Below, one piece after another: positions 1-64,000 of a stretch of DNA of 64,000 nucleotides. Origin of the DNA: Desulfurococcus mucosus DSM 2162 (GTDB lineage: Archaea; Thermoproteota; Thermoprotei_A; Sulfolobales; Desulfurococcaceae); the NCBI RefSeq assembly GCF_000186365.1, contig NC_014961.1:1178001-1242000 (forward strand), read 5' to 3'. The notes under the pieces are model-generated. The model did not search any database and was not told where the DNA came from. It was given only the letters and a program-made list of their open reading frames with translations. The position numbers and the translations under genes are program-made. Numbering within the stretch: position 1 is the stretch's first letter; every line of letters begins with the position of its first letter.

Positions 1-62
1 AGAAAGATATATAAGCTTTCACAGTAGCCTCACTGTCCACGCCTCCATAAGAAGCAAAGGGG

Positions 63-498
63 TAGAACCATTTGTTCCACGGGTGGAGTGCAAGTGGACC
101 CGTATTGTTGATCCATCATGAACCATTTGTTCCAGGGTATGATTGCGAGTGGAGTCCAAGCCGTCTCAAGCGATCCCATGTTCATCCCACCCCTGGAACC
201 AAGGGTTCCGGGGGTGGTGTTCAAGTGAAACCCCTCCTACCAGTCCCCCACCCCTTTGCTTCAACTGGAAATAAATTTTATTGATTCTTCATTGCCTCCT
301 GAGAGAGGAGTAATTGCTTAAGTCAGTTTGTATAATGATTTATTTGTATAATAGCTTTGATCAATCATGGAAACTCGTAATGGTTTATTGGAAATGGAAC
401 ATGGGATCCGGGATTCCAGTGGAAGGGGAGGGGTGGGGGTGTTCTATTCAGGGTTTATAAGCCGGCAGTCTATTGAAACCTTTGGTTCCACCCCTGGG
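63..498. other. Candidate replication origin: ORB-like dyads around an AT-rich core
   Basis: No plausible gene is visible in the first 540 bases. Instead the stretch holds repeated hyphenated dyads of the form TGGAACMAANGGTTC: 65-80 and 120-135 (reading on the minus strand), 193-210 (plus, followed by a G-run at 211-214) and 475-490 (minus). A further TTCCAGTGGAA dyad at 414-424 runs directly into a G-rich string to 439, and a looser copy sits near 368-391. Between them, 268-370 is strikingly AT-rich. Orc1/Cdc6 origin boxes of crenarchaea combine a TGGAAAC-type dyad with a G-string and flank an AT-rich unwinding element, so the arrangement fits an origin. No orc1/cdc6 gene lies in the window, and other regulatory dyads are possible. 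Confidence 0.4.
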
Positions 499-522
499 CT
501 GCCGGTGGAGACCCCTCCACGG

Positions 523-531
523 TGTTTATAA
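523..531 (+). promoter_or_regulatory. TATA box of the RNase P RNA gene
   Basis: TTTATAAGG lies about 30 bases before the first paired base of the RNase P RNA (556), the usual archaeal TATA-to-start spacing. Confidence 0.6.
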
Positions 532-555
532 GGGGTTTACACTAGAGTTTGATAC

Positions 556-874
556 GCGGCCGGGCGCCCCACTCACGCCCCGGAACTGTGACGGGGTGAG
601 GAAACTCCGCACACCCCGTGGCAGTGCGGCCCCGTAAGGGGCACGGGCAGTCCCCGTGGCTACGGCACAGAAACGGTACGGCCACCACTGGATGGCGGTG
701 AAGACGGCCGAGCCCCGGTGACGGGGTTGCCAAGCCGTTGAGGACGGTGGTGGAGGCGTTGAAACGGCCGTCCCGCATGGTGCAAGGCCCGGTCCCGGTG
801 TGAGGGCCACGCGACCGGTGTGGGCCGCATAGACAAATGTGGGGTGAACAGAATGCGGGTTACGGCCCGGCCGC
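556..874 (+). ncRNA. rnpB: RNase P RNA
   Basis: This is the catalytic RNA of RNase P, which removes 5' leaders from pre-tRNAs. The ends pair perfectly as helix P1: GCGGCCGGGC at 556-565 with GCCCGGCCGC at 865-874. Conserved landmarks are in order: GAGGAAACTCCGC (CR-I) at 598-610, ACAGAAACGG (CR-IV) at 667-676 and ACAGAATGCGGGTTA (CR-V) at 848-862. The length of about 320 nucleotides and high GC fit a hyperthermophilic archaeal type A RNA. A TATA box sits at 523-531. The 3' end is only six bases from the end of the convergent tsr3 gene. The extreme termini are set by the P1 helix and may extend a few bases. Confidence 0.93.
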
Positions 875-880
875 GCTGTA

Positions 881-1402
881 TCAGCATGGAGGGCTGGCGG
901 GCCAAAACTCTGAGATCGCTGATTCCAGCTCACCGGGGGTTTTACTCTTCGAGTATGCGTCGAGGAGCTCCTTGTTGAGCTCGTGGAAGGTCTTCATCCA
1001 CTTATAGAGGCCGAGCAGCCTTGAGTACTCCTCGTGGAAGCCTGTTATGTAGAGTGATGCTGCAACAGCCTCTATGCTTGAAAGTATGCAGGGCTTACCG
1101 TAGTTGACAGGGTTGCCTGGTAGTAGTGGAGGCAGCTTCACATGGAGGCCCCTTATACCTGTGAACCTTGAGGGGCTGAGCCTCCTCCAGCTCGCGTCAA
1201 CCACTAGGATTCCCTGCTGCAATACTGTGTCACGTAGCCATGGGCCAAGGTATTCCTGGGAGTAGGGGTTCAGGACCACTGGCCTGGCTCTAAGCCTCCT
1301 AGCGTCGACTAGTGTGGCTAACCCCATTCTAACCATCTTCACCGCAGTGTTCTTCAAGGGGTCGTCCTCACGGTGCAGCAACACGTAGACATGTATGTTC
1401 AA
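881..1402 (-). CDS. tsr3: 16S rRNA aminocarboxypropyltransferase Tsr3 (DUF367)
   Basis: Tsr3 transfers the 3-amino-3-carboxypropyl group of S-adenosylmethionine to the hypermodified uridine of the small-subunit rRNA, acting late in ribosome maturation. Family blocks are clear: NPYSQEYLGPWL in the N-terminal RLI-like part, VVDASWRR, then LPPLLPGNPVNYGKPCILSS, and a C-terminal helical segment with YKWMKTFHELN. The TTG at 1400-1402 is preferred because GGGAGGC lies five bases upstream and the protein then starts with the family-typical beta strand, giving 173 residues; an ATG at 1456 would add 18 unconserved residues. The gene converges on rnpB. Confidence 0.85.
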   Translation of the reverse strand: MNIHVYVLLHREDDPLKNTAVKMVRMGLATLVDARRLRARPVVLNPYSQEYLGPWLRDTVLQQGILVVDASWRRLSPSRFTGIRGLHVKLPPLLPGNPVNYGKPCILSSIEAVAASLYITGFHEEYSRLLGLYKWMKTFHELNKELLDAYSKSKTPGELESAISEFWPASPPC

Positions 1403-1474
1403 AAGGCCGCCTCCCCCACGTACCCCGGCCACGGGATCACTAGTAGGTGGTTCCACCCTTAATATCCCGCATTG

Positions 1475-1553
1475 ACTGACCCCCTCCCCGCCCTAAAGGG
1501 GCGAGGGTTCCCTTAGGGCGGATCACCGGTTCCCCGCATCTGTTCGTGGTAAC
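1475..1553 (-). mobile_element. Relic of an IS200/IS605-family TnpB element (TnpB tail and hairpin end)
   Basis: Read on the minus strand this encodes a TnpB C-terminal tail (NRCGEPVIRPKGTLAP) running into a terminal hairpin built on the CCGCCCTAAAG motif. The region at 50907-50987 is a close relative, including the stretch GGTTCCCCGCATNTGTTCG. No other part of a transposase is present here. Confidence 0.6.
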
Positions 1554-1563
1554 ATTTATTATT
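1550..1563 (+). promoter_or_regulatory. Promoter of the Lrp-like gene
   Basis: AACATTTATTATT is centred about 26 bases before the ATG at 1584, implying a leaderless or nearly leaderless transcript. It abuts the TnpB-tail relic. Confidence 0.45.
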
Positions 1564-1583
1564 CCTGTGGACACAATAATAAC

Positions 1584-1847
1584 ATGGGGATGGCAATGGC
1601 GAAGTCATCGGCCATAATCCTCATTCAGACGGAGATAGGCGCGGAGGCCAAGGTCCTTGACGAACTCTTTAAGATACCCGAGGTGAAGGAGGCCTACGTA
1701 GTGTATGGAACCTACGACATAGTCCTGAAGATCGAGGCGGAGGCCCTTGAGAAGATAAGGGAGATAGTCACCAACAAGATAAGGAAGTACCCTGACATAA
1801 GGACAACCGTCACAATGATAATCGTGGAGGAGAAGGTGAGGCAGTAG
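1584..1847 (+). CDS. Stand-alone Lrp/AsnC effector-binding (RAM) domain protein
   Basis: This 87-residue protein consists only of the alpha-beta sandwich effector domain of Lrp/AsnC regulators; the DNA-binding helix-turn-helix is absent. The pattern is typical: strand AIILIQTEIG, helix with EAKVLDELFKIPEVKEAYVVYG, the TYDIVLKIEAE strand and a C-terminal TTVTMIIVEE strand. Such proteins form octameric rings, bind amino acids and may modulate full-length Lrp partners. Three ATGs lie in phase within 16 bases (1584, 1590, 1596); there is no Shine-Dalgarno and a TATA box lies 26 bases upstream, so a leaderless start at 1584 is plausible. The gene lies between two TnpB-element end motifs. Confidence 0.85.
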   Translation: MGMAMAKSSAIILIQTEIGAEAKVLDELFKIPEVKEAYVVYGTYDIVLKIEAEALEKIREIVTNKIRKYPDIRTTVTMIIVEEKVRQ

Positions 1848-1872
1848 CCGCTTCTTCACGCTTATCCCATTT

Positions 1873-1880
1873 CTTTTTTT
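1873..1880 (+). terminator. T-run terminator after the Lrp-like gene
   Basis: Eight consecutive T residues 25 bases after the stop codon, the usual crenarchaeal termination signal. Confidence 0.5.
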
Positions 1881-1939
1881 AAGATTTAGGGAGAGGCCTC
1901 GTGCCTATCGATGCCTCCATGATTCACCCTGCCTTGCTC

Positions 1940-1980
1940 TGACCTCCTCCCGCCCTAAAGGGTGAGGCTTCCAGTCGTAA
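1940..1980. repeat. TnpB-element end motif (second end)
   Basis: The motif TGACCTCCTCCCGCCCTAAA followed by GGTGAGGCTTCCAGTCGTAA is a member of the end family seen at 4402-4443, 41203-41246 and 51145-51180. Together with 1475-1553 it brackets the Lrp-like gene. Confidence 0.55.
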
Positions 1981-1999
1981 TAAGGTATGGGAGGATTAG

Positions 2000-2105
2000 T
2001 GGACCGGCCGGGACTTGAACCCGGGACCTCCGCCTTTCCTCGACCTCGGTGAAGCCTGGAGAGGCCATGCAAGGGCGGCGCTCTTCCAGGCTGAGCTACC
2101 GGCCC
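2000..2105 (-). tRNA. tRNA-Ala (TGC) with a 32-base intron
   Basis: On the minus strand a full cloverleaf is visible: acceptor GGGCCGG/CCGGTCC, D arm GCTCAGCCTGGAAGAGC, anticodon stem CCGCC/GGCGG and T arm with GGGTTCAAGTCCC. The third acceptor pair is G-U, the alanine identity element, and the discriminator is A. The anticodon TGC (2069-2071) is followed by A37 and then an intron at 2036-2067, the canonical archaeal position 37/38, to be excised by the splicing endonuclease. CCA is not encoded. Confidence 0.95.
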
Positions 2106-2150
2106 ACCATTATTCACTGTGATTGATAGCCGGGTTTTAAAGGTTTGACG

Positions 2151-3236
2151 CTACCTTGTGATTTTCGCCTTCGAAAGCTCCTCAAGTACTCCACGTGCTT
2201 CTGGATCACTTTCTATACGTCTCCTTATGGGGTCTAGGAGCTTGTTTAACGCGTTGGCTGTAGCCTTCTTCAAGTCTAATGGGTGGATCTCGCCGTTCAC
2301 ATACATTTTCTCCAGGTCAGCGTAGTTTTCAACGATGATGGTTCCCCCGTATTTCTCAGGTCTCTCCACTACTAGCTTGAAGCCCTCCTGCTGGAACAGG
2401 AGGTACTTGTTGATCTCCACTATAGGGTTGAATTCCACCGTTCGCGGGGGACAGTAGGCTTTAAGGATTTTGGCTTCAACGGCTTCAGGGCTGTCGTGCA
2501 CGAATACAGCGGTCTCAGGCTTACTCTTACTCATCTTCACACTGGCTGCCACTTCATCATATTCTCCGCCACCCATTCTCTCGCCGGGTCCCTGCAGCCC
2601 TGTTATTATCGGGGTGTGAATTGCCACGGGTTTCCTGCGTCCAAGCCTCTCCGCTATGTCCCTGGTCAACATGTGTGCTTTCCTTTGATCCATTCCCCCT
2701 AAAGCTATGTCGAGGTCCAGGTAGAATATGTCGGTTACCTGCATCAAGGGATATATCAGCTTAGAGAAGTCTGTCTCCCCCTCATCCATCCTACGCCCCA
2801 TTATCGTGAGTGCTCTCCTAACCCTTGCAAGGCTCGTGTGCTTCGCCGCCCTCAGCAGTGTCGCCCAGTAGTCCTTATCGCTCGCCAACTCCTCTGCATC
2901 AATGTATTTCACACTGGACTCAGGAACCCCTATGGCGTCCAACACTATCCTCGTGTACCTCGCCGCCTTGCGAATCAACTCCATGTCCCCGCCCAGCTTG
3001 TCATTTATGTAGGCGTGCCAGGTTGCTTCGAGAATGTGGAAGTCCACGCCGGCTTTAACGAGATCCCTGACCTTGAACATCCAGACAAGCCATCCTACAT
3101 GTACGAGTCCACTGGGCTCGAACCCTATGTATCCCCGGGGCCTGGGCTTCTCCTCGAAGACTTTCCTGAGCTCCTCGACTGTTACAACTTCAACCGTGTT
3201 CCGTGCGGCGAGGCCGACCTTTACATCTATGTCCAT
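2151..3236 (-). CDS. tyrS: Tyrosyl-tRNA synthetase
   Basis: This class I synthetase charges tRNA-Tyr. The 361-residue protein shows the archaeal/eukaryotic TyrRS layout: a HIGH-like loop GFEPSGLVHVGW near residue 42, the tyrosine-binding region with YPLMQVTDIFYLDLDIALGGMDQRKAHM, and the KMSKS loop in SVKMSKSKPETAVF, followed by a short C-terminal anticodon-binding helical domain. No S4 domain is present, as expected for archaeal enzymes. The ATG at 3234-3236 has GGTGA five bases upstream and starts at the natural family N-terminus; the open frame continues to 3389 but that extension is not conserved-looking. The only good TATA lies far upstream (see 3237-3552). Confidence 0.93.
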   Translation of the reverse strand: MDIDVKVGLAARNTVEVVTVEELRKVFEEKPRPRGYIGFEPSGLVHVGWLVWMFKVRDLVKAGVDFHILEATWHAYINDKLGGDMELIRKAARYTRIVLDAIGVPESSVKYIDAEELASDKDYWATLLRAAKHTSLARVRRALTIMGRRMDEGETDFSKLIYPLMQVTDIFYLDLDIALGGMDQRKAHMLTRDIAERLGRRKPVAIHTPIITGLQGPGERMGGGEYDEVAASVKMSKSKPETAVFVHDSPEAVEAKILKAYCPPRTVEFNPIVEINKYLLFQQEGFKLVVERPEKYGGTIIVENYADLEKMYVNGEIHPLDLKKATANALNKLLDPIRRRIESDPEARGVLEELSKAKITR

Positions 3237-3552
3237 GGGATCACCATGCGGTTTCAAGCAATGAGTATATCTAGCAGTGAAGCAGGATAAAAACACTACC
3301 ATGGAGCCCGCGGCGAGGGCTTTGAGCAGAGTGGTAGGGGACCCGGGTATGGCTGCATACATGTGAGGAGTGTCCCCCACCCCTAACACTTGTGGTCATC
3401 GAGGCCAACGGCTCTCCTCCCACAAGCTCCTCTAGGTGGGAGCGGGGCTGTCACCTAGAACTATCGTGGTGTATACCCTTATATCCCTTCTGGCCTTCCC
3501 ACCGCTTCAAAAGGCAGTGGCTCCCTGGTGCTTGATTGCAATGGGTGAAAAA
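3237..3552. other. 316-base intergenic region upstream of tyrS
   Basis: No convincing gene is seen. On the minus strand GGATATAAGG at about 3477-3486 is a good TATA box, which would give tyrS a leader of roughly 200 bases. The leader contains an imperfect hairpin (3420-3450, CTCCCAC pairing with GTGGGAG). The in-phase open frame from 3389 overlaps it but lacks a convincing start. Confidence 0.4.
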
Positions 3553-4239
3553 CTATGGGTATGTGAGGGTTCCACCGGGCTTTAACACCACTACTTTAAC
3601 CCCTGTCTTGGCTTCGACGAGTCTCTTGAACTCCTCTGGGTCGGCCTGTATCAGTGGGAATGTATTGTAGTGCATTGGTATAGCTATCTTGGGCTTGATT
3701 AACTCCACGGCTTTAACGGCTTCACGTATACCCATCGTGAAGTGTCCTCCTATGGGTAGCATGGCTACGTCGGGTCTGTAGAGCTCACCTATCAGGGCCA
3801 TCTCGCTGAACAGCCCGGTGTCGCCTGCATGGTACACTGTTAGGTCTCTCCCATGTACGATCACACCGGTGGGCGAGCCCCTTGTACTGCTGTGTGTTGC
3901 AGGCGTTAACACTACTTCTACATCACTTATCTTAAGTGCTCCGCCAATGTTTCCGCCCACTGCTTTCACGCCTCTTTCCTCAGCGTATAATGCTGTCTCG
4001 TATATGCCGATCAACGTGGCCCCCGTGGCCTTCGCCAACTCTATGGCGTTCCCCATGTGGTCTCCGTGATCATGCGTGACGATCACGTAGTCTATCCTCC
4101 TATCCCTGTAATCGCCCACCTTCACCGGGCTCAACGGGTTTTCAACCCAGGGGTCGATCAATATGTTTTTAACGGCACCGTCTAGGCCTGTGAGAGTTAT
4201 CTCGAAGAAGCTGTGGCCGAGGTACTTGATTACACCCAT
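3553..4239 (-). CDS. UPF0173 metal-dependent hydrolase (metallo-beta-lactamase fold)
   Basis: A 228-residue single-domain metallo-beta-lactamase-fold hydrolase of the UPF0173 group. The metal ligands are visible in order: GHS near the N-terminus, THDHGDHMGNA, THSS, the bridging aspartate in HAGDTGLF, and the late histidine motifs GGHFTMG and PMHYNT. The substrate is unknown; the family occurs widely in archaea and some bacteria and is not RNase Z. The ATG at 4239 starts directly with the first beta strand (MGVIKYLGHSFFEI), and the length matches relatives of 225-230 residues. It is divergent from map, separated by a transposon-end relic. Confidence 0.85.
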   Translation of the reverse strand: MGVIKYLGHSFFEITLTGLDGAVKNILIDPWVENPLSPVKVGDYRDRRIDYVIVTHDHGDHMGNAIELAKATGATLIGIYETALYAEERGVKAVGGNIGGALKISDVEVVLTPATHSSTRGSPTGVIVHGRDLTVYHAGDTGLFSEMALIGELYRPDVAMLPIGGHFTMGIREAVKAVELIKPKIAIPMHYNTFPLIQADPEEFKRLVEAKTGVKVVVLKPGGTLTYP

Positions 4240-4385
4240 GCCGGGTCACCGGGCTCCACAAGATATCTCTATTGATCGAGGGCTATATATCCTGCCGGCC
4301 TCTGAAGAAACTACATGGAAAAAGAGTTAAGGCGATACTCATAGAGGAAGAAAAATCATGTAAAGTCGGCTACGGCTCACTGCTT

Positions 4386-4443
4386 CCCGCATCTGTTCCG
4401 GGTTCGCAGTCGAGAGCCTCGTCCTTTAGGGTGGAGGGTCAAC
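4386..4443. repeat. Solo TnpB-element end motif
   Basis: CCCGCATCTGTTC followed by CGAGAGCCTCGTCCTTTAGG and GTGGAGGGTCA matches the end motifs at 1475-1553 and 1940-1980, in inverted combination. It lies 70 bases before map, with no transposase nearby, so it reads as a fossil end. A 62-codon open frame across it (4272-4460) is not credible. Confidence 0.5.
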
Positions 4444-4510
4444 GCAGTGTTAATAAGTGATCTAAGTGATCGCCATTCAACCGGGGTTCATTGACGCCCG
4501 GTGGCTGGGC

Positions 4511-5401
4511 ATGCTCTCGGATGACGCGGTCTCCAAGCTGAAGCGGGCTGGATGGATAGCGAGAGTTGTAAGGGAGGAGGCTGCTAAACTAGTGAAGCCG
4601 GGTATGAGTCTCCTTGAGGTAGCCGAGCGCGTTGAGGGCAGGATAAGGGAGCTTGGCGGCGAGCCGGCTTTCCCAGTGAACATAGGGGTCAACCATGTTG
4701 CAGCCCACTATACTCCTCCACCCGGTGACAGCAGCATTATACCTGACGGATCTATTGTGAAGATTGATCTAGGTGTGCATGTCGACGGCTACATAGCTGA
4801 CACAGCGACAACTGTTTCATTCAACCCGGCTTACGAAGGGCTTGTTGAGGCATCGCAACGCGCGTTGGAAAGAGTTGTCGAATTCGTGAAGCCCGGGGTC
4901 AAGGCGAGCGAGATAGGGAGGATCATAGAGGAGACGATTAAGTCGAGGGGGTTCAACCCCGTGAGAAACCTCAGCGGGCACAGCATAGACCAGTACGTGA
5001 TACACTCGGGGCTCAGCATACCGAATTACAACGACTTCTTCGCTGGATGGAGGCTGGGACCCGGCGTGTACGCTGTGGAGCCATTCGCCTCAACAGGCGT
5101 CGGCCTTGTGTCAGAGGGGAGGAGCGTTACGATATATTCACTTAAAAGGAAGAAGGCCAGGCTACCCCCTGGTGTCGTAGAGGTCTACGAGAAAGTATTC
5201 AATGAGAGGAGGACGCTCCCATTTGCCGAGAGATGGCTGTTGAAGTACACTGGTAACCCCCAGATGGCAGTACGCTTCATGGCTAAGGCCGGGGTGCTCC
5301 ACGAGTACCCGGTGCTGGTTGAGAGGTCCGGGGGATTGGTGTCGCAGTTCGAGCACACGTTCATAGTGACCCAGAGCGACGTCATAGTGACCACTATTTG
5401 A
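4511..5401 (+). CDS. map: Methionine aminopeptidase, type II
   Basis: Removes the initiator methionine from nascent proteins. The pita-bread fold residues are all visible: histidine in NVAAH-like NHVAAHY, the two metal aspartates in VKIDLGVHVDGYIADTA, histidine in NLSGHSID, and the glutamates in YAVEPFAS and QFEHTFIV. A helical insertion between the last histidine and the first glutamate region marks type II. The ATG at 4511 gives MLSDDAVSKLKRAG, the normal start for archaeal type II enzymes, with GGTGG ten bases upstream; a GTG at 4466 would add 15 residues. The resulting length is 296 residues. The gene appears monocistronic and ends before a GC-rich hairpin. Confidence 0.92.
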   Translation: MLSDDAVSKLKRAGWIARVVREEAAKLVKPGMSLLEVAERVEGRIRELGGEPAFPVNIGVNHVAAHYTPPPGDSSIIPDGSIVKIDLGVHVDGYIADTATTVSFNPAYEGLVEASQRALERVVEFVKPGVKASEIGRIIEETIKSRGFNPVRNLSGHSIDQYVIHSGLSIPNYNDFFAGWRLGPGVYAVEPFASTGVGLVSEGRSVTIYSLKRKKARLPPGVVEVYEKVFNERRTLPFAERWLLKYTGNPQMAVRFMAKAGVLHEYPVLVERSGGLVSQFEHTFIVTQSDVIVTTI

Positions 5402-5415
5402 AGCCGGCCTTATCA

Positions 5416-5432
5416 CGGGGGTGATCACCCCG
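5416..5432 (+). terminator. GC-rich hairpin after map
   Basis: CGGGGGTGATCACCCCG is a self-complementary stem 15 bases after the map stop, without a T-run; a terminator role is only suggested. Confidence 0.3.
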
Positions 5433-5449
5433 GCTAGCCGGGGAGCAAG

Positions 5450-5461
5450 AAACTTATAAAC
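5450..5461 (+). promoter_or_regulatory. Putative promoter upstream of the DUF1512 gene
   Basis: AACTTATAAACT is a good crenarchaeal TATA box, but it lies about 170 bases before the DUF1512 start, implying a leader. Two small open frames in the leader (from 5486 and 5495) have no clear ribosome binding site. Confidence 0.4.
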
Positions 5462-5625
5462 TCCTCCAGCCCTTGAATTCATTGAGTGATTATATGTGGC
5501 AGCCCTGCGTCGATGAAGGTTGCCTCCATACCCGGGGAGCTGGGCGGGGTGGAGCCTGGTTCAGGCTTGTCTACATGTGGATGCAGCCTGGACCCCGGTG
5601 CCCTCTATAGTGGAGTGGATGCGCG

Positions 5626-6720
5626 ATGGATGGGGATACGACCTCGCTCATAATACAGGTGATCTGGCTCATACTCTTCTTCCTGATTGTAACCGGGCTT
5701 AACCAGAAGATCCAGATGAAGATATGGATCACTGATATACGTATGAAGCTCGGCTTGATCAGCAGCATCGTGGAGGAGGATAAGCAGAGGGCGAAGAACA
5801 TGTTAAGGAACCTGGGTCTCCAGACACCTGAGGTGCTTGTGGACAGGGTGATAGAGTTCTTCACTATAGAGCCCGTTGAAGTGGAGCCGATAGACATAAT
5901 AAAGAGAATGGATCACTTGATCCGGACAACCGATACAACCGTCAGGAAGATGGTTGAGTCAAGCCTGCCGCACGTGGGGAAGTATGAGAGAAGCCTCGTG
6001 GAGACAACGCTCTCAATAGTTGGAGTACTCCACATGATCTACAAGGTTGTAAGACACTACTTGTTGACTGGTGAAAAAGAGAACAACTGGATACTGATAA
6101 TGCAGCTACAGTTACAGATGCCCCAGATATTGAAGTATGTGAACACGTATCATGAAGCCCTCGACGCCTTCACAACGGGGAAACCCATAGGCGACGGTGT
6201 TGGACCGCTGGTAGCATACAGGCTCATAGAGTCAGGTAAGAAGGTCTCGACAAGGGTGCTCGAGGACACGTCTATCACGGAGCTATGGTATAAGGATAGG
6301 AGGATATTCGTCGTGAAAGCCGAGGGACCCGGCAGCAATGTAGGGCATCCAGGAGCCGTTATAAGCAGGCTTGTCGACGAGTTGAACGGTGGGGTAGACC
6401 TCATAATCACGGTTGACGCGGCATTGAAGCTTGAGGGGGAGTCAACGGGCTCGATTGCCGAGGGTGTTGGCGCAGCGATAGGTGACCCGGGCCCGGAGAA
6501 GATAGCTATAGAGAGGGCTGCCTCAAAGCACGGGATCCCCTTGAGGGCGCTCATAGTTAAGATGGATTTACGTGAAGCCATAACGGTTATGCGTAAGGAG
6601 ATCTTTGAAAGCGCTGAGACAACACTGAAGTATCTTGAGAAAATCATGGAGGAGCATACTAAGCCGTATTCAACAATAATAGTGGCTGGGATAGGGAACA
6701 CCATGGGGATACCTGGGTGA
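5626..6720 (+). CDS. DUF1512 family membrane-anchored protein
   Basis: This 364-residue protein resembles the DUF1512 family of crenarchaea, whose function is unknown. It begins with one transmembrane helix (about residues 7-24, SLIIQVIWLILFFLIVTGL), followed by a soluble part. The soluble part has a helical region, and then an alpha-beta region from about 180 with GKPIGDGVGPLVAYRLI and GPGSNVGHPGAVI, suggestive of a nucleotide or phosphate-binding fold. The start ATG follows GTGGAGTGGATGCGCG. The next gene, a small TM zinc-ribbon protein, starts eight bases after the stop, so the two are probably cotranscribed and may work together at the membrane; that link is inference. Confidence 0.7.
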   Translation: MDGDTTSLIIQVIWLILFFLIVTGLNQKIQMKIWITDIRMKLGLISSIVEEDKQRAKNMLRNLGLQTPEVLVDRVIEFFTIEPVEVEPIDIIKRMDHLIRTTDTTVRKMVESSLPHVGKYERSLVETTLSIVGVLHMIYKVVRHYLLTGEKENNWILIMQLQLQMPQILKYVNTYHEALDAFTTGKPIGDGVGPLVAYRLIESGKKVSTRVLEDTSITELWYKDRRIFVVKAEGPGSNVGHPGAVISRLVDELNGGVDLIITVDAALKLEGESTGSIAEGVGAAIGDPGPEKIAIERAASKHGIPLRALIVKMDLREAITVMRKEIFESAETTLKYLEKIMEEHTKPYSTIIVAGIGNTMGIPG

Positions 6721-6727
6721 GGCAGCC

Positions 6728-7012
6728 GTGAACCTAGACCCTAACACACTATACAATATATTGATGCTCGCAATAGTGGTAGCCCTAATAGTCTACCTCT
6801 ACCTTGAGTCCCGCCCCAGGAAGCCTCAGAGAGAGGAGTATGTAACCAGGGTTCTGCTTAAATGCACAAGCTGCGGCTACAGGATTGAAAGGGACTTCGA
6901 GGCAGGGGACTTCATAGGGCTTGAGAAAGGCAAGTGCCCTAAGTGTGGTGGTGCAACGAAGATCACGGGTATCTACGCTGTCGAGAAGAGTAAGGTTTTA
7001 AAACCCCAGTAA
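6728..7012 (+). CDS. Small membrane-anchored zinc-ribbon protein
   Basis: A 94-residue protein with an N-terminal transmembrane helix (about residues 9-27, YNILMLAIVVALIVYLYLE), a basic linker and a single zinc ribbon with ligands CTSC and CPKC about 25 residues apart. The start is GTG at 6728. It is tightly linked to the DUF1512 gene upstream. I do not recognise a characterised family. The last codons contain the TATA box for the 5S rRNA gene. Confidence 0.7.
   Translation: MNLDPNTLYNILMLAIVVALIVYLYLESRPRKPQREEYVTRVLLKCTSCGYRIERDFEAGDFIGLEKGKCPKCGGATKITGIYAVEKSKVLKPQ
6992..7003 (+). promoter_or_regulatory. TATA box of the 5S rRNA gene, inside the preceding CDS
   Basis: GGTTTTAAAACC at the last codons of the zinc-ribbon gene lies about 27-30 bases before the 5S start. 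Confidence 0.5.
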
Positions 7013-7028
7013 TAGATTATGGGACTAC

Positions 7029-7159
7029 GGTGCCCGACCCGGCCATAGTGGCCGGGCAACACCCGGTCTCGTTTCGAACCCGGAAGTTAAGCCGGCCACG
7101 TCAGAACGGCCGTGAGGTCCGAGAGGCCTCGCAGCCGTTCTGAGCTGGGATCGGGCACC
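7029..7159 (+). rRNA. rrf: 5S ribosomal RNA
   Basis: The ends pair (GGTGCCCG at 7029-7036 with CGGGCACC at 7152-7159) as helix I, and the interior carries the diagnostic archaeal block CGAACCCGGAAGTTAAGCC at 7075-7093 plus a GC-rich helix IV/V. The length is about 131 nucleotides. It is not linked to 16S or 23S genes here, as is usual in many crenarchaea. Confidence 0.93.
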
Positions 7160-7251
7160 GCTCCTCTACCCGTGTCAAGGCATCCGTGTATTTAAGCCGG
7201 TGTGGAGATAACTGGGCTCTCGTAGACTGGAACCCGGGTGCATGCTTCACC

Positions 7252-7557
7252 ATGGAGTCCTCGGAGCTCGTCAGGGTGAAAAAGATCGTCGTAGGCGGTA
7301 AGACGTTAACCGGGATCGAGGTTTCCTTACCTAACAGTCCGCCCGCGGTAATCTTGATTGGTGAGAAAGGGTTCGCAATGTGCGGCCTACTAGACATTCA
7401 GGCGGCTGAGAGACTAGGGGTGGCCGCCGTCAAGGTCTCAGGGGTTAGAAGCGTTGAAGACATGCTTGGGAAGGAGATATCTGACGCCACAGTCAAGGCC
7501 AGGGAGCAGGGGCTTCTAAAGGGTGTTAAACTAGTAGAGGTTGTCGACAAGCTCTAG
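7252..7557 (+). CDS. DUF1805 (YunC-like) protein
   Basis: A 101-residue protein of the DUF1805/YunC family, function unknown; a structure of the Bacillus protein is known but not its role. The hallmark block GIEVSLPNSPPAVILIGEKG followed by FAMCGLLD and the dimer-forming C-terminal part (AVKVSGVRSVEDML) are evident. The ATG at 7252 is chosen because relatives start just before the beta strand RVKKIVVGGKTL; an upstream in-phase ATG at 7186 would run into sequence just after the 5S gene. The stop codon abuts the GTG of pyk, implying cotranscription. Confidence 0.75.
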   Translation: MESSELVRVKKIVVGGKTLTGIEVSLPNSPPAVILIGEKGFAMCGLLDIQAAERLGVAAVKVSGVRSVEDMLGKEISDATVKAREQGLLKGVKLVEVVDKL

Positions 7558-8976
7558 GTGGATGGATTGGTCAAGGTTAAAATAATAGCTACCCTGGGGC
7601 CCAGTAGCCGGGATCACGATGTAGTTAAGAAGATGGTTAGGGAGGGTGCAGCGGGCTTCAGGATCAATTGCGCCCACGGCGATGAAGCCGATTGGCTGGA
7701 GTACGTGAAGATAGTGAGGGAGGTGTCCTCGGAGCTCGACCAGGCGATCCCACTTATACTGGATACTCCGGGACCCCAGGTTAGGAGCGGCGACTTCCAG
7801 GAGTTCAAGGTGGTTCGCGGCGATAAAGTATTGTTCTCAATGGACCCGGATGCTAAGGAAGGGAAGCACATCGTTGTCCCGGCACGGGAATTCTACAGTG
7901 CAGCCTCCATAGGCGACACCATACTCTACGGTGACGGCGAGGTATCGTTCCGCGTCAGCGAGGTGGGCGAGGGATTCGTCGAGGCCCTGGCGTTGAATGA
8001 AGGAGTCGTGAAGCCCAGGAAGAAGGTGGTCGTGGAGGGCAAGGAGTACGATGTATTATTCCCCAGTGAAACTGATAGGAGGGTTTTCAAGTTCTCCAGT
8101 GAGGTCAAAGCCAGCTTCGTGGCCTTGAGCTATGTGAGGAGGCAGAGGGATGTCGAGGTAGCTAGGGATATACTGGCTAAGCATGGATGGGTGCCGGGGC
8201 TCATAGCGAAAATAGAGACGAGGAGCGGCTTCAACAATATGGGTGAGATCATAAGGCTGGTGGACGGTGTTATGGTTGCACGCGGAGACCTAGGGCTGCA
8301 CTTCCCCCTGGAAGAGCTCCCATTGATACAGGAGAGGATAGTCAGGGAGGCTGTGAGGCAGGGTAGGGTTGTGATAGTTGCAACGGAAGTGCTTGAATCC
8401 ATGATTGAGAACCCGAGGCCCAGCAGGAGTGACGTGGTTGATCTCTACAACTCTGTAAAGGATCTCGTCGACGCCGTCTTATTCACTAATGAGACAGCCG
8501 TCGGCAAGTACCCTGTCGAAGTAGTTAAGTGGGCTAGGAAGATAATTGACGCAGCCGAGTCCAGTCTCTCCACCGCCCTGGTGTCAGAGTACAGGAGTAG
8601 CATCGAGGCCAGGGATCTACTGGATAAATACGTGCAGGGACTAGTATTGCTCGCAGAGAGCCTTGGAGGCGTCATAGTGGGCTACAGTAGGTCGGGCCGC
8701 ATGCCGACCCTGCTCTCAAAGTACCGGCCGCAGATAAGGATCTATGTTGGAGTCGGCGACAAACTGCTTGCCGAGAAGCTCTCGTTGAGATACGGGTTGA
8801 ACATAGTTGACATGTCGCGGTTGATCAGCGGGGAAGACGAGTATGAGAGAGGCGTGAGGAAACTGCTTGAAACACTGGTTGGCAAAGGACATGTGAGGCC
8901 GGGCGACATAGTGGTTGAAACATACGCTAAGCCACGGGATAACATGCATGAGATCAGGATTAGCCAGCTACAGTGA
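7558..8976 (+). CDS. pyk: Pyruvate kinase
   Basis: Catalyses the last step of glycolysis, phosphoenolpyruvate plus ADP to pyruvate plus ATP. The 472-residue protein has KIIATLGPSS at the start of the barrel, the GFRINCAHGD substrate loop (asparagine-histidine variant of the usual FSHG region), a beta-barrel B domain around 70-160, the ATARRGDLG-equivalent VMVARGDLGLHFP, and ATEVLESMIENPRPSRSDVVD. A shorter regulatory C-domain follows. Start is the GTG directly after the DUF1805 stop (TAG-GTG). With tpiA and fbp nearby it forms a loose glycolysis/gluconeogenesis cluster, though those lie on the opposite strand. Confidence 0.93.
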   Translation: MDGLVKVKIIATLGPSSRDHDVVKKMVREGAAGFRINCAHGDEADWLEYVKIVREVSSELDQAIPLILDTPGPQVRSGDFQEFKVVRGDKVLFSMDPDAKEGKHIVVPAREFYSAASIGDTILYGDGEVSFRVSEVGEGFVEALALNEGVVKPRKKVVVEGKEYDVLFPSETDRRVFKFSSEVKASFVALSYVRRQRDVEVARDILAKHGWVPGLIAKIETRSGFNNMGEIIRLVDGVMVARGDLGLHFPLEELPLIQERIVREAVRQGRVVIVATEVLESMIENPRPSRSDVVDLYNSVKDLVDAVLFTNETAVGKYPVEVVKWARKIIDAAESSLSTALVSEYRSSIEARDLLDKYVQGLVLLAESLGGVIVGYSRSGRMPTLLSKYRPQIRIYVGVGDKLLAEKLSLRYGLNIVDMSRLISGEDEYERGVRKLLETLVGKGHVRPGDIVVETYAKPRDNMHEIRISQLQ

Positions 8977-8986
8977 CGCCGTGGGA

Positions 8987-9087
8987 AGCCGCCGGCGGGA
9001 TTTGAACCCGCGTCCACCGGCTGACCAGCGACTCCGGTTACCGAGCCGATACGAGGCCGGCGCTCCACCGGGCTGAGCTACGGCGGC
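8987..9087 (-). tRNA. tRNA-Thr (CGT) with a 27-base intron
   Basis: On the minus strand: acceptor GCCGCCG/CGGCGGC, D arm GCTCAGCCCGGTGGAGC, anticodon stem CCGGC/GCCGG, T arm GCGGGTTCAAATCCCGC. Anticodon CGT (9051-9053), U at the discriminator as expected for archaeal tRNA-Thr, and an intron at 9023-9049 in the canonical 37/38 position. CCA is not encoded. Confidence 0.95.
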
Positions 9088-9188
9088 ACCTGGTTTAGAG
9101 TATATCACGTGTGAAGCGTTATAAAGCTGAACACCTCCTGCCCGAGAACGGGTTCCACACGCCAGCCGAGGTCGCCTAGAGGAAAAAG

Positions 9189-9881
9189 CTATAGGGCCTT
9201 CAACATGCCCTCAGCCATATCCTTCATGACTTGATAGGGGTCTTTCGCCTTAACTATTCCGGATGCCACTAGGACACCCATTGTTCCAAGCTTAACCGCC
9301 ATGTATGCGTCTTCACCGTTGGAGATACCTGCACCAGTCAACACGGTCACCTTCTCGTTAACCCTCCTAATCATGTTCACACTATTCGTCACTACCTCCG
9401 GTTTAGCCCTGCTAACGCTTACACCCGTACCTATTAGCTCGGGTGGCTCCACGGCAACCATGTCGGGCTCCAACACGGCTACGGCTGCACCTGTCTCAGG
9501 TGTGTCGGCGCATACAAGTGTCTTCAACCCGAGGCTCTTAGCCTTCTTAACCAGGTAGTTTACCTCTGAGACCCTGAGCTTGTGCTCACTGTGGTTGAGT
9601 ATCACGCCATGGATCCCTGCGTCCTTTAACCCTTCAAGAGGGATGAAGCCTGTGACGGCCCCGGGTTCAACGGGGTCCGCGTGCTGCGCGTATACCTTGA
9701 CCTCGGTTCCACTCACGGCTTCAAGGATCCTCCTCAGCTCTGTGAAGGGCGGGGCCAGTATTACTTCTACCCCTGTCTCCCTCCAGACTCTGACAGCGTC
9801 GAGGGCTATCCTATAGGCGTTTCCACCGAAGCTATGCGGGTAGTATGCTTTAAAGTTCACTGCTAGTATTGGCTTAACCAT
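9189..9881 (-). CDS. tpiA: Triosephosphate isomerase
   Basis: Interconverts dihydroxyacetone phosphate and glyceraldehyde-3-phosphate. The 230-residue length is typical for the short archaeal tetrameric form. Catalytic residues are visible: asparagine-lysine in AVNFKAYY, histidine in LNHSEHKL, glutamate in MVAVEPPELIGTG, and phosphate-binding loops GAGISNGEDAY and GVLVASGIVKAKDP. The ATG at 9881 has GGGG about nine bases upstream. fbp lies 37 bases upstream in the same orientation, so the pair is probably one transcription unit feeding gluconeogenesis. Confidence 0.94.
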   Translation of the reverse strand: MVKPILAVNFKAYYPHSFGGNAYRIALDAVRVWRETGVEVILAPPFTELRRILEAVSGTEVKVYAQHADPVEPGAVTGFIPLEGLKDAGIHGVILNHSEHKLRVSEVNYLVKKAKSLGLKTLVCADTPETGAAVAVLEPDMVAVEPPELIGTGVSVSRAKPEVVTNSVNMIRRVNEKVTVLTGAGISNGEDAYMAVKLGTMGVLVASGIVKAKDPYQVMKDMAEGMLKAL

Positions 9882-9918
9882 GTCTTCAACCCCTTTTCCT
9901 CTCTGTGGTAGCTGTGCT

Positions 9919-11067
9919 TCAGCTCCCGGATAACATGTCGCTGTGCTTCTTGACCACTTTGACTTCCTCGCTTTTGACGAATCTATCCTTCAACTTCTCC
10001 AGTACAGCTGGGAGGGTAGTGTACTCCATTTCCTCGGGTCCCAGTCTATGCGGCATGAAGGGGCCGTGCCTCCTCATGTACTCGGCTATGTTCTGCGCCA
10101 GCCTCCTTGTTTCATCGAAGGCCACGTCGTCGAATAGGTCTGCCGGCCCTATTAGCCTCCCGTTGGAGATGTTCCATCCAAGCGCTATGACTCTCGGCGG
10201 ACCGTCGAACCTTGTTACTCTAGCATACCTCATGGGGACGGGCATTAATGGCCCGTTGTGGCTGCCCCTCATCCATCCCGCCACTAGGTGGGGGAAGCTG
10301 AATGCTTCAAGGATCTCGCCTACGGCGGGTAGCCCGTGCTGTGCTCTCACGATTGCTACTGGGTCATCCTTCCCAACGTACTTGCCTGCTATGAGGTTCA
10401 ATCTCTCCACGCTTACAACTGCTGCCAGCAGGTTGTCGCTCTTCCTGTATACTCTTCTCACAATGTATCTCCCAGGGGTGCCTATCAACGCGAGGATATC
10501 GTACATTTCTTCAGGCGACTTCAATAGCACGCTCCGGCCCTCGAAGACATCGTATACCTCGAAGACGAAGCCGTCGTGCATCTTGGGGTCTATCACTAGT
10601 CCCGCCGTATTGAAGGGGTCCGCGAATATCCTGAATAAGGGGAGGTTGAAGGCTCCTGGCTCGGTTTTATCAGCGTGGAACGTCACCACGGGCTCGGCCT
10701 CCCTCTCCTCCATTTCCAACTCGGCTACGCCGGGCCCTAGGCCCTTAACGTTGCCTGAGAATGCTTCGGAGAGGAGGTCTTGGCCGGCCGCGTAGAGTTT
10801 GAGTTCACGGGCTACTTTGGTGGCTGCTTTGAAGGCGTCCCATGCTAACCCATGGATGTCTGGGTGGTCGGGTCCCTTGTTGTGGGTGATTATTAACTGG
10901 ATGTCGTCGCCTACGTGGGTTACGTAGAAGTCTATTATCAAACCCTTCTGCTTGGCTTCAGCCAGTATTTTTGTTGCAACGGCTAGTTGATCGGGGTGGG
11001 GCATGTGGTGGCCTGCAATACTGCCTAGGTCTGCTTTAATAACTGAGAGTGTTACCTTCGCACACAT
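9919..11067 (-). CDS. fbp: Fructose-1,6-bisphosphate aldolase/phosphatase
   Basis: A bifunctional gluconeogenic enzyme that condenses triose phosphates and dephosphorylates the product in one active site. Family signatures include the N-terminal KVTLSVIKADLGSIAGHHMPHP, which chelates magnesium, GDDIQLIITHNKGPDH, FHADKTEPGAFNLPL, and the C-terminal ETRRLAQNIAEYMRRHGPF. The 382-residue length is normal. The ATG at 11067 is preferred over the GTG at 11076: GGTG lies seven bases upstream and the active site requires an N-terminus close to the first strand. It precedes tpiA on the same strand. Confidence 0.94.
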   Translation of the reverse strand: MCAKVTLSVIKADLGSIAGHHMPHPDQLAVATKILAEAKQKGLIIDFYVTHVGDDIQLIITHNKGPDHPDIHGLAWDAFKAATKVARELKLYAAGQDLLSEAFSGNVKGLGPGVAELEMEEREAEPVVTFHADKTEPGAFNLPLFRIFADPFNTAGLVIDPKMHDGFVFEVYDVFEGRSVLLKSPEEMYDILALIGTPGRYIVRRVYRKSDNLLAAVVSVERLNLIAGKYVGKDDPVAIVRAQHGLPAVGEILEAFSFPHLVAGWMRGSHNGPLMPVPMRYARVTRFDGPPRVIALGWNISNGRLIGPADLFDDVAFDETRRLAQNIAEYMRRHGPFMPHRLGPEEMEYTTLPAVLEKLKDRFVKSEEVKVVKKHSDMLSGS

Positions 11068-11101
11068 GATTCGCACCGTTTTTAATTATCTATGTGAAAA
11101 A

Positions 11102-11111
11102 CTAATAAATC
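11102..11111 (-). promoter_or_regulatory. TATA box of fbp
   Basis: GATTTATTAG on the minus strand, about 35 bases before the fbp ATG, preceded by a purine-rich BRE-like AAAAA stretch. Confidence 0.5.
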
Positions 11112-11156
11112 TTTTTGGCTCCATGTATTAGAATATTTAATTAATTGATTAAAAGA

Positions 11157-12965
11157 TTAATCAGGCAGATAGTATTCCCCGCGGGCCTTCTGCTCCCTAT
11201 CCATAACCGAGCCAGGCTTATTTATCCTGGGTCTCCCGCTCTCACTATCCCTCCTAACAGTTATGTCTAGTTCCCTGAGCAGCCTATTAAACCCTTCCCT
11301 TAGGCTGACCGGGCTGTGTGCATGGCCCTCGACACCCGGCTTCCCTAGGAAAACCATAACCCTATCCGAGATGTAGTTCTGTACTAGGAGATCGTGCTCC
11401 ACGACCAGCGCGGTCTTACCCTTCTCCTCGACTATTCTACGAATGGTTTTCGCCACACTGATCCTTTCCTCGACATCTAGGTAGGCGGAGGGCTCGTCTA
11501 GGAAGTAGAGGTCAGCGTCCCTGGCGAGCGCCACTGCCACGGCGAGCTTCTGTAGTTCTCCACCGCTTAACTCGTCGACCCTTCTCTCCAGCATCCTGTT
11601 CAACCCGAGCTTCCTCACGAGCTCATGATAGATCCAGGAGGATGGATCCAGGGTTGCCGGCGAAGCCGACTTAAGGTTAGCCATAACGGTCTCCTCGCTG
11701 AATACTCGGGGCGATAACTCCTGTGGCTTAACGCTTATCTTCTCAGCGGATATCAGGACAGCTCCCTCTAATGGCTCAGCCTCCCTGTTGAGGAGTTTAA
11801 GGAATGTTGTCTTACCGACTCCATTGGGGCCAAGTATCCCGAGCACCTCTCCAGTGTAAGCGTCGCCGGGTTCCACTGTGAGCCTGAAGCCTGATGACTC
11901 GTATTGGAAGACCATTGCATCCCATTTAAGCACCGGGTAGGCTCCTGTCTCAGTCTTCCTCTCCTGCACCTGGATTCTGAACCTGAGCTCATCCTCCCTT
12001 ATCCTCATGTTCTCGGCTGGCAGGTATCCTTTCAGATAGTGGTTTATGCCTGTCCTCGTGCCGTAGGGCTTTGACACCACGCCGTATACGCCGGGTTCAC
12101 CGTAGACTACCACTATATTGTCGCTCATGTAGTCCAACACCATTAAGTCGTGTTCAACCACCACCACGTAGTTCCTGGCGTAGTCGCTGAACTCCCTGAT
12201 CACATTGGCCACCCTGATCCTCTCCCTGATATCCAGGTAGCTGCAGGGTTCATCGAAGAAGTATGCGTTACCGTTCTTCACGAGCACGGCTGCGACAAGG
12301 AACTTCTGTAGTTCTCCACCGCTTAACTCGTCGACCCTTCTCTCGAGGAGGTGGGATAGGTTGAGCTCGTCCACTACTTCGCGCCACAGTCCTCTTTCAT
12401 CCGCTCTCACCATGAGTTCTCTCACAGTGCCCTTCAGGATCCTTCTAGCCGCCTCAATGTACTGTGGCTTCACAACCGCTTTGACCTCGCCGCTGGCCAG
12501 CTTCGTGAAGTAGGCTTGGAGCTCGGTGCCCCTGAAGTACTTTATCACGGTGTCCCAGTCAGGTGGACTACTATAGTTGCCTAGGTTGGGCTTCAACTGC
12601 CCGGCGAGTATCTTGATGCTGGTGGATTTCCCCGCACCGTTCCTGCCGACCACGCCCAGGATGCTGCCTGTCCTTGGAGCCGGTAGATTGTATAGTTTAA
12701 ACATGTTTTCCCCGTACCTATGCACCAGTGTCTTCTCTAATTCATCCGGGAGGTTGACTATTGATATAGCGTGGAACGGGCACTTCTTAACGCATATGCC
12801 GCAGCCTATACATGCATCCTCGCTTATCACGACATACTTGTTGTCGCCGCTTAACTCTATGGCCTTCTTCCTCCTCCCCCTGTTCACAGGGCAGAACCTG
12901 ATGCACTCCAGGCTACACTTATCCGGCTTACAGTAGTTTCTATCTACTACTGCAACCCTAACCAT
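11157..12965 (-). CDS. rli1: ABCE1/Rli1 ribosome-recycling ATPase
   Basis: Splits ribosomes after termination together with aRF1 or Pelota (pelA is in this window). The 602-residue protein has two N-terminal 4Fe-4S clusters (CKPDKCSLECIRFCP and CIGCGICVKKCP), then twin ABC domains: Walker A GRNGAGKST and GPNGVGKTT, duplicated signatures VDELSGGELQKF and VDELSGGELQKL, and Walker B FFDEPCSYLD and FLDEPSAYLD. A charged C-terminal extension of about 30 residues follows the second ABC domain. Start is ATG 12965, giving the family N-terminus MVRVAVVDRNYCKPDKC; an upstream in-phase start at 13040 adds unconserved residues. Confidence 0.95.
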   Translation of the reverse strand: MVRVAVVDRNYCKPDKCSLECIRFCPVNRGRRKKAIELSGDNKYVVISEDACIGCGICVKKCPFHAISIVNLPDELEKTLVHRYGENMFKLYNLPAPRTGSILGVVGRNGAGKSTSIKILAGQLKPNLGNYSSPPDWDTVIKYFRGTELQAYFTKLASGEVKAVVKPQYIEAARRILKGTVRELMVRADERGLWREVVDELNLSHLLERRVDELSGGELQKFLVAAVLVKNGNAYFFDEPCSYLDIRERIRVANVIREFSDYARNYVVVVEHDLMVLDYMSDNIVVVYGEPGVYGVVSKPYGTRTGINHYLKGYLPAENMRIREDELRFRIQVQERKTETGAYPVLKWDAMVFQYESSGFRLTVEPGDAYTGEVLGILGPNGVGKTTFLKLLNREAEPLEGAVLISAEKISVKPQELSPRVFSEETVMANLKSASPATLDPSSWIYHELVRKLGLNRMLERRVDELSGGELQKLAVAVALARDADLYFLDEPSAYLDVEERISVAKTIRRIVEEKGKTALVVEHDLLVQNYISDRVMVFLGKPGVEGHAHSPVSLREGFNRLLRELDITVRRDSESGRPRINKPGSVMDREQKARGEYYLPD

Positions 12966-13120
12966 TCCTCGAACCCCCTTGAAGCACGCGTGCAGCGCCC
13001 ATGGATGAGGACAACGCCAGTGTATGCGTCGCGGGCTCACTGTGCTTTATTACCTGTTGCAAGTTAATAAGGTGTGAGTGCAACAAGCATAGTTGGGTCT
13101 TCAAGCACTATGTGCTTGAG

Positions 13121-13176
13121 GCATGATGAGTGGTGACGGCTCTGAGGACTCGATGAGGAGGGATGTGCAGCTGAGG
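13121..13176 (+). ncRNA. Putative C/D-box sRNA (2'-O-methylation guide)
   Basis: In the gap between rli1 and the next gene the boxes occur in canonical order and spacing: C box ATGATGA 13123-13129, D' box CTGA 13142-13145, C' box CGATGA 13151-13156, D box CTGA 13171-13174. The two guide spacers are 12 and 14 bases, the tight spacing typical of archaeal sRNAs that pair with rRNA or tRNA. Targets were not identified. The termini are approximate. Confidence 0.65.
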
Positions 13177-13192
13177 CACAGTGTATAAGGCT

Positions 13193-13483
13193 TTAATCCG
13201 ACTCCTCGGACTCGCTTTCCTCCTGTTCAAGCTCCTCGAGTAGGACCTCGTAGTACTCTCTAAGTATCTCCCTTTCCTCAGGCGAGAGCTTAGCCTCCTT
13301 GGCCTCAGTGGCCTGCGCGGTTACAACCCTTTTGCTAGCGTCAACCTGGTATTTAACACCATACCTCTCCTTCTTGACATCGGTCTTCGCCTCGTAGCCG
13401 CACCTGTTGCACTTCAGGACTACTTCGTCATCCTTTTTAACTGGTACCAGTGGCCCCCCGCACCTCGGGCAGAACTTGACCAT
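13193..13483 (-). CDS. TFS/RpoM-like protein with N-terminal zinc ribbon only
   Basis: A 96-residue protein starting with a zinc ribbon (CPRCGGPL and CNRCGYEA) that matches the N-terminal domain of archaeal transcript-cleavage factor TFS and Rpb9. The second, catalytic zinc ribbon with its acidic hairpin is missing. Instead the C-terminal half is a linker followed by a helical, very acidic tail (ILREYYEVLLEELEQEESES). It could bind the polymerase lobe without cleavage activity, like the paralogous TFS variants that regulate RNA polymerase in some crenarchaea; that role is inferred. Confidence 0.6.
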   Translation of the reverse strand: MVKFCPRCGGPLVPVKKDDEVVLKCNRCGYEAKTDVKKERYGVKYQVDASKRVVTAQATEAKEAKLSPEEREILREYYEVLLEELEQEESESEESD

Positions 13484-13586
13484 TCATCTCACCACAGTAG
13501 ACACACGTCTTAACTATTGCTGGTTAAACCGGGTTATAAAGGTTTGGACACGGCTATCGAACACGTGGAGGGCTCGGAGCCCCCGT

Positions 13587-13598
13587 GTTTATTTAAAT
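13587..13598 (+). promoter_or_regulatory. TATA box of the Trp/Glu-repeat microprotein gene
   Basis: GTTTATTTAAAT, about 30 bases before the expected transcript start near 13622 and 50 bases before the GTG start. Confidence 0.5.
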
Positions 13599-13645
13599 AC
13601 CCCTCCAATCCCAGAAATAATTGAGATGCGGAGAGGTGCAGCGTA

Positions 13646-13744
13646 GTGAAGCTGTGGCTCGAGGAAGAGTGGGAAGAGGAATGGGAGGAGGAATGGGAGG
13701 AAGAGGAGTGGGAAGAGGAGGAATGGGAAGAGGAAGAGTGGTAG
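13646..13744 (+). CDS. Trp/Glu-repeat microprotein (32 residues)
   Basis: This tiny frame reads VKLWLEEEW and then continues as three- and four-glutamate blocks each closed by a tryptophan, so the whole protein after residue 5 is only Glu and Trp (seven Trp in total). Expression signals are good: TATA box at 13587-13598, GAGGTG at 13633-13638 seven bases before the GTG start, and no other start in phase after an upstream stop. It ends six bases before the end of the convergent gene at 13750. Tryptophans spaced every four to five residues would lie along one face of an acidic amphipathic helix, which suggests membrane, protein or cation binding. I know no characterised homologue. The codons use GAA/GAG alternately, so it is not a simple DNA tandem repeat. 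Confidence 0.6.
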   Translation: MKLWLEEEWEEEWEEEWEEEEWEEEEWEEEEW

Positions 13745-13749
13745 GGCCC

Positions 13750-14259
13750 CTAGACCAGTGCGAGTAGGGCATAAAGGTTTTTTACCAGGAGTCCTGCGCA
13801 ATCCTCGCTGCATAGGGGTGTTTCAACGATTCTACAGTTCCCAGGCTTCCTCACCATGGTGGATACGGCGTGGTCGCTGCCTCCACCCGTGTACACTTTA
13901 ACCAAGTAGTATTCTTCATCCTCCAGGAATCTTTTCTCAGCCTCCTGGAGTAGCGTGGACAACTGTTGATGGCCTGTTGAAAGCATCATTAACAGTAGCC
14001 CCTTGTTCCTGAACCTGGAGAGCTTATCCCCGTATATGGATAAGTGTATTGCTCCCTGAACGATTTGAGAAGGGTTTGACACCATGCTTCTAGGGATTAT
14101 TGATGCAGCACCCTCCAATCCCAGTTCTGAAACCTCTTCGCCAAGGGATCCATGCTTCTTACGGCAGAGATACATTTCCAGGTATATGCTTCTACCGAGG
14201 AAGAACACGCGGTATAATCCGTCTCCGAGGCGGGAGAACTCGAGAATAGTATTCCTACT
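13750..14259 (-). CDS. Hypothetical protein, possibly KEOPS Cgi121-like
   Basis: A 169-residue protein without a clear signature. The central helical block QGAIHLSIYGDKLSRFRNKG followed by LLLMMLSTGHQQLSTLLQEA resembles the core of the Cgi121 (CGI-121/TPRKB) subunit of the KEOPS complex, which helps make the t6A base of tRNA. The match is by pattern only. The ATG at 14257-14259 overlaps the end of the S17e gene, so the two are translated from one mRNA. Confidence 0.5.
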   Translation of the reverse strand, partial: SRNTILEFSRLGDGLYRVFFLGRSIYLEMYLCRKKHGSLGEEVSELGLEGAASIIPRSMVSNPSQIVQGAIHLSIYGDKLSRFRNKGLLLMMLSTGHQQLSTLLQEAEKRFLEDEEYYLVKVYTGGGSDHAVSTMVRKPGNCRIVETPLCSEDCAGLLVKNLYALLALV

Positions 14260-14470
14260 CATGCTTCGCCATGGCCTCACGCTTAGCGCGGACAGCCACG
14301 AGGTGTGTAACGTATCCCGCTATAAGGTTCCGTATCTTCTTTGACCGGGTTTCAACCAGCTTAGATACAACTGTCTTATTATGCTGGAAGTCACGTGTGA
14401 ACAGCTCCGGGTACTTCTCCAATAGCTCGCGTGCAGTCCTTTTGACAACCCTTATCCTAACCTTGCCCAT
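14255..14470 (-). CDS. rps17e: Ribosomal protein S17e
   Basis: Small-subunit ribosomal protein found only in archaea and eukaryotes. The 71-residue sequence has the family pattern MGKVRIRVVKRTARELLEKY, FTRDFQHNKTVV and SKKIRNLIAGYVTHLV. It starts the operon with the following unknown gene, overlapping its ATG. Confidence 0.93.
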   Translation of the reverse strand: MGKVRIRVVKRTARELLEKYPELFTRDFQHNKTVVSKLVETRSKKIRNLIAGYVTHLVAVRAKREAMAKHE

Positions 14471-14533
14471 AACCGCTCACTCTCAGCACTACCCGGTTTA
14501 ACAAATCATGTGGAGGACTTTTAAAGCTTGAGA

Positions 14534-14803
14534 CTACAGGAGCCTGAAGCACAGTAGGGTGGTGAAGCTTACCACCGGGATAGTTATGTTGTCGATCTTC
14601 TCATGTATCTCGAAGTGCTCCACTAGGGTTGCCAGTATAGCTGAGGTTAAACCAATTGCGCCAGCCAGCGTGTAGCCTGTTGGGGTGCCTCACCTAGCCA
14701 TCAAACCATACGTGTACCGGGTGAGCGGGTAGACGGCTATTATCACCTATGCGAGCAGGGTCAACGTGTACAGTGTCTCCCCCTATAATTGCTCAGTCAC
14801 CAT
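14534..14803 (-). pseudogene. Pseudogene: C-terminal part of a dolichol/diacylglycerol kinase-like membrane protein
   Basis: Translating the minus strand from the ATG at 14803 gives one continuous family-like reading interrupted by three in-frame stops (TAG, TAG, TGA). The readable blocks are TLYTLTLLA, VIIAVYPLTRYTYG and GYTLAGAIGLTSAILATLVE followed by HFEIHEKIDNITIPVVSF. The GKTLEGS-like to IDN-ITIP succession is the C-terminal signature of SEC59/dolichol kinase and CTP-dependent phosphatidate cytidylyltransferase-like proteins. The N-terminal two thirds are gone. It is a gene in decay, not a functional protein. Confidence 0.65.
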
Positions 14804-14961
14804 GACTAGTGCACCGTACTGTTTCGCAGGGATGTTTAAAAACATGTATCAGGGTTGGGATCAATATCTTTGTGAGGAATGCTTCACGGTGTCATCAATT
14901 GGGCAGTGTTAAGCCACGTGATGAGAGAACTGATTACAGGGGGCTCCTATATTCCATAGTG

Positions 14962-15429
14962 ATGGCTGATCCATGGCTCTACCCCTTCATCTACCTGATA
15001 TATTCATCCCAGGGTGCTACACTCGACGACCTGAGGAGTATGACGGGTTTGAGGACGCAGCTCGTTAAAAGAGCATTGTGGTGGCTTCTTAAAAGCGGGG
15101 TTGTTGAGGAGGCAGGGGGGAGATACTATGTCAGCAGGGGGTTCGCCAGGCATGTTGAGGAGCTGAGACTCTCCACGTGTATCACGGGGGGCGTGTACAT
15201 TATTCAGCTTGGAGACGCATACATAGTTGTCTCCCTCGGAGAAGGCAGGGTGAGCCACTGGGCTGTGCATAGAGAACTATACGATAAGCTATTGGAGCTG
15301 GAGCGGAATGCCGGAGCATCGTTCACTGGGAGAGAGGTCTCCCAAGCCCTCTCAATAGATGTTGGGACTGCGACGAGGCTTGTGAGGCTGAGGGAGCTAT
15401 TAAGGGAGTGCTGGAGGCAGGGTGGCTGA
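14962..15429 (+). CDS. Hypothetical winged-helix-like protein
   Basis: An open frame with a helix-turn-helix-like N-terminal part (YSSQGATLDDLRSMTGLRTQ then LVKRALWWLLKSGVVEEAGG) of the winged-helix kind and a C-terminal part with a second possible helical DNA-binding unit (FTGREVSQALSIDVGTATRL). It may be a transcription regulator. The start is uncertain: ATG 14962 gives 155 residues, but the frame is open to 14809 and a TATA-like TTTAAAAA at 14832-14840 would favour a GTG near 14870. The downstream secreted protein is on the same strand, about 110 bases on. Confidence 0.55.
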   Translation: MADPWLYPFIYLIYSSQGATLDDLRSMTGLRTQLVKRALWWLLKSGVVEEAGGRYYVSRGFARHVEELRLSTCITGGVYIIQLGDAYIVVSLGEGRVSHWAVHRELYDKLLELERNAGASFTGREVSQALSIDVGTATRLVRLRELLRECWRQGG

Positions 15430-15536
15430 CCTCCTTCCTTGAGAAACAGGGCTTCCAGTTACAGGAGGAGGCCGGGCAGTGATACCGGTGCGTCACGTTT
15501 TTAAAGCCCGTGAGAAGTATGTATTCTGGAGGGATT

Positions 15537-16145
15537 ATGGTGGGTTCGATGAGGAGTGCGAGCAGCATACTGCTCGTGATCACCCTGGTCTCCTTGTTGA
15601 CAACGCTTCAACCGGCTGTTGCAGCAATATATAAGAGCGAGGGCGTCTACACGCATCCATACCCCTCGGGCATTCGCCCGGGCGACATAGTGATAGGCCA
15701 CTCACCTGATTTAACGAGCAAGCTGATCCCGGGTTACTGGAGCCATGTAGGTATGGTCGTGTGGTTCGACAGTGCCAGAGGCGACTGGATAGTGGTTGAA
15801 TCCCTGCCTGATGGAGGAGTACAGTTGAACCCGTTGAAGAGCTTCCTATCCAGGTATGACACCGTGGCTGTTCTAAGGGTTGCTACAACCGACTATATTC
15901 GTTCAAGGGCTGTGGCCTTTGCTCTATCGCAGCTGGGGAAACCATATGACTGGGGCCTGTACACAAAGCAGGTCTATGGGAGCAGCTACTACTGCTCAGA
16001 GCTCGTCTGGGCCAGCTACAAGGCGGTGGGAGGCCCAGACATTGATGCTAACCCAGGGTTCTCCCTGAAGTACCTGTACGCGGTTGCACCCCAGGAGATA
16101 TATGATGACGGCGACACCTACATTATATACTATCACTCCGCTTAG
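15537..16145 (+). CDS. Secreted YiiX-like permuted papain-fold hydrolase
   Basis: A 202-residue exported protein: N-terminal signal peptide (SILLVITLVSLLTTLQPAVAA), then a domain of the circularly permuted NlpC/P60 (YiiX/YaeF/DUF830) type. The hallmark order is histidine first, cysteine last: GDIVIGHS, WSHVGMVVWFD with the catalytic histidine, then YYCSELVWASYKAVG with the nucleophilic cysteine. Relatives act as amidases or lipid-acyl hydrolases; archaea lack murein, so the target here is unknown. The ATG at 15537 is three bases after GGAGGG, downstream of a TATA-like TTTTTAAAG at 15498. A hairpin plus T-run follows the gene. Confidence 0.7.
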   Translation: MVGSMRSASSILLVITLVSLLTTLQPAVAAIYKSEGVYTHPYPSGIRPGDIVIGHSPDLTSKLIPGYWSHVGMVVWFDSARGDWIVVESLPDGGVQLNPLKSFLSRYDTVAVLRVATTDYIRSRAVAFALSQLGKPYDWGLYTKQVYGSSYYCSELVWASYKAVGGPDIDANPGFSLKYLYAVAPQEIYDDGDTYIIYYHSA

Positions 16146-16149
16146 CTAC

Positions 16150-16181
16150 GTGTTTCCCCCAGCGGAAACACCACTTTTTTT
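16150..16181 (+). terminator. Stem-loop and T-run terminator
   Basis: GTGTTTCC (16150-16157) pairs with GGAAACAC (16164-16171), followed by seven T residues at 16175-16181. Confidence 0.65.
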
Positions 16182-16271
16182 AGATTGAGGTACTATAGCC
16201 TATGCTGGTTGATGAGTAGAGGGAAGAGGAAACGCTTTGTTTAAAACCAGGGTTCTCGAGGAGTAGGCGGG

Positions 16272-16625
16272 TTAACCTGTGATGGTTAGCCCGACGTAGA
16301 CTTTATCCATGGGCTTGAACTCTAGTGGCCGGGGAGACTTAAGGATCACTAGTAGTCCACCCAGGGATATTACAACCCTGTGGAGGCCCCCTATCTCAGT
16401 CCCGGAGACCACGTATCCATGTGCGCAGAAATCGTTTCCAAGGCACTCCTCCTTGCTTCCCGACACGTTGATCCTGACCTTCGAGCTGATCCTCGGCTGT
16501 GCGATGACATCCTCGTGGAGTTCAACCTCTATGGCTAGGCCATCGCTACAGGTGGTTTTCAACCGGTAGACCTTCGGCGTCCTCAGTTGCTGCACCTCGC
16601 TTACAACGCACTCGTCTCTGAGCAT
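16272..16625 (-). CDS. rpo8: RNA polymerase subunit Rpo8 (RpoG) homologue
   Basis: A 117-residue OB-fold-like beta protein that matches the crenarchaeal homologue of eukaryotic Rpb8. The diagnostic succession is the conserved C...DFCAHGYVVSG segment, HRVVISLGGLLVILK and the C-terminal FKPMDKVYVGLTI. This subunit is present in Crenarchaeota and Korarchaeota but absent from Euryarchaeota, which supports the assignment of the organism. The ATG at 16625 has AGGTG six bases upstream; a GTG nine bases earlier is possible. It is divergent from the Lsm/tgtA operon. Confidence 0.78.
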   Translation of the reverse strand: MLRDECVVSEVQQLRTPKVYRLKTTCSDGLAIEVELHEDVIAQPRISSKVRINVSGSKEECLGNDFCAHGYVVSGTEIGGLHRVVISLGGLLVILKSPRPLEFKPMDKVYVGLTITG

Positions 16626-16704
16626 CTGGAACACCTGTCTTTATTTTCCGGGATGCTATGTAATTAAAGGCTTGTAGTGTGTTAATAAGCTTTGGTGGTT
16701 GTGT

Positions 16705-17154
16705 ATGTCGGTTGTCGACGCTTCCAGGAGGCTTGTCAGCGAGCTCGCATCAATGATAGATAAGAAGATACGTGTGGTACTGAGCGATGGACGATACTAT
16801 GACGGTGTACTAGTAGGCTTCGATCACCCAGGCCTCAACATCATGTTGAGGAGTGCCGTAGACGAGAAGGGGAACAGGGTTCCAAGAGTAATGATAAAGG
16901 GAGAGAGGATCTCGGAGATAGTGATAATGGAGGAGCCCCTCTTCAACCCGGAGGAGTTCAAGGAATGGGTGCTCAGGGAGATGAAGATCCCGGATCACAT
17001 GGTTAAGGTGATACCGGAGGCAAGGGTTGTAGAGGTTCAGGGACGCTACAGGGTCGGCGAGGACGGCGTAATAGGCTCAGGCCCCATAGCTGAAACCCTT
17101 CACAGCATTTATAAGAAGTACATGGAGTACAGGAGGAAGCTTGTACAGGGATAA
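16705..17154 (+). CDS. Sm-like archaeal protein SmAP3 with C-terminal domain
   Basis: An RNA-binding Lsm ring protein of 149 residues. The Sm fold occupies residues 1-75 (VRVVLSDGRYYDGVLVGFD, the Sm1 motif, and VMIKGERISEIVIMEE, the Sm2 motif), and a C-terminal extension of about 70 residues follows, as in SmAP3 proteins of Pyrobaculum. The ATG at 16705 has GGTGG six bases upstream. tgtA begins three bases after the stop, suggesting cotranscription and a possible link to tRNA handling. Confidence 0.82.
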   Translation: MSVVDASRRLVSELASMIDKKIRVVLSDGRYYDGVLVGFDHPGLNIMLRSAVDEKGNRVPRVMIKGERISEIVIMEEPLFNPEEFKEWVLREMKIPDHMVKVIPEARVVEVQGRYRVGEDGVIGSGPIAETLHSIYKKYMEYRRKLVQG

Positions 17155-17157
17155 GAG

Positions 17158-18720
17158 GTGTTTTTCGAGCCCCGGGAATACGACCTAGCGGGCAGGCTGG
17201 CCCGCCTTACCACTAGGCACGGCGTCATCGAGACACCTTATCTTTTTCCCGTTGTAGACCCATTGAAGCAGGAGGTTTCACTTGACAAGCTCCTAGAGCT
17301 GGGTTTCAACGGGATAATAACGAACGCGTACCTGTTCTACAAGAGGAATAAGGGGGTTGTCAAACCCATACACGGTGAGCTGAAATGGGATAAAACCATA
17401 ATGACGGATTCGGGAGGATACCAGGTTCTCGTCTACGGGGATGTCGAGGTAGATAACAGGACTATTGTCGCCTACCAGAGGGACATAGGCGTGGACATCG
17501 GGGTGATACTCGACAAGCCCACTGGCAATAACGCCTCGTACAGGGAGGCTGTTGAAAGCGTCTACGAGACCTACAGGAGGGCTGTTGAAGCCTCACCACT
17601 GATATCTGGGAGCGACCAGTTGTGGACCCTACCGATCCAGGGACTCCCCTACAGGGATCTAGTGTTGAGATCCTCCATACTGGCGTGGAGGCTCCCAGTG
17701 TACAGCGTGTATGCTGTGGGATCGCCCACGGTTCTCCTCGAGAGGTATAGTTACTCAAAGATAGTTGAGCTAACTCTCCTGGCAAGGATCACGCTGCCCC
17801 CGGGTAAGCCGATACATGTATTCGGGGTAGGACACCCAATGATCCTCCCCTTCCTCGTCGCAGCGGGCGGCGACCTGTTTGATTCAGCCAGCTACATACT
17901 GTATGCTCGCGACGAGAGATACATGGTTGAAACCGGTACTAGGAGCATAAGGGACCTCCATTACCTCCCATGCAACTGCCCTGTCTGCAGCCGTTACACT
18001 GTGAGGGAGCTTCTTGAACTACCTAGACGGGAGAGGGTTAGACTGCTGGCACTCCACAACCTCTACATGCTGGCCAAGGAGTTGAGGAGCATTAGGCAGG
18101 CGATAATGGAGGGCAGGCTATGGGAGATGCTTGAGCACCGGAGCAGGGGTCATCCAAGCCTCCGCGAAGCATTCAGGGTTCTCGTGAAGCACAGGGATTT
18201 ATTGAAGCGGTACAACCCGTTGACCAAGCCCGATGCGAGAGCGTTGCTGATAGTTGACAGGTCGTCGGCGTATAACCCTAGAGTGGAGTCCACGTATTCA
18301 AGGGTTCTTGGAATGCTTGGGCAGCCCGGTGGCAGGGGATACCTGGTGGTTATCCCAGCCTACAGGAAGCCGTATACAAGCCAGGAGGAGTATGCTGTGG
18401 TCTCAGAGAAGTATAAGGGTAATGGGAGTGTGAGGATAGTCTTCCTCCATCCCTTCCTGGGCGTGGTGCCGCCGGAGCTGGCGTCGACCTACCCGTTCTA
18501 CCAGCATGAATCCAGGTTTTCCAGGGGCGATATCCCGTTTGAAAGGATTAGAGGGGTCTTCATGGATCTCGCTGGAAGAGGCTTCGATAAGATAGTGGTT
18601 GTTGAGTCGGGATGGTTTGATAGGGAACTATATGCTAGGCTCGTGGAGTCCTCCCCGGTTTTAAAGGGGAAGCTGGCTATATGTAGGATAAACGAGATTT
18701 CCTCTCTGATTCCTCAATAG
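17158..18720 (+). CDS. tgtA: tRNA-guanine(15) transglycosylase (archaeosine pathway)
   Basis: Exchanges guanine 15 of archaeal tRNAs for preQ0, the first step toward archaeosine. The catalytic barrel is evident: PYLFPVVDPLKQEV, the nucleophile/substrate motif IMTDSGGYQV, GVDIGVILDKPTG, and the zinc site CNCPVC followed by histidine LHNLYMLAKE. At 520 residues it contains the catalytic and C1-like middle domains but no terminal PUA domain; a stand-alone PUA protein is encoded at 19411-19899 on the other strand. Start is GTG with GAGGT overlapping. Its 3' end overlaps the convergent PAC2 gene by 44 bases. Confidence 0.92.
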   Translation: MFFEPREYDLAGRLARLTTRHGVIETPYLFPVVDPLKQEVSLDKLLELGFNGIITNAYLFYKRNKGVVKPIHGELKWDKTIMTDSGGYQVLVYGDVEVDNRTIVAYQRDIGVDIGVILDKPTGNNASYREAVESVYETYRRAVEASPLISGSDQLWTLPIQGLPYRDLVLRSSILAWRLPVYSVYAVGSPTVLLERYSYSKIVELTLLARITLPPGKPIHVFGVGHPMILPFLVAAGGDLFDSASYILYARDERYMVETGTRSIRDLHYLPCNCPVCSRYTVRELLELPRRERVRLLALHNLYMLAKELRSIRQAIMEGRLWEMLEHRSRGHPSLREAFRVLVKHRDLLKRYNPLTKPDARALLIVDRSSAYNPRVESTYSRVLGMLGQPGGRGYLVVIPAYRKPYTSQEEYAVVSEKYKGNGSVRIVFLHPFLGVVPPELASTYPFYQHESRFSRGDIPFERIRGVFMDLAGRGFDKIVVVESGWFDRELYARLVESSPVLKGKLAICRINEISSLIPQ

Positions 18721-19411
18721 CCTTCTCGACTTTCTCTCTCTCGGCCTCAATAGCCTCTATTATTGATGCCTCCTCTAGAAGGGACGAGGTATCTATCTTC
18801 ACTCCGAGTATGTCTCCTACAACCTCAACCGCTACGGCGCTCGCCTTCGGATCCGGCCTATATAGCTCAGTGTATGAGAGTATAGTGACCCCCTTCAACC
18901 CGTACGCGTTCATGAACACCATTGTCAAGGCCAGTGGCCCTATTACATGTCTATCCTCGAGGAGTTTCGCGTCAAGCCTTATCCCTGTATCCCCTATGGG
19001 TATCCACCTGTACTTCTCCTTCTCATCCTCCCTGATGCTTGGGTCGAGCCCGCCTACCAGTATTACTTCTTTAACGCCTAGATCCCTGGCCAGTGAGGCC
19101 AGGTATTCAGCGTACATGGTTCTCTCCCTCTCAGCGGGCGTCGCATTATGGAGGACGACAACTATGTTGCTGCCGCCTGCTCTCCCAGCGTACACTTCGA
19201 AGGGGTATACTAGTCCACGATCCCTGCTGTACAGGGTGAATTCAGGCATGTACCTGGTTTTAATGAAGCCTGCTTTCTGAAGCTTGAGCTCCCGGACTAT
19301 GTGCCTGGTTGTCAGGTAGCCCACCATCCCGAAGCCCTGGTATCCTGTCACCAGGTATGGGGCTTCGAGCTCCCTTAGGTCTATGCTGCCGGTTTTGATG
19401 AAGGATATCAT
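18677..19411 (-). CDS. PAC2-family protein (proteasome-assembly-chaperone-like)
   Basis: A 244-residue protein of the archaeal PAC2 family, related to eukaryotic proteasome assembly chaperone 2; archaeal members bind proteasome components. The family blocks PYLVTGYQGFGMVGYLTTRH, VVVLHNATP, EVILVGGLDP and GVTILSYTE are clear, with a charged helical tail. Its ATG overlaps the stop of the upstream PUA gene (TAATG). The end overlaps tgtA convergently by 44 bases. Confidence 0.85.
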   Translation of the reverse strand: MISFIKTGSIDLRELEAPYLVTGYQGFGMVGYLTTRHIVRELKLQKAGFIKTRYMPEFTLYSRDRGLVYPFEVYAGRAGGSNIVVVLHNATPAERERTMYAEYLASLARDLGVKEVILVGGLDPSIREDEKEKYRWIPIGDTGIRLDAKLLEDRHVIGPLALTMVFMNAYGLKGVTILSYTELYRPDPKASAVAVEVVGDILGVKIDTSSLLEEASIIEAIEAEREKVEKAIEESERKSRLSYI

Positions 19412-19899
19412 TAGCTCTCCTCCTCCACTCCCTCTCTAACTCTAACAGCCTCCCCTCTTTTATAGTAAACCATTTCACGGCCGGGCACGATTGCCCTGCC
19501 AACCGCTATGAGCTCCCCCCGGGGGGATACCACTAGTACTTCGTCATTGGGAGCTATGTCTGGGTCGGCCATCAACACGTGTTTACAGAAGAGGTTGCCT
19601 CCCTTAGCCACGAAACCCACGTAGTCCTCCTTCACATAGACGCGTAGCCTGGGATGCGGCAGCATGGTGTTTAAAACCCTCCCTGACGCCACGTGTAGGT
19701 TGAACCTGTAGTCGCCGGCCCTGATGGTTAGATACCTTGAATCGTTCAGCAGCACCATGCGTATTTTAAACGTGTTGGGGCTTACTGCGACCTCGATGTC
19801 TTCAGGTATGAACTCGTCGCCGACGCCGAATTGGAGCCTCGCTATCCCCCTTAGCTCAAGGAGCTCGGTGCCACTGGGCTTCCGCTTAACGAGCCCCAT
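19411..19899 (-). CDS. Stand-alone PUA-domain protein (archaeosine TGT C-terminal-like)
   Basis: A 162-residue protein whose C-terminal half is a PUA RNA-binding domain (KGGNLFCKHVLMADPDIAPN, EVLVVSPRGELIAVGRAIV). The N-terminal half resembles the C2 domain that precedes PUA in euryarchaeal archaeosine TGT. In crenarchaea the TGT is split, so this protein probably supplies the tRNA-acceptor-stem clamp to the TgtA at 17158-18720; this is inference from the family. It lies 20 bases after ahcY and overlaps the PAC2 start. Confidence 0.75.
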   Translation of the reverse strand: MGLVKRKPSGTELLELRGIARLQFGVGDEFIPEDIEVAVSPNTFKIRMVLLNDSRYLTIRAGDYRFNLHVASGRVLNTMLPHPRLRVYVKEDYVGFVAKGGNLFCKHVLMADPDIAPNDEVLVVSPRGELIAVGRAIVPGREMVYYKRGEAVRVREGVEEES

Positions 19900-19919
19900 T
19901 TAGAGCCCCTGCCAGCGGC

Positions 19920-21176
19920 TCAGGTGCCGTGTCTCCATGATTTAACGTACTCCTCCTGCTCCCTTGTCATGGAGTCTATCCGGATACCCATGGATTCCAG
20001 CTTCAGCCTCGCCACCATTTCATCTAGCTCCACCGGGGGATTCATGACTTTCAAAGGCAGGCTACCCTTGTTCTCCAACATGTAGAGTGATGCAAGGAAC
20101 TGGTTTGCGAAGCTCATGTCCATGACCTCGCTTGGATGCCCTTCAGCTGCCACCAGGTTCACTAGTCTGCCCTCGGCGAGCAGGTATATTCTCCTACCGT
20201 CACTTAACTCGTACTCTGTCACATATGGCAGTATCTGCCTCTTGGATCTGGAGAGTGCCTCTAGGTCGGGTATCCATACCTCGACGTTGAAGTGTCCAGC
20301 ATTAGCTAGGACTGCACCGTTCTTCATTTTCTCGAAATGCTCTCTTCTCACGACAGCCTTGTTGCCTGTGGCCGTTATGAAGATGTCGCCTACCTCGGCG
20401 GCTTCACTCATAGGCATTACTTCGAAACCATCGTAGACTGCTTCAAGCGCTCTAATCGGGTTGACCTCTACCACTATGACTCGTCTGGCACCGAGCCCCC
20501 TTGCCCTGGCCGCTATCCCCTTGCCCACCCAGCCGTAGCCGGCTACCACGACTACCTTACCCGCTATAAGCATGTTGGTTGCCCTCAGTATCCCGTCGAA
20601 GGTGCTCTGCCCCGTCCCATACCTGTTGTCAAACATGTGCTTCGTGTACGCGTTGTTTACAGCTATCACCGGGTACTTGAGCAACCCTTCTCTCTCCAGG
20701 GCTCTGAGCCTTATGACCCCGGTGGTCGTCTCCTCTGTGCCTCCAACTATGCTGCTAGCCAGTTGTACGTGTTTCTCATGTATGAGTGCATGTAGGTCTG
20801 CACCGTCATCCAGCACTATCTGGGGTCTCCACTCAACTATCTTCTCGAGGCACCAGTAGTACTCCTCCCCTGACTGACCCCTCCAAGCATACACGTGTAC
20901 ACCGTACTCTACGAGGGCTGCTGCCACGTCATCCTGCGTGGATAAAGGGTTGCTGCCGGCTAGGGCCACCTCGGCGCCGGCGTCGATGAAAGCCTTCATA
21001 AGCACGGCTGTCTCCTTGGTTACGTGGAGGACGGCCCCTACCCTTACTCCTTTAAACGGCTTGGCTTCACTATACTTTCTCCTCAGCAGCATCAGTACAG
21101 GCATGTTTTGCTCGGCCCAGGATATCTTGGCGGCTCCCTGGCTTGCTAGGGAGAGGTCTTTAACCCTGTAATCCAT
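19920..21176 (-). CDS. ahcY: Adenosylhomocysteinase
   Basis: Hydrolyses S-adenosylhomocysteine, relieving product inhibition of methyltransferases (several are in this window). The 418-residue protein shows [20 protein letters not shown], the NAD-binding [20 protein letters not shown], the catalytic [20 protein letters not shown] region and a C-terminal [12 protein letters not shown]. The first gene of an operon continuing into the PUA and PAC2 genes. Confidence 0.95.
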
Positions 21177-21328
21177 TTCTCATCCACCATTCATACCTCA
21201 TGGAGCCCGGGCTTTAATAATATGAACTGGTGAAAGATGGTTTTAGAAGAGGAATCAGGGAGCAGGCTGCTGGATTGATGCCAGGAATGTGTTAGCCTTA
21301 CGGAAGCCGTTAAAAAACGTGGACGCCT

Positions 21329-22978
21329 CTAATCCTCCTTCTCCTTTTCCTCTTCGCCGGGCTTCTTACCGGTTTCCTCCTTACCCTTCTCAAGCTTGCT
21401 GGCCGCTATGACGTCGTCTATCCTCATTATTATTGTCGCGGCCTCTGTACCAGCCTTTATAGCGTTCGCCAGTATGCTGACAGGCTCTATTACACCCTTC
21501 TCCCTCATGTTGACGAGGTCCCCGGTGGCTAAGTCTATGCTCAGGTACTTGCCGTCCTCCCTCTCGTGTGCAGCCCTCAGCTTCATCACCATGTCTATGG
21601 GGTCTAATCCAGCGTTCTCGACTAGTGTAACGGCGAGTCCCTCGAGAGCCTTTGCGAAAGCCTCTATGGCAAGCTGCTCCTTGCCTCCAACCCTTGTAGC
21701 CAGCCTCCTTATGTGCTTGGCCAACTCTATCTCAGCTGCTCCACCGCCGGGTATTACCTTTCCATCCCTTAGGGCGTCTGCCACAGCTGACAAGGCGTCT
21801 CTGATGCTTCTCTCAGCCTCATCGACCAGCCTCTCTAGGCCGCCCCTTATCACTATGCTGACAGACCTCGGGTTCTTGCATCCCTCTATGAACACCATTT
21901 TATCTTCTCCAACCTTCCTCTCCTCTACTAGTGCAGCGTAGCCGAGGTCCTCCGGCGTCAAGTCCTCTATGTTGCTGACTATTCTCCCGCCTGTCGCCCT
22001 CTCAAGCTTCTCCAGGTCGCTTCTCTTCACCCTTCTCACTGCGAGTATGCCTTTCTTCGCGAGGAAGTGCTGTGCAACCTCATCGATACCCTTCTGGCAG
22101 ACCACCACGTTTGCCCCAACGCTCGCTATCTTGTCAACCATCTTCATCAGGATCTCTTCCTCCTGCTGCAGGAACTTCTCCAGTTGCTCGGGGTCGTTTA
22201 TCCTTATCTCGGCGTCTATCTCGGGTTTCTCTATTTCTAGTGGTGCGTCGAGCAGTACTATCTTAGCGTTCTCAACCCTTCTCGGCATGCCTGGGTGCAC
22301 TACCTCCTTGTCGAGGACTATGCCGTAGACGAGCATGGAGTCCAGTAGTGCTCCACCATACTTCTTTATTATCTGAATATTGTCTAGGTCAACGTAGTTC
22401 TTGTCGCCCCTCTTCTCAACCACCTGCTTCACTGCTTTAACAGCTATGTCCGCGAAGAACTCGCGTGCATCATGCACAGCCTTGCTTGTGAGGGATGTTC
22501 TCGCGACCTTCCTCAACAGCTCCTCGTTGTTCAAGTCTATTGGCTCAGCCATCTGATCCAGTATCTTCAACGCTTCCTCCATCGCCATCCTGTAACCGGA
22601 GATTATCACTGTTGGATGAATGTTCTTGTCGAGTAGCTCCTCAGCGTACTTTAAGAGCTCGCCTGCCAGTATTACAGCACGCTTTGTTCCATCGCCAACC
22701 TCGCTGTCCTGGCTCTTAGCAACCTGCACAAGCATCTTTGCTGCTGGATGCTGTATCTCAGCCTTGTCGAGGATTGTCGCACCATCATTGGTTATCGTTA
22801 CATCGCCGAGGGCGTCGACCAGCATTTTATCCATGCCTTTCGGGCCATACGTGGTCTTAATCATCTCTGAGATGGCTCTTGCAGCCAGTATGTTTGTTCT
22901 CAAAGCATCTCTTCCAGTTGTTCGCTGGGTGCCCTCCTTCAATATCAGCACGGGTATGCCCGTGGGTTCAACCGCCAT
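21329..22978 (-). CDS. ths: Thermosome subunit (group II chaperonin)
   Basis: ATP-driven folding chaperonin, a 549-residue subunit of the double-ring thermosome. Signatures: [45 protein letters not shown], and the C-terminal [17 protein letters not shown]. The C-terminus is rich in Lys and Glu and lacks a GGM tail. The ATG at 22978 gives the typical [19 protein letters not shown] start with GGTG upstream; an open frame to 23047 extends through the promoter. A strong TATA box lies at 23028-23038. Confidence 0.95.
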
Positions 22979-23027
22979 TGCAATCACCACGCACAATAGA
23001 ATCCACTGGTATCTCATGGAAGGGCTT

Positions 23028-23038
23028 CTATATAAATT
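23028..23038 (-). promoter_or_regulatory. Promoter of the thermosome gene
   Basis: AATTTATATAGA preceded by the purine-rich GAAGAAAA (BRE-like), about 55 bases before the ATG; transcription would start near 23003. Confidence 0.6.
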
Positions 23039-23096
23039 TTTCTTCAATGGTTGTTTAAAGGATCATGTGGTATGCAAGCCGGGGATCCACGACGCC

Positions 23097-23351
23097 TTAA
23101 AGCTTGAACACGTGGGCTTCGCTGAGCAGGTTGCCGTCGACGATTCTCCACTCTTTAACAACATAGTACTCCCTGAGAACCGGGTTATTCACAACCTCCT
23201 CAGCTAGGCTCCTGTCCCTTAAGAGCACCAGTATTTCTCGGCCACGAACCTTCACACCGCTCACACCCTTAATCTTGAATAAATGGGTTAAGGCTGTGGC
23301 CACGCAGCTAGCGCACCCTTTGCTTTCAATCCTCAATACAAGCGTCCACAT
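23097..23351 (-). CDS. Small heavy-metal-associated (HMA-like) domain protein
   Basis: An 84-residue protein opening with a beta strand and a CxxC metal site ([20 protein letters not shown]), then [17 protein letters not shown], the beta-alpha-beta-beta order of HMA copper chaperones. The usual MxCxxC is changed to GCASC. The C-terminal 30 residues ([14 protein letters not shown]) extend beyond a classic HMA domain. It could bind copper or a related metal, or be a degenerate member. The promoter carries a pair of nine-base repeats. Confidence 0.55.
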
Positions 23352-23401
23352 GGCGGTGCCACCGCACTATTGCTTCATGCTTCAATAACCTGGTGATACC
23401 G

Positions 23402-23431
23402 GTGAAGCACTTATATATATTCGTGAAGCAC
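23402..23431 (-). promoter_or_regulatory. Promoter with flanking GTGAAGCAC repeats
   Basis: AATATATATAAG (TATA, read on the minus strand, 23411-23422) is exactly framed by two GTGAAGCAC direct repeats at 23402-23410 and 23423-23431, 21 bases apart (two helical turns). This resembles an operator overlapping the TATA box of the HMA-like gene. Confidence 0.45.
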
Positions 23432-23522
23432 ACTGGGGAGACCCGGGTTCACTAGTTTTTGGAATTGGATATAAGCCCCCTAAGCCAAGTATATACTTGG
23501 TGAGTAAACCCGTTAAAGGTGA

Positions 23523-24086
23523 ATGAAGCTGAGTAAAACTGCCAGAGCGGAGGACACACTGGTTGAGGAGGATGGAGAGGTCCTCGAGGTATTGGAGGAT
23601 CTGGTGCGCGGCGTCTACGGTGAGCCGGGCCTCAAGCTACTTAGATTCATGTTGGAGCACGGCTATGTTGCAGAGGAGCTGCTTACACGCGACACTGGGA
23701 TAAAATCGAACGAGGGGAGAAGGATACTCCAGAAGATGTCAGAGGAGAACATTGTTGTACCCGGTAAACTCAGAACCGGGGACGGCGTGCTCCACATATG
23801 GAGGCTCAATAAGCCTGGGTTGAGGAGCGCTGTACTGATGAGGCTCCGCAAGGCAAGGGAGAAGCTTGCAGCCAGGTTGAGCTTCGAGGCAGGGAACATA
23901 GTGTACGAGTGTCCGAGATGCGGTAAAAGATATACTCTCGACGAGGCATACGTGAACGACTTCATCTGCCCCTCCGACGGCGAGGTACTCGTCGAGTCAA
24001 ACAAGGGTGAGGCGGTAAGGGTTCTCCAGGAATCCATAAGCAGGATCGACGCGTTGATTAGAAGGCTGGAACGGGTTCGAGAGTGA
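23523..24086 (+). CDS. tfe: Transcription initiation factor TFE alpha
   Basis: Archaeal homologue of TFIIE alpha, which helps open the promoter and load RNA polymerase. The 187-residue protein has an N-terminal extended winged helix (LLRFMLEHGYVAEELLTRDT, SNEGRRILQKMSEENIVV) and a zinc ribbon (YECPRCGKRY, FICPSDG; the fourth ligand is replaced by the CPSD variant). A C-terminal coiled helix follows. A TATA box (GGATATAAG, 23467-23475) lies about 50 bases upstream. The stop overlaps the GTG start of the methyltransferase by four bases. Confidence 0.9.
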   Translation: MKLSKTARAEDTLVEEDGEVLEVLEDLVRGVYGEPGLKLLRFMLEHGYVAEELLTRDTGIKSNEGRRILQKMSEENIVVPGKLRTGDGVLHIWRLNKPGLRSAVLMRLRKAREKLAARLSFEAGNIVYECPRCGKRYTLDEAYVNDFICPSDGEVLVESNKGEAVRVLQESISRIDALIRRLERVRE

Positions 24087-25054
24087 AGCCGGTTTACAAG
24101 TATATAGATGTCTTCTCGGGGGCCGGCGGCTTCTCACTAGGCTTCCATCTATCAGGTAGATTCAAGTCCCTGCTCGCGGTGGACAGCTTTAAGCCGGCTG
24201 CCGAGACATATAAAGCGAACTTCCCGCACACCCTGGTGGTTAACGAGGATGTGAAAGACCTCACCGGTGAAATCCTCACGGGGCTCGTGAAGCCGGATGA
24301 AGTCGACGTGGTCATAGGTAGCCCGCCCTGCGAGCCCTTCACGGGAGCCAACCCTAGACGCGAGAAAAACCCATTGGACCGCTTATACAGTGACCCCATG
24401 GGGCAGTTAACACTGCACTTCATAAGGATCATAGGGCATTATCGCCCGAGAGTATTCGTCATGGAGAACGTGCCGGCGATAACCGAGGACGGGCTGCGCG
24501 ACGCCCTGCTACGCGAGTTCAGGCGTGTCGGCTACGGTGAGGTCTACTTCAACATACTGCTCGCCGAAGACTACGGGACCCCTAGCCATAGGAAGAGAGT
24601 CTTCATCTCGAACATCCGTATAGAGCCTGAGAAAACAGGGAGAAGGGTTGTATGGGATGCCCTACGCGACCTACCTCCACCTGGCCGGGGCCTGCCGAAC
24701 CATGAGAGGCCCCCGGATCCCTCGTGGAGGAAGCTTAAGAGGATGCATAGGTTGAGGTGGGGTGATGCAATGATACATTATCAGGGAGCTGAGAAAACCC
24801 TTCCAAACATGGTGAGGCTTAACCCTAACAGTATCGCACCCACGGTGCTCGGCTCCTCGAGGTTCATCCACCCCTTCGAGGATAGATTGCTCACCGTGAG
24901 AGAGCAGGCTAGGCTAATGGGTTTCACCGACACATTCATCTTTATAGGTGGAAGGGAGGAACAATACAACATGGTGGGTGAAGCCGTACCAGCCCCGCTG
25001 GCTAAGGCCATTGCGGGGCACCTTGCAAGAGCACTGGATGAAGGGGTGGTGTAA
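24083..25054 (+). CDS. dcm: DNA (cytosine-5) methyltransferase
   Basis: A 323-residue C5-cytosine methyltransferase. Motifs are in canonical order: I FSGAGGFSLGFHLSG, IV GSPPCEPFTGANP with the catalytic cysteine, VI MENVPAI, VIII SHRKRVFISN, and the C-terminal IX/X block YNMVGEAVPAPLAKAI. The variable target-recognition region is short, and no restriction endonuclease is visible next to it, so it appears orphan. It is translationally coupled to tfe (GTGA overlap) and followed by a gene overlapping by one base. Confidence 0.9.
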   Translation: MKPVYKYIDVFSGAGGFSLGFHLSGRFKSLLAVDSFKPAAETYKANFPHTLVVNEDVKDLTGEILTGLVKPDEVDVVIGSPPCEPFTGANPRREKNPLDRLYSDPMGQLTLHFIRIIGHYRPRVFVMENVPAITEDGLRDALLREFRRVGYGEVYFNILLAEDYGTPSHRKRVFISNIRIEPEKTGRRVVWDALRDLPPPGRGLPNHERPPDPSWRKLKRMHRLRWGDAMIHYQGAEKTLPNMVRLNPNSIAPTVLGSSRFIHPFEDRLLTVREQARLMGFTDTFIFIGGREEQYNMVGEAVPAPLAKAIAGHLARALDEGVV

Positions 25055-25500
25055 TGTATATAGCGTTGTACTCGCCGTCAAGTATTCAGAAGCTCATGGA
25101 CTTCGTTAAGACAGTCTACGTGTTAGACGGCCTCGTGCCTGTTGTGATAAAACCAATCGGTGCAGCCGCGCAGATCGGGGTGCCCGAGGCACATAAGGTG
25201 GCGATCAAGCAGGGCAAGCCGCTCATAGTGCTACCCGAGGTAAGCGATCTCCGCAGTGTACTAGGGTGTGAACGAGTATTCTACATTGATGAGTCGGGTG
25301 TGGAGGCACAGCTCCCGGAGATCGTTAACACAGGTGGCAGGGTGGCGATACTCCTGGGCTCCGGCGACCAGGAGCCGAGCAGGAGGGAGGTCGAGGGGCT
25401 TGAAGCAGTGTGGCCAAGCAACGTGCCAAGGGGGTTGCCGGTTACAGCCCTAACCGGTGTACTTGTCTACGAATTCTACCGGAGGACTGTGAAGCCCTAG
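25054..25500 (+). CDS. COG4080-like protein (SPOUT/RecB-annotated)
   Basis: A 148-residue protein resembling the small archaeal family variously annotated as SpoU-like methylase or RecB-like nuclease (COG4080). Visible hallmarks are the segment [38 protein letters not shown], and the C-terminal [15 protein letters not shown]. Neither the methylase nor nuclease activity is established. The first codon overlaps the methyltransferase stop (TAATG), so it is the third gene of the tfe operon. Confidence 0.6.
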
Positions 25501-25594
25501 TAAAAAGCTTCAGCCTACTCCTGGATCGCTGCAACACCCTGCTCAATGGTTTAAATTGGTTTCATTAAGCAATAATGATGAAGGGTTTCAGGCT

Positions 25595-26812
25595 ATGAGT
25601 AGCGGGATGGATAACAGGGAGAAGCTTGAGAAGCTTGATGCAGTGGTGAACGAGGAGGACTACATAAGGTATCTTGAATCCAAGGTCAGGCTCCTTGAGG
25701 CTGAACGCGAGAAGCTTTTAACGAAGATAAACTACTATAGGAGCGAGCTTGAAAAAATGATCTCTCCCCCTCTCATAGAGGGCGTTGTGGAGTATGTTTT
25801 AAGCGATGGGAGGGCCGTGGTTAAAAGCTCCACGGGACCCAACCTAGTGGTGGCGTTAGCGGACAACATTGATAGAAGCCTAATCAAGCCCGGTGTTAGA
25901 GTGGCTTTAAACCAGCGTGGCTCAGTGATAGTTGAAGTACTTCCCTCACACGTCGACACATATGTTCAATCAATGGAGGTAGTGGAGAAGCCTGGGGTGA
26001 GATACGAGGATATAGGTGGGCTTGCAGAGCAGATAAGGGAGCTAAGGGAAGTCGTTGAGATGCCGTTGAAGAACCCCGAGCTATTCGAGGAGATAGGTAT
26101 CGAGCCCCCTAAGGGGGTCCTCCTATACGGCCCACCTGGATGCGGTAAAACACTGCTTGCGAAGGCTGTTGCAGCCGAGTCGAATGCAACATTCATAGCT
26201 ATAGTTGGCAGCGAGCTCGTTCAAAAATTCATCGGGGAGGGCGCCAGGATAGTCAGGGAGCTCTTCGAGCTGGCGAGGAGGAAGGCTCCCTCAATAGTCT
26301 TCATCGATGAAATAGACGCCATAGCAGCTAAGAGGATAGATATAGGTACCAGTGGTGAAAGAGAGGTTCAGAGAACCCTTATGCAGCTCCTAGCAGAGAT
26401 AGATGGGTTCAAACCCCTCGACAGGGTTAAAATAATAGCTGCAACGAACAGGATAGACATACTCGACCCCGCTATACTGAGGCCTGGGAGGTTCGACAGG
26501 ATAATAGAGGTCCCGTTGCCAGACCTCAACGGTAGACTAGAGATATTCAGGATACATACGCGTAGAATGAGGCTCGCAGGCGACGTGGACTTCATGGAGC
26601 TAGCCAGGTTAACCAACGGGTTCACCGGTGCAGAGATAAAAGCCGTGGTAACAGAAGCCGGATACAATGCGATCCGTGAAAACCGCAGGCAGGTCTCGAT
26701 GAGGGACTTCCTGAAAGCAGTGGAGAAGCTGCGGGAGAAGAAGAGGCTGCGTGGTGTGGAGGAATACGATAGAAGGGAACGGGACGGCACGCAGACACTG
26801 GTCTTCCAATAG
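25595..26812 (+). CDS. pan: Proteasome-activating nucleotidase PAN
   Basis: AAA+ unfoldase that feeds the 20S proteasome. N-terminal coiled coil ([20 protein letters not shown]), OB domain ([20 protein letters not shown]), and an AAA domain: Walker [16 protein letters not shown], Walker [14 protein letters not shown] with [20 protein letters not shown]. The last residues read LVFQ, so the HbYX gate-opening motif has Phe at the Tyr position. The ATG at 25595 gives 405 residues; the frame is open to a TTG at 25556, next to a TATA-like TTTAAAT (25549-25555). The cognate proteasome betas are at 41312 and 47849. Confidence 0.94.
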
Positions 26813-26955
26813 CTGAGCCGCCTGAGACATCTACATGCATGTGTTTTCAAGGATTCCCATTTTCAGCCATGTGACGGTTCCCTTAGGAATTGTCTTCAAT
26901 CCGTGAAGCACCATGGCGGAGTACTCGTAGTTGCCAGCGGTGGAGGATCCCGTAG

Positions 26956-27029
26956 TGGGCCCGCGGGGATTCGAACCCCGGTCCACCCGGTTATGAGCCG
27001 GGCGCTCTACCAGGCTGAGCTACGGGCCC
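26956..27029 (-). tRNA. tRNA with CAT anticodon (Met or Ile2)
   Basis: Intronless cloverleaf on the minus strand: acceptor GGGCCCG/CGGGCCC, D arm GCTCAGCCTGGTAGAGC, anticodon stem CCCGG/CCGGG with loop CTCATAA, T arm GGGGTTCGAATCCCC, discriminator A. It is not the initiator type. Elongator Met and agmatidine-modified Ile2 cannot be separated with certainty from sequence alone. Confidence 0.9.
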
Positions 27030-27112
27030 CGTCTCTATTTATTGAGCTGGAAGGGGATTTAAATAATTTCACGAATCAATGTGTCAGGGACTCATTGAAG
27101 CTGTTCCCGGTT

Positions 27113-28120
27113 TCACCTAGAGTACTCCTGCCCCTTCAACGCGCAGATGTATTTGCAGGCTGCGTCAGCCGCTATAGCTCCGTCTGCAGCAGCCGTTATG
27201 ACCTGTTCAAACCTGTATTTGTAGGGTCCTCCGGCAGCGTCCCCGGCTACGAATATACCGGGTAGGTTCGTGCTTCTATCCAGGTTAACCACTGCTCTAC
27301 CGGTTTCATCCACGTTTAACCCTATCTTCTTGAAGAATTCTACGGGTGGCTGAAGCCCTATCTCTATGAAGAGCCCGTCTACCTTCAACACTTCCTCTCT
27401 CTGGGTCTGAGTATTGTATATTTTCACGGCTTCCAGGTGCTCGCTGCCCAGTAGTTCTTTAACCACGGTGTTCGTTAGGAGCGTTATCTTCGGGTTGCTA
27501 CGGGCGGCGTCAACGTATATCTTGAAGGCTCTGAACTCGTCTCTCCTATGTATGATGTACACGTGTGAGGCAAGCTTGGCTAGGTATAGTGCTGAAGTAA
27601 ACGCGGCGTTCCCACCTCCAACCACCGCGACCACCTTGTCCTTGAACAAGGGGCCGTCGCATGTGGCGCAGTAGGAGACGCCTCTCCCCACCAGTTCTTT
27701 CTCGCCGGGTACACCCAGCTTCCTCTTCTCGCTTCCAACAGCTATTATGACTGCGTAGCTGCAGAGCATGCCACCGCTTCTCAGTTCGACACACCACTTA
27801 TTATCCTCCGGCCTCCTCGATACGTTGACGACCTCATCGACTACCACTGGTACATTGTATTTTCGAACATGCTTGACGAACTTGTCGACGAGGTCGTTGC
27901 CGGGTATTTCAGGGATCCCTGGGTAGTCGTCGACGAGGGGTGCCTCTGTGACGGCGCCTCCCACCAGCTTTGTGACAACTATGGTTTTAAACCCGTATCT
28001 TGCACTGTAGAGTGCGGCGGTTAATCCAGCTGGCCCGCCTCCAACCACTATGACATCGTAGGTTTCACCACTCCTGTATGCCGCCCCGCTTAACCCGGTT
28101 ATCCTGAATTTGAAGCCCAT
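27113..28120 (-). CDS. trxB: Thioredoxin-disulfide reductase
   Basis: FAD-dependent reductase that reduces thioredoxin-like proteins with NAD(P)H. The 335-residue chain has the FAD site VIVVGGGPAGLTAALYSAR, the redox CATC in SYCATCDGPLF, a second dinucleotide fold VAVVGGGNAAFTSALYLA, and the C-terminal GIFVAGDAAGGPYKYRFEQV. ATG 28120 has GGTGA six bases upstream; an ATG at 28132 follows too closely after its GGAG. Several CxxC proteins here may be clients, but that is conjecture. Confidence 0.93.
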   Translation of the reverse strand: MGFKFRITGLSGAAYRSGETYDVIVVGGGPAGLTAALYSARYGFKTIVVTKLVGGAVTEAPLVDDYPGIPEIPGNDLVDKFVKHVRKYNVPVVVDEVVNVSRRPEDNKWCVELRSGGMLCSYAVIIAVGSEKRKLGVPGEKELVGRGVSYCATCDGPLFKDKVVAVVGGGNAAFTSALYLAKLASHVYIIHRRDEFRAFKIYVDAARSNPKITLLTNTVVKELLGSEHLEAVKIYNTQTQREEVLKVDGLFIEIGLQPPVEFFKKIGLNVDETGRAVVNLDRSTNLPGIFVAGDAAGGPYKYRFEQVITAAADGAIAADAACKYICALKGQEYSR

Positions 28121-28132
28121 AACCGTCACCAT

Positions 28133-28265
28133 CTCCCACTACTTGACACATGTCTTTTAAAGTTTTCAAGGATGCCTTGCCCGGCATCGGCTTGTAGTCC
28201 CACCCGGAGGCCTGCGGGTTAAGCCGGGTGCCCATTGTTTTAAGGGTGTTTCCCAGTATATTTTA
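28133..28265. other. Intergenic region with GC hairpin between trxB and the reductase
   Basis: Divergent gap. It contains a hairpin CACCCGG/CCGGGTG at 28201-28231 with a 16-base loop and TATA-like GTTTTAAGG at 28235-28243. No RNA gene could be assigned. Confidence 0.3.
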
Positions 28266-29228
28266 ATGGTGGATTCCATGGAGTACACTACGCTTGGCTG
28301 GACTGATGAGAAGATATCTAGGATAGGCCTCGGTACATGGCAGTATAGTGAGACATGGGGTTTAACAGAGTATGAGGCTGCGAAGAAGGTTATTGCCAAA
28401 GCAGTGGAGGTCGGCATGAACTTCATCGACACCGCGATGGTGTATGGCAGGGGGATGAGCGAGGAGTTCCTGGGCAGGTCGCTGAGGGAGCTCGGGGTAA
28501 AGAGGGATGAGGTATTCATAGCGACTAAGATACCCGGGGACTTCCTGAACCCTGATGACGTCTTTAAATCGGTTGAGCGGTCTTTGAAGAGGCTGGGAGT
28601 GAACACGGTGGACCTCCTTCAGTTGCACTGGCCTCCATGCTGGCATAACTATCCCACTGCATCCTATGCCCGCGCCCTTGAAAGACTCATACTCCACGGT
28701 AAGGTGAGGTATATCGGTGTAAGCAACTACCCTATAGCATTGATAGAGGAGCTCAGGGAGGCATTCTCCTTCACGGATATCGTGAGCATGCAGTACAGGT
28801 TTAACCTCGCTGAGAGGTGGGCTGAGGAGGAGTTGATACCCTACGCGGAGGCAAACGACTTCACCTTCATACCATGGAGCCCTCTCGCCAAGGGTGCATT
28901 GACAGGTAAGTACACGTTGGAGAACATAGGCGGCTTCAAGGATCTAAGGAGTAATGAACCAGTGTTCCACCCCTCTAACTTCGAGAAGCTGACACCGTTG
29001 ATCAACACGCTGAAAGAGGTGGCATCCAAGTACGGTAGAACGCCTTCACAGGTAGCGTTAAACTGGCTGATAAAATACAGCCCAGTAGTAGTCCCAATAC
29101 CCGGTGCGAAAACCCCTGAGCAAGTCGTAGAGAATGCGGGCGCGGTTGGATGGGAGCTGAGCTTCGAGGACTGGATGAGGCTGTACGAGGTTGCAAAGGG
29201 AGTAAGGATAACCTATGTGACATGGTAG
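28266..29228 (+). CDS. Aldo/keto reductase
   Basis: NAD(P)H-dependent oxidoreductase of 320 residues with the TIM-barrel AKR signature: catalytic Asp-Tyr in NFIDTAMVYGRG, lysine in VFIATKIPGDF, histidine in LLQLHWPPCW, and the cofactor-binding end YSPVVVPIPGAKTPEQV. Substrate is unknown; the LxLHWP form is common in archaeal AKRs. Start ATG 28266 is about 25 bases past a TATA-like element; ATG 28278, with GGTGG five bases before it, is an alternative and would give MEYTTLGWTDEKISRIGLG. Confidence 0.9.
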   Translation: MVDSMEYTTLGWTDEKISRIGLGTWQYSETWGLTEYEAAKKVIAKAVEVGMNFIDTAMVYGRGMSEEFLGRSLRELGVKRDEVFIATKIPGDFLNPDDVFKSVERSLKRLGVNTVDLLQLHWPPCWHNYPTASYARALERLILHGKVRYIGVSNYPIALIEELREAFSFTDIVSMQYRFNLAERWAEEELIPYAEANDFTFIPWSPLAKGALTGKYTLENIGGFKDLRSNEPVFHPSNFEKLTPLINTLKEVASKYGRTPSQVALNWLIKYSPVVVPIPGAKTPEQVVENAGAVGWELSFEDWMRLYEVAKGVRITYVTW

Positions 29229-29399
29229 GCCATCGTAGAACAGCTGTGGCCTCCCAGAACCGGGGAGGGTTGAAAACCTGTTTTTCCCAAGCCGTATTCC
29301 TCGTAGCCATTGCTACGGGACGGTGCCTGGAGCACTGGCACAGTATCCATAAATAAACCTTAACTAGGATAATGGCGATAGGGTAGGCAGGTAAGGGTG

Positions 29400-29891
29400 A
29401 TGGCTTTGTCCTGCTACTGCGAGGTCTGCGGACGGGAGGTTGGGAAAAACGAGTGCAGGAAGGTGGTTGTTGAAGGCAGCGTCCTCACCGTGTGCCCTCA
29501 GTGCTACGCCAGGCTTGTCGGGCAGGGTAAGGCTAGGCCGTTTGTGGAGGAGAAGAGGCAGCAGCCTGCTAGACAAGCACCCAGGCCGTTGAAGCCAAGG
29601 GTTAGGGAGGAGTTCGAGGTGGTTGAGGACTACGCTAAGAGGATCAGGGAGGCCAGGGAGAGGCTTGGCTGGACTCAGCAGGTTTTAGCGCAGAAGGTGA
29701 GGGAGAGTGAAAACATAATCAAGAGGATTGAGGCCGGGAAACTGAAGCCGGGCCTCGACCTTGCCAGGAGGCTTGAGAAGGTTCTAGGCGTGAAGCTCCT
29801 TGAGCCAGTGGTTGATGAAGGGGCTTCTGCAACCGGTGGGGGAAGCGATGATTTAACGATAGGTGACTTGATCAGGTTGAAACGCGAGTAG
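29400..29891 (+). CDS. mbf1: Multiprotein bridging factor 1 homologue (MBF1)
   Basis: A 163-residue regulator with an N-terminal zinc ribbon (CYCEVCGREV, VCPQCYARL), a basic linker and a Cro/C1-type helix-turn-helix (YAKRIREARERLGWTQQVLA, ENIIKRIEAGKLKPGLDLAR). Archaeal MBF1 associates with ribosomes and may modulate translation or transcription. The ATG at 29400 follows GGTAAGGGTG. It is followed within 16 bases by hflX and then trm56, forming a translation-related operon. Confidence 0.9.
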   Translation: MALSCYCEVCGREVGKNECRKVVVEGSVLTVCPQCYARLVGQGKARPFVEEKRQQPARQAPRPLKPRVREEFEVVEDYAKRIREARERLGWTQQVLAQKVRESENIIKRIEAGKLKPGLDLARRLEKVLGVKLLEPVVDEGASATGGGSDDLTIGDLIRLKRE

Positions 29892-29906
29892 AGGGCTCAG
29901 AGAGGG

Positions 29907-30962
29907 TTGAGGGTCGCTGTAGCCGTACCCAGGAGGTACTGGGGCTTCCTCGAGGAGGAGCTTGGACTTGTGAAGACCATCTATAGTGACATACAGTGTG
30001 TTGTGAAGGTGGGGAAGCCCTCGCCGGGGACATACTTGTCGAGTGAGAGGCTCAGGGAGCTCGGGGAATGCGGGTTCGAGAAGCTTGTTGTCATGGATAG
30101 GCTTAAACCGGTGCAGGTAGTTAACCTGGCGAGAGAGTTGAAGAGGGATGTCGTGGACAGGGTTATGTTGATACTCGAGATATTCGCTGAGCACGCTGGC
30201 TCCAAGGAGGCGAAGATGCAGATAGAGCTGGCCCGGCTGAAATACTATATTCCACTCGTGAGGGAGGCTGTGAGGTATGCTAAGATGGGTGAGCTACACG
30301 GCTTCCTCGGTGCCGGCAGGTATGGCTACGAGAAATATTATCTCATGCTTAAGAGGAAGGAGGCCAGGGTTCGAAGAGAGCTCGAGGAGCTGAGGAGGAT
30401 ACGTGGCGTCAGGAGGAAGCAGAGGATTGAATCAGGACTCCCCCACGTCGCGATCACAGGGTACACCTGTGCAGGTAAGACAAGCCTCTTCAACGCTTTA
30501 ACAGGGCTCGGTAAGCCCGTGGGACCCGAGCCCTTTACAACTCTTGCACCTAAATCCAGCAGGGTTGCCTACAGGGATGTATGCTTCATCCTCACAGACA
30601 CAGTGGGGTTTATCAGGGATCTTCCCCCGGAGATCATTGAGGCGTTTTACGCGACACTAGAGGAGATCAGTAGTGCAGATGTGCTTGTAAACGTTGTGGA
30701 CGCCTCCAAGCCTCTTGAAAGGATCCGGGTGGAGTTGGAGACTACGAGAGGGGTGTTCAGCAAGATAGGTGTCCACGGGAAACCAGTCATAGTCGCATTG
30801 AACAAAGTGGACTTGCTGGGTGACTACACTGCTAAGGTGAGGGATGTAGAGGGCCTCCTCGCGGGTAATGAGGAGTTGATACCGGTTTCATCAACTATGA
30901 GGTTTAATCTCGAGCTATTAATGGAGGCTCTTTATAGGGTTTTGAGGGGTGGGACTGCTTGA
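29907..30962 (+). CDS. hflX: HflX-type ribosome-associated GTPase
   Basis: A 351-residue GTPase that binds the large ribosomal subunit and can split stalled ribosomes. N-terminal HflX domain (LRELGECGFEKLVVMDRLKP), helical linker (YEKYYLMLKRKEARVRRELE), then a G domain with G1 ITGYTCAGKTSLFNALTG, G3 DTVGFIRDLP, G4 NKVD. Start is TTG after GAGAGG. The stop overlaps the next start (TTGA), typical of translational coupling. Confidence 0.9.
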   Translation: MRVAVAVPRRYWGFLEEELGLVKTIYSDIQCVVKVGKPSPGTYLSSERLRELGECGFEKLVVMDRLKPVQVVNLARELKRDVVDRVMLILEIFAEHAGSKEAKMQIELARLKYYIPLVREAVRYAKMGELHGFLGAGRYGYEKYYLMLKRKEARVRRELEELRRIRGVRRKQRIESGLPHVAITGYTCAGKTSLFNALTGLGKPVGPEPFTTLAPKSSRVAYRDVCFILTDTVGFIRDLPPEIIEAFYATLEEISSADVLVNVVDASKPLERIRVELETTRGVFSKIGVHGKPVIVALNKVDLLGDYTAKVRDVEGLLAGNEELIPVSSTMRFNLELLMEALYRVLRGGTA

Positions 30963-31501
30963 AGATATATGTGTTGAGATACGGGCATAGGCCTGGCAGG
31001 GATAAAAGGGTTACAACCCATGTTGCACTCGTGGCACGTGCCTTCGGGGCAGACGGGTTCATCCTTGGCGATGTTGCCGATGAATCAGTGAAGGAGTCGA
31101 TTGAGAAGGTATCGGAGATATGGGGTGGCAGGATCCACTTTGAGATGGGGGTTGACTCGCAGAAGTACTGTAGGGAGTGGAAGAGGAACGGCGGCTTAGT
31201 GGTTCATTTAACAATGTACGGCCTCCACGTTGACAGCGTGATCGACGAGGTGAGGAGGCTGGGTAGGGATATACTGGTGGTTGTGGGATCCAGGAAGGTG
31301 CCGGGGTTCTTCTACGAGGTGGCAGACTATAATGTAGCAATAGGTCATCAACCCCACTCAGAGGTAGCCGCCTTAGCGGTCTTCCTCGACAGACTGTTCA
31401 CTGGGAGAGAACTCTACCTGAGGTTCCCTGATGCAAAGGTTGAAATAGTGCCGTCTCCCCGTGGCAAGAAGGTTAGGAGGCTTGGAGCCGGCGTGGAGTG
31501 A
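30959..31501 (+). CDS. trm56: tRNA (cytidine-56) 2'-O-methyltransferase aTrm56
   Basis: A SPOUT methyltransferase that methylates the ribose of C56 in the T loop of archaeal tRNAs. The 180-residue sequence opens with the family hallmark LRYGHRPGRDKRVTTHVALV, followed by GGLVVHLTMYG and the knotted C-terminal segment ILVVVGSRKVPGFFYEVADY and NVAIGHQPHSEVAALAVFLD. Start TTG overlaps hflX by four bases. Confidence 0.93.
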   Translation: MKIYVLRYGHRPGRDKRVTTHVALVARAFGADGFILGDVADESVKESIEKVSEIWGGRIHFEMGVDSQKYCREWKRNGGLVVHLTMYGLHVDSVIDEVRRLGRDILVVVGSRKVPGFFYEVADYNVAIGHQPHSEVAALAVFLDRLFTGRELYLRFPDAKVEIVPSPRGKKVRRLGAGVE

Positions 31502-31515
31502 TCCTTGTTCATGGG

Positions 31516-32466
31516 CTACCGGGTTCCACCCTCTCTTTGAACTGGCGTCTTCTTCACCAGTAGTATGCATGCAGTGGTGCTCGCTGCCAGCGAGATTAAG
31601 GGTAGCAGGATCACGGGTAGCGTTGGAGGGTCGCCTTTCCTCTGGAATTCAACCTTATAGTAGGTTATGGTTGAGTTCTCTAGTTTCCCCTGTGAGAGCA
31701 CGTAGATTGTTAGGTTACTGTTCGCAGTGTAGAATGTCCAGGCGTATGTGATGGAGCCGCCGCCCGGGGATATTATTGTGGATAAAGGTATATCCTGTGC
31801 TCCCTGACTACTGTTGACCCTTACAAGTACAACCGGTATGTAGGGGTCCCTTAGCTCGATCGATATGTTTACTAGTGCTGCATCCCTGAATGAGTCCCTG
31901 AGGACGTAGGAGTAGTTGTAGGTCTGGTTCTCCAGCGTAATGTACTCTAGCTGTGAGAACTGCGCGTAGAGCCTCTTATCAACAGCGGTGTACCCGGTGG
32001 TGAACCCTGTGCCAATGTAGAGCAGGGAGGAGGCTGATACAAGGGCTACGAGCATAGCAATCACGGTTAGAGATAGTGCTAGCCGCAGGCCGCTCATCCT
32101 TCTCGAGATCACCCAGGCCGATGCCAGTACCACGGCTGTGTTAACGATGTTAACGGCTTCAACATATATGCTGGCGCCCTTCGCAACCACTACCGCGTAG
32201 CTGGATGGGGACGGAGCCAGTGTAAGCGTGGAAGGGGCACCTGTGGAGATAGTGATTGTTTCAGAACCCCTTGCTACATCTACGAGTGCCAGCCCCGTGC
32301 CCTGCTTGAAGTACAGGTGGATGCTCTGCGGGCTGTTTAAAGGCGTCACCCATGTGTAGGATGCTGATGAATCCTGCTGGTATATGTATACTGATGCAGC
32401 CATGGAGAACAAGGCTATTACAAGCCACGCCAGGACACCCATGCTCACCTTGATCTCAATACTCAT
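31516..32466 (-). CDS. Membrane protein of the surface-layer locus, unknown
   Basis: A 316-residue protein with four hydrophobic helices: about residues 10-25 (VLAWLVIALFSMAASVYIY), two in the middle (VNIVNTAVVLASAWVI; LSLTVIAMLVALVSASSLLY), and one near the C-terminus (PVILLPLISLAASTTACILL). Two extracytoplasmic loops rich in Ser, Thr and NxS/T sequons separate them. I do not recognise a family. It is encoded just downstream of the S-layer stalk gene in the same orientation, so it may help anchor or assemble the surface layer. ATG 32466 chosen; a start at 32481 is possible. Confidence 0.6.
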   Translation of the reverse strand: MSIEIKVSMGVLAWLVIALFSMAASVYIYQQDSSASYTWVTPLNSPQSIHLYFKQGTGLALVDVARGSETITISTGAPSTLTLAPSPSSYAVVVAKGASIYVEAVNIVNTAVVLASAWVISRRMSGLRLALSLTVIAMLVALVSASSLLYIGTGFTTGYTAVDKRLYAQFSQLEYITLENQTYNYSYVLRDSFRDAALVNISIELRDPYIPVVLVRVNSSQGAQDIPLSTIISPGGGSITYAWTFYTANSNLTIYVLSQGKLENSTITYYKVEFQRKGDPPTLPVILLPLISLAASTTACILLVKKTPVQREGGTR

Positions 32467-32834
32467 ATAGCACACCACCAACCTCTAAACTTATCAATGG
32501 ATCCGGAGCTGCATCCATTTTGATGAATACTTGGGAAGTCTTATATACCATGTACCCTACATTGCGGCGGAGCAGCGGGTGCTGAATAAGGGTACCATGC
32601 AGTGATGCATGAGCCTAGGTGGATCCATGTCGTTGTGCCCGGTGGCAATCCACGACCTCCGGAGTGCTTGCCTGTGGCTTTGGACGAGGCTGGAGCCCCC
32701 GGGTGTGAAGGAGCGTGAGGAGATGGGTGTCTAGGAGTGAACAGAGGTTAGAGATGGATGTGGGAGGAGGGTTCTCCCCGCTGCGTGGGGAGACAGTGTT
32801 AAGCGTGTTTAAAAAACGTGTTGGTTAAAAGGGG
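32467..32834. other. 368-base gap between S-layer gene and membrane protein gene
   Basis: The gap has a minus-strand TATA box GGTATATAAG (about 32539-32548) for the membrane protein, about 75 bases from its start. The rest (32560-32830) shows no gene, no C/D boxes and no repeats that I can support. Confidence 0.45.
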
Positions 32835-35549
32835 TTATTTCGAGACTATGCTTCTCCTAACGGTCAGGTATGCTAGTAGGGCGAACACTGTTGCCAGTAG
32901 TGCGAATATCACTGCGACTAGCCCGATGTAGAAGGCGTTGGTTGCTGATGCACCTGCGGCGTCCGCCTTGCTTATCGCTGTGTCTACCTTACCGCTCACC
33001 GTGTTGAGGGTGTTCTGCAGGCTGCCTACGCTTGTCTTCAAGCCGGATACGTCACTGGACACCGTGCTCAGTGTGCTGGCTACGTTGTCAACCTTGCTTG
33101 CGACACCGCTCACCGCTGTCTTCACGTCGTTGACACCGGTCTTCAAGCCGGATATGTCGCTGGATATAGTGTTCAAGCTCTGCACGGCTGAGTTGAGCTG
33201 GCTTGTCACGCTGTCAAGCTTGCTTACAACGCTGCTAACGCTTGTCGATAATGCATCCACCTTGCTTGCGACATTGTTGACGTCGGTCTTCGATGCAACG
33301 GTTGAGCTGAGTGCGTCGAGCTTGCTGTTCACGGTGTCCACCGCGCTCTTTATGTTGTTGACTACTGCTGACACTGAGGAGACGGTGTTCACTAACCCGT
33401 TCAGTGTGCCGGCCACCTGGTCAACCTTGCTTCCAACCTCCTTCACATTGTCGATCGTGGCAGCCCTCGATATGTTGTTGACCACGTATACGAAGCCCGG
33501 CATGCTCTTCATGAAGGTGTTGTTTACCGAGTATACTAGTGACACAGCGTACTTGCCCGGCTGCACCATAGGTATCCATAACCCTAGTGTGCCTGTGAAC
33601 TGGCTTACCAGGACACCGTTGGAGTCCGAGGTCCACCTTAGGACGTTGGTTGTGACACTCATTAATGCATCGGTGTCATTGATTAGCACGCCTGCGAAGG
33701 CTACACCGGGCGTGAACCCGGTGCCCAGTACTCTCACTATACCGCTTCCAACAAGGATCGGTATGTAGTCTCCTGAGAGTGATGCCAGCACTATCTTGGG
33801 TGCCACATACGGGTTGGCATAGTTGTTAACGTTCATCGAGAAGTCCACAATGTGTTCGCCTGTAACGGATCCAATGATCCTTATAGTGTACTCGCCTTCA
33901 GGCAGCGTTGGTACAACGAATTTCGCTGAGAAGAATCCATTATCGTCGGCTGCACCGCTTGCCACCTGGATGCTCCCGAAGTACACTGTGACCTGCTCAC
34001 CGGAGGCGAGACCGTAGGCAACCACCTGTATAATGTTGCCGAGGTAGTCGCATTCACCACCGTATACAACGCACTCGCCACAGTAGGCTGTTCCAACCGC
34101 TGTTTCACATGGGCATATCTTGAGCACATAATACTTCTCTCCATCATAGAGGCCGGCAGACACCTTTGTAGTGTTTTTCATTGGTTCATTGGTCAACGGG
34201 TTTAATCCAACCCAGTAGGCTGTGGTGCCCACTATTACAGCCAGGCTGTATTCGTAGTCCCAGCTGTCGATGCCCCAGATGTAGTGGGCTCCGAACGATG
34301 TGTTGAGGGGTATAGTCACCTGGAACGTGGCGTTTCCATCCTTGTCCAGCACCACTGGCTTGGGGATGGTGTCTAACGGCATTATCTTATCATAGGAGAC
34401 ATCCAGGTAGTTCTCGTTGTAGCCCCATGCTGCTCCAGGCCCGTATCCATATGCCACTATGGTTATCACTTGGCCTGGGAGCACTGAGGGGGCAGGCCCA
34501 CCGCACTGTGGTCCGCTGTTGTCAACGTAGCATAGTATTGGCCTGACCAGGTGGTAGGTGTTCCTGAACTCGTACTTGGTTCCATCGCTGAGTGTGACTC
34601 TAGGTATGTAGAGTCCGGCAGCCATGTTGGTTCCGTTGTAGTCCTTTAGGTTCGATATATTGAAGTGTCCGACGCTGTCTGCAGCCACGCTCCCAGCCAC
34701 ATTGAACACGTATACTACCTTGGTGAAGTTAGTGTTGTAGAGCTCTATGATGCTTATAGAGGCTCCCGCAGGGAACCCGAAGCCCTCTAGCGAAATTGCT
34801 TCATCAGCTTTGCCGTTCCCCTCGCTGGGGGATACGACGACCTGCGGTATCACTGTTAGCACTCCCACCTTAGCCCTGTACATGAGTGTCGCAGTGGAGG
34901 TGAAGTTCACATTGTACTTGTCAGCGGGTAGCACGAATATTAGGGATTCGTCGTATGAGAACTGTATCGGAATGCTCACGGAGCCGTCGGCGCCCGCGGT
35001 AGCTGAGACAGTGTATGTCGTGCTGTATGTTGCGCCATCGAAGTTCACGGCGGTTATGGAAGCCCCCTCAGGGAACCCGTATCCGTTAACGACTATGCTG
35101 TTGAAGTTGCGCTTACCATCCACTATTGTTGTTACTGAGGGCGTTACCTCGATCAACGGGTACACGTAGAGGGTTCTCTGATCCTGACCTATGAAGGGTA
35201 TGCTTGCTGTGACCAATAGTGCTGGAGGATCATTGGTTCCAATGTTAGGCAGGTTTTTCGGTATGGGGACCAGGATGCTGTATGTACCTGGGCTAGGCGG
35301 GTAGAATGTCTGGGTGGCGTATACCTGGCCTGTGAACGCGTTGGATACCTCAATGGTTACTGCAGCGGTGAGGGGCACTGTTACTGTGACGTTTATGGTT
35401 CCACCAGGGTATACTCCCTGGCTGTCTGCCCCGGTCACGCTCACTATTATGCCCTGCGCGCTGGTCACCGGCGCAATGAATGCTAGGTTCACCAGTATAG
35501 GCGTCAAGATTGTTAATGCGAGTATTATGGAGATTATCCTCTTGGACAT
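32835..35549 (-). CDS. S-layer stalk glycoprotein with C-terminal coiled coil
   Basis: A 904-residue exported surface protein. It has an N-terminal signal peptide (about 33 residues, ending ...APVTSAQG), six or more beta-sandwich repeats with recurring GYGFPEG / GFGFPAG / GYGPGA / GTGFTPG turns, a long coiled coil at about residues 695-870 (VASKVDNVASTLSTVSSDVS and similar heptad/hendecad units, free of proline), and a final transmembrane helix (about 872-894) with a basic end. Many NxS/T sequons suggest glycosylation. The layout resembles a shortened tetrabrachion, the stalk protein of Staphylothermus; a giant subtilase gene lies directly upstream, as expected for a tetrabrachion-STABLE pair. 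Domain limits are estimates. Confidence 0.75.
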   Translation of the reverse strand: MSKRIISIILALTILTPILVNLAFIAPVTSAQGIIVSVTGADSQGVYPGGTINVTVTVPLTAAVTIEVSNAFTGQVYATQTFYPPSPGTYSILVPIPKNLPNIGTNDPPALLVTASIPFIGQDQRTLYVYPLIEVTPSVTTIVDGKRNFNSIVVNGYGFPEGASITAVNFDGATYSTTYTVSATAGADGSVSIPIQFSYDESLIFVLPADKYNVNFTSTATLMYRAKVGVLTVIPQVVVSPSEGNGKADEAISLEGFGFPAGASISIIELYNTNFTKVVYVFNVAGSVAADSVGHFNISNLKDYNGTNMAAGLYIPRVTLSDGTKYEFRNTYHLVRPILCYVDNSGPQCGGPAPSVLPGQVITIVAYGYGPGAAWGYNENYLDVSYDKIMPLDTIPKPVVLDKDGNATFQVTIPLNTSFGAHYIWGIDSWDYEYSLAVIVGTTAYWVGLNPLTNEPMKNTTKVSAGLYDGEKYYVLKICPCETAVGTAYCGECVVYGGECDYLGNIIQVVAYGLASGEQVTVYFGSIQVASGAADDNGFFSAKFVVPTLPEGEYTIRIIGSVTGEHIVDFSMNVNNYANPYVAPKIVLASLSGDYIPILVGSGIVRVLGTGFTPGVAFAGVLINDTDALMSVTTNVLRWTSDSNGVLVSQFTGTLGLWIPMVQPGKYAVSLVYSVNNTFMKSMPGFVYVVNNISRAATIDNVKEVGSKVDQVAGTLNGLVNTVSSVSAVVNNIKSAVDTVNSKLDALSSTVASKTDVNNVASKVDALSTSVSSVVSKLDSVTSQLNSAVQSLNTISSDISGLKTGVNDVKTAVSGVASKVDNVASTLSTVSSDVSGLKTSVGSLQNTLNTVSGKVDTAISKADAAGASATNAFYIGLVAVIFALLATVFALLAYLTVRRSIVSK

Positions 35550-35609
35550 GATACTTCACCGTTGTTCACCTTATACACTGGCAGGGTTTTAAGAGGGGTG
35601 TTTACACAG

Positions 35610-35641
35610 GTATATACATTGTGTATACAAGTGTATACATG
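35610..35641 (-). promoter_or_regulatory. Operator-like TGTATACA palindromes upstream of the S-layer gene
   Basis: Two perfect TGTATACA palindromes (35621-35628 and 35631-35638) follow a TATATACA half-match at 35611-35618, spaced about ten bases, one helical turn. They lie 60-90 bases before the S-layer start; a TATA box GTGTATAAGG is at about 35571-35580. Confidence 0.5.
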
Positions 35642-35648
35642 AATTCAA

Positions 35649-35707
35649 CCCGATCCAAGGGTGATCGGGCCCCCCGGGGACTCGGGGAACCCGTAAGGGG
35701 CCCCTCT
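35649..35707 (-). terminator. Hairpins between subtilase and S-layer gene
   Basis: CCCGATC (35649-35655) pairs with GATCGGG (35663-35669), and a second, stronger GC stem lies at 35669-35706. Located 30-80 bases after the subtilase stop, they are likely part of its termination signal. Confidence 0.45.
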
Positions 35708-35732
35708 CAGGATTGATGATTCAGGGAAAAAG

Positions 35733-38700
35733 CTATGGGTAGAGCCACGCGTACTGTAGTCCTGTGATAACCCAGTCCTCGATCACATATGTGGTTGTGT
35801 TAAGGTAGTAGCTTGATCCAACCCTGCTGTAGACGGGGAGGCTGCTGCTGGTCATGAACACTAGTAGTGATATATCCTTCCTGTCTAGTGTTCCACCTGT
35901 GTTCGCCCATGACACAGTGTAGGAGAACACGTAGAACGGCGGGTAGTTACCTGTGTAGCTTACGGGTGCAACACTGTACTCCCTTATGTCCGCGTTCTGC
36001 GAGCTGAAGACCGGGTATGATGATGCATTGACCACGGTCGGGTATGGTGATGCATCGACCACGGCGCTTGACTCTGTCACCGGGTATGGGAATCTAACGC
36101 TGAATCTTGCAACACCTGTTGCAGCAGCGTTCACCGAGGGCAGTCTCGCCGGGATGCTCTGCGGCCAAACCGATAGGGTGAACCGCTCTAGGTTGACGCC
36201 TGCATCGAACAGCACTGTTCTCACAACTATAGTGTAGACTCCGAGCGTGGGCTTGCTCGACGGGTAGAGACCGTACCTGTAGGATGTACTCGGGAACGTT
36301 ATCGTCGACGTGTTGCCGCCTACTCCACCTGTCGCATGCCACATGAATCTACCGCTACCGAGGTGCATGTGCCATGATACTGATTCACCCAGGAATATGC
36401 CTGCTAGGAACCCGTTGGGGCCGAGCGTGTATGTTACAAGCGAGGTGTTAGGCATGCTCCACGAGGCCTTGACCTGCATGTAGGCTATGGCCGGGCTGCT
36501 CACATTGACGTAGAAGAACCTCCAGTCGCCTGCCTCATACCTCCAGTCCCAGTCGTTTTCTCCCCTGATGTGTGAGGCAGGCATGGGTGACGCGGTGTCC
36601 TGCATCGGGTTCAATACTGTTTCAACACCGGTGGTCAGGGATGCTACAACCGTGTATGTGAGTGGCACATAGTATTCTTTCACGGAGGAGCCGTCGCTCA
36701 CCGTGACCTTCACGTAGGACTGGTAGACTGTTGGAGCCATAGTGGAGGTGGTCTTAATGGTTCCATATATGGTCACGGTTCTACCAGGGTAGACTGTGAA
36801 AGCTGTGGACGGCAGCATGATGGAGGTGTCTGCGACGGTCTTATAGTAGGTTATCGTCAAGGTGACTGGGACGTTGACTAGCTCCGGGAAGCCCTTGCTC
36901 GTATCGGTGTCGTTCCATAATCTACCCCTTATAACCAGCTTGGCGTCACCGTACTTTGAGGCGAAGTAGTTGAGCCATTTAAGCGGGTCGGCCACCTGTA
37001 GCCTGTTGTGTGAGGATGTATGCAGCCCGTAGTTGACGTAGGCCACTTCTCCTACCTGCAACAGGTTGTTGGGTGTCGAGGGGTCGTATGGGTAGCCGTT
37101 TCCATCCGCGTCGTTGACCCATATATAGGTGTAGACTAGTGCATCGTAGTCTGGCACGTAGTCGCCGTCGCCGTCGAAGTATTTGAACGGCATGTTTACT
37201 TCAACACTCATCAAGGCTGTGTCGCCGGGTATCTCGCTCCTGTCAAGGATCAGGTAGAAGGAGTAGTCGGTCATACCCTTCAGCAGGCTCGCTGTGAAAT
37301 TATATGTCTTAACAGTGGACACCACGTATTTAACGCTGGTGAATGAGACCGTTATGGGCGTCGAGGACGGGTTGGATACTGAGAGGTCGAAGACCCTGGA
37401 TAGCCCCCTCGGTATGTCAGGCACGTAGATGCCGTAGTATCCTGTGCTGCTCCATGTGGATGGGATGGACGGGTTCGCCGGGAACAGGGCTACACCATAC
37501 CAGTAGAGTAGGCTTGAAGGTATGTAGTCTCTCCAGTAGTAGAACCATATCTCTGAGAGCTTCCCTGAGACACCCGTGTAGTAGCTCCTGGAGTATATGA
37601 GTGGCTCACTGTTCTCCAGTATGCTTGAGACAGCCCTGTACACGTTGACCCTGCCGGCACCCTGGTCGAGTGGCGGGTAGTTGAGGAAGTCAGCAGTGTT
37701 CATCAGGATCTGTTTAACCGTGAACGGGCTCGTGTACCTCCCGGCGTCTCCAAGCTTCTCCATTAACGCGCCTAGGAGGAGTGCAATGGAGCCGGCTGTC
37801 AGCGGGGTGGCGTAGCTGGTGCCGCCGAACACAGTGTACTTAGGCCTATTCCACCCTATCACCGAGGCAGTGAAGCCGAATGCTCCCACGTTGACTACAT
37901 CCGGCTTCAAGTAGCCGGCTGGCGTGGGGCCTCTGGCCGACCAGCTTATTATCTGATCGTATGTTATGTCAGCATACCCGTAGAGGTAGTAGTAGGGCCA
38001 CCATGAGGTTGAAGCACCAACCGTTATAACGCCTGCAGCGGAGCCTGGTGCTGTAACCGTCCCGTAGCCTCCTCCACCGTTACCGGCTGCCTGCACTATT
38101 ACTATGCCTGGGAAAGCAGGGTCGAGGAAGCCCGGTGTCACCAAGCCGTTTTCAAGTATCGAGGTGAAGTCGTAGCCGAAGCCCGAGATATCGTATATGA
38201 AGCTGCTTATACCCCAGCTATTGCTTATCACATCAGCCTTCCTGCTCCCAGTGTAGTAGAGTAACCCATTGGGGTCGACGTCGAAGCCGGCTGCCCACAG
38301 CATTCCAAGCTCCGTGTTACCCATCCACAGCGACTTGACACCGATGACCTTGGCGCCGGGTGCTATGCCCTCGAGTAGACCCCCGTAGAGGACGTCTTCG
38401 CCTGCAACGGCTGAGGCACACGCTGTTCCATGCCCATTGAAGTCGTAGAATATGCTCATGTAGTTGCCCTGTAGATCCCAGCCTGGGAGGAACCTGCCGG
38501 AGCCGAACCACCAGCCGAGGTCGAAGAAGAAGCCGCCTGCGATGCCGAAGCTGTAGCTCGGGTTCGCCTGGCTCGGCGACACGAGTAGCCTACTACCATT
38601 GTATGAGGCGCTCATGTCGACGGAGTCTGTGAAAACATTGTTCCTGTTGAAGTCTATGTATAGCTTAGTGTAGACGCCCGGTGTATCTGGGTCGGCCAGC

Positions 38701-39608
38701 AGGACGAACCTGACTACGGCACCTGATACACCGGGAAGACTGAGGTATGTTAAGCCCACCTTGTATACTCCGCTAGCCGAGGGTATGTTGCCGACGTAGA
38801 GGCTCCTGCTGGTGGTCAGGGTCAGGTTCACCATGGATGGGGTTATAACCTGGAAAACTGTCTCAGCCGGTATGTTGATGTAGCCGCTGCTGTCCGCAGT
38901 GTAACCCTGGAAGAGTATTACCTGTGATTCATCAGCGTCTAGGACGAGTGGCTCCGTGATGTTCACTAGGTTGCCGTAGGCATCCATGTATTCACCGGTC
39001 CAGTATATGAGCTTGTTCTGGAGGTTGGGGTGCCCGTAGTCCACGCCTGTGTCGACGACTGCGACGGTTACTCCGCTACCGTTTAAACCGTATACTTGGC
39101 TCGTTAAGTCTACACCGGTGATCAGTCTCACGTACATGGTGTCGGCTTCAGGGGTCTCCTTGAAGGGTGCTGAGTCAACGGCTCTTGCATCGAGTCCACG
39201 GTTCATCAGCGTCAACGCCGGCTTGACGATAGCGTTGCTGAAGGCAACTTCCTTGGCGTCGCCTAGTACCCGGGCCACGAGGTCTCTGGGCCCGAATACC
39301 TTGAACACGTAGTTGCCAAGCTTATCCCTCACGAGCCTTGAGGCAGCCATGTTCACCTCTACGCCATAGTACTCGAAGCTCGTGGACTGCAACCTGTTGT
39401 ACAGCTCGTAAACGGCCTGGGGAGGCGTCGACTTATCTATCGAGACCACTACTGAAACGTAGTCGCCGTCAACCCTGTTCAACATGCTCACAATGTCTCT
39501 TACCCCCTTCGCCTGCACAGTGGTTTTCGCCGCTATAGGTACCCCGGAGACTATTACTGCGAGAAGTAACACTAATATGGGTATAAGGTATATTCTAGAG
39601 GTTTTCAT
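35733..39608 (-). CDS. Giant secreted subtilisin-like serine protease (STABLE-like)
   Basis: A 1291-residue exported subtilase. Signal peptide about 1-28, an inhibitor-type propeptide to about 130, then a catalytic domain with Asp in VAVVDTGVDYGHPNL (about 187), His in DFNGHGTACASAVAGE (about 394), and Ser in GGTSYATPLTAGS (about 596). A roughly 200-residue insertion lies between Asp and His. The C-terminal 600 residues are beta-rich, with repeated P-domain-like modules and sequons. The size and the adjacent S-layer stalk gene match the STABLE protease that is bound to tetrabrachion in Staphylothermus. ATG 39608 has GGTG upstream; a TATA box ACTTATATATT is at 39641-39651. Confidence 0.9.
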   Translation of the reverse strand: MKTSRIYLIPILVLLLAVIVSGVPIAAKTTVQAKGVRDIVSMLNRVDGDYVSVVVSIDKSTPPQAVYELYNRLQSTSFEYYGVEVNMAASRLVRDKLGNYVFKVFGPRDLVARVLGDAKEVAFSNAIVKPALTLMNRGLDARAVDSAPFKETPEADTMYVRLITGVDLTSQVYGLNGSGVTVAVVDTGVDYGHPNLQNKLIYWTGEYMDAYGNLVNITEPLVLDADESQVILFQGYTADSSGYINIPAETVFQVITPSMVNLTLTTSRSLYVGNIPSASGVYKVGLTYLSLPGVSGAVVRFVLLADPDTPGVYTKLYIDFNRNNVFTDSVDMSASYNGSRLLVSPSQANPSYSFGIAGGFFFDLGWWFGSGRFLPGWDLQGNYMSIFYDFNGHGTACASAVAGEDVLYGGLLEGIAPGAKVIGVKSLWMGNTELGMLWAAGFDVDPNGLLYYTGSRKADVISNSWGISSFIYDISGFGYDFTSILENGLVTPGFLDPAFPGIVIVQAAGNGGGGYGTVTAPGSAAGVITVGASTSWWPYYYLYGYADITYDQIISWSARGPTPAGYLKPDVVNVGAFGFTASVIGWNRPKYTVFGGTSYATPLTAGSIALLLGALMEKLGDAGRYTSPFTVKQILMNTADFLNYPPLDQGAGRVNVYRAVSSILENSEPLIYSRSYYTGVSGKLSEIWFYYWRDYIPSSLLYWYGVALFPANPSIPSTWSSTGYYGIYVPDIPRGLSRVFDLSVSNPSSTPITVSFTSVKYVVSTVKTYNFTASLLKGMTDYSFYLILDRSEIPGDTALMSVEVNMPFKYFDGDGDYVPDYDALVYTYIWVNDADGNGYPYDPSTPNNLLQVGEVAYVNYGLHTSSHNRLQVADPLKWLNYFASKYGDAKLVIRGRLWNDTDTSKGFPELVNVPVTLTITYYKTVADTSIMLPSTAFTVYPGRTVTIYGTIKTTSTMAPTVYQSYVKVTVSDGSSVKEYYVPLTYTVVASLTTGVETVLNPMQDTASPMPASHIRGENDWDWRYEAGDWRFFYVNVSSPAIAYMQVKASWSMPNTSLVTYTLGPNGFLAGIFLGESVSWHMHLGSGRFMWHATGGVGGNTSTITFPSTSYRYGLYPSSKPTLGVYTIVVRTVLFDAGVNLERFTLSVWPQSIPARLPSVNAAATGVARFSVRFPYPVTESSAVVDASPYPTVVNASSYPVFSSQNADIREYSVAPVSYTGNYPPFYVFSYTVSWANTGGTLDRKDISLLVFMTSSSLPVYSRVGSSYYLNTTTYVIEDWVITGLQYAWLYP

Positions 39609-39640
39609 TTCACACACCTAAGCATTAGGAATAGTATCCC

Positions 39641-39651
39641 CCAATATATAA
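39641..39651 (-). promoter_or_regulatory. Promoter of the subtilase gene
   Basis: AACTTATATATT preceded by a GTGAAA purine stretch, read on the minus strand, about 33 bases before the ATG. Confidence 0.55.
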
Positions 39652-39865
39652 GTTTTCACCACTCAAGTGCCACAGGGGATCCCTCGGTGCCTCCGGAGGC
39701 CGGCTTATGAAAGCTTTATTAGGCTTACAGAGGCTTCTACCTCTCTAGACGGTGGGGGAGACCCTGACGGTATGCATCCCACTGGCTTCATGCTTAGGCC
39801 GGCGGGTCCTCGAGGAACCCGGCGCCCCGTGGCGTGTTTAAAACCCGTTAACCCGGTGGGGTTCC

Positions 39866-40453
39866 ATGTCTAGGGAGGTAAGAAGGAGGTTTGTACCGTT
39901 ATCAGATGAGGTTATACAGGAGGCTCTCAGCGTCTCCGAGAGGTATGGGATGCCCTACAGCGTCCTCATAGAGAAGGCCCTGGGCGGCTTGCTCAGGGTG
40001 ATGAGGTATAAGTCGTCTATCCTTGAGAGCCTGGTGCTAGTCGACGCCGTTGACGACTTAAGGAGGCTGGGTCTCATATTCCTGCCATCCCATGTAGCTA
40101 GAAGGGTGATCGACGAGGTGGATGAGGAGCTCTTCACCCAGCTACTCGACGAGGTTTCAAGGTCGGCGAGATGGTTCGGCGAGCTGAGCAGGGTTAAACG
40201 GGGCAGTTCACCCAGGGAGTTCCAGGTATCCCTCTCCCTGTGGATCCCGGCTACAACGGTTGACATGGTTGCAGAGGGGGACGGCGTCTACAAGTTCATT
40301 GTCTCAATGGCTGACGCCTCCCCCAGGATGATCCGCCTCCTCGAGAAGGTGGTGACGGGTATTGCGGCGGGCTACGACGTCAAGATCCTTGACCTCGCAT
40401 CCAATGTCAACACTGTGGTTGTAAGGGTGACGGGGTTCCTTGAGAAAGAGTAG
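39866..40453 (+). CDS. Ribbon-helix-helix-like protein A of a tandem pair
   Basis: A 195-residue protein of unknown family. Residues 1-45 look like a ribbon-helix-helix DNA-binding unit (RFVPLSDEVIQEALSVSERY, SVLIEKALGGLLRVM). The rest is an acidic alpha-beta domain ending in a strand-turn-strand (VKILDLASNVNTVVVRVTGF). A TATA-like GTTTAAAAC lies at 39836-39844, near a leaderless start. The downstream protein has the same two-part plan and its start overlaps by 14 bases, so they may form a heteromer. Confidence 0.5.
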   Translation: MSREVRRRFVPLSDEVIQEALSVSERYGMPYSVLIEKALGGLLRVMRYKSSILESLVLVDAVDDLRRLGLIFLPSHVARRVIDEVDEELFTQLLDEVSRSARWFGELSRVKRGSSPREFQVSLSLWIPATTVDMVAEGDGVYKFIVSMADASPRMIRLLEKVVTGIAAGYDVKILDLASNVNTVVVRVTGFLEKE

Positions 40454-40943
40454 GAAGACCATAGGAGTGGACGCGGAGTACGTGGAGGCCCTTAAGGAGG
40501 TTGCGAAGAGGAGGGGGACAAGTATCTCCAGCTACATGAGGCAGCTAATAGATGAAGTCCTAAGGATCGAGTCAGCGGGCTACTATGCTCCCAGGGCCCT
40601 CATGGAGAGGTGGATTGAGATACTTCTCTCCAAGGTGGGCTTCACCTACGTGTACCCGGAGGTACTCGAGGTAAGCGACCCCGTGGAGTTGGAGAGAAGG
40701 GGGGAGAGGCTTGGGTCAACGCTCGTGGAGCTGGGCGTGGACCCGGTGAAGCTCGTCGAGCTACTGGGGGTTGGGACTGGCACGGCGATCTCTCAAGGAG
40801 AGTCGATAATACTTATACCGCAGGAGAACCCTTTGAAATCCAGGATGCTCCACTTGATCAGGGGTATGGCGAAGGGCGCCGGCTTATCCATCTCATCCAG
40901 CGGTAGCCTCGTGATAATATCACCGAGAAAGCCCATCCTCTAG
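40440..40943 (+). CDS. Ribbon-helix-helix-like protein B of a tandem pair
   Basis: A 167-residue protein with a better ribbon-helix-helix N-terminus than its neighbour: strand KTIGVDAEYV, helix LKEVAKRRG, turn TSISSYMRQLIDEVLRIE, as in CopG/Arc-type regulators. A helical middle and a C-terminal strand pair (LSISSSGSLVIISPRK) follow. Start is TTG at 40440, overlapping the upstream gene by 14 bases. The DNA target and ligand are unknown. Confidence 0.5.
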   Translation: MRKSRKTIGVDAEYVEALKEVAKRRGTSISSYMRQLIDEVLRIESAGYYAPRALMERWIEILLSKVGFTYVYPEVLEVSDPVELERRGERLGSTLVELGVDPVKLVELLGVGTGTAISQGESIILIPQENPLKSRMLHLIRGMAKGAGLSISSSGSLVIISPRKPIL

Positions 40944-41022
40944 GATTCGGGTCAGCCAGAATACTTCTAGTTATTTACTTCACCTCTTCATTTCATTTAT
41001 TGTTTCCCTGCTCCCTCGGGCT

Positions 41023-41220
41023 TCACTGTTCATTACAGGAGTGTTCAGGGACCCCTGGCTCCCCTACATGTGCGTATAGAGCTCTGAGCCAAATATTCAT
41101 GGCTCCAACAGTATCTCCATCAGCCATGAATCTGCATCTTGGACATGTAGATGAGGTGTTCTTCGGATCCATGAAAACCACTGGTGCATTGTACTCAATA
41201 GCTTTACAACTGGAAGCCTC
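41023..41220 (-). pseudogene. TnpB C-terminal fragment (IS200/IS605-family RNA-guided nuclease relic)
   Basis: On the minus strand a single phase reads SSCKAIEYNAPVVFMDPKNT, then SSTCPRC and RFMADGDTVGAMNIWLRALY, then AHVGEPGVPEHSCNEQ and a stop. This is the C-terminal RuvC/zinc-ribbon part of TnpB, including the last catalytic Asp region (DGDTVGAMNI). The first CPxC of the zinc ribbon is fused straight to the sequence that normally follows the second CPxC, so the intervening zinc-knuckle residues were lost. The N-terminal four fifths is absent; an element-end motif precedes it at 41203-41246. Confidence 0.7.
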
Positions 41221-41246
41221 GCCATTTAGGGCGGGGAGGAGGTTGG
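41203..41246. repeat. TnpB-element end motif
   Basis: TTTACAACTGGAAGCCTCGC followed by CATTTAGGGCGGGGAGGAGG, the same end family as 1940-1980 and 51145-51180, fused to the TnpB fragment. Confidence 0.55.
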
Positions 41247-41311
41247 ATGTTTATAATCCGTGTCCCTGATATAGTAGTAGGTGAATGCCTAGCTAAGTGA
41301 GCGTGGATTAA

Positions 41312-41941
41312 ATGGGTGAGGGTGTTCTACCGGGTACAGCCATAGGGTTGAAGACGAGTGAGGGCGTTGTACTGGCTGCTGAGAAAAGGCTCTCATACGA
41401 TGGCTTCGTGCTCAGCAGGAACGCTAGGAAGATACACATGGTGACAGACCATGTCGGCGTAGGCTTCGCGGGCTTAATGGGCGACGTAGGCTTCCTGGTG
41501 AAGGTGCTCAGGCTTGAAGCCAAGAACTATGAGCTACAGCATGGGAGGGAGATCAGGGCTAGGAGCATGGCTAAACTCCTCTCCCTAATCCTCTACAACT
41601 ATAAGCTTGCACCGATGCTCACAGAGGTGGTTGTAGGAGGCTTCGACGACGAGGGCCCATCACTCTACATCCTCGACCCCGTTGGCAGCCTGATAGAGGA
41701 GAAGTACGTGGCGGTTGGCTCAGGAGCACAGCTGGCACTAGGCTACATAGAGCCAAGGTACTCGCCAAGCATAACGCTGGCTGAGGCAGAGGAGCTAGCG
41801 GTGAACGCTATAAGGACAGTCGTGGAGAGAGACGTACTGTCAGGGGATGGAATAGACCTAGCCACTATAACCAGGAGCGGGTACAGGTTCAAGGAGATAC
41901 TTTTCAAGGTCACCGATCAACAAGGCCGCGGGCAGCATTAA
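41312..41941 (+). CDS. psmB: Proteasome beta subunit, probably the non-catalytic beta
   Basis: A 209-residue beta subunit of the 20S proteasome. Aligning on the conserved glycine, the Glu17-type acid (LAAEKR) and Lys33 (NARKIH), the N-terminal GTAIGLK stretch puts Gly at the processing position and Thr at position 2, while the other beta (47849) has canonical TTTVGL. It is therefore likely the inactive beta of a crenarchaeal alpha/beta/beta' proteasome, as described for Sulfolobus, unless the cleavage register is shifted. Start ATG 41312. Confidence 0.85.
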   Translation: MGEGVLPGTAIGLKTSEGVVLAAEKRLSYDGFVLSRNARKIHMVTDHVGVGFAGLMGDVGFLVKVLRLEAKNYELQHGREIRARSMAKLLSLILYNYKLAPMLTEVVVGGFDDEGPSLYILDPVGSLIEEKYVAVGSGAQLALGYIEPRYSPSITLAEAEELAVNAIRTVVERDVLSGDGIDLATITRSGYRFKEILFKVTDQQGRGQH

Positions 41942-41982
41942 CGAGTTTATATTTCTCAAAGACCACATAATACTAACCCAGT

Positions 41983-42057
41983 GGGCCCGTCGCCTAGCCA
42001 GGATAGGGCGCCGGCCTGCGGAGCCGGAGGCCCCGGGTTCAAGTCCCGGCGGGCCCG
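41983..42057 (+). tRNA. tRNA-Arg (GCG)
   Basis: Intronless: acceptor GGGCCCG/CGGGCCC, D arm GCCTAGCCAGGATAGGGC, anticodon stem CCGGC/GCCGG with loop CTGCGGA, T arm CCGGGTTCAAGTCCCGG, discriminator G. CCA is not encoded. Confidence 0.95.
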
Positions 42058-42201
42058 TTGAACAATCAAAGACGCCTTGATCCCCGCTTCCACCACCCTG
42101 CTTCCCGCTGAGGGCATGGGTGAGCTGCTTCACCGTGGAGAGGTTCTCCAGGCGGGGCCAGCTTTTTAAGGGGCTGTGATCATACTTCCCATGGTGGTCT
42201 G

Positions 42202-42999
42202 TTGAATAGTAGAGTCGCCGTAGTCCTATTGATAGCAATAGTGCTCTCAGCGTCAGCGGTGCTTTACCTCCTGGCGGCGCCGAAGGGAAGTGGGCCCGGG
42301 GTTTCACCGCATCCAACCCCTCTGCAACCATATATTTCCAATATAACACTGGAGGGATTCCTCTACGTGGGCGGCGACCTCTACATGAGGTTGAAGGTTT
42401 ACGGGGATGTCGACCTCAGAGACACGGATTGGATCGGGGTGTTCAAGGTCTGGCTCCCAGATGGAAGGGAGGAGGAGCGGATCCATGAAGCAGGAGACTA
42501 TGCGAGTATTTCCGACACCTTCAGACTGCTGAGAGGGGTGAAGACAATAGACGTCTATATACCGACTAAATGGTACGAGGAGCCCAGGTTGGAGGGGGCG
42601 TACAATATCACAGTGTTCCTGTATGGTCCCTACCAGAATAGGACAATGCTCTTCACAAGGATCCTCAACCTTAGAATGGCGCTTACAGCAAGAATATCTC
42701 CGACTACATGGCGATCCTGGGATGAAAACATCACGGTAACCGTAACCAACACCGGTGATGTACCAGTAATCCTGTATGGTGTTGGAATAGAGCATTCTGG
42801 GACGCTCATAGGTAGGATAAGGGGGCCCAGTGAAGTAGTCATCATGCCCGGCGAAACAAAGGACTACGCTGGAGTACTCGAGGTTGATGAAAAAACATAC
42901 TATGCGGGGAAAACCATCCAGGTGGATTTCCCCCTGAGCATCGTGGGGGCATCACAGCGGTTCACTATAACTCAAACCGTGAGCTTCCCGGCGGGATAG
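42202..42999 (+). CDS. Secreted or membrane-anchored beta-rich protein, unknown
   Basis: A 265-residue protein with an N-terminal hydrophobic anchor or signal (VAVVLLIAIVLSASAVLYLL), a Pro/Gly-rich linker, then a beta-sandwich-like extracellular region with Trp- and Tyr-rich strands and NxT sequons (ITVTVTNTGDVPVILYGVGI), ending in an immunoglobulin-like domain. Family unknown. Start TTG 42202 with GGTGG upstream. It may belong to the cell envelope. Confidence 0.6.
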   Translation: MNSRVAVVLLIAIVLSASAVLYLLAAPKGSGPGVSPHPTPLQPYISNITLEGFLYVGGDLYMRLKVYGDVDLRDTDWIGVFKVWLPDGREEERIHEAGDYASISDTFRLLRGVKTIDVYIPTKWYEEPRLEGAYNITVFLYGPYQNRTMLFTRILNLRMALTARISPTTWRSWDENITVTVTNTGDVPVILYGVGIEHSGTLIGRIRGPSEVVIMPGETKDYAGVLEVDEKTYYAGKTIQVDFPLSIVGASQRFTITQTVSFPAG

Positions 43000-43165
43000 T
43001 TCCACCGGGCACAGCGTTAAAGAACCCGGGGGTAATGTGCCTCTCAGCCCTAGCCCGCTTTAAACTTGTTGATCCACGTGTCTCCCCGTTGCCTGCTACA
43101 CGGCTTCAAGGATTCAGTGTATTCATTAGGGTGGTTGAGTATTAGACTGGCGTGAGGGAGGCTGT

Positions 43166-44182
43166 GTGAGGGAGAGGACGGGGGATCCAGGCATCCTAGG
43201 GAGGCTTCATGTGAAGACGCATGGGGAGTTGCTGGGGCTCGTGGATGCAAGGCTCCGGGCTCTGGGTGTGCGGGGTTCCAGCGGGGAGGGCTTGCTGCTC
43301 AGCGGGCTTGAAGCAGTGTACAGCACGGTGTCCAGGGAGCTTGAAGTCCTAGTGGAGGTCGCTGAGCTGGTGGAGGGTTTACCCTTATTCTTCAGGGAGC
43401 TGTACAGGATGTATGTCGGTGAGGAGCCAGCTGACACTGCACGCGGCTTCAGGAGGCTTCTCAGGATTGCACGGAGAATATACTTGGAGCACAGGGATGC
43501 CATCCGTAGGCCGGGAGGCAGCCCCAGGGAGGCTTTCAGAAGCGGGGTGGGGAGGCTTCTATCCCTCTACAAGAGGAAGGCTAGGGTCATAGGGCTCGTG
43601 AAGAAGTATGTCGCCGAGGTCTCAGGAATGCCCGATGTATCCGGGGACTACAGGGTGGTTATAGCAGGGGTGCCGCAGGTAGGTAAGTCGACACTCCTCT
43701 CCAAGCTGACTAGGGCGAGGCCGGTGATAGGGTCATACCCGTTTACAACCCGCAACATAATTGTAGGCCACATTGACGTGGATGAAGCCGGCAGGATAGT
43801 GTTGATAGATTCACCCGGCATACTGGACACGCCGCTCGAGGAGAAGAACATCGTGGAGAAGCGGGCTGTGCTCGCCTTAAAACACCTTGCAGACCACCTT
43901 CTCTTCGTGATCGATGCAAACCCCTCCTTCTACTACTCCCTGGAGGAGCAGTTAAGAGTGTTGGAGACCGCTAGGAGGCTCGTAGAGGGGAAGCCTGTGA
44001 CACTCGTGGTGAACAAGGTTGACTCCCTGCCCAAGGAGCTTGTCGAAGAAGTTGTTGAATCAGTTGAATCGAAGACAGGGTTGAAGCCTATCCCTGTGTC
44101 AGCCCTCCTCGGCGTCAACCTGGATTTCCTGAGGGAGGAGTTGGTCAAGGCGTTCAGGGCTGGAAGCCAACGCCCCTTATAG
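43166..44182 (+). CDS. Nog1-like GTPase
   Basis: A 338-residue GTPase resembling Nog1/Obg-type ribosome-assembly GTPases. N-terminal helical domain (ARGFRRLLRIARRIYLEHRD), G domain from about residue 160 with G1 IAGVPQVGKSTLLSKLTRA, G2 YPFTTRNI, G3 DSPGILDTP, G4 NKVD and G5 VSALLG. Start GTG 43166 with GAGGGAGG nine bases upstream. It converges with rtcA, overlapping by 29 bases. Confidence 0.85.
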   Translation: MRERTGDPGILGRLHVKTHGELLGLVDARLRALGVRGSSGEGLLLSGLEAVYSTVSRELEVLVEVAELVEGLPLFFRELYRMYVGEEPADTARGFRRLLRIARRIYLEHRDAIRRPGGSPREAFRSGVGRLLSLYKRKARVIGLVKKYVAEVSGMPDVSGDYRVVIAGVPQVGKSTLLSKLTRARPVIGSYPFTTRNIIVGHIDVDEAGRIVLIDSPGILDTPLEEKNIVEKRAVLALKHLADHLLFVIDANPSFYYSLEEQLRVLETARRLVEGKPVTLVVNKVDSLPKELVEEVVESVESKTGLKPIPVSALLGVNLDFLREELVKAFRAGSQRPL

Positions 44183-45227
44183 TTACTATCCCCGGCTTAC
44201 CCAGCTCGCCGTCGACCACGGGGTCTGCACCAGGGAAGAAGAGTTTCCCCACCTCGATCGCCGTGAGCAGGTGGAGGGTTATCCTTGAGACACCTATCCT
44301 GCTCACCCCTCTAGCCAGGAACATGTATGGGATCAACATGTCACCCATATGCCTGTCGAAGGCCATCCCTGTCTCCAACTCCTCTATGAGCCTTAAAGCA
44401 GCCTCCTCGCCTACTTTCTCAGCCGGCTTCCCTTTCTCACCCAGGGAGTCGCTGCCCAGCCTCACCCCTGGCTCGGCTTCAGCGTAGACGAGTACACCGC
44501 TCCCCGGCCCCAGGTGGGGGTCCCTGTCAGGCGGGTAGGTTTCAATGCTTCCATCTATCTTCTCCCCGAAGACTCTTGCCAGGGTGCTCCTGGCTGACTC
44601 CAGCTGTCTAACCGCCACGTGGTGGGGTAGTTTAACACAGTAGCTGTGTATGGTGAAACCCGTTATACGCCCCCTTTTAACGATCATGACTGGTTTAAGG
44701 GGCTCCTTGAGGTGTCTCACCTCTACATCCACTACTCCGCCCCCCTTGGGGTAATGCCCTCTCCTGGCGACGCTTACCTTCGCCTCGACACCCATGTGTC
44801 TCACATTGTATAGGAACACGTGGCTGATGTAGTCTATTGGAGGACTCCACGGTACATTGGTTCCCCCTTTAAGCCTTATCCTTGAATCCCGCTCCCCGAA
44901 GACCAGGACTGGTAGCAGTGCCTGCAGCACTAGCGAGATGCTTCCAGCCGTCCCTATATCTATCTCCATCGCCCCGCTCCTCCTCTCAGTAGGCTTGAAC
45001 ACTATCTCAGTGCTCCCTACTTCAGCCTTCTCCACCTCGGCTCCAGTCACCTTCCTCAGGGCTTCGACAGCGGTGAGGTGCTGGGGGCGGAGGCCTGGGT
45101 TGTCTCTCTTAGCCCTTATATTGTAGATCCTGACGGGTCTAAGCGTCAGGGAGGAGAGTGCCAGCGCGTACCTCAGTATCTGCCCGCCTCCCTCACCTAT
45201 GCTACCGTCTATTTCTAGAATGCTCAT
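44154..45227 (-). CDS. rtcA: RNA 3'-terminal phosphate cyclase
   Basis: Converts RNA 3'-phosphates to 2',3'-cyclic ends with ATP. The 357-residue protein has LEIDGSIGEGGGQILRYALA at the N-terminus, the family blocks RDNPGLRPQHLTAVEA and KGGTNVPWSPPIDYI, and the adenylation histidine in HMGDMLIPYMFLARG. The ATG overlaps the end of nadM (translation likely coupled), and it ends inside the convergent Nog1-like gene. Confidence 0.92.
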   Translation of the reverse strand: MSILEIDGSIGEGGGQILRYALALSSLTLRPVRIYNIRAKRDNPGLRPQHLTAVEALRKVTGAEVEKAEVGSTEIVFKPTERRSGAMEIDIGTAGSISLVLQALLPVLVFGERDSRIRLKGGTNVPWSPPIDYISHVFLYNVRHMGVEAKVSVARRGHYPKGGGVVDVEVRHLKEPLKPVMIVKRGRITGFTIHSYCVKLPHHVAVRQLESARSTLARVFGEKIDGSIETYPPDRDPHLGPGSGVLVYAEAEPGVRLGSDSLGEKGKPAEKVGEEAALRLIEELETGMAFDRHMGDMLIPYMFLARGVSRIGVSRITLHLLTAIEVGKLFFPGADPVVDGELGKPGIVTIRGVGFQP

Positions 45228-45735
45228 CAACGCACACCTCCCTTATCCTCTCCACTCCTCCAACCTCCTCCATGTACTCGGCTACAGTGTATGGGACCAG
45301 GCTCCTCCATTCTTCACTACCCTCCACTATTAGCTGCCTTATGCGTGTACCACTATACTTATCGGGCTCCACCGGCTCTATCCTAACTGTTTTGAAGCCA
45401 ACCCATTTGAATAGCTCGAGTACATGCGGGTTGCCTGAGGCGACAGCGTTAACCCTCGGCGTCAAGGAGAGCACGTGCGTGGTCCACGCCATCGGCATAT
45501 ATATGTCTGGCACTGGTATGAGCCACACTCTGTCGAAGACGTGTTCATCCCTGAAGAGGCGTGTAAGCATCTCTATTCTCTCACCGGCTGTGAAAGGGTT
45601 TCTACAGGTGAAACCCTCCTGCGCGCTCCCTATTACTACAACTATCTCGTCGAACTCTTCGAGGAGCCTCTCCACGACGGCTAGGTGGCCCCTGTGGAAG
45701 GGCTGGAACCTCCCTGGGAATAGAACCCTGTTCAT
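45202..45735 (-). CDS. nadM: Nicotinamide-nucleotide adenylyltransferase
   Basis: Forms NAD from NMN and ATP. The 177-residue archaeal-type enzyme has the nucleotidyltransferase motif RFQPFHRGHLAVV and the C-terminal SGTRIRQLI (ISTxxR-like). Overlaps rtcA by 26 bases and starts 40 bases after the end of the aCPSF1 gene, making a probable three-gene unit. Confidence 0.92.
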   Translation of the reverse strand: MNRVLFPGRFQPFHRGHLAVVERLLEEFDEIVVVIGSAQEGFTCRNPFTAGERIEMLTRLFRDEHVFDRVWLIPVPDIYMPMAWTTHVLSLTPRVNAVASGNPHVLELFKWVGFKTVRIEPVEPDKYSGTRIRQLIVEGSEEWRSLVPYTVAEYMEEVGGVERIREVCVDEHSRNRR

Positions 45736-45775
45736 TTAGACACCTGGATCAGGCTTCCTGGATCCATTGATCCCT

Positions 45776-47719
45776 TTAAGTCAAATTAATAGTGTCCAGT
45801 ATGTTGGGCACTAATACCTCGGGCCTCCCCCTGGCCCTGAGCTCCCTGTCGCCTTTCAGCAGTGTTGACAGCGCGCTGAGCGCTGAGGGCTCCCCGTGGT
45901 TCAACAGTATTCTCCTAGGCCTCGGGGAGATGTCCCTGGCGTATTCGAGTAGCTCGCGTTGATCACTGTGGCCGCTGAACCCCTCGATGCTGTAGACCTC
46001 CAGCTTTATATGTATTGCTTCAACCCTGTTCTCCGACACCATTGTGACCTCTCTCGCACCGTCCTTTATCTTCCTGCCCAGCGTGCCCTCCGCCTGGTAG
46101 CCGACGAACACGAGGGAGTTCCTCTCGTCTCCTGCGAGGAGCCTCAGGTAGTCGACTGCCGGGCCGCCTGTGAGCATGCCGCTTGTAGCTATGATCACGG
46201 AGGGCCTGTCCTCCACTATGTCGGGCCTTGCAACCCCTGACTCTATGGGCTTCAACCATTCCGATGTAAACGGGTTGTCACCGTTGTATATGGCTTCCCT
46301 CAGCGACCTATTCAGGTACTCCGGGTACTGTGTGTGGATGGCTGTCACCTCGTTCACTAATCCCTCCACGTAGATGTTCATCCTCGGTATCCTACCGGTT
46401 TTCATGGCCTCATTCAATATGAGTATTATCTCCTGCCCTCTCCCCACGGCGAAAACCGGTATCAGCACTATGCCCTTCCTCTCAGCAGTCCTCTTCACTA
46501 TGTCTACGAGCCCCTGCTCGGCTTGAGCCCTGTTCTCCTGGAGTGTTGCACCATAGGTTCCCTCCATTATCAGCGTCTCCACGCGTGGGAACACCGTGTT
46601 CGCCTTGTTTAGGAGCCTTGAATCAGAGTACTTGAAGTCACCCGTGTACACTATGTTGTGGAGCCCCATTCCAACATGGAGGTGGACTATTGCGGACCCC
46701 AGGATGTGGCCGGCGTTATACATGGTGAGCTTTATGTCTGGCGCTACATCGGTTACCTCATCGTAGTCCACTGTTATAGTGTGGAGCAGCATTGTTGAAA
46801 TATCCTTCTCCGAGAAAGGTATGTATCTACCGGACCTCCTCGTCACATCCACGAGGTCCTTGAGCATCACGATCATGAGCTCCCTGGTGGGCTTGGTTAC
46901 GTAGACGGGTCCCCGGTAACCATACTTGTAGAGCACTGGCACGAGCCCAACGTGATCCAGGTGTGCATGTGTCACTATGACGCCGTCGAGCTCGTCAAGC
47001 CTCAGTGAGTCTACTTCGAGCAACGGGTATGCTTTACCCGGGTCGTCTATGGCCCCCGTGTTTATCCCTAGGTCTAGTAGCACCTTGCTTTCACGTGTCT
47101 CAACGAGTATGGAGGACCTGCCTACTTCACGGAAGCCTCCGAGCCCTGTGACCTTAACATAGTTGTTCTTGAACACAACGTCCCTGTGTATCCTCTCCCC
47201 GAGCCTCCTGAGGAATTCAACCCTGTAACTGCTCTGCTTCAACACATTGTTGAGTACCTCGTAGAGCGCCTTGGACTCCAGGGGGGAGGACCGCTGGGGT
47301 ATGACGCGCCACCCGGTTTTAGCAAGGATTAGATGCCTCATAGTGCTTCCTTTACCGACAAGGTAGCCTGGCTTCTCTACTTTAACCCATACTTCCCCCG
47401 ATGCCTCGTCGAAGTATATGCCGTTGGGGTCTACTCCAGCGTCCTTCGGCGCTAGCTCCTTGATCTTCTCCTTTGCCTCCCCGGGTGGGAGACGGCTTTC
47501 AGGCGCCACCCTGATGACCACTCTCTTCCGCACCTTCTTAGCTATGTTCTGCGCTAGATCCAGGTACTTCTCGATGGCCTCCCTGTTCCTCACATATATG
47601 ACTATGAAGGGGCCTTCGAACTCTATGTTCGACAGCTCGAGCTCAGCCGGTATCTCCTCCATTATGTTCTTCAATAGCTCCAGCTTATTCTTCTCCAGCA
47701 GTATCCTGTCTAGTTTCAC
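45776..47719 (-). CDS. aCPSF1 / FttA transcription termination and RNA-cleavage factor
   Basis: Archaeal CPSF73 homologue that terminates transcription and cuts RNA. The 647-residue protein has two N-terminal KH-like domains (residues 1-140), a metallo-beta-lactamase core with THAHLDHVG and AGHILGSAIV, and a beta-CASP domain with SGMLTGGPAVDYL and SGHSDQRELLEYA. Start GTG 47719. It precedes nadM and rtcA on the same strand, linking RNA processing enzymes. Confidence 0.94.
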   Translation of the reverse strand: MKLDRILLEKNKLELLKNIMEEIPAELELSNIEFEGPFIVIYVRNREAIEKYLDLAQNIAKKVRKRVVIRVAPESRLPPGEAKEKIKELAPKDAGVDPNGIYFDEASGEVWVKVEKPGYLVGKGSTMRHLILAKTGWRVIPQRSSPLESKALYEVLNNVLKQSSYRVEFLRRLGERIHRDVVFKNNYVKVTGLGGFREVGRSSILVETRESKVLLDLGINTGAIDDPGKAYPLLEVDSLRLDELDGVIVTHAHLDHVGLVPVLYKYGYRGPVYVTKPTRELMIVMLKDLVDVTRRSGRYIPFSEKDISTMLLHTITVDYDEVTDVAPDIKLTMYNAGHILGSAIVHLHVGMGLHNIVYTGDFKYSDSRLLNKANTVFPRVETLIMEGTYGATLQENRAQAEQGLVDIVKRTAERKGIVLIPVFAVGRGQEIILILNEAMKTGRIPRMNIYVEGLVNEVTAIHTQYPEYLNRSLREAIYNGDNPFTSEWLKPIESGVARPDIVEDRPSVIIATSGMLTGGPAVDYLRLLAGDERNSLVFVGYQAEGTLGRKIKDGAREVTMVSENRVEAIHIKLEVYSIEGFSGHSDQRELLEYARDISPRPRRILLNHGEPSALSALSTLLKGDRELRARGRPEVLVPNILDTINLT

Positions 47720-47848
47720 GAGCCATCACTTCACTCCTAGGTGCTTCTAGGAATAACCGTTACATGGCGCTGATTATTGAATCATCCAGGAGGGTTTTTA
47801 ACCTTATCCCAAACCATTTGGGGCGCTGCAACCGGCTCCACGGGGCTG

Positions 47849-48475
47849 CTAAGGCTTGGCCTCTTCAACGATTCTTTTAAGCGGGATCGTCTCCTCCATG
47901 TAGCCCTGTGGGCCTATGACTACTACGTCGACGCCTTCACCGGTGAACCCATCCCTCATTATGGCTGAGGAGACGGCTTTGAACGCTAGTGCCTTGGCCT
48001 CCTCGAGGCTTAGATCGCTTCTATAACCCTGCTCGAGGACCCCGAAGGCCACTGGTGAACCGCTACCGGTCGCCATGTATTTTTCACGTGTAACGCTACC
48101 GTATAGATCCATGTAGTATAGGCTTGCACCCGTGTGATCTCTTCCCCCGAGGAGGAGTTGCACTATGAAGGGCACGTACCTGAGGTACACGGAGAGAACC
48201 AGGGATATCCTTGAGGCGAGTGCGCCGACGGATATGGGTTTCCCGGTTTCAGCCTCGTAGTCCCTTGCAAGGAACCTGGCGTATTCAACTATGTACTGTG
48301 CGTCTGCAACGAGCCCTGAGATCGTTAAAGCCGCGTAGTCAGTGATCCTCGATATCTTCTTGACGGCTTTGTGGTAAACCATTGGCCCGGCCGTAGCCCT
48401 CTTATCCGCTGCGAGGACAACGTAGTCGCCGACTACTAGGCCTACAGTAGTGGTCTTCGACTCAGCCTTCTTCAA
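47849..48475 (-). CDS. psmB: Proteasome beta subunit, catalytic
   Basis: Active protease subunit of the 20S proteasome. After a short propeptide (MKKAESK) the mature N-terminus TTTVGL provides Thr1; Asp17 (LAADKR) and Lys33 (HKAVKKI) are present. Start TTG 48475 has GGAGGTG about six bases upstream; a GTG at 48484 abuts that motif and would add WLL. The length is about 208 residues. It diverges from egsA. Confidence 0.93.
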   Translation of the reverse strand: MKKAESKTTTVGLVVGDYVVLAADKRATAGPMVYHKAVKKISRITDYAALTISGLVADAQYIVEYARFLARDYEAETGKPISVGALASRISLVLSVYLRYVPFIVQLLLGGRDHTGASLYYMDLYGSVTREKYMATGSGSPVAFGVLEQGYRSDLSLEEAKALAFKAVSSAIMRDGFTGEGVDVVVIGPQGYMEETIPLKRIVEEAKP

Positions 48476-48553
48476 AAGCCACACCTCCAGCTCAGTGTAT
48501 AGGATATAAGGCTCAACGCATTATAAAGATACCTTGATGCTGGTGTACTGGTT

Positions 48554-49612
48554 TTGAGCAGCATCCATGAGATAACACTGCCAAGCAAGGTGATCGTGGG
48601 GCCCGGCGCGGCCGCCAGAGTGAGAGACATTGTTGAAGCAGTGCCACGGGGCTCGGGGAGAATCGGGTTGGTGACCGGTGAAAACACGTATAGGGCTGGC
48701 GGCAGGCTGGTTGAGGAGGTGCTCAGCAAGGTCGGCGAGGTTAAGACATGGGTGATCGGGGATGCAGCTGTGTCGACGGCTGAGAGAGTGGCGTCTGAAG
48801 CCGGGGAGCACGGTGTAAGCCTAGTGGTGGGTGTTGGGGGAGGACGCGTAATAGATGTAGCCAAGTACATAGGGTTCAGGAACAATATACACGTGGTGAG
48901 CGTCCCCCTCGCGCCGAGCCACGACGGGATCGCCAGCCCCTTCGCAAGCCTCAAGGGTGCTTCAAGGCCTACGAGCGTGTACACTAGGACGCCCTACGCT
49001 ATAATAGCGGACACAGACCTGATTTCAAGGGCACCGAGGAGGCTGATACTGTCAGGCGTGGGCGACCTCCTCGGCAAGCTGGTGGCTGTCAAAGACTGGC
49101 GTCTAGCACACAGGTTGAAGGGCGAGTACTACGGGGAGTACGCTGCACAGCTAGCGTTGCTCAGCGCTAAACACGTGTTAAGGTACCATGAGCTGATAGG
49201 AAGCGGCTCCCAGGAGGGGATAAGGATACTCGTGGAGGCATTGATCAGCAGCGGGGTGGCAATGTGCATAGCAGGCTCAAGCAGGCCTGCAAGCGGGAGC
49301 GAGCACTTGTTCAGCCATGCATTAGACTTGATAGCACCGGGGAGAGCGCTCCACGGGGAGCAGGTGGCATTAGGCACCATAATGATGCTCTACATACATG
49401 GGGACCCCAGGTGGAGGCTGGTTAAGGAGGCCATGGAGAGGATAGGGCTGCCGACAAGCGCCAGGCAACTCGGCTTCAAGCCTGAGGAAGTCGTTAAAGC
49501 CCTCACCATAGCGCACACCATTAGGCCTGAGAGATACACTATACTAGGGGAGAGCGGGCTAACCCCTGAGGCAGCGTACAGGGTTGCGAAGGAGACCGGG
49601 GTCATCGACTAG
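48554..49612 (+). CDS. egsA: sn-Glycerol-1-phosphate dehydrogenase
   Basis: Makes sn-glycerol-1-phosphate, the stereospecific backbone of archaeal lipids. Iron/zinc-dependent dehydrogenase of 352 residues with GGGRVIDVAKYIGFRNN, SVPLAPSHDGIASPFAS (metal Asp), and histidines in SGSEHLFSHALDLI and ALHGEQVALGTIMM. Start TTG 48554, about 30 bases from a TATA-like ATTATAAAG at 48519-48528. Confidence 0.94.
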   Translation: MSSIHEITLPSKVIVGPGAAARVRDIVEAVPRGSGRIGLVTGENTYRAGGRLVEEVLSKVGEVKTWVIGDAAVSTAERVASEAGEHGVSLVVGVGGGRVIDVAKYIGFRNNIHVVSVPLAPSHDGIASPFASLKGASRPTSVYTRTPYAIIADTDLISRAPRRLILSGVGDLLGKLVAVKDWRLAHRLKGEYYGEYAAQLALLSAKHVLRYHELIGSGSQEGIRILVEALISSGVAMCIAGSSRPASGSEHLFSHALDLIAPGRALHGEQVALGTIMMLYIHGDPRWRLVKEAMERIGLPTSARQLGFKPEEVVKALTIAHTIRPERYTILGESGLTPEAAYRVAKETGVID

Positions 49613-49649
49613 TTAAAAACAGTGTCCACCCTGCTCTCGAAGCGCTTCG

Positions 49650-50345
49650 TCAGCTAGGCCTGCTCACCACGTCCTGGAATACAAGGGTTGACACGGAGTC
49701 CTTGAACGTGTCGAAGACGTCGGCGGCTAACGCTAGCTTCGAGTAGCCGAGATCCCTCTTTGAGAGATACTTGCCCGGTATCGTTACAGTGAGCTTCTTC
49801 TCATCGCTGAGGAGGGATACCTCGATCTCGCTTGAAGGTATCTTCAGATACCTCGACGCTAATGCTTTAAGCTTCTCCACGGTGTCCTCCAGCTTTCCAA
49901 CTATCTTAACCTTGAAGACAAGGGTTTTCCCTGCCAACGGGTGGTTGAAGTCTATTGTAACCCTCCCGCCGCTTATGTTTTTAACCACGCCCTGCCTGCC
50001 CTCAACCTCCACCACGTCTCCAACGCTGACGCTCAACCCTCTTCTCTGGAACTCTCTCAGGCTGAACGTCTTCACCTTGTCAGGGGATCTCTCCCCGAAG
50101 GCTTTCTCAGGCGGCACCTCGACCTCTACTTCGCTCCCGACGTCATGCTTCAACAGTTCCTCCTCAACGCTCTCGTTCAGCCAGCCTCTCCCAAGTATTA
50201 TCAGGGTTGGCCCGTACACCTTGCCCTCCTCATATATATTCTCCTTCTTAGCGAGCTCGGCGTCCGTCGTGTCGAGCAGGGTGTTCGTCTCCTTAACCCT
50301 TACATTGTACTCGACCAGTATGAAGTCTCCTTTGCTTAAAGCCAT
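49650..50345 (-). CDS. FKBP-type peptidyl-prolyl isomerase (SlyD-like)
   Basis: A folding helper of 231 residues. N-terminal FKBP fold (GDFILVEYNVRVKETNTLLD, VPPEKAFGERSPDKV), an inserted chaperone flap, then a C-terminal 90-residue extension (EDTVEKLKALASRYLKIPSS) as in long archaeal FKBPs. ATG 50345 gives MALSKGDFI; an in-phase upstream start at 50372 is less likely. Confidence 0.9.
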   Translation of the reverse strand: MALSKGDFILVEYNVRVKETNTLLDTTDAELAKKENIYEEGKVYGPTLIILGRGWLNESVEEELLKHDVGSEVEVEVPPEKAFGERSPDKVKTFSLREFQRRGLSVSVGDVVEVEGRQGVVKNISGGRVTIDFNHPLAGKTLVFKVKIVGKLEDTVEKLKALASRYLKIPSSEIEVSLLSDEKKLTVTIPGKYLSKRDLGYSKLALAADVFDTFKDSVSTLVFQDVVSRPS

Positions 50346-50413
50346 GTCGACCACCGTGAGCAACCGTTTCATGCTTCAACAGTATCCATTAAGAGGGTGA
50401 GCTCATTTTAAAT

Positions 50414-50887
50414 CTAACCAGGACTACACGTGTCGTCGCCTAGGCGGTGCAGTACCTTCACAGCCTTCCCCTTCCTCACACCGTTCTTCAAGGCCTCTGA
50501 GTCTATTAAAGCGGTTCCAAGGGCGATAACCCTGCCGCCCTCGGCGTCGACGACTGCTACAAGCTGCCCGGCTTTGAATCCGCCTCTCGCCTCCACTATG
50601 CCTGGCACCATTAGGTCGGCGCCCCCTAGCACGGCTTGAACAGCTCCCTTATCCACGAGTAGGCTTGGCAGGGATAGGGTTAACTGGTTTCTTGAAACAT
50701 AGTTGAGGCAGGGTATCCATAGATCCCCGTGCTTCATGAGCGCCGGCGCCTTGTTGACAAGTATGTACTCGTTGACCCCGTCACTGTAGTATTCGAGGAC
50801 ATCGTCGTCGGAGACCTGCACACCGTACTTCTGGAGCTCCCCTGTGATCAGCCTCCTATCCTTCTTCGAGAGCGGGTACCTCTTCAT
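50414..50887 (-). CDS. PUA-domain RNA-binding protein (MCT-1/Tma20-like)
   Basis: A 157-residue protein with an N-terminal DUF1947-type domain (RRLITGELQKYGVQVSDDDV, YILVNKAPALMKHGDLWIPC) and a C-terminal PUA domain (DLMVPGIVEARGGFKAGQLV, GRVIALGTALIDSEALKNGV). Relatives include MCT-1 and Tma20, which act in translation re-initiation and ribosome recycling. It precedes the FKBP gene on the same strand. Confidence 0.85.
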   Translation of the reverse strand: MKRYPLSKKDRRLITGELQKYGVQVSDDDVLEYYSDGVNEYILVNKAPALMKHGDLWIPCLNYVSRNQLTLSLPSLLVDKGAVQAVLGGADLMVPGIVEARGGFKAGQLVAVVDAEGGRVIALGTALIDSEALKNGVRKGKAVKVLHRLGDDTCSPG

Positions 50888-50906
50888 TTACAGTGCCTCC
50901 GGGCCT

Positions 50907-51185
50907 CGGCTGACCTCCTCTCCGCCCTAAAGGGGGTTTTCTTTGGGGCGGTTCATGGGTTCCCCGCATTTGTTCGGGTTTACATCTGTCATTTGCGGGG
51001 CAGTCGGGGTGGTCAGAGATCCCCCCATCTGGTTGTCTCTGCTCGGGAACAACCCCTCGTGAACGAGGGGTTGTAGCCCCCTCATCGCTAAATATGTTTC
51101 CTCATCACCATTACCCATACATAAAAAACAAACTTATAAACCTTCATTCCCGCCTTGAAAGACGAGGCTTTCGGTTGTAACTGTG
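50907..51185 (-). mobile_element. Internally deleted TnpB element with a TnpB tail and both ends
   Basis: The minus strand carries, from right to left, an end motif (51145-51180, TTACAACCGAAAGCCTCGTC), about 150 bases of interior, and a TnpB tail that ends MTDVNPNKCGEPMNRPKENP with a stop inside a hairpin made by the CCGCCCTAAAG motif (50918-50950). An open frame of 63 codons (50927-51118) fuses unrelated interior sequence to this tail; the nuclease core is absent. A palindrome ACAACCCCTCGTGAACGAGG occurs at 51047-51068. It is a non-autonomous or dead copy. Confidence 0.65.
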
Positions 51186-51281
51186 ATACTACTCGTGGAC
51201 GCCTAGTTAAAAGCTTATGGATCCCTGTGCTGTGGGAGGAGGAGCCCGCCTACACCGGGCTGCAGGGTGTAGGCGGGTGGC

Positions 51282-52511
51282 TCAATGAGTGAGCTCGTTG
51301 AAGGTTAAAACCAGTAGCTCCGGTGGTTTAAACGTGATTTTCCCGAGTCTCGCCCCGATGAGTGCTTTAACCTGCTTCTCAGCGGCCACCTCGAGCAGCC
51401 TCTGTGTCACGATGCCGTCGAACACTACTGCGTACACTCTCCCTGGTTCCACTCCTTGGAGTTCCTGCACCAGGTCTTTCACGGGTACCTGTTTAACGAG
51501 GCTCCAGTCCCCTGAGTAGAGTTTGGCTTCAAGGGTCCCGTAGAGGCTTTTAACGTCGTCTAGGAGGCTTGCTGGGAGGGTCAGGGTCTCCGCTACCTCT
51601 TTCACAAGCTTCTCCGGCGGCTTACCTGCCTCCTCGGGTAGCTTGTGGAGCTTCCTCTGGACCTGCAGTAGGAACTGGGCGTCCTTATTGCCTTGTTTAA
51701 CCTGCTCCTCGAGGTACTGGAAGACATCTGTTTTCCTTGAGAGAGCCTCCTCGACTTCACGGCTGCTTAACTCCTCTACTTCGCGATCCGGCGGCGCCCG
51801 CGCTATGTAGTCGACTTTCACGTTTCTTAAAACCTCCTTTATTATGAGGTCCCCGCCGTGGTCTCCGTCGACGAACAGCGTGGTCTTCTTGTGTTCTGCA
51901 AGCCTCTTTATGGTTTCAGGTACGCGTCTCGCTCCTCCAAGCGCTATGGTGTTAGTGTAGCCGTAGCGTAGGAGGTTTATTACGTCGGCTCTCCCCTCTA
52001 CGAGTATGAGTTCCTCTGATTTATCCACGTCGGGGCCTGCTGGGAGCTCCTCGGGGCCGTAGGAGACTGATTCAGGCGCCTTCATTGACTCCTGTATCGA
52101 CTTTATCAGCTCCCTTACGTCGGGCGTCTTCTCCTTACCCCACTTCCTCAGTATCTCTATGGTCCTCTCCATGATCTTCTTTATCCTCTCCATCCTTAAG
52201 TCAACTATGTCTACGACGCTTATGGAGGAGTCGTAGGGTCCAACCTTGTCGACTGTTTCTATTAGGGCTGCGAGGAGGGCTGTTTCAACCCTGTCTAGGT
52301 TGCTTGGTATAAGTATTTCCCCAACTATCTTGTTGCCCTGGATCTTCGTGTTTACCTGTATCCTCCCTATCCGCCCCTTGTCCTGGAGTACTCTCAGGTC
52401 GAACTCGTTGCCGAATAATCCCTCGGTCTGCCCGAATATGGCGCCTATTATGTCGTGCTTCTCTACTACGCCGTCGACCTCTATCCTGGCTCTTATAAGG
52501 TACTTGGCCAT
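51282..52511 (-). CDS. dnaG: Archaeal DnaG (exosome-associated, TOPRIM)
   Basis: A 409-residue homologue of bacterial primase that in archaea is a core exosome subunit, possibly also primase. TOPRIM motifs: ILVEGRADVINLLRYGY and TLFVDGDHGGDLIIKE. The N-terminal half has the DnaG-archaeal domain, and the C-terminal end (GKITFKPPELLVLTF) matches the exosome-binding tail. Leads the dnaG-rpl37e-lsm group on the minus strand, after those genes in order. Confidence 0.94.
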   Translation of the reverse strand: MAKYLIRARIEVDGVVEKHDIIGAIFGQTEGLFGNEFDLRVLQDKGRIGRIQVNTKIQGNKIVGEILIPSNLDRVETALLAALIETVDKVGPYDSSISVVDIVDLRMERIKKIMERTIEILRKWGKEKTPDVRELIKSIQESMKAPESVSYGPEELPAGPDVDKSEELILVEGRADVINLLRYGYTNTIALGGARRVPETIKRLAEHKKTTLFVDGDHGGDLIIKEVLRNVKVDYIARAPPDREVEELSSREVEEALSRKTDVFQYLEEQVKQGNKDAQFLLQVQRKLHKLPEEAGKPPEKLVKEVAETLTLPASLLDDVKSLYGTLEAKLYSGDWSLVKQVPVKDLVQELQGVEPGRVYAVVFDGIVTQRLLEVAAEKQVKALIGARLGKITFKPPELLVLTFNELTH

Positions 52512-52593
52512 TTACTCACACCACTCAAAATAATACTTTAGGTGTCAGAGATTAATATTGCCGCACCAGCTTAGGCAGGGTGCTTAAGCACCC

Positions 52594-52782
52594 TTAGACA
52601 ATCCTCACCCTGTTAACCTTCTTGTTGGCCCAGCTGTAGCGTCTAATCCTCTTACTCCTGCCGAAGCCGCATGCAGCACAGTAGCCTTTAGCAACGTTGA
52701 AGCTGTGTCTACCGCACCTCCTGCACCTTATATGCGTCTTGCTCCTGCCGTGCTTACCCATGCTCGTGGTGCCTTTAACCAT
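52594..52782 (-). CDS. rpl37e: Ribosomal protein L37e
   Basis: A 62-residue zinc-finger large-subunit protein: [20 protein letters not shown], then [20 protein letters not shown] with all four cysteines, and [12 protein letters not shown]. It lies 17 bases after the lsm gene on the same strand. Confidence 0.95.
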
Positions 52783-52799
52783 CTAGGCCACCCCGCTGC

Positions 52800-53027
52800 C
52801 TACTCGCTTAAGGGGGATATTAATACGACTGTGTCCCCCCTGATGACCACTGTGCCGAGCTTCCTAACCGAGCCGTCTCCACGGATCTCCTCTGTGTCAT
52901 CTAGCACTATGTTTAAGTGCTGGTCGAAGCTCCTGAGCTTACCTCTCAGTGAGACGCTGTCCTTGGTCTTTATCAACACGAGTCTCCCAATGCTGTCCTC
53001 GAGTATCTTGTGTGCTGTCTCACTCAA
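52800..53027 (-). CDS. Sm-like archaeal protein (SmAP1-type)
   Basis: A 75-residue single Sm domain: LVLIKTKDSVSLRGKLRSFD (Sm1) and VIRGDTVVLISPL (Sm2). It binds U-rich RNA as a heptamer. The lsm-rpl37e pair is conserved in archaea. Confidence 0.9.
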   Translation of the reverse strand: MSETAHKILEDSIGRLVLIKTKDSVSLRGKLRSFDQHLNIVLDDTEEIRGDGSVRKLGTVVIRGDTVVLISPLSE

Positions 53028-53147
53028 CTGCCACCACCCGTTTCACCAATGCATGTGTTGAACCATGGATCCCGATACTGGGCTCCGTTTTAATGAGTTC
53101 TAAGCCCGGTGTAACCTTATAAATCTACGTTTACGGCTGGAGCCTGC

Positions 53148-55547
53148 TTAACCCTGTGTTTTCCTCGTGTAGTCGAAGAGGCTTCTCCTACCGGCTGAGC
53201 CAGCCGCCTTCTTCAACTGGGTGTCCGTGACCCCGAAGTACCCTAGTATCCTGAGGGCGGCTGGTATTATCTGGTGGTCGATGTAGTATGATGCGTCAAC
53301 CAGTCTCGGGTCCTTCACGAACATGTAGGGCTCCGCTCTCTCGGAGATCTTGCCCGGCCCCTTCACCACTATGTATCCTACTTTATCGCCCACCTCGACC
53401 ATAATCCCCATTCTCCTAAGCTTCTTCGCAGCGTTCACATGGGGGGCTTCCGCCTCGTACTCGTCGACCTGCTTGGTAAGGGTCTTCCATATGACTAGCT
53501 TCTCCAAGGGTATCCTACCCTGGTTTAACTCGGATACAATGCTCCTCACGTAGTCTATTGCCTTCTCAATGTTCTTCTCGCTCAAGAGGATCTCCGTCAC
53601 CTTCTCCTGGACCTCCTTGGCTATCTCAGCCCAGTCTCCTCTAACGGCTTCGAACCCCACTATGTCTACGCGTCCATCCTCGAGTAGCCCCGCGTAGCGT
53701 TTCTTGGCCTCGGTGAAGAAGACCCTCCTGTAAACCTTGTCCACCTTGATCTCGAAGCCCATTTCCTTCTCAACGAAGTCGGCGAGCTCCTTGACTTTCT
53801 CAGGTATGTTTTCAACGAAGAGGGAGTCTGTGTCACCGTATATTACTTTAAGCCCCATGGACTTAGCGTGCTCTATCACGGTTGAAATCGTTCTACGGCC
53901 CCATGCCGTGACGGCTTCAGCGCACTCCCTGCAGTACCATCTGGCTCCAACCCACCCCATGTACCCGTAGGCGGCGTTAGCGAGGATCTTGACGGCTCTC
54001 TGCCTTTCATCAAGCAGCCTGTACTCCGGTGAGTCAACCGGGTGCTTCTTCATCTCGGCCCTGAGCTGCCTCCTTAATGCGAGGAGGGCTTGCAGCACGC
54101 CTTTGAAGAAGCCCTGGGGCTCCCTGAGGAAGCAGTGGCCTACCTCCGGTGCCACATTATGCTCCTCGCTACTGCACTCCCCGCCCCTCAATATGGTGTC
54201 GGGGCCTATGTTGTACTTTATCATGATGTTCGGGTACATGCTTGTGAAGTCTAATACAGCTATGTTCTCATGTATCCCTGGGAGAGGCTGGAGTACGACT
54301 GCCCCCTTGTAGGGTTCAGCCTCCTTTTCAACCCTGTTGGGGATTAACTCCCCTCTACGCGTAGCCTCCTTCATCAGGAACCACTCCAACCTGTGCCCCA
54401 CGCTGGCTGCCCCAACCTGGTCTAAGGGTAGCCCGGTTATGTTCGCCAACTGCATTGCGAAGGGGAGGAACTTGCCGGCTAACCCCATGGTTGACTCAAC
54501 GTCGTCGAGGTTGTATCTCAGGAGAACCCTGCGTTTCTCAGGGTCCCTCCAGTACTTGGGGAAGTCCACGTAGTCGACGAGGACTCTCTCACTTCTCTTC
54601 ATCACGCCGAGGTAGTCGGCCACGACGTCGAGGCTCTTCAACTTGACCTCCGGTATCTCCTCAGCGTAGTTGAGGAGGTCGACGTTGAGTCTTCCAGGTA
54701 TGGATACGTGGCCATACGTGCTGGTGGAGGGCTCGCCCCCGCTTCTACGCCCCACGTCGAGCTTTAACCCGAGGATCTTCGAGCGTTCAAGCAGGTAGGG
54801 CCAGTCGAAGTGGTTGCTGTTGTACCCGACGACTATGTCCGGGTCGTAGTCGAGGATGAACTCGGTGAAGCCGGCTATAACCTTCTTGTCGTCGAGGTCC
54901 TCTGCGGTGAACTGCCTGGTTTCACCGCTACTGGTCTTCACACCTATTATTATCACCGGGTCCCTCTCCGGGTGGGGTGAACCCGACTCGGTGAGCACCT
55001 CTATGTCGAATGCCAGCACCCGTAGGTCGCTTGGAGGCCTCGTGTCCCCGGTTGGCTTGATAAAGCCTGTTACATCGAAGGCCCTTGCAACCCTGTATCT
55101 CGACGGCACGGGGGTTTCAGCCACCTCGGCGACATGCCACCCGCAGGGCTCGAGCCCGTTGTCCAACGCATACCTCATGCTGAACCTTATATCCGCCTCC
55201 AGCACCTCGGCTACCTCGCTGAGCCCCCTGGCTTTCTCCCTGTACTTGCGGACTGACTCGGGTATCACTGTTGTAACCCTTAGTGCTTTAACAGGCTTAC
55301 CGAAGAACCTTTTATCAACGGGCCTGACATCCACTATCGGTGACTCGGGGTCGCTGAGAGCCCTTATCTTCCTGGCAAGGGCTTCAACGCTGGCTTTATC
55401 GCTTGCAACCACGTAGAAGTAGGGGCGGAACCGCCTATCCCTTAAAACCACTCGTTCACCGCTACGGGTGATACCCCATAGGATTACATGTGGCTCCCCG
55501 CCTGAGACCTCGTATGTGACGTCTAAGAGGTAGAACTCTACCTCCAT
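53148..55547 (-). CDS. polB: Family B DNA polymerase
   Basis: Replicative or repair polymerase, 799 residues. 3'-5' exonuclease motifs LAFDIEVLTE, YNSNHFDWPYL and YNLDDVESTM; polymerase motifs DFTSMYPNIMIKYN, KILANAAYGYMGW and YGDTDSLFVE, all with catalytic aspartates. Length and absence of inteins fit an archaeal PolB of the shorter B3-like kind; exact paralogue class needs a tree. ATG 55547 starts with MEVEFYLLDVTYE. It diverges from pelA. Confidence 0.93.
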   Translation of the reverse strand: MEVEFYLLDVTYEVSGGEPHVILWGITRSGERVVLRDRRFRPYFYVVASDKASVEALARKIRALSDPESPIVDVRPVDKRFFGKPVKALRVTTVIPESVRKYREKARGLSEVAEVLEADIRFSMRYALDNGLEPCGWHVAEVAETPVPSRYRVARAFDVTGFIKPTGDTRPPSDLRVLAFDIEVLTESGSPHPERDPVIIIGVKTSSGETRQFTAEDLDDKKVIAGFTEFILDYDPDIVVGYNSNHFDWPYLLERSKILGLKLDVGRRSGGEPSTSTYGHVSIPGRLNVDLLNYAEEIPEVKLKSLDVVADYLGVMKRSERVLVDYVDFPKYWRDPEKRRVLLRYNLDDVESTMGLAGKFLPFAMQLANITGLPLDQVGAASVGHRLEWFLMKEATRRGELIPNRVEKEAEPYKGAVVLQPLPGIHENIAVLDFTSMYPNIMIKYNIGPDTILRGGECSSEEHNVAPEVGHCFLREPQGFFKGVLQALLALRRQLRAEMKKHPVDSPEYRLLDERQRAVKILANAAYGYMGWVGARWYCRECAEAVTAWGRRTISTVIEHAKSMGLKVIYGDTDSLFVENIPEKVKELADFVEKEMGFEIKVDKVYRRVFFTEAKKRYAGLLEDGRVDIVGFEAVRGDWAEIAKEVQEKVTEILLSEKNIEKAIDYVRSIVSELNQGRIPLEKLVIWKTLTKQVDEYEAEAPHVNAAKKLRRMGIMVEVGDKVGYIVVKGPGKISERAEPYMFVKDPRLVDASYYIDHQIIPAALRILGYFGVTDTQLKKAAGSAGRRSLFDYTRKTQG

Positions 55548-55665
55548 GTCTTTCACTTCTACGATAATAATTTATTGCTCTACCTCCAATAAAACCGTTT
55601 ACGGCTGAAGACGCCTCGCCCTAGGCGGGTACACGGGTGGCCCAGTGGTTGAAGGGTAGGTATGG

Positions 55666-56724
55666 ATGAAGGTGCTTGAAGAAGACCTTAGAAACGGGTA
55701 TGTCAGGATCCTCGTGGAGGACCGGGACGACCTATGGGTTTTATTCATGGTGCTCAGGAAGGGGGATGTAGTATACGCTAGGACGACGAGGGAGGTTAAA
55801 CCAGGTGAGGGAGGCAGTAGTAGAAGGATACCTATGACCCTCGGCGTACGCGTGGAGGCAGTCGAGTTCCAGGAGTTCACGGAGAGACTGAGGATCAGGG
55901 GCGTGGTGGTTGAGGGGCCCGAGGAGTACGGTGTGAAAGGACACTACCACACTATCAACGTGTCGCCGGGCGACCAGCTCACCATAGTGAGGGACTCGTG
56001 GAGCAGGCACAGCCTAGACCTCTTGAAGAAGAGCGTTAAGAGGAAGAGGGTGCTCCTAGTGGTCTTAGACTACGAGGATGCATGCATAGCGGTTTTAACG
56101 GAGCAGGGGGTTAAATACGTTAATGAAGTACACTCGGAGCTCCCCGGGAAAATGTACAGGGTGAACCATGAGAAAGCAGTGGAGGACTACCTTAGCGAAG
56201 TGGTCTCAGCATCGATCAACACGGTGCAGCAGGAGGGAGTGGACGCGGTGATCGCCGCGGGACCCGGGGACTTGAAGAACAGGGTTGCAGAGGCGTTGAA
56301 GACAGCCTTGAGGAGACACGTGTATGTGGATTCAACCTCCACCGGGGGTTGTCAAGGAGTAGCCGAGCTACTCAGGAGGGATGTGGTTAAGCAGGCCGTG
56401 GGCGAGCTCAGCCTGGTGAAAGCCGGGGAGATACTGGAGGAGTTTAAGAGGCTCATAGTGAAGGACCCGGAGCTCGTCGCCTACGGTGTCGACGACGTCT
56501 ACGAGGCAGCATCCTATGGCTCGGTGTCGAAGCTAGTGGTGGTCCACGAGATGCTGCATGAGGCGGATGACGAGAGGAGGAGCCGTGTATACGAGGTGCT
56601 TGAAAAGGCTCATGAAACCGGTGGGGAAGTAGTGATAGTCCCAGGCAGGAGCGATGTAGGCGCGGAGATCCAGGGTTTCGGGGGAGTGATCGCGGTGCTC
56701 AGGTACAGGTTATTCAGAGGATGA
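55666..56724 (+). CDS. pelA: Pelota (Dom34) ribosome-rescue factor
   Basis: Binds stalled ribosomes and, with aEF1A and ABCE1, promotes their splitting. The 352-residue protein has the N-terminal Sm-like domain (MKVLEEDLRNGYVRILVE, the RxE-containing PGE loop), eRF1-2-like middle domain (VLLVVLDYEDACIAVL) and the eRF1-3-like C-terminus. Convergent with the nucleotidyltransferase, overlapping by 15 bases. rli1 is in the same window. Confidence 0.93.
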   Translation: MKVLEEDLRNGYVRILVEDRDDLWVLFMVLRKGDVVYARTTREVKPGEGGSSRRIPMTLGVRVEAVEFQEFTERLRIRGVVVEGPEEYGVKGHYHTINVSPGDQLTIVRDSWSRHSLDLLKKSVKRKRVLLVVLDYEDACIAVLTEQGVKYVNEVHSELPGKMYRVNHEKAVEDYLSEVVSASINTVQQEGVDAVIAAGPGDLKNRVAEALKTALRRHVYVDSTSTGGCQGVAELLRRDVVKQAVGELSLVKAGEILEEFKRLIVKDPELVAYGVDDVYEAASYGSVSKLVVVHEMLHEADDERRSRVYEVLEKAHETGGEVVIVPGRSDVGAEIQGFGGVIAVLRYRLFRG

Positions 56725-57444
56725 CAGCATCCTCCTGAGGTAGATGTTTCCACGTGAAAGCTCCCTTAAAGCATCCTCGAAGGATTCATCAGGGGTCAAC
56801 TGGTACTTGATGAAGACGCCTGTCCTGCCAATACTGCTCCTCCTCGTTAAAACCCTCTCCCTCTCGAGAACAGTGTCCAGGCTCACGCCCAGCCTCCTGG
56901 CAACGTACTCCTCGAAGCCCTTCACGGGGATCTCCTGGTGCCCGCTTGGAGTAGGGTCTATGAGTATTAAAGCCTTGTTGACGCCTGGGACCCTTCTACC
57001 CTCCACGAGCCCCCTGTAGTCTAATAGGCCGCTGAACCTGTAGAACTCGTACTCCCTCGGCTTGAGCTTCAAGAGGGGGAAGCTAATGGTCTCCCTCTCC
57101 TCGCTGTCCATCACTATGTATGCCTTAGGCGTGTTGACAGGCGTCGCCATAACTATCATGCGTGCATAGGGTTTAACCCCGTGTTTCTCCAGCAGGGTTT
57201 CAACAATGTAGCTGGGGATGTTGTCAGGGATGAACACGTCTATATCGCTCCCCCTCCATACATCGCCCCTCGCCACGCTTCCATGTATATACGCGTTGAC
57301 ACCGCCCTCCACGAGTAGCCCTAGGAGCTCGGCGGCCCTTCTCCTAATAGTCTTCAATAGCTCCCAGTGCTCGGCACTGTAGACAACCTCCCTGAACTCG
57401 GGTGTTGACTGCGGCTGAATCCTCTTCAACCAGTGGTTCACCAT
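56710..57444 (-). CDS. Pol-beta superfamily nucleotidyltransferase
   Basis: A 244-residue protein with the NTase signature HGSVARGDVWRGSDIDVFI near residue 54, containing the GS and the two metal aspartates. The rest matches archaeal nucleotidyltransferases of unknown substrate (VSFPLLKLKPREYEFYRF-like, GHQEIPVKGFEEYVARRLG). It is not CCA-adding enzyme, which is longer. Convergent overlap with pelA. Confidence 0.75.
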   Translation of the reverse strand: MVNHWLKRIQPQSTPEFREVVYSAEHWELLKTIRRRAAELLGLLVEGGVNAYIHGSVARGDVWRGSDIDVFIPDNIPSYIVETLLEKHGVKPYARMIVMATPVNTPKAYIVMDSEERETISFPLLKLKPREYEFYRFSGLLDYRGLVEGRRVPGVNKALILIDPTPSGHQEIPVKGFEEYVARRLGVSLDTVLERERVLTRRSSIGRTGVFIKYQLTPDESFEDALRELSRGNIYLRRMLSSSE

Positions 57445-57564
57445 GTCTACCCATGCTTCGGGATGGAACTATGTTGACGGCTTGTTTAAGTGTTTCACGA
57501 GTAGTACATAGGCTTTAGGGTGTTATGAGGCTTCACGCCCCGTGTTCCTCAAGGAGCAGGATCC

Positions 57565-58680
57565 ATGTTAAAAACGGGGCTCTCTAATCGTGTCAACATG
57601 GATGCCTGGTGTCGCGCTATGGATGCAATATATGTTTTCGCGGTACTGCTCGCAGTGTTCTGGATACTTGTGAACCTGTTCTACAGGCGCCTCCGCCTCG
57701 CTGAGAGCGGCGTGGTCGAGTTACACAGCTATGTGATCCTGGTTTTCAAGAAGGGTGTTGGATGGGCTCCAAGGCCGTCTAGGAGGATAAGGGTTTACAA
57801 TGCTGCTTCAACACTCTTATACTTCCTCTCCCTAGCGTTATTCACGTACTCGGCCCTGGCCTCGGTGCTCGGCAGGCTTAGGACGGGTAGCTCCGGGGTA
57901 GTGGTACTGGTCCCCGGGGTCAACATAGTTGGCGTCGACTTATTGTTCTTCCTGGCTAGTGTGAGTATTGCTGCATCCCTACACGAGTATCTCCACGCAG
58001 TGTTCGCGTTGAGGAACGGTGTACCCGTTAAATCCTACGGCGTGATGCTACTCTTGATCCTCCCGCTCGCATACGTTGAGGTCGATGAGGAGGCCTTCAG
58101 GAAGGCTGGGAGAGGAGGCAGGATCGGCGTGCTCTCAGCGGGTGTAGCCGTGAACCTTGCCCTGGCCTTCGCATCAATGCTCCTGCTCTCAGCCATGTCC
58201 TCCCCTATAGGTGTACTCGTCACCGGGGTTGAGGAGGGGAGCCCTGCGTACGAGCACGGGGTCCAAGTATACGATGTAATAGTAAGCGTCAACGGGACCC
58301 CGGTGAGGGGCATCGGGGATATACCGGTGGTGAGGAAGCTGGCTAAGCCCACTGTGCTCGAGGTAGCAGTGTGGAGAAGCGGGTCAGGGATCGTTAACCT
58401 CACTATCCCAATAGGGGTTGGAGACGAGAGGATAGGCGTATACTTGTCGCCCGCGCCCAGCACGTGGCTTATAAGCAGCCTAGGGGCGTCGGCAGCCCTC
58501 GCAGCATACAGGTTCACCATGTGGATGTGGATTGTGAACTTCAGCCTGGCGCTGCTTAACGCTGCCCCATTGTTCGTGACGGATGGTGGTAGAGTGATAG
58601 GTGAGCTCGCCGGGGAGAAATGGGGGCGTGTGATAAACGCGGCTTCACTACTATTATTCATCGCCATGATACTGCCGTGA
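57565..58680 (+). CDS. Site-2-type intramembrane metalloprotease (M50) with PDZ
   Basis: A 371-residue polytopic membrane protease. It has an N-terminal helix, a second at about 75-95, the zinc site SLHEYLHAVFALRNG (HExxH, about 138), a PDZ-like domain (VTGVEEGSPAYEHGVQVYDV, about 215-290) and the LDG-equivalent AAPLFVTDGGRVIGEL near the C-terminus. Such enzymes cut anti-sigma-like or signalling proteins within the membrane. ATG 57565 lies ten bases after AAGGAG; ATG 57598 is an alternative. Confidence 0.85.
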   Translation: MLKTGLSNRVNMDAWCRAMDAIYVFAVLLAVFWILVNLFYRRLRLAESGVVELHSYVILVFKKGVGWAPRPSRRIRVYNAASTLLYFLSLALFTYSALASVLGRLRTGSSGVVVLVPGVNIVGVDLLFFLASVSIAASLHEYLHAVFALRNGVPVKSYGVMLLLILPLAYVEVDEEAFRKAGRGGRIGVLSAGVAVNLALAFASMLLLSAMSSPIGVLVTGVEEGSPAYEHGVQVYDVIVSVNGTPVRGIGDIPVVRKLAKPTVLEVAVWRSGSGIVNLTIPIGVGDERIGVYLSPAPSTWLISSLGASAALAAYRFTMWMWIVNFSLALLNAAPLFVTDGGRVIGELAGEKWGRVINAASLLLFIAMILP

Positions 58681-58731
58681 AACACCTCCACGGGTTAGAA
58701 ATAATAAGCCCAGCGTGGATCACTCTTACAC

Positions 58732-59022
58732 GCCGCGGGCGCGGGGAGGGCCCGGCTCCAGCCGGGCCAGATAACCGTGGATGCACCAGTGTGAACCGGT
58801 CACCCCCCACGCCAGGTGATGACCCCCGTCCCATGGGGCTGGCGGAGACGGGGCCCCCTCTGGAGGGAGGGGGTTAACCGTCTTAGCCGGGGGAACCCGG
58901 CTAGGCCCGGAAGGGAGCAACCTAACCCTGGACGCCAGCGTTCATGGGTCAGCGGGGTTGAACCGGTGTGGATAAGGCTCTGGCCGGTTTCCCTGGTGCA
59001 TCCACGGGGCTGTGCCCGCGGC
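58732..59022 (+). ncRNA. ffs: Signal recognition particle RNA (7S RNA)
   Basis: RNA scaffold of archaeal SRP. The ends pair as helix 1 (GCCGCGGGC at 58732-58740 with GCCCGCGGC at 59014-59022), the SRP54-binding helix 8 carries CCCGGAAGGGAGCAACC at 58904-58920, and the paired GGTGATGACC/helix 3-4 region follows the 5' end. About 291 nucleotides, high GC. A promoter-like AATAATAA lies at 58700-58707. Boundaries are within a few bases. Confidence 0.9.
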
Positions 59023-59045
59023 TTCAACGCTTCCCGCTGGAGGGC

Positions 59046-60107
59046 TCACCCTGTAAGCGTCTTGAGGCCTGAGCCCGTTAACACTACGAGGGTTTTCCTA
59101 CCCGTGAACTGGTTCTTGCTCCTGGAGAGGGCGGCGTAGGCGGCTGCTGACGTTGGCTCCACGAGGAATCCTAGTTCCCACAGTTCTCTCCAAGCTTTCT
59201 CCACCTCGGTGTTGCCGACGAGTAGTATGTCTCCCTGGTATCTTCTCAATGCTTCAACTATTTCCTCCAGCCTCGGGGGGTTCGGCACCATTATGCCGTC
59301 TGCGAGCGTTGACTCCTCGCCGGGTTGTTCAACGCCTTTGAAAGCCTTGTGCACTGGTTGCGTTGAGTATCCCTGTACAGCGATGAACCTCGGCATCTTG
59401 GTTATCCATCCCGCTTCAAGGGCTTTCTCGAAGCCTTTCACTAGTCCGAGGAAGAGCCCGCCTGAGCCGACTGGGGCTATAACGTAGTCCGGTGTATCCT
59501 CCTCGAGGACCTCCCATGCTATTGTTGAGGCTCCAAGTATGTAGAGGTAGCTCCACGTGTGCGCCACGTAGAAGGCTCCTCCACCAGTCTCCCTTAGAAC
59601 CATTTCAGCAGCCTCCCCCCGTGAAGGTGCTTCAACAACCTGGGCGCCCAGCATTCTGACAGCCTTCTTCTTCCCCTCGGGCGCTGTTCTAGGCATGTAT
59701 ATCCTTGCGTTTAAACCGTAGAGCCTCGAGTACAGGGCGACGGAGATACCTGTGTTACCGCTTGTATCCTCGACCACGCTGCGGAAGCCGGTTTTATAGG
59801 CGTAGTAGACGGCTAGGGAGGACCCGCGGTCCTTGAAGCTCCCGCCCGGGTTAAGGTATTCAAGCTTGAAGAGCACTGTGACCCCGTCCATTTTCTCGGA
59901 GACCAGTGGGGTGTTGCCCTCCCCCCTGGTCTTCTCAGGCTTCAAGGGTACTGCGTCCCCATACCTCTCCCATATGTTCCTGGAGCCCTGTCTCCCTAGT
60001 TTACCAGTGTATGAGAGCACTAGGGGTTTACCGCACCGGGGGCACTTCCAGTAGTATTCTTTCAAGGCGTCTGCTTCGAAGCCGCAGTAGGGGCATTTCC
60101 AATGCAT
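59046..60107 (-). CDS. thrC: Threonine synthase
   Basis: Pyridoxal-phosphate enzyme converting O-phosphohomoserine to threonine. The 353-residue protein has an N-terminal zinc ribbon (CPYCGFEAD, CPRCGKPL), the PLP lysine in NPGGSFKDRG, SGNTGISVALYS and GSGGLFLGLVKGFE. ATG 60107 gives MHWKCPYC; upstream in-phase starts add a few residues. It converges with SRP RNA. Confidence 0.92.
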   Translation of the reverse strand: MHWKCPYCGFEADALKEYYWKCPRCGKPLVLSYTGKLGRQGSRNIWERYGDAVPLKPEKTRGEGNTPLVSEKMDGVTVLFKLEYLNPGGSFKDRGSSLAVYYAYKTGFRSVVEDTSGNTGISVALYSRLYGLNARIYMPRTAPEGKKKAVRMLGAQVVEAPSRGEAAEMVLRETGGGAFYVAHTWSYLYILGASTIAWEVLEEDTPDYVIAPVGSGGLFLGLVKGFEKALEAGWITKMPRFIAVQGYSTQPVHKAFKGVEQPGEESTLADGIMVPNPPRLEEIVEALRRYQGDILLVGNTEVEKAWRELWELGFLVEPTSAAAYAALSRSKNQFTGRKTLVVLTGSGLKTLTG

Positions 60108-60247
60108 GAAGCACATCCCCATCGGCTTCAACTATGTGGTTTCAGCATTATAATGCTTGCACTCCAGGGGTGTGGCAGGGGGTGCTTCAAGTTTATTAAT
60201 GGCTTAACGGGATACGGTTTCAACCAGGCTGCATGTGGTGGTTTAGG

Positions 60248-60535
60248 ATGCCTAAGAAGAGGGAGAGCAGGGGTAGGAGGAAGGGTGATAAGGGTAAGGT
60301 TGAATACGTGCAGTGCGATAACTGTGGTAGAAGGGTTCCAGCCGATAAAGCGATATGTGTGACGAGGATGTATAGCCCGGTGCCGCCGCAGCTCGCCGAG
60401 GAGCTTGAGAAGAAGGGTGCTATAATACAGAGGTATCCTGTTACAAAATGCTACTGTGTGTCCTGCGCGGTGCACCTAGGCATAGTTAAGGTGCGCCCCG
60501 AGGAGGAGAGGAAGGAGAAGCCGGCGCCAGTCTAG
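60248..60535 (+). CDS. rps26e: Ribosomal protein S26e
   Basis: A 95-residue small-subunit protein: MPKKRESRGRRKGDKGKVEY, VQCDNCGRRVPADKAICV, YPVTKCYCVSCAVHLG, with the zinc ligands CxxC/CxxC. The upstream in-phase start at 60233 is not favoured; a TATA-like GTTTATTAATG lies at 60191-60201. Confidence 0.94.
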   Translation: MPKKRESRGRRKGDKGKVEYVQCDNCGRRVPADKAICVTRMYSPVPPQLAEELEKKGAIIQRYPVTKCYCVSCAVHLGIVKVRPEEERKEKPAPV

Positions 60536-60634
60536 GGTTGCATAGTGTTTTAACACCGGGGGCCCCCTGGGGCCTCAAGATATTTAAACAAGTGGAGTCA
60601 TGAGGAGAACCCTGTAGCCTGCAGGGTGATATGC

Positions 60635-60967
60635 ATGGTTAAAGTCAGGAAGGTTGTCCTGGTTACAGCTGAACACCACCCCTACCATAAGCTGTGGTTG
60701 AAGCTGGCTGAATCCCTCAGTAAGGCGGTTGGCTCAGAGCTCGAGGTGAGGAAGGAGGACTACGTCTACCTCGTGGAGCACGGCGACAAGGATGACCTAG
60801 GCATGTCCTGGCTCCCCCAGATACTCGTGGAGCTCGACGACGGCAGGGTCCAATGGCTTCTCTCACAGCTACCCTTAAACGAGAGGCTGCAGCCGGATGA
60901 GGAGGAAGCCTTGAAAACCATGCTGGGTAAGCTGAGGGAGCTCGGGGCTGAAACCCCGGCTGCGTGA
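60635..60967 (+). CDS. Hypothetical protein, thioredoxin/ribonuclease-like small fold
   Basis: A 110-residue protein with alternating strand and helix (VRKVVLVTAEHHPYHKLWLK, LEVRKEDYVYLVEHGDKDDL, WLPQILVELDDG). I do not recognise it. Its ATG at 60635 follows GGTGAT. It sits between S26e and the lysine methyltransferase, with a TATA box GATATTTAAAC at 60579-60589 giving it its own promoter. Confidence 0.6.
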   Translation: MVKVRKVVLVTAEHHPYHKLWLKLAESLSKAVGSELEVRKEDYVYLVEHGDKDDLGMSWLPQILVELDDGRVQWLLSQLPLNERLQPDEEEALKTMLGKLRELGAETPAA

Positions 60968-61014
60968 GGACTGCTAAGCCGGCTTAAAGCCATTACTGGT
61001 CGACGGGAGGACTC

Positions 61015-61497
61015 ATGTATTATTTTGTACCATACGTCCCCACACCATACCCAGTCGTCAGGGAAATGCTCAGGCTCGCCGGGGCCGGTGAAGGAGACGT
61101 AGTATACGACCTCGGCTGCGGCGACGGCCGCATCCTCATAGTCGCCGTGAAAGAGTTCAACGTGAGGAAAGCCGTCGGCGTCGAGAGAGACAGCGAGAGA
61201 ATAAAGGAGGCGAGGAGAAGGATAAGCGAGGAGGGAATAGAGGACAGGGCAATAGTAGTGCAAGGAGACTTCTTCGAAGTCGACATCAGCGAGGCAACAA
61301 TAGTAACACTCTTCCTACTCACATCAGTCAACGAAATGCTCCGCCCAAAACTAGAGAGAGAACTGAGAAACGGAGCCAGAGTAGTAAGCCACGAGTTCAG
61401 AATACCAGGCTGGAAACACGAGAAAACAGCCGAAGTAAAAGACGAAAACAACCTAACCCACATAATCTACCTGTACATCAAGGGAAAACACATGTAA
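61015..61497 (+). CDS. Protein lysine methyltransferase aKMT4-like
   Basis: SAM-dependent methyltransferase of 160 residues, close in sequence to crenarchaeal aKMT4, which methylates lysines of abundant proteins such as Cren7. Hallmarks are YVPTPYPVVREMLRLAG, DLGCGDGRILIVA with the SAM-binding glycines, NEMLRPKLERELRNGARVVS and GWKHEKTAEV. Codons become more A-rich toward the 3' end. It ends two bases before the CRISPR. Confidence 0.85.
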   Translation: MYYFVPYVPTPYPVVREMLRLAGAGEGDVVYDLGCGDGRILIVAVKEFNVRKAVGVERDSERIKEARRRISEEGIEDRAIVVQGDFFEVDISEATIVTLFLLTSVNEMLRPKLERELRNGARVVSHEFRIPGWKHEKTAEVKDENNLTHIIYLYIKGKHM

Positions 61498-61498
61498 C

Positions 61499-61587
61499 CT
61501 TTCAATTCTCTTTACATTGAGGTGTAAACCTTTGCCTTATATGATACTTTATTGGGAAAGTAACTTTCAATCCTCTTTACATTGAGG
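61499..61587 (-). CRISPR. Minimal CRISPR array: two 24-base repeats, one 41-base spacer
   Basis: Repeat at 61499-61522 and 61564-61587, identical but for one base (the plus strand reads CTTTCAAT[T/C]CTCTTTACAT and then TGAGG). The reverse complement ends in ATTGAAAG, the crenarchaeal crRNA 3'-repeat ending, so the array is transcribed leftwards, with a TATA-containing candidate leader to the right (GATATTTAAGG on the minus strand near 61630). The spacer is 61523-61563. No further repeat and no cas gene is seen in the window. Confidence 0.8.
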
Positions 61588-61894
61588 CATTTGTCGAAGC
61601 TCTTCTACTGTTTCCTGGGTCGCAGCCTTAAATATCTTACGGTTTTAACTGGTGAGGATGCGTGGAGCAACTTCGACCAGTATCAACGGGAGGGATCCAG
61701 AATCGGGTGATCAACCTGTTTGTATAAAGCGATCACTTCGACCAAAAACCAGCGAGGGGCATTGGGTTTTTACTGCTTCAAGCATTTAAATCTACGCGTA
61801 GGATGTGTTAGCGTGAAGCATTCTCCAGGTGGTTTCACATCGCTGGAAAAACTTTTATTTACGGTGTTGGAGAAGAATACATGGGTGAGGCTCC
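61588..61894. other. Intergenic region right of the CRISPR (possible leader)
   Basis: AT-rich, with a minus-strand TATA-like GATATTTAAG near 61627-61636 and TATA box CTTTTATTTA at 61850-61859 for the zinc-ribbon gene. The open frame at 61720-61959 is not convincing because it would run through the zinc-ribbon gene in the wrong phase. Confidence 0.35.
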
Positions 61895-62087
61895 CTGGTC
61901 AAGTGCCCCTACTGTGGATACGAGGGGGAGATGAGACTGTTGAAGAGCTGGAGGTATAGTTTGTGGGATGTCTTCTTCTATGAATGCCCTGGGTGTGGCA
62001 GGAGATTCAGGCTCCAGGTTGACCCCACCGGGAAGCATAAAAGCTATGTGATAAAAATTGGTGGGAGACGTGTGAAGAAGAGCTGAG
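61895..62087 (+). pseudogene. Zinc-ribbon protein gene with CTG start and a frameshift at an A5 run
   Basis: The phase from CTG 61895 reads (M)VKCPYCGYEGEMRLLKSWRY, then SLWDVFFYECPGCGRRFRLQ and VDPTGKHK, a small crenarchaeal two-knuckle zinc ribbon. There is no ATG, GTG or TTG between the upstream stop (61886) and the first knuckle, but GGTGAGG ends four bases before the CTG. After K at 62039-62043 (five A) the natural ending (SYVIKIGGRRVKKS, stop at 62085) is in another phase, so one extra A breaks the frame. Either a sequencing/real mutation or programmed shifting. A TATA box at 61850 supports transcription. Confidence 0.55.
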
Positions 62088-62280
62088 CCAGGTAGCTTAT
62101 TCCCCGCGATCCTATAGTATAATCGGTGAGTCGGCTAAACCAATACCTTGGCTCGGCTGGAAGGCCTTGAGTGCTCTAGAATATTCACCGGCTTAATGAG
62201 CCCATGGGAAACTGAATCACCTGCTCTACACTCTTGGCTTTCCTCGGTGATGGAGCCATATATTCTTTGAGGCTGGATGA

Positions 62281-62297
62281 AAATTTATTATTTTTAA
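62281..62297 (+). promoter_or_regulatory. Promoter of the methylase operon
   Basis: AAATTTATTATTTTTAAA, about 30 bases before the small ORF, followed by GAGGGG (62316-62321). Confidence 0.5.
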
Positions 62298-62327
62298 AGT
62301 AGCAGACTATATTGCGAGGGGCGTGCA

Positions 62328-62408
62328 GTGAGTGACGAAGAGGTATTAATCCTTGAGGAAACCGGAGTTAATCCCGGATCGTTAAAGGTATCGTGGGTGG
62401 GATCGTGA
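62328..62408 (+). CDS. 26-residue leader ORF coupled to the methylase operon
   Basis: GTG-started frame reading (M)SDEEVLILEETGVNPGSLKV then SWVGS and stop. GAGGGG lies six bases before the start, and the TGA overlaps the GTG of the next gene (GTGA at 62405-62408), a translational-coupling arrangement. It could be a regulatory uORF or a small protein of the system. No homologue is recognised. Confidence 0.45.
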   Translation: MSDEEVLILEETGVNPGSLKVSWVGS

Positions 62409-62854
62409 AGTCTACCACGATGTATCGTGTGGGGAAAATCACACCAGTAGTCAAGATCCGCGGCAACGAGTTAAAGCTGTTTCTACATGAGGAGATGACG
62501 AACCCAATCCTAGCTTATTCCAGTAGGAGTGTTGAGGTGGTTGGGAAAGCATTATCCAAGAGGTTCCTGGCAAGAAATAACCCCGATGGCTCCAGGGACA
62601 TCCTCCTGCCCATAACAGCGTTTCCAGCGGTATCCGTGTGGCTGGCCGCGTCATACGGGGCGCGCCCATCCGAGGAGCTCCTCGAGAAACTGCTCGACGC
62701 CACGCCTAAGGCTGTTGCAGACGTAATCTGGAAGAAAATCGAGTCAAGCCCCGGCGTCGTAGAGGACTGGACGCAGCCACTCATGGACGCGGCGACGCTC
62801 CGCGAAACCGCTAAAACCATACGCAGGTACCTCAAAATACACGGGGTGACGTAG
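62405..62854 (+). CDS. Unknown protein upstream of DUF1156 methylase
   Basis: A 149-residue, mostly helical protein of unknown family: MYRVGKITPVVKIRGNELKL, LAYSSRSVEVVGKALSKRFL, LPITAFPAVSVWLAASYGAR. GTG 62405 lies after GGTGGG and overlaps the leader ORF; a GTG at 62393 is alternative. The stop is two bases before the methylase GTG. It probably acts with the methylase, for example as a specificity or inhibitory partner, but I see nothing direct. Confidence 0.55.
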   Translation: MKSTTMYRVGKITPVVKIRGNELKLFLHEEMTNPILAYSSRSVEVVGKALSKRFLARNNPDGSRDILLPITAFPAVSVWLAASYGARPSEELLEKLLDATPKAVADVIWKKIESSPGVVEDWTQPLMDAATLRETAKTIRRYLKIHGVT

Positions 62855-62856
62855 GC

Positions 62857-64000
62857 GTGAAGCTCATCGAGAAAGAGTTCCCGCTGAAAGAAGTCAACCT
62901 CATCTCGGAGTACGAGATGAGCTTTTTAAAGATGATACCCAGGGATTTAAAGGAGGCTCTACGCAAGCTTTATAATCTACCAGAGCCGAAAGGACGGAAT
63001 CTGCCAAAAATCAGCAACATCATGTATTATCCCGCTAGGATACCGCCTTCTGCGACGAGGGCCGTCACCCTTGCCTCCGCCCTAAACTACGATCCAGCCG
63101 TGTCTAGGGAGGTGTTCTTGAGGGCCGTGGGGCTGGATAACGCTAGGGAGCTCGCGAAGAAGAGCGGGGCCCTGGTCACGCTCTACATGGCCGACCCGGA
63201 CAGGGGCCTCGTTAAACGGCTCCTCGGCAAGGATCCCCGGGAGATAACGGTCGTCGACCCGATGGCCGGCGGCGGCTCGATACCTCTGGAGAGCCTGAGG
63301 CTCGGCTTCAGGACCATTGCGGGCGACCTCAACCCGGTCTCGTACCTCATCTTGAGGGCCACGATAGAGTTCCCCGCTAAGTACGGGCGGAAGCTCTTGA
63401 AGCTCGTGGAAGAAGAGTTCAGGATGCTGAAGGAGTACACTGAGAGGGAGCTCGGGAGATTCTACGGGGAAGAGGATAAAGGTTACATATACTTCATTAC
63501 GGCAGAGCACGACTGCGGAGGCACTATCCCACTAGCCATGCACCCAGTTCTAAGCAGGAGCAGGCACATCTACGTGAAGCCCGTCTTCAACAAGGAGAGT
63601 AAGTCCGTGAGCTTTGAGATAACAACGGAGATCACCTCCTTCTCCCCCGCTCTCTGCCCGTACTGTGGGAAACCCCTAGGCGAGGAGTACATAAGGATGA
63701 AGTGGGTGAAGAAGCACACGGAGATACTAAGCGAACTGCTCAACGGAAACGAGGAGAGGGCCGAGGAGGCAAGAAAAACCTACGTGATAGCAGCCGTGCA
63801 GAAGGCCAGGGAGCGCTATTCTCCGCCAAGCGAGCTGGATGCCGCGAGGCTGGTCGACGCCGCTAAGGAGCTGGCTAGGTGCGCCCGCGAGGAGATGAGC
63901 AGGGGAGACAGCATCAGGAGGTATCTGCCGGTGTCCGAGATACCGCAGGATAACGAGGTGTTCAGCGAGCTGAGGAAATACGGCATAAAGTACTGGTACC
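62857..64000 (+). CDS. DUF1156-type DNA methylase, N-terminal part (runs off window)
   Basis: An open frame of at least 381 residues with no stop before the window end. It contains the SAM-binding motif VVDPMAGGGSIPLESLRLGF (about residue 134) followed by DLNPVSYLILRA, and a zinc knuckle CPYCGKPLG near 266. This order (AdoMet motif, NPV, zinc knuckle in a long insertion) is that of DUF1156 adenine-specific DNA methylases, which are found in archaeal and bacterial defence loci next to large ATPases. The catalytic DPPY-type motif would lie beyond 64000. Start GTG, two bases after the preceding stop. Confidence 0.75.
   Translation, partial: MKLIEKEFPLKEVNLISEYEMSFLKMIPRDLKEALRKLYNLPEPKGRNLPKISNIMYYPARIPPSATRAVTLASALNYDPAVSREVFLRAVGLDNARELAKKSGALVTLYMADPDRGLVKRLLGKDPREITVVDPMAGGGSIPLESLRLGFRTIAGDLNPVSYLILRATIEFPAKYGRKLLKLVEEEFRMLKEYTERELGRFYGEEDKGYIYFITAEHDCGGTIPLAMHPVLSRSRHIYVKPVFNKESKSVSFEITTEITSFSPALCPYCGKPLGEEYIRMKWVKKHTEILSELLNGNEERAEEARKTYVIAAVQKARERYSPPSELDAARLVDAAKELARCAREEMSRGDSIRRYLPVSEIPQDNEVFSELRKYGIKYWY

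Follow-up and report, generated by a model that had tools for sequence, protein, structure and literature searches.

Archaeal microproteins made almost only of glutamate and tryptophan form a conserved family whose genes are linked to abce1

Does a 32-codon reading frame that encodes little besides glutamate and tryptophan represent a gene and, if so, what could its product do? The question is raised by an ORF on the forward strand of Desulfurococcus mucosus DSM 2162, at positions 13646–13744 of the window (the whole 64,000-nucleotide stretch of DNA analysed here). It starts with GTG, stops with TAG, and its translation is VKLWLEEEWEEEWEEEWEEEEWEEEEWEEEEW. Beyond the first five residues (VKLWL) the predicted protein, here called the E/W protein, consists solely of Glu and Trp. 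The seven Trp residues stand at positions 4, 9, 13, 17, 22, 27, and 32, that is, with spacings of 4–5 residues. There is no Gly and no Cys, the net charge is strongly negative, and both GAA and GAG are used. The composition, the spacing, and the codon mixture noticed in the initial annotation are therefore exact on translation, and so are the expression signals it had described. A TATA element (TTTAAATA, 13592–13599, forward strand) matches the archaeal consensus perfectly 54 nt upstream of the GTG, and a Shine-Dalgarno sequence (GAGGTG, 13633–13638, forward strand) lies 7 nt before it. Comparable TATA elements are present in orthologues, and GGTG or GAGGT occurs at Shine-Dalgarno distance in 56 of 110 named homologues, against 2.5 expected from control windows. 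Downstream of the stop codon a run of six T residues (13778–13783, forward strand) is a weak candidate terminator.

A chance origin of the ORF was considered and found no support. The DNA pattern for W-EEE(E)-W-EE occurs four times in the window, always within 13646–13744, and is missing from all 100 dinucleotide shuffles. An Rfam scan of the window recovered only RNase P, SRP, 5S, and tRNAs, with no match at the E/W locus.

Comparison with relatives showed that this ORF is a real protein-coding gene under strong purifying selection. Between the window genome (G000) and a second genome of the same genus (G001), the 28 codons compared carry 14 synonymous and 0 non-synonymous differences. The probability of 14 out of 14 under neutrality, with a transition bias of 4, is about 7e-10 to 1e-9, because at most about one quarter of random changes in GAR codons are synonymous even when transitions are strongly favoured. 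In other close groups the changes in the core are likewise mostly synonymous GAA/GAG swaps, and indels among orthologues are in-frame. Maintenance of a purine tract does not explain the sequence, since the equally purine-rich codons for Lys, Arg, and Gly are near-absent from the core. Selection on the protein, which had first been read from the varied codons, is thus upheld: the changes are synonymous only, the indels keep the frame, and the protein is conserved from family to family. When conservation in relatives was checked, orthologues were found throughout the order and beyond, so the objection that the ORF is not conserved fails.

Proteins of this type were found in at least 33 families of the phylum to which the window belongs, the breadth of the named genome scan being a lower bound. 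Strict DNA patterns gave matches in 123 of 229 genomes of the class and in 100 of 398 genomes of the phylum; a reversed control pattern was rare in the class scan and gave none among the phylum matches listed. Relatives found by DNA similarity bear the same kind of ORF. The matches listed include Desulfurococcales, Sulfolobales, Pyrodictiaceae, Thermofilum, and Thermoproteales, together with Bathyarchaeota, Brockarchaeota, Methanomethylicota, Nezhaarchaeota, Culexmicrobium, and Thermococcus. Bacterial pattern matches (L119, L135, L156, L191, and L194) were set aside; one of them, L119, forms the acidic end of a larger protein. A form built of Asp, Glu, Trp, and Phe, typically with an N-terminal PPKKKK-like stretch, is present in 63 of 115 genomes of the Thermococcus phylum; it resembles the E/W proteins in character and is perhaps homologous to them. 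The microproteins of this form at loci L355–L362 mostly start with M[QS]PPKKK-like residues, and their genes adjoin moeA-like and RNase H-like genes. In some of the genomes of that phylum the pattern is matched twice, at sites apart from each other. Two E/W paralogues (L338 and L348) were also seen in one genome (G192), one directly 5′ of abce1 and the other elsewhere, and same-genus relatives of G192 keep a non-adjacent copy.

Glu makes up 70% and Trp 18% of the residues in the named set's 99 non-redundant cores. In the sampled set the median length is 28 residues, and Trp followed by the stop codon is the usual ending. As patterns that contain TGG-stop bias the last residue, the C-terminal tally was redone on 41 members gathered mostly without requiring a terminal Trp: 35 end in Trp, three in Phe, and three in other residues, and the penultimate residue is Glu in all 41. 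The third residue from the end is Glu or Asp in all 99 non-redundant members, and the window protein ends in EEW.

No significant Pfam or NCBIfam family was found for the window protein or for two divergent members, and a sequence search of the PDB, with phmmer, which is weak on such compositions, returned none for three members. A full-text search for the strings WEEEEW and EEEWEEE gave matches confined to two papers on plant NAC proteins. The E/W microproteins are a new, unnamed, and widely conserved archaeal family, which low-complexity filters and length cut-offs have probably hidden from Pfam, NCBIfam, and the PDB.

The gene neighbourhood gave the main indication of function. Gene calling around the 110 named loci, followed by all-against-all BLAST, placed abce1 within three genes of the E/W gene in 76 loci, and in 56 of these it is the next gene on the same strand. 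It is the only neighbour common to distant lineages, as the others change by lineage. In Desulfurococcales we take these others to be a phosphoribosyltransferase, FBPase, and TIM, with S17e also there; in many Bathyarchaeota they are presumably an isoaspartyl peptidase and a cytidine deaminase. The neighbour in Brockarchaeota appears from its sequence to be an ABC-transporter ATPase, and that in Methanomethylicota and Nezhaarchaeota a THUMP-like protein. Within the window, abce1 (Rli1), which encodes the Fe-S ATPase that recycles ribosomes and splits them, occupies 11157–12965 on the reverse strand. Its product has Fer4_RLI and ABC_tran domains and scores 867.8 bits against NCBIfam NF009945 (ribosome biogenesis/translation initiation ATPase RLI), the cut-off being 469.

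No more than 1.5 kb separates the E/W gene from abce1 in 65 of the 94 genomes tabulated, where some E/W start coordinates are approximate to tens of bases, and in 25 of 33 families (21 of 29 once families found only by abce1 anchoring are dropped). A random gene would be expected this near by chance in about 0.3% of genomes. Linkage of the E/W gene to abce1 thus extends across lineages and suggests that the translation machinery has a partner not recognised before. The linkage is not universal. The gene is far from abce1 in f4, f26, f38, f53, f64, f34, most of f25, and the Thermococcus phylum, and several f1 genomes have it 2–6 kb away.

A second gene recurs at this site. The reverse-strand ORF at 13193–13483 encodes a 96-residue TFS-like zinc ribbon with an acidic tail, which scores just above the cut-off of Pfam Zn_ribbon_RPB9 and below that of NCBIfam TFS_arch. 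It frequently stands between the E/W gene and abce1 and recurs across families; because it recurs beside both, it may be linked to translation or recycling rather than act as a transcript cleavage factor. The reverse strand at 13750–14280 has a 176-residue ORF with no Pfam or NCBIfam match, and in 14 related loci the E/W gene adjoins an ORF of about 167 residues from one sequence cluster, to which the window's ORF may belong. In G001 (L002, C1:5375–6267) an inversion, with respect to the TFS-like gene and abce1, covers the E/W gene, the 176-residue ORF, and S17e.

Most often, in 56 of the 65 linked genomes, the E/W gene comes shortly before abce1 on the same strand, usually as one operon, with 42–60 nt between the two in several families. 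This arrangement could point to a translated leader peptide, whose acidic, Trp-ending nascent chain would stall or destabilise ribosomes and so autoregulate abce1 in cis. We consider that reading very improbable. In eight of the 65 linked genomes, the window and seven others, the two genes lie on opposite strands, and where the E/W gene is on a different contig or kilobases from abce1 its sequence character is unchanged. For the window, where the gene has its own TATA box and Shine-Dalgarno sequence on the strand opposite abce1, the leader reading is already contradicted, and this arrangement argues for action in trans. That the sequence character is kept despite changes of strand, orientation, and location argues likewise, so the product probably acts in trans.

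Of the functions put forward initially, binding to a basic partner is the most plausible, with ABCE1 or its ribosomal complex as the partner that the neighbouring genes indicate; the ideas of a sensor of Trp supply and of a membrane-binding peptide did not hold up, and together we regard them as hardly credible. Both draw on the seven Trp among 32 residues. A Trp sensor would be expected 5′ of Trp-regulated genes on the same strand, but the neighbours here are abce1, the TFS-like gene, and S17e, and no Trp-pathway gene is among the recurrent neighbours at the 110 named loci. Attenuation would also lack a target, since the gene that follows lies on the opposite strand. Membrane binding is disfavoured by the strongly negative net charge and by the aromatic period, which is 4.5–5.1 residues (z up to 9.5 versus shuffles) with no signal at 3.6. 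Such a period is more in keeping with short motifs in repetition than with a coiled coil or an amphipathic helix. AlphaFold, run on the homologue alignment, predicted one long helix (pLDDT 93.6). We give that model little weight, because poly-Glu is readily predicted as helical and an amphipathic helix would call for a different aromatic period.

Of the analogues, the best studied is the N-terminal acidic motif of eIF3j/Hcr1. The human peptide lacks structure when free and is extended when bound, a hydrophobic pocket receiving Trp52 while the acidic residues face Lys and Arg (PMC2824034). eIF3j/Hcr1 is also the accessory factor of ABCE1 in eukaryotes and assists recycling (PMC7196836). On these two precedents and the gene linkage, we propose that the E/W protein may be a multivalent acidic-aromatic ligand, acting in trans, of ABCE1 or of the post-splitting 30S complex. 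Several Trp-Glu motifs would bind ABCE1 or the ABCE1-30S complex; Trp side chains would dock into hydrophobic pockets, the surrounding Glu would contact basic, rRNA-facing surfaces of ABCE1 or of the ABCE1-bound 30S subunit, and the microprotein would thereby modulate the binding or release of ABCE1. Archaea are not known to have eIF3, so the pocket cannot be the one that eIF3j occupies. That the protein binds, where it does so, and what this does to recycling are all inferred, and we make the proposal tentatively, at somewhat under an even chance.

The analogy with eIF3j has clear bounds. Trp embedded in acidic residues is common to both, but eIF3j has a further C-terminal half, whereas the E/W protein of the window is 32 residues in all, nearly the whole of it Glu and Trp, and homology is not demonstrable. 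eIF3j docks on a basic surface of the RRM of eIF3b, which is absent from archaea. For eIF3j a partnership with ABCE1 is documented (PMC7196836), while for the E/W protein there is gene linkage.

Against a ligand of ABCE1 stand the families in which the E/W gene is remote from abce1, and the several groups in which it was not found, including f6, f7, and the tested f18 genomes, all three of which have abce1. The linkage could also be what is left of an old operon, with no function in common. In that case the protein might be a general acidic chaperone, or a nucleic-acid mimic, for basic proteins such as ribosomal, chromatin, or RNA-binding ones. Its extreme acidity and aromatic content would suit such a role, as would the tolerance of variable Trp spacing. 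So would the genes that several families and the Thermococcus phylum have at a distance from abce1, some of whose products carry a Lys-rich N-terminus. What makes this role unlikely in our judgement is that abce1 stays linked where the other neighbours are replaced from one lineage to the next; for a mimic, moreover, one Trp per about five residues is by our own reading unlike the spacing of bases.

The conserved C-terminus brings up a further possibility, that the terminal Trp, like that of Lto1, brings in the machinery that delivers Fe-S clusters, here to apo-ABCE1. In eukaryotes the Yae1-Lto1 adaptor serves Rli1 maturation, and the C-terminal Trp of Lto1, Phe in some species, is required for Fe-S insertion into Rli1 (PMC4523923). 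The linkage to abce1 agrees with such a role, as does the last residue, which is Trp or Phe in 38 of the 41 members and always follows an acidic residue. The eukaryotic motif (TCR), however, is [LIM]-[DES]-[WF], and the E/W members have Glu or Asp where it has [LIM]. That motif is reported to be confined to clients of the CIA machinery and missing from the archaeal orthologues compared (PMC10623007). The deca-GX3 repeat of Lto1 is also absent from the window protein, which has no Gly, and the many internal Trp would be left unexplained. An Fe-S adaptor is accordingly quite improbable.

Two other groups of small proteins resemble the family in part. DSS1/Sem1 is a small, very acidic hub protein that contains Trp and Phe, as the E/W proteins are acidic with Trp or Phe; but no link of the proteasome or BRCA2 type was seen here, and the archaeal proteins usually end at Trp. 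The LysW/ArgW carriers are short archaeal proteins with an acidic, Trp-containing C-terminus. One locus (L157:5592–5843) encodes a LysW-like zinc ribbon with a C-terminal E/W tail (EEEEWEEEEEEEWDEWEEEEW), abce1 not being adjacent. The window protein differs from LysW in having no N-terminal zinc ribbon (it has no Cys), and the LysW tail differs from its EEW ending. As the E/W protein lacks a defining feature of eIF3j, of Lto1 and the CIA motif, and of LysW, we place it in no known system. A bolder form of our proposal, in which it would be a dedicated microprotein cofactor of ABCE1 in archaeal recycling, the functional counterpart and possibly the evolutionary root of the acidic-aromatic hub peptides exemplified by the eIF3j motif and DSS1, seems rather unlikely to us.

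It is surprising in itself that selection should keep a two-letter sequence in archaea of different phyla, and the case shows that a widely conserved gene family can escape Pfam, NCBIfam, and the PDB. The E/W protein offers a natural minimal model of how acidic-aromatic disordered peptides bind at high temperature. Its linkage to abce1 provides a concrete, testable candidate for a missing cofactor of archaeal ribosome recycling, and is relevant to the regulation of ABCE1 before there was an eIF3.
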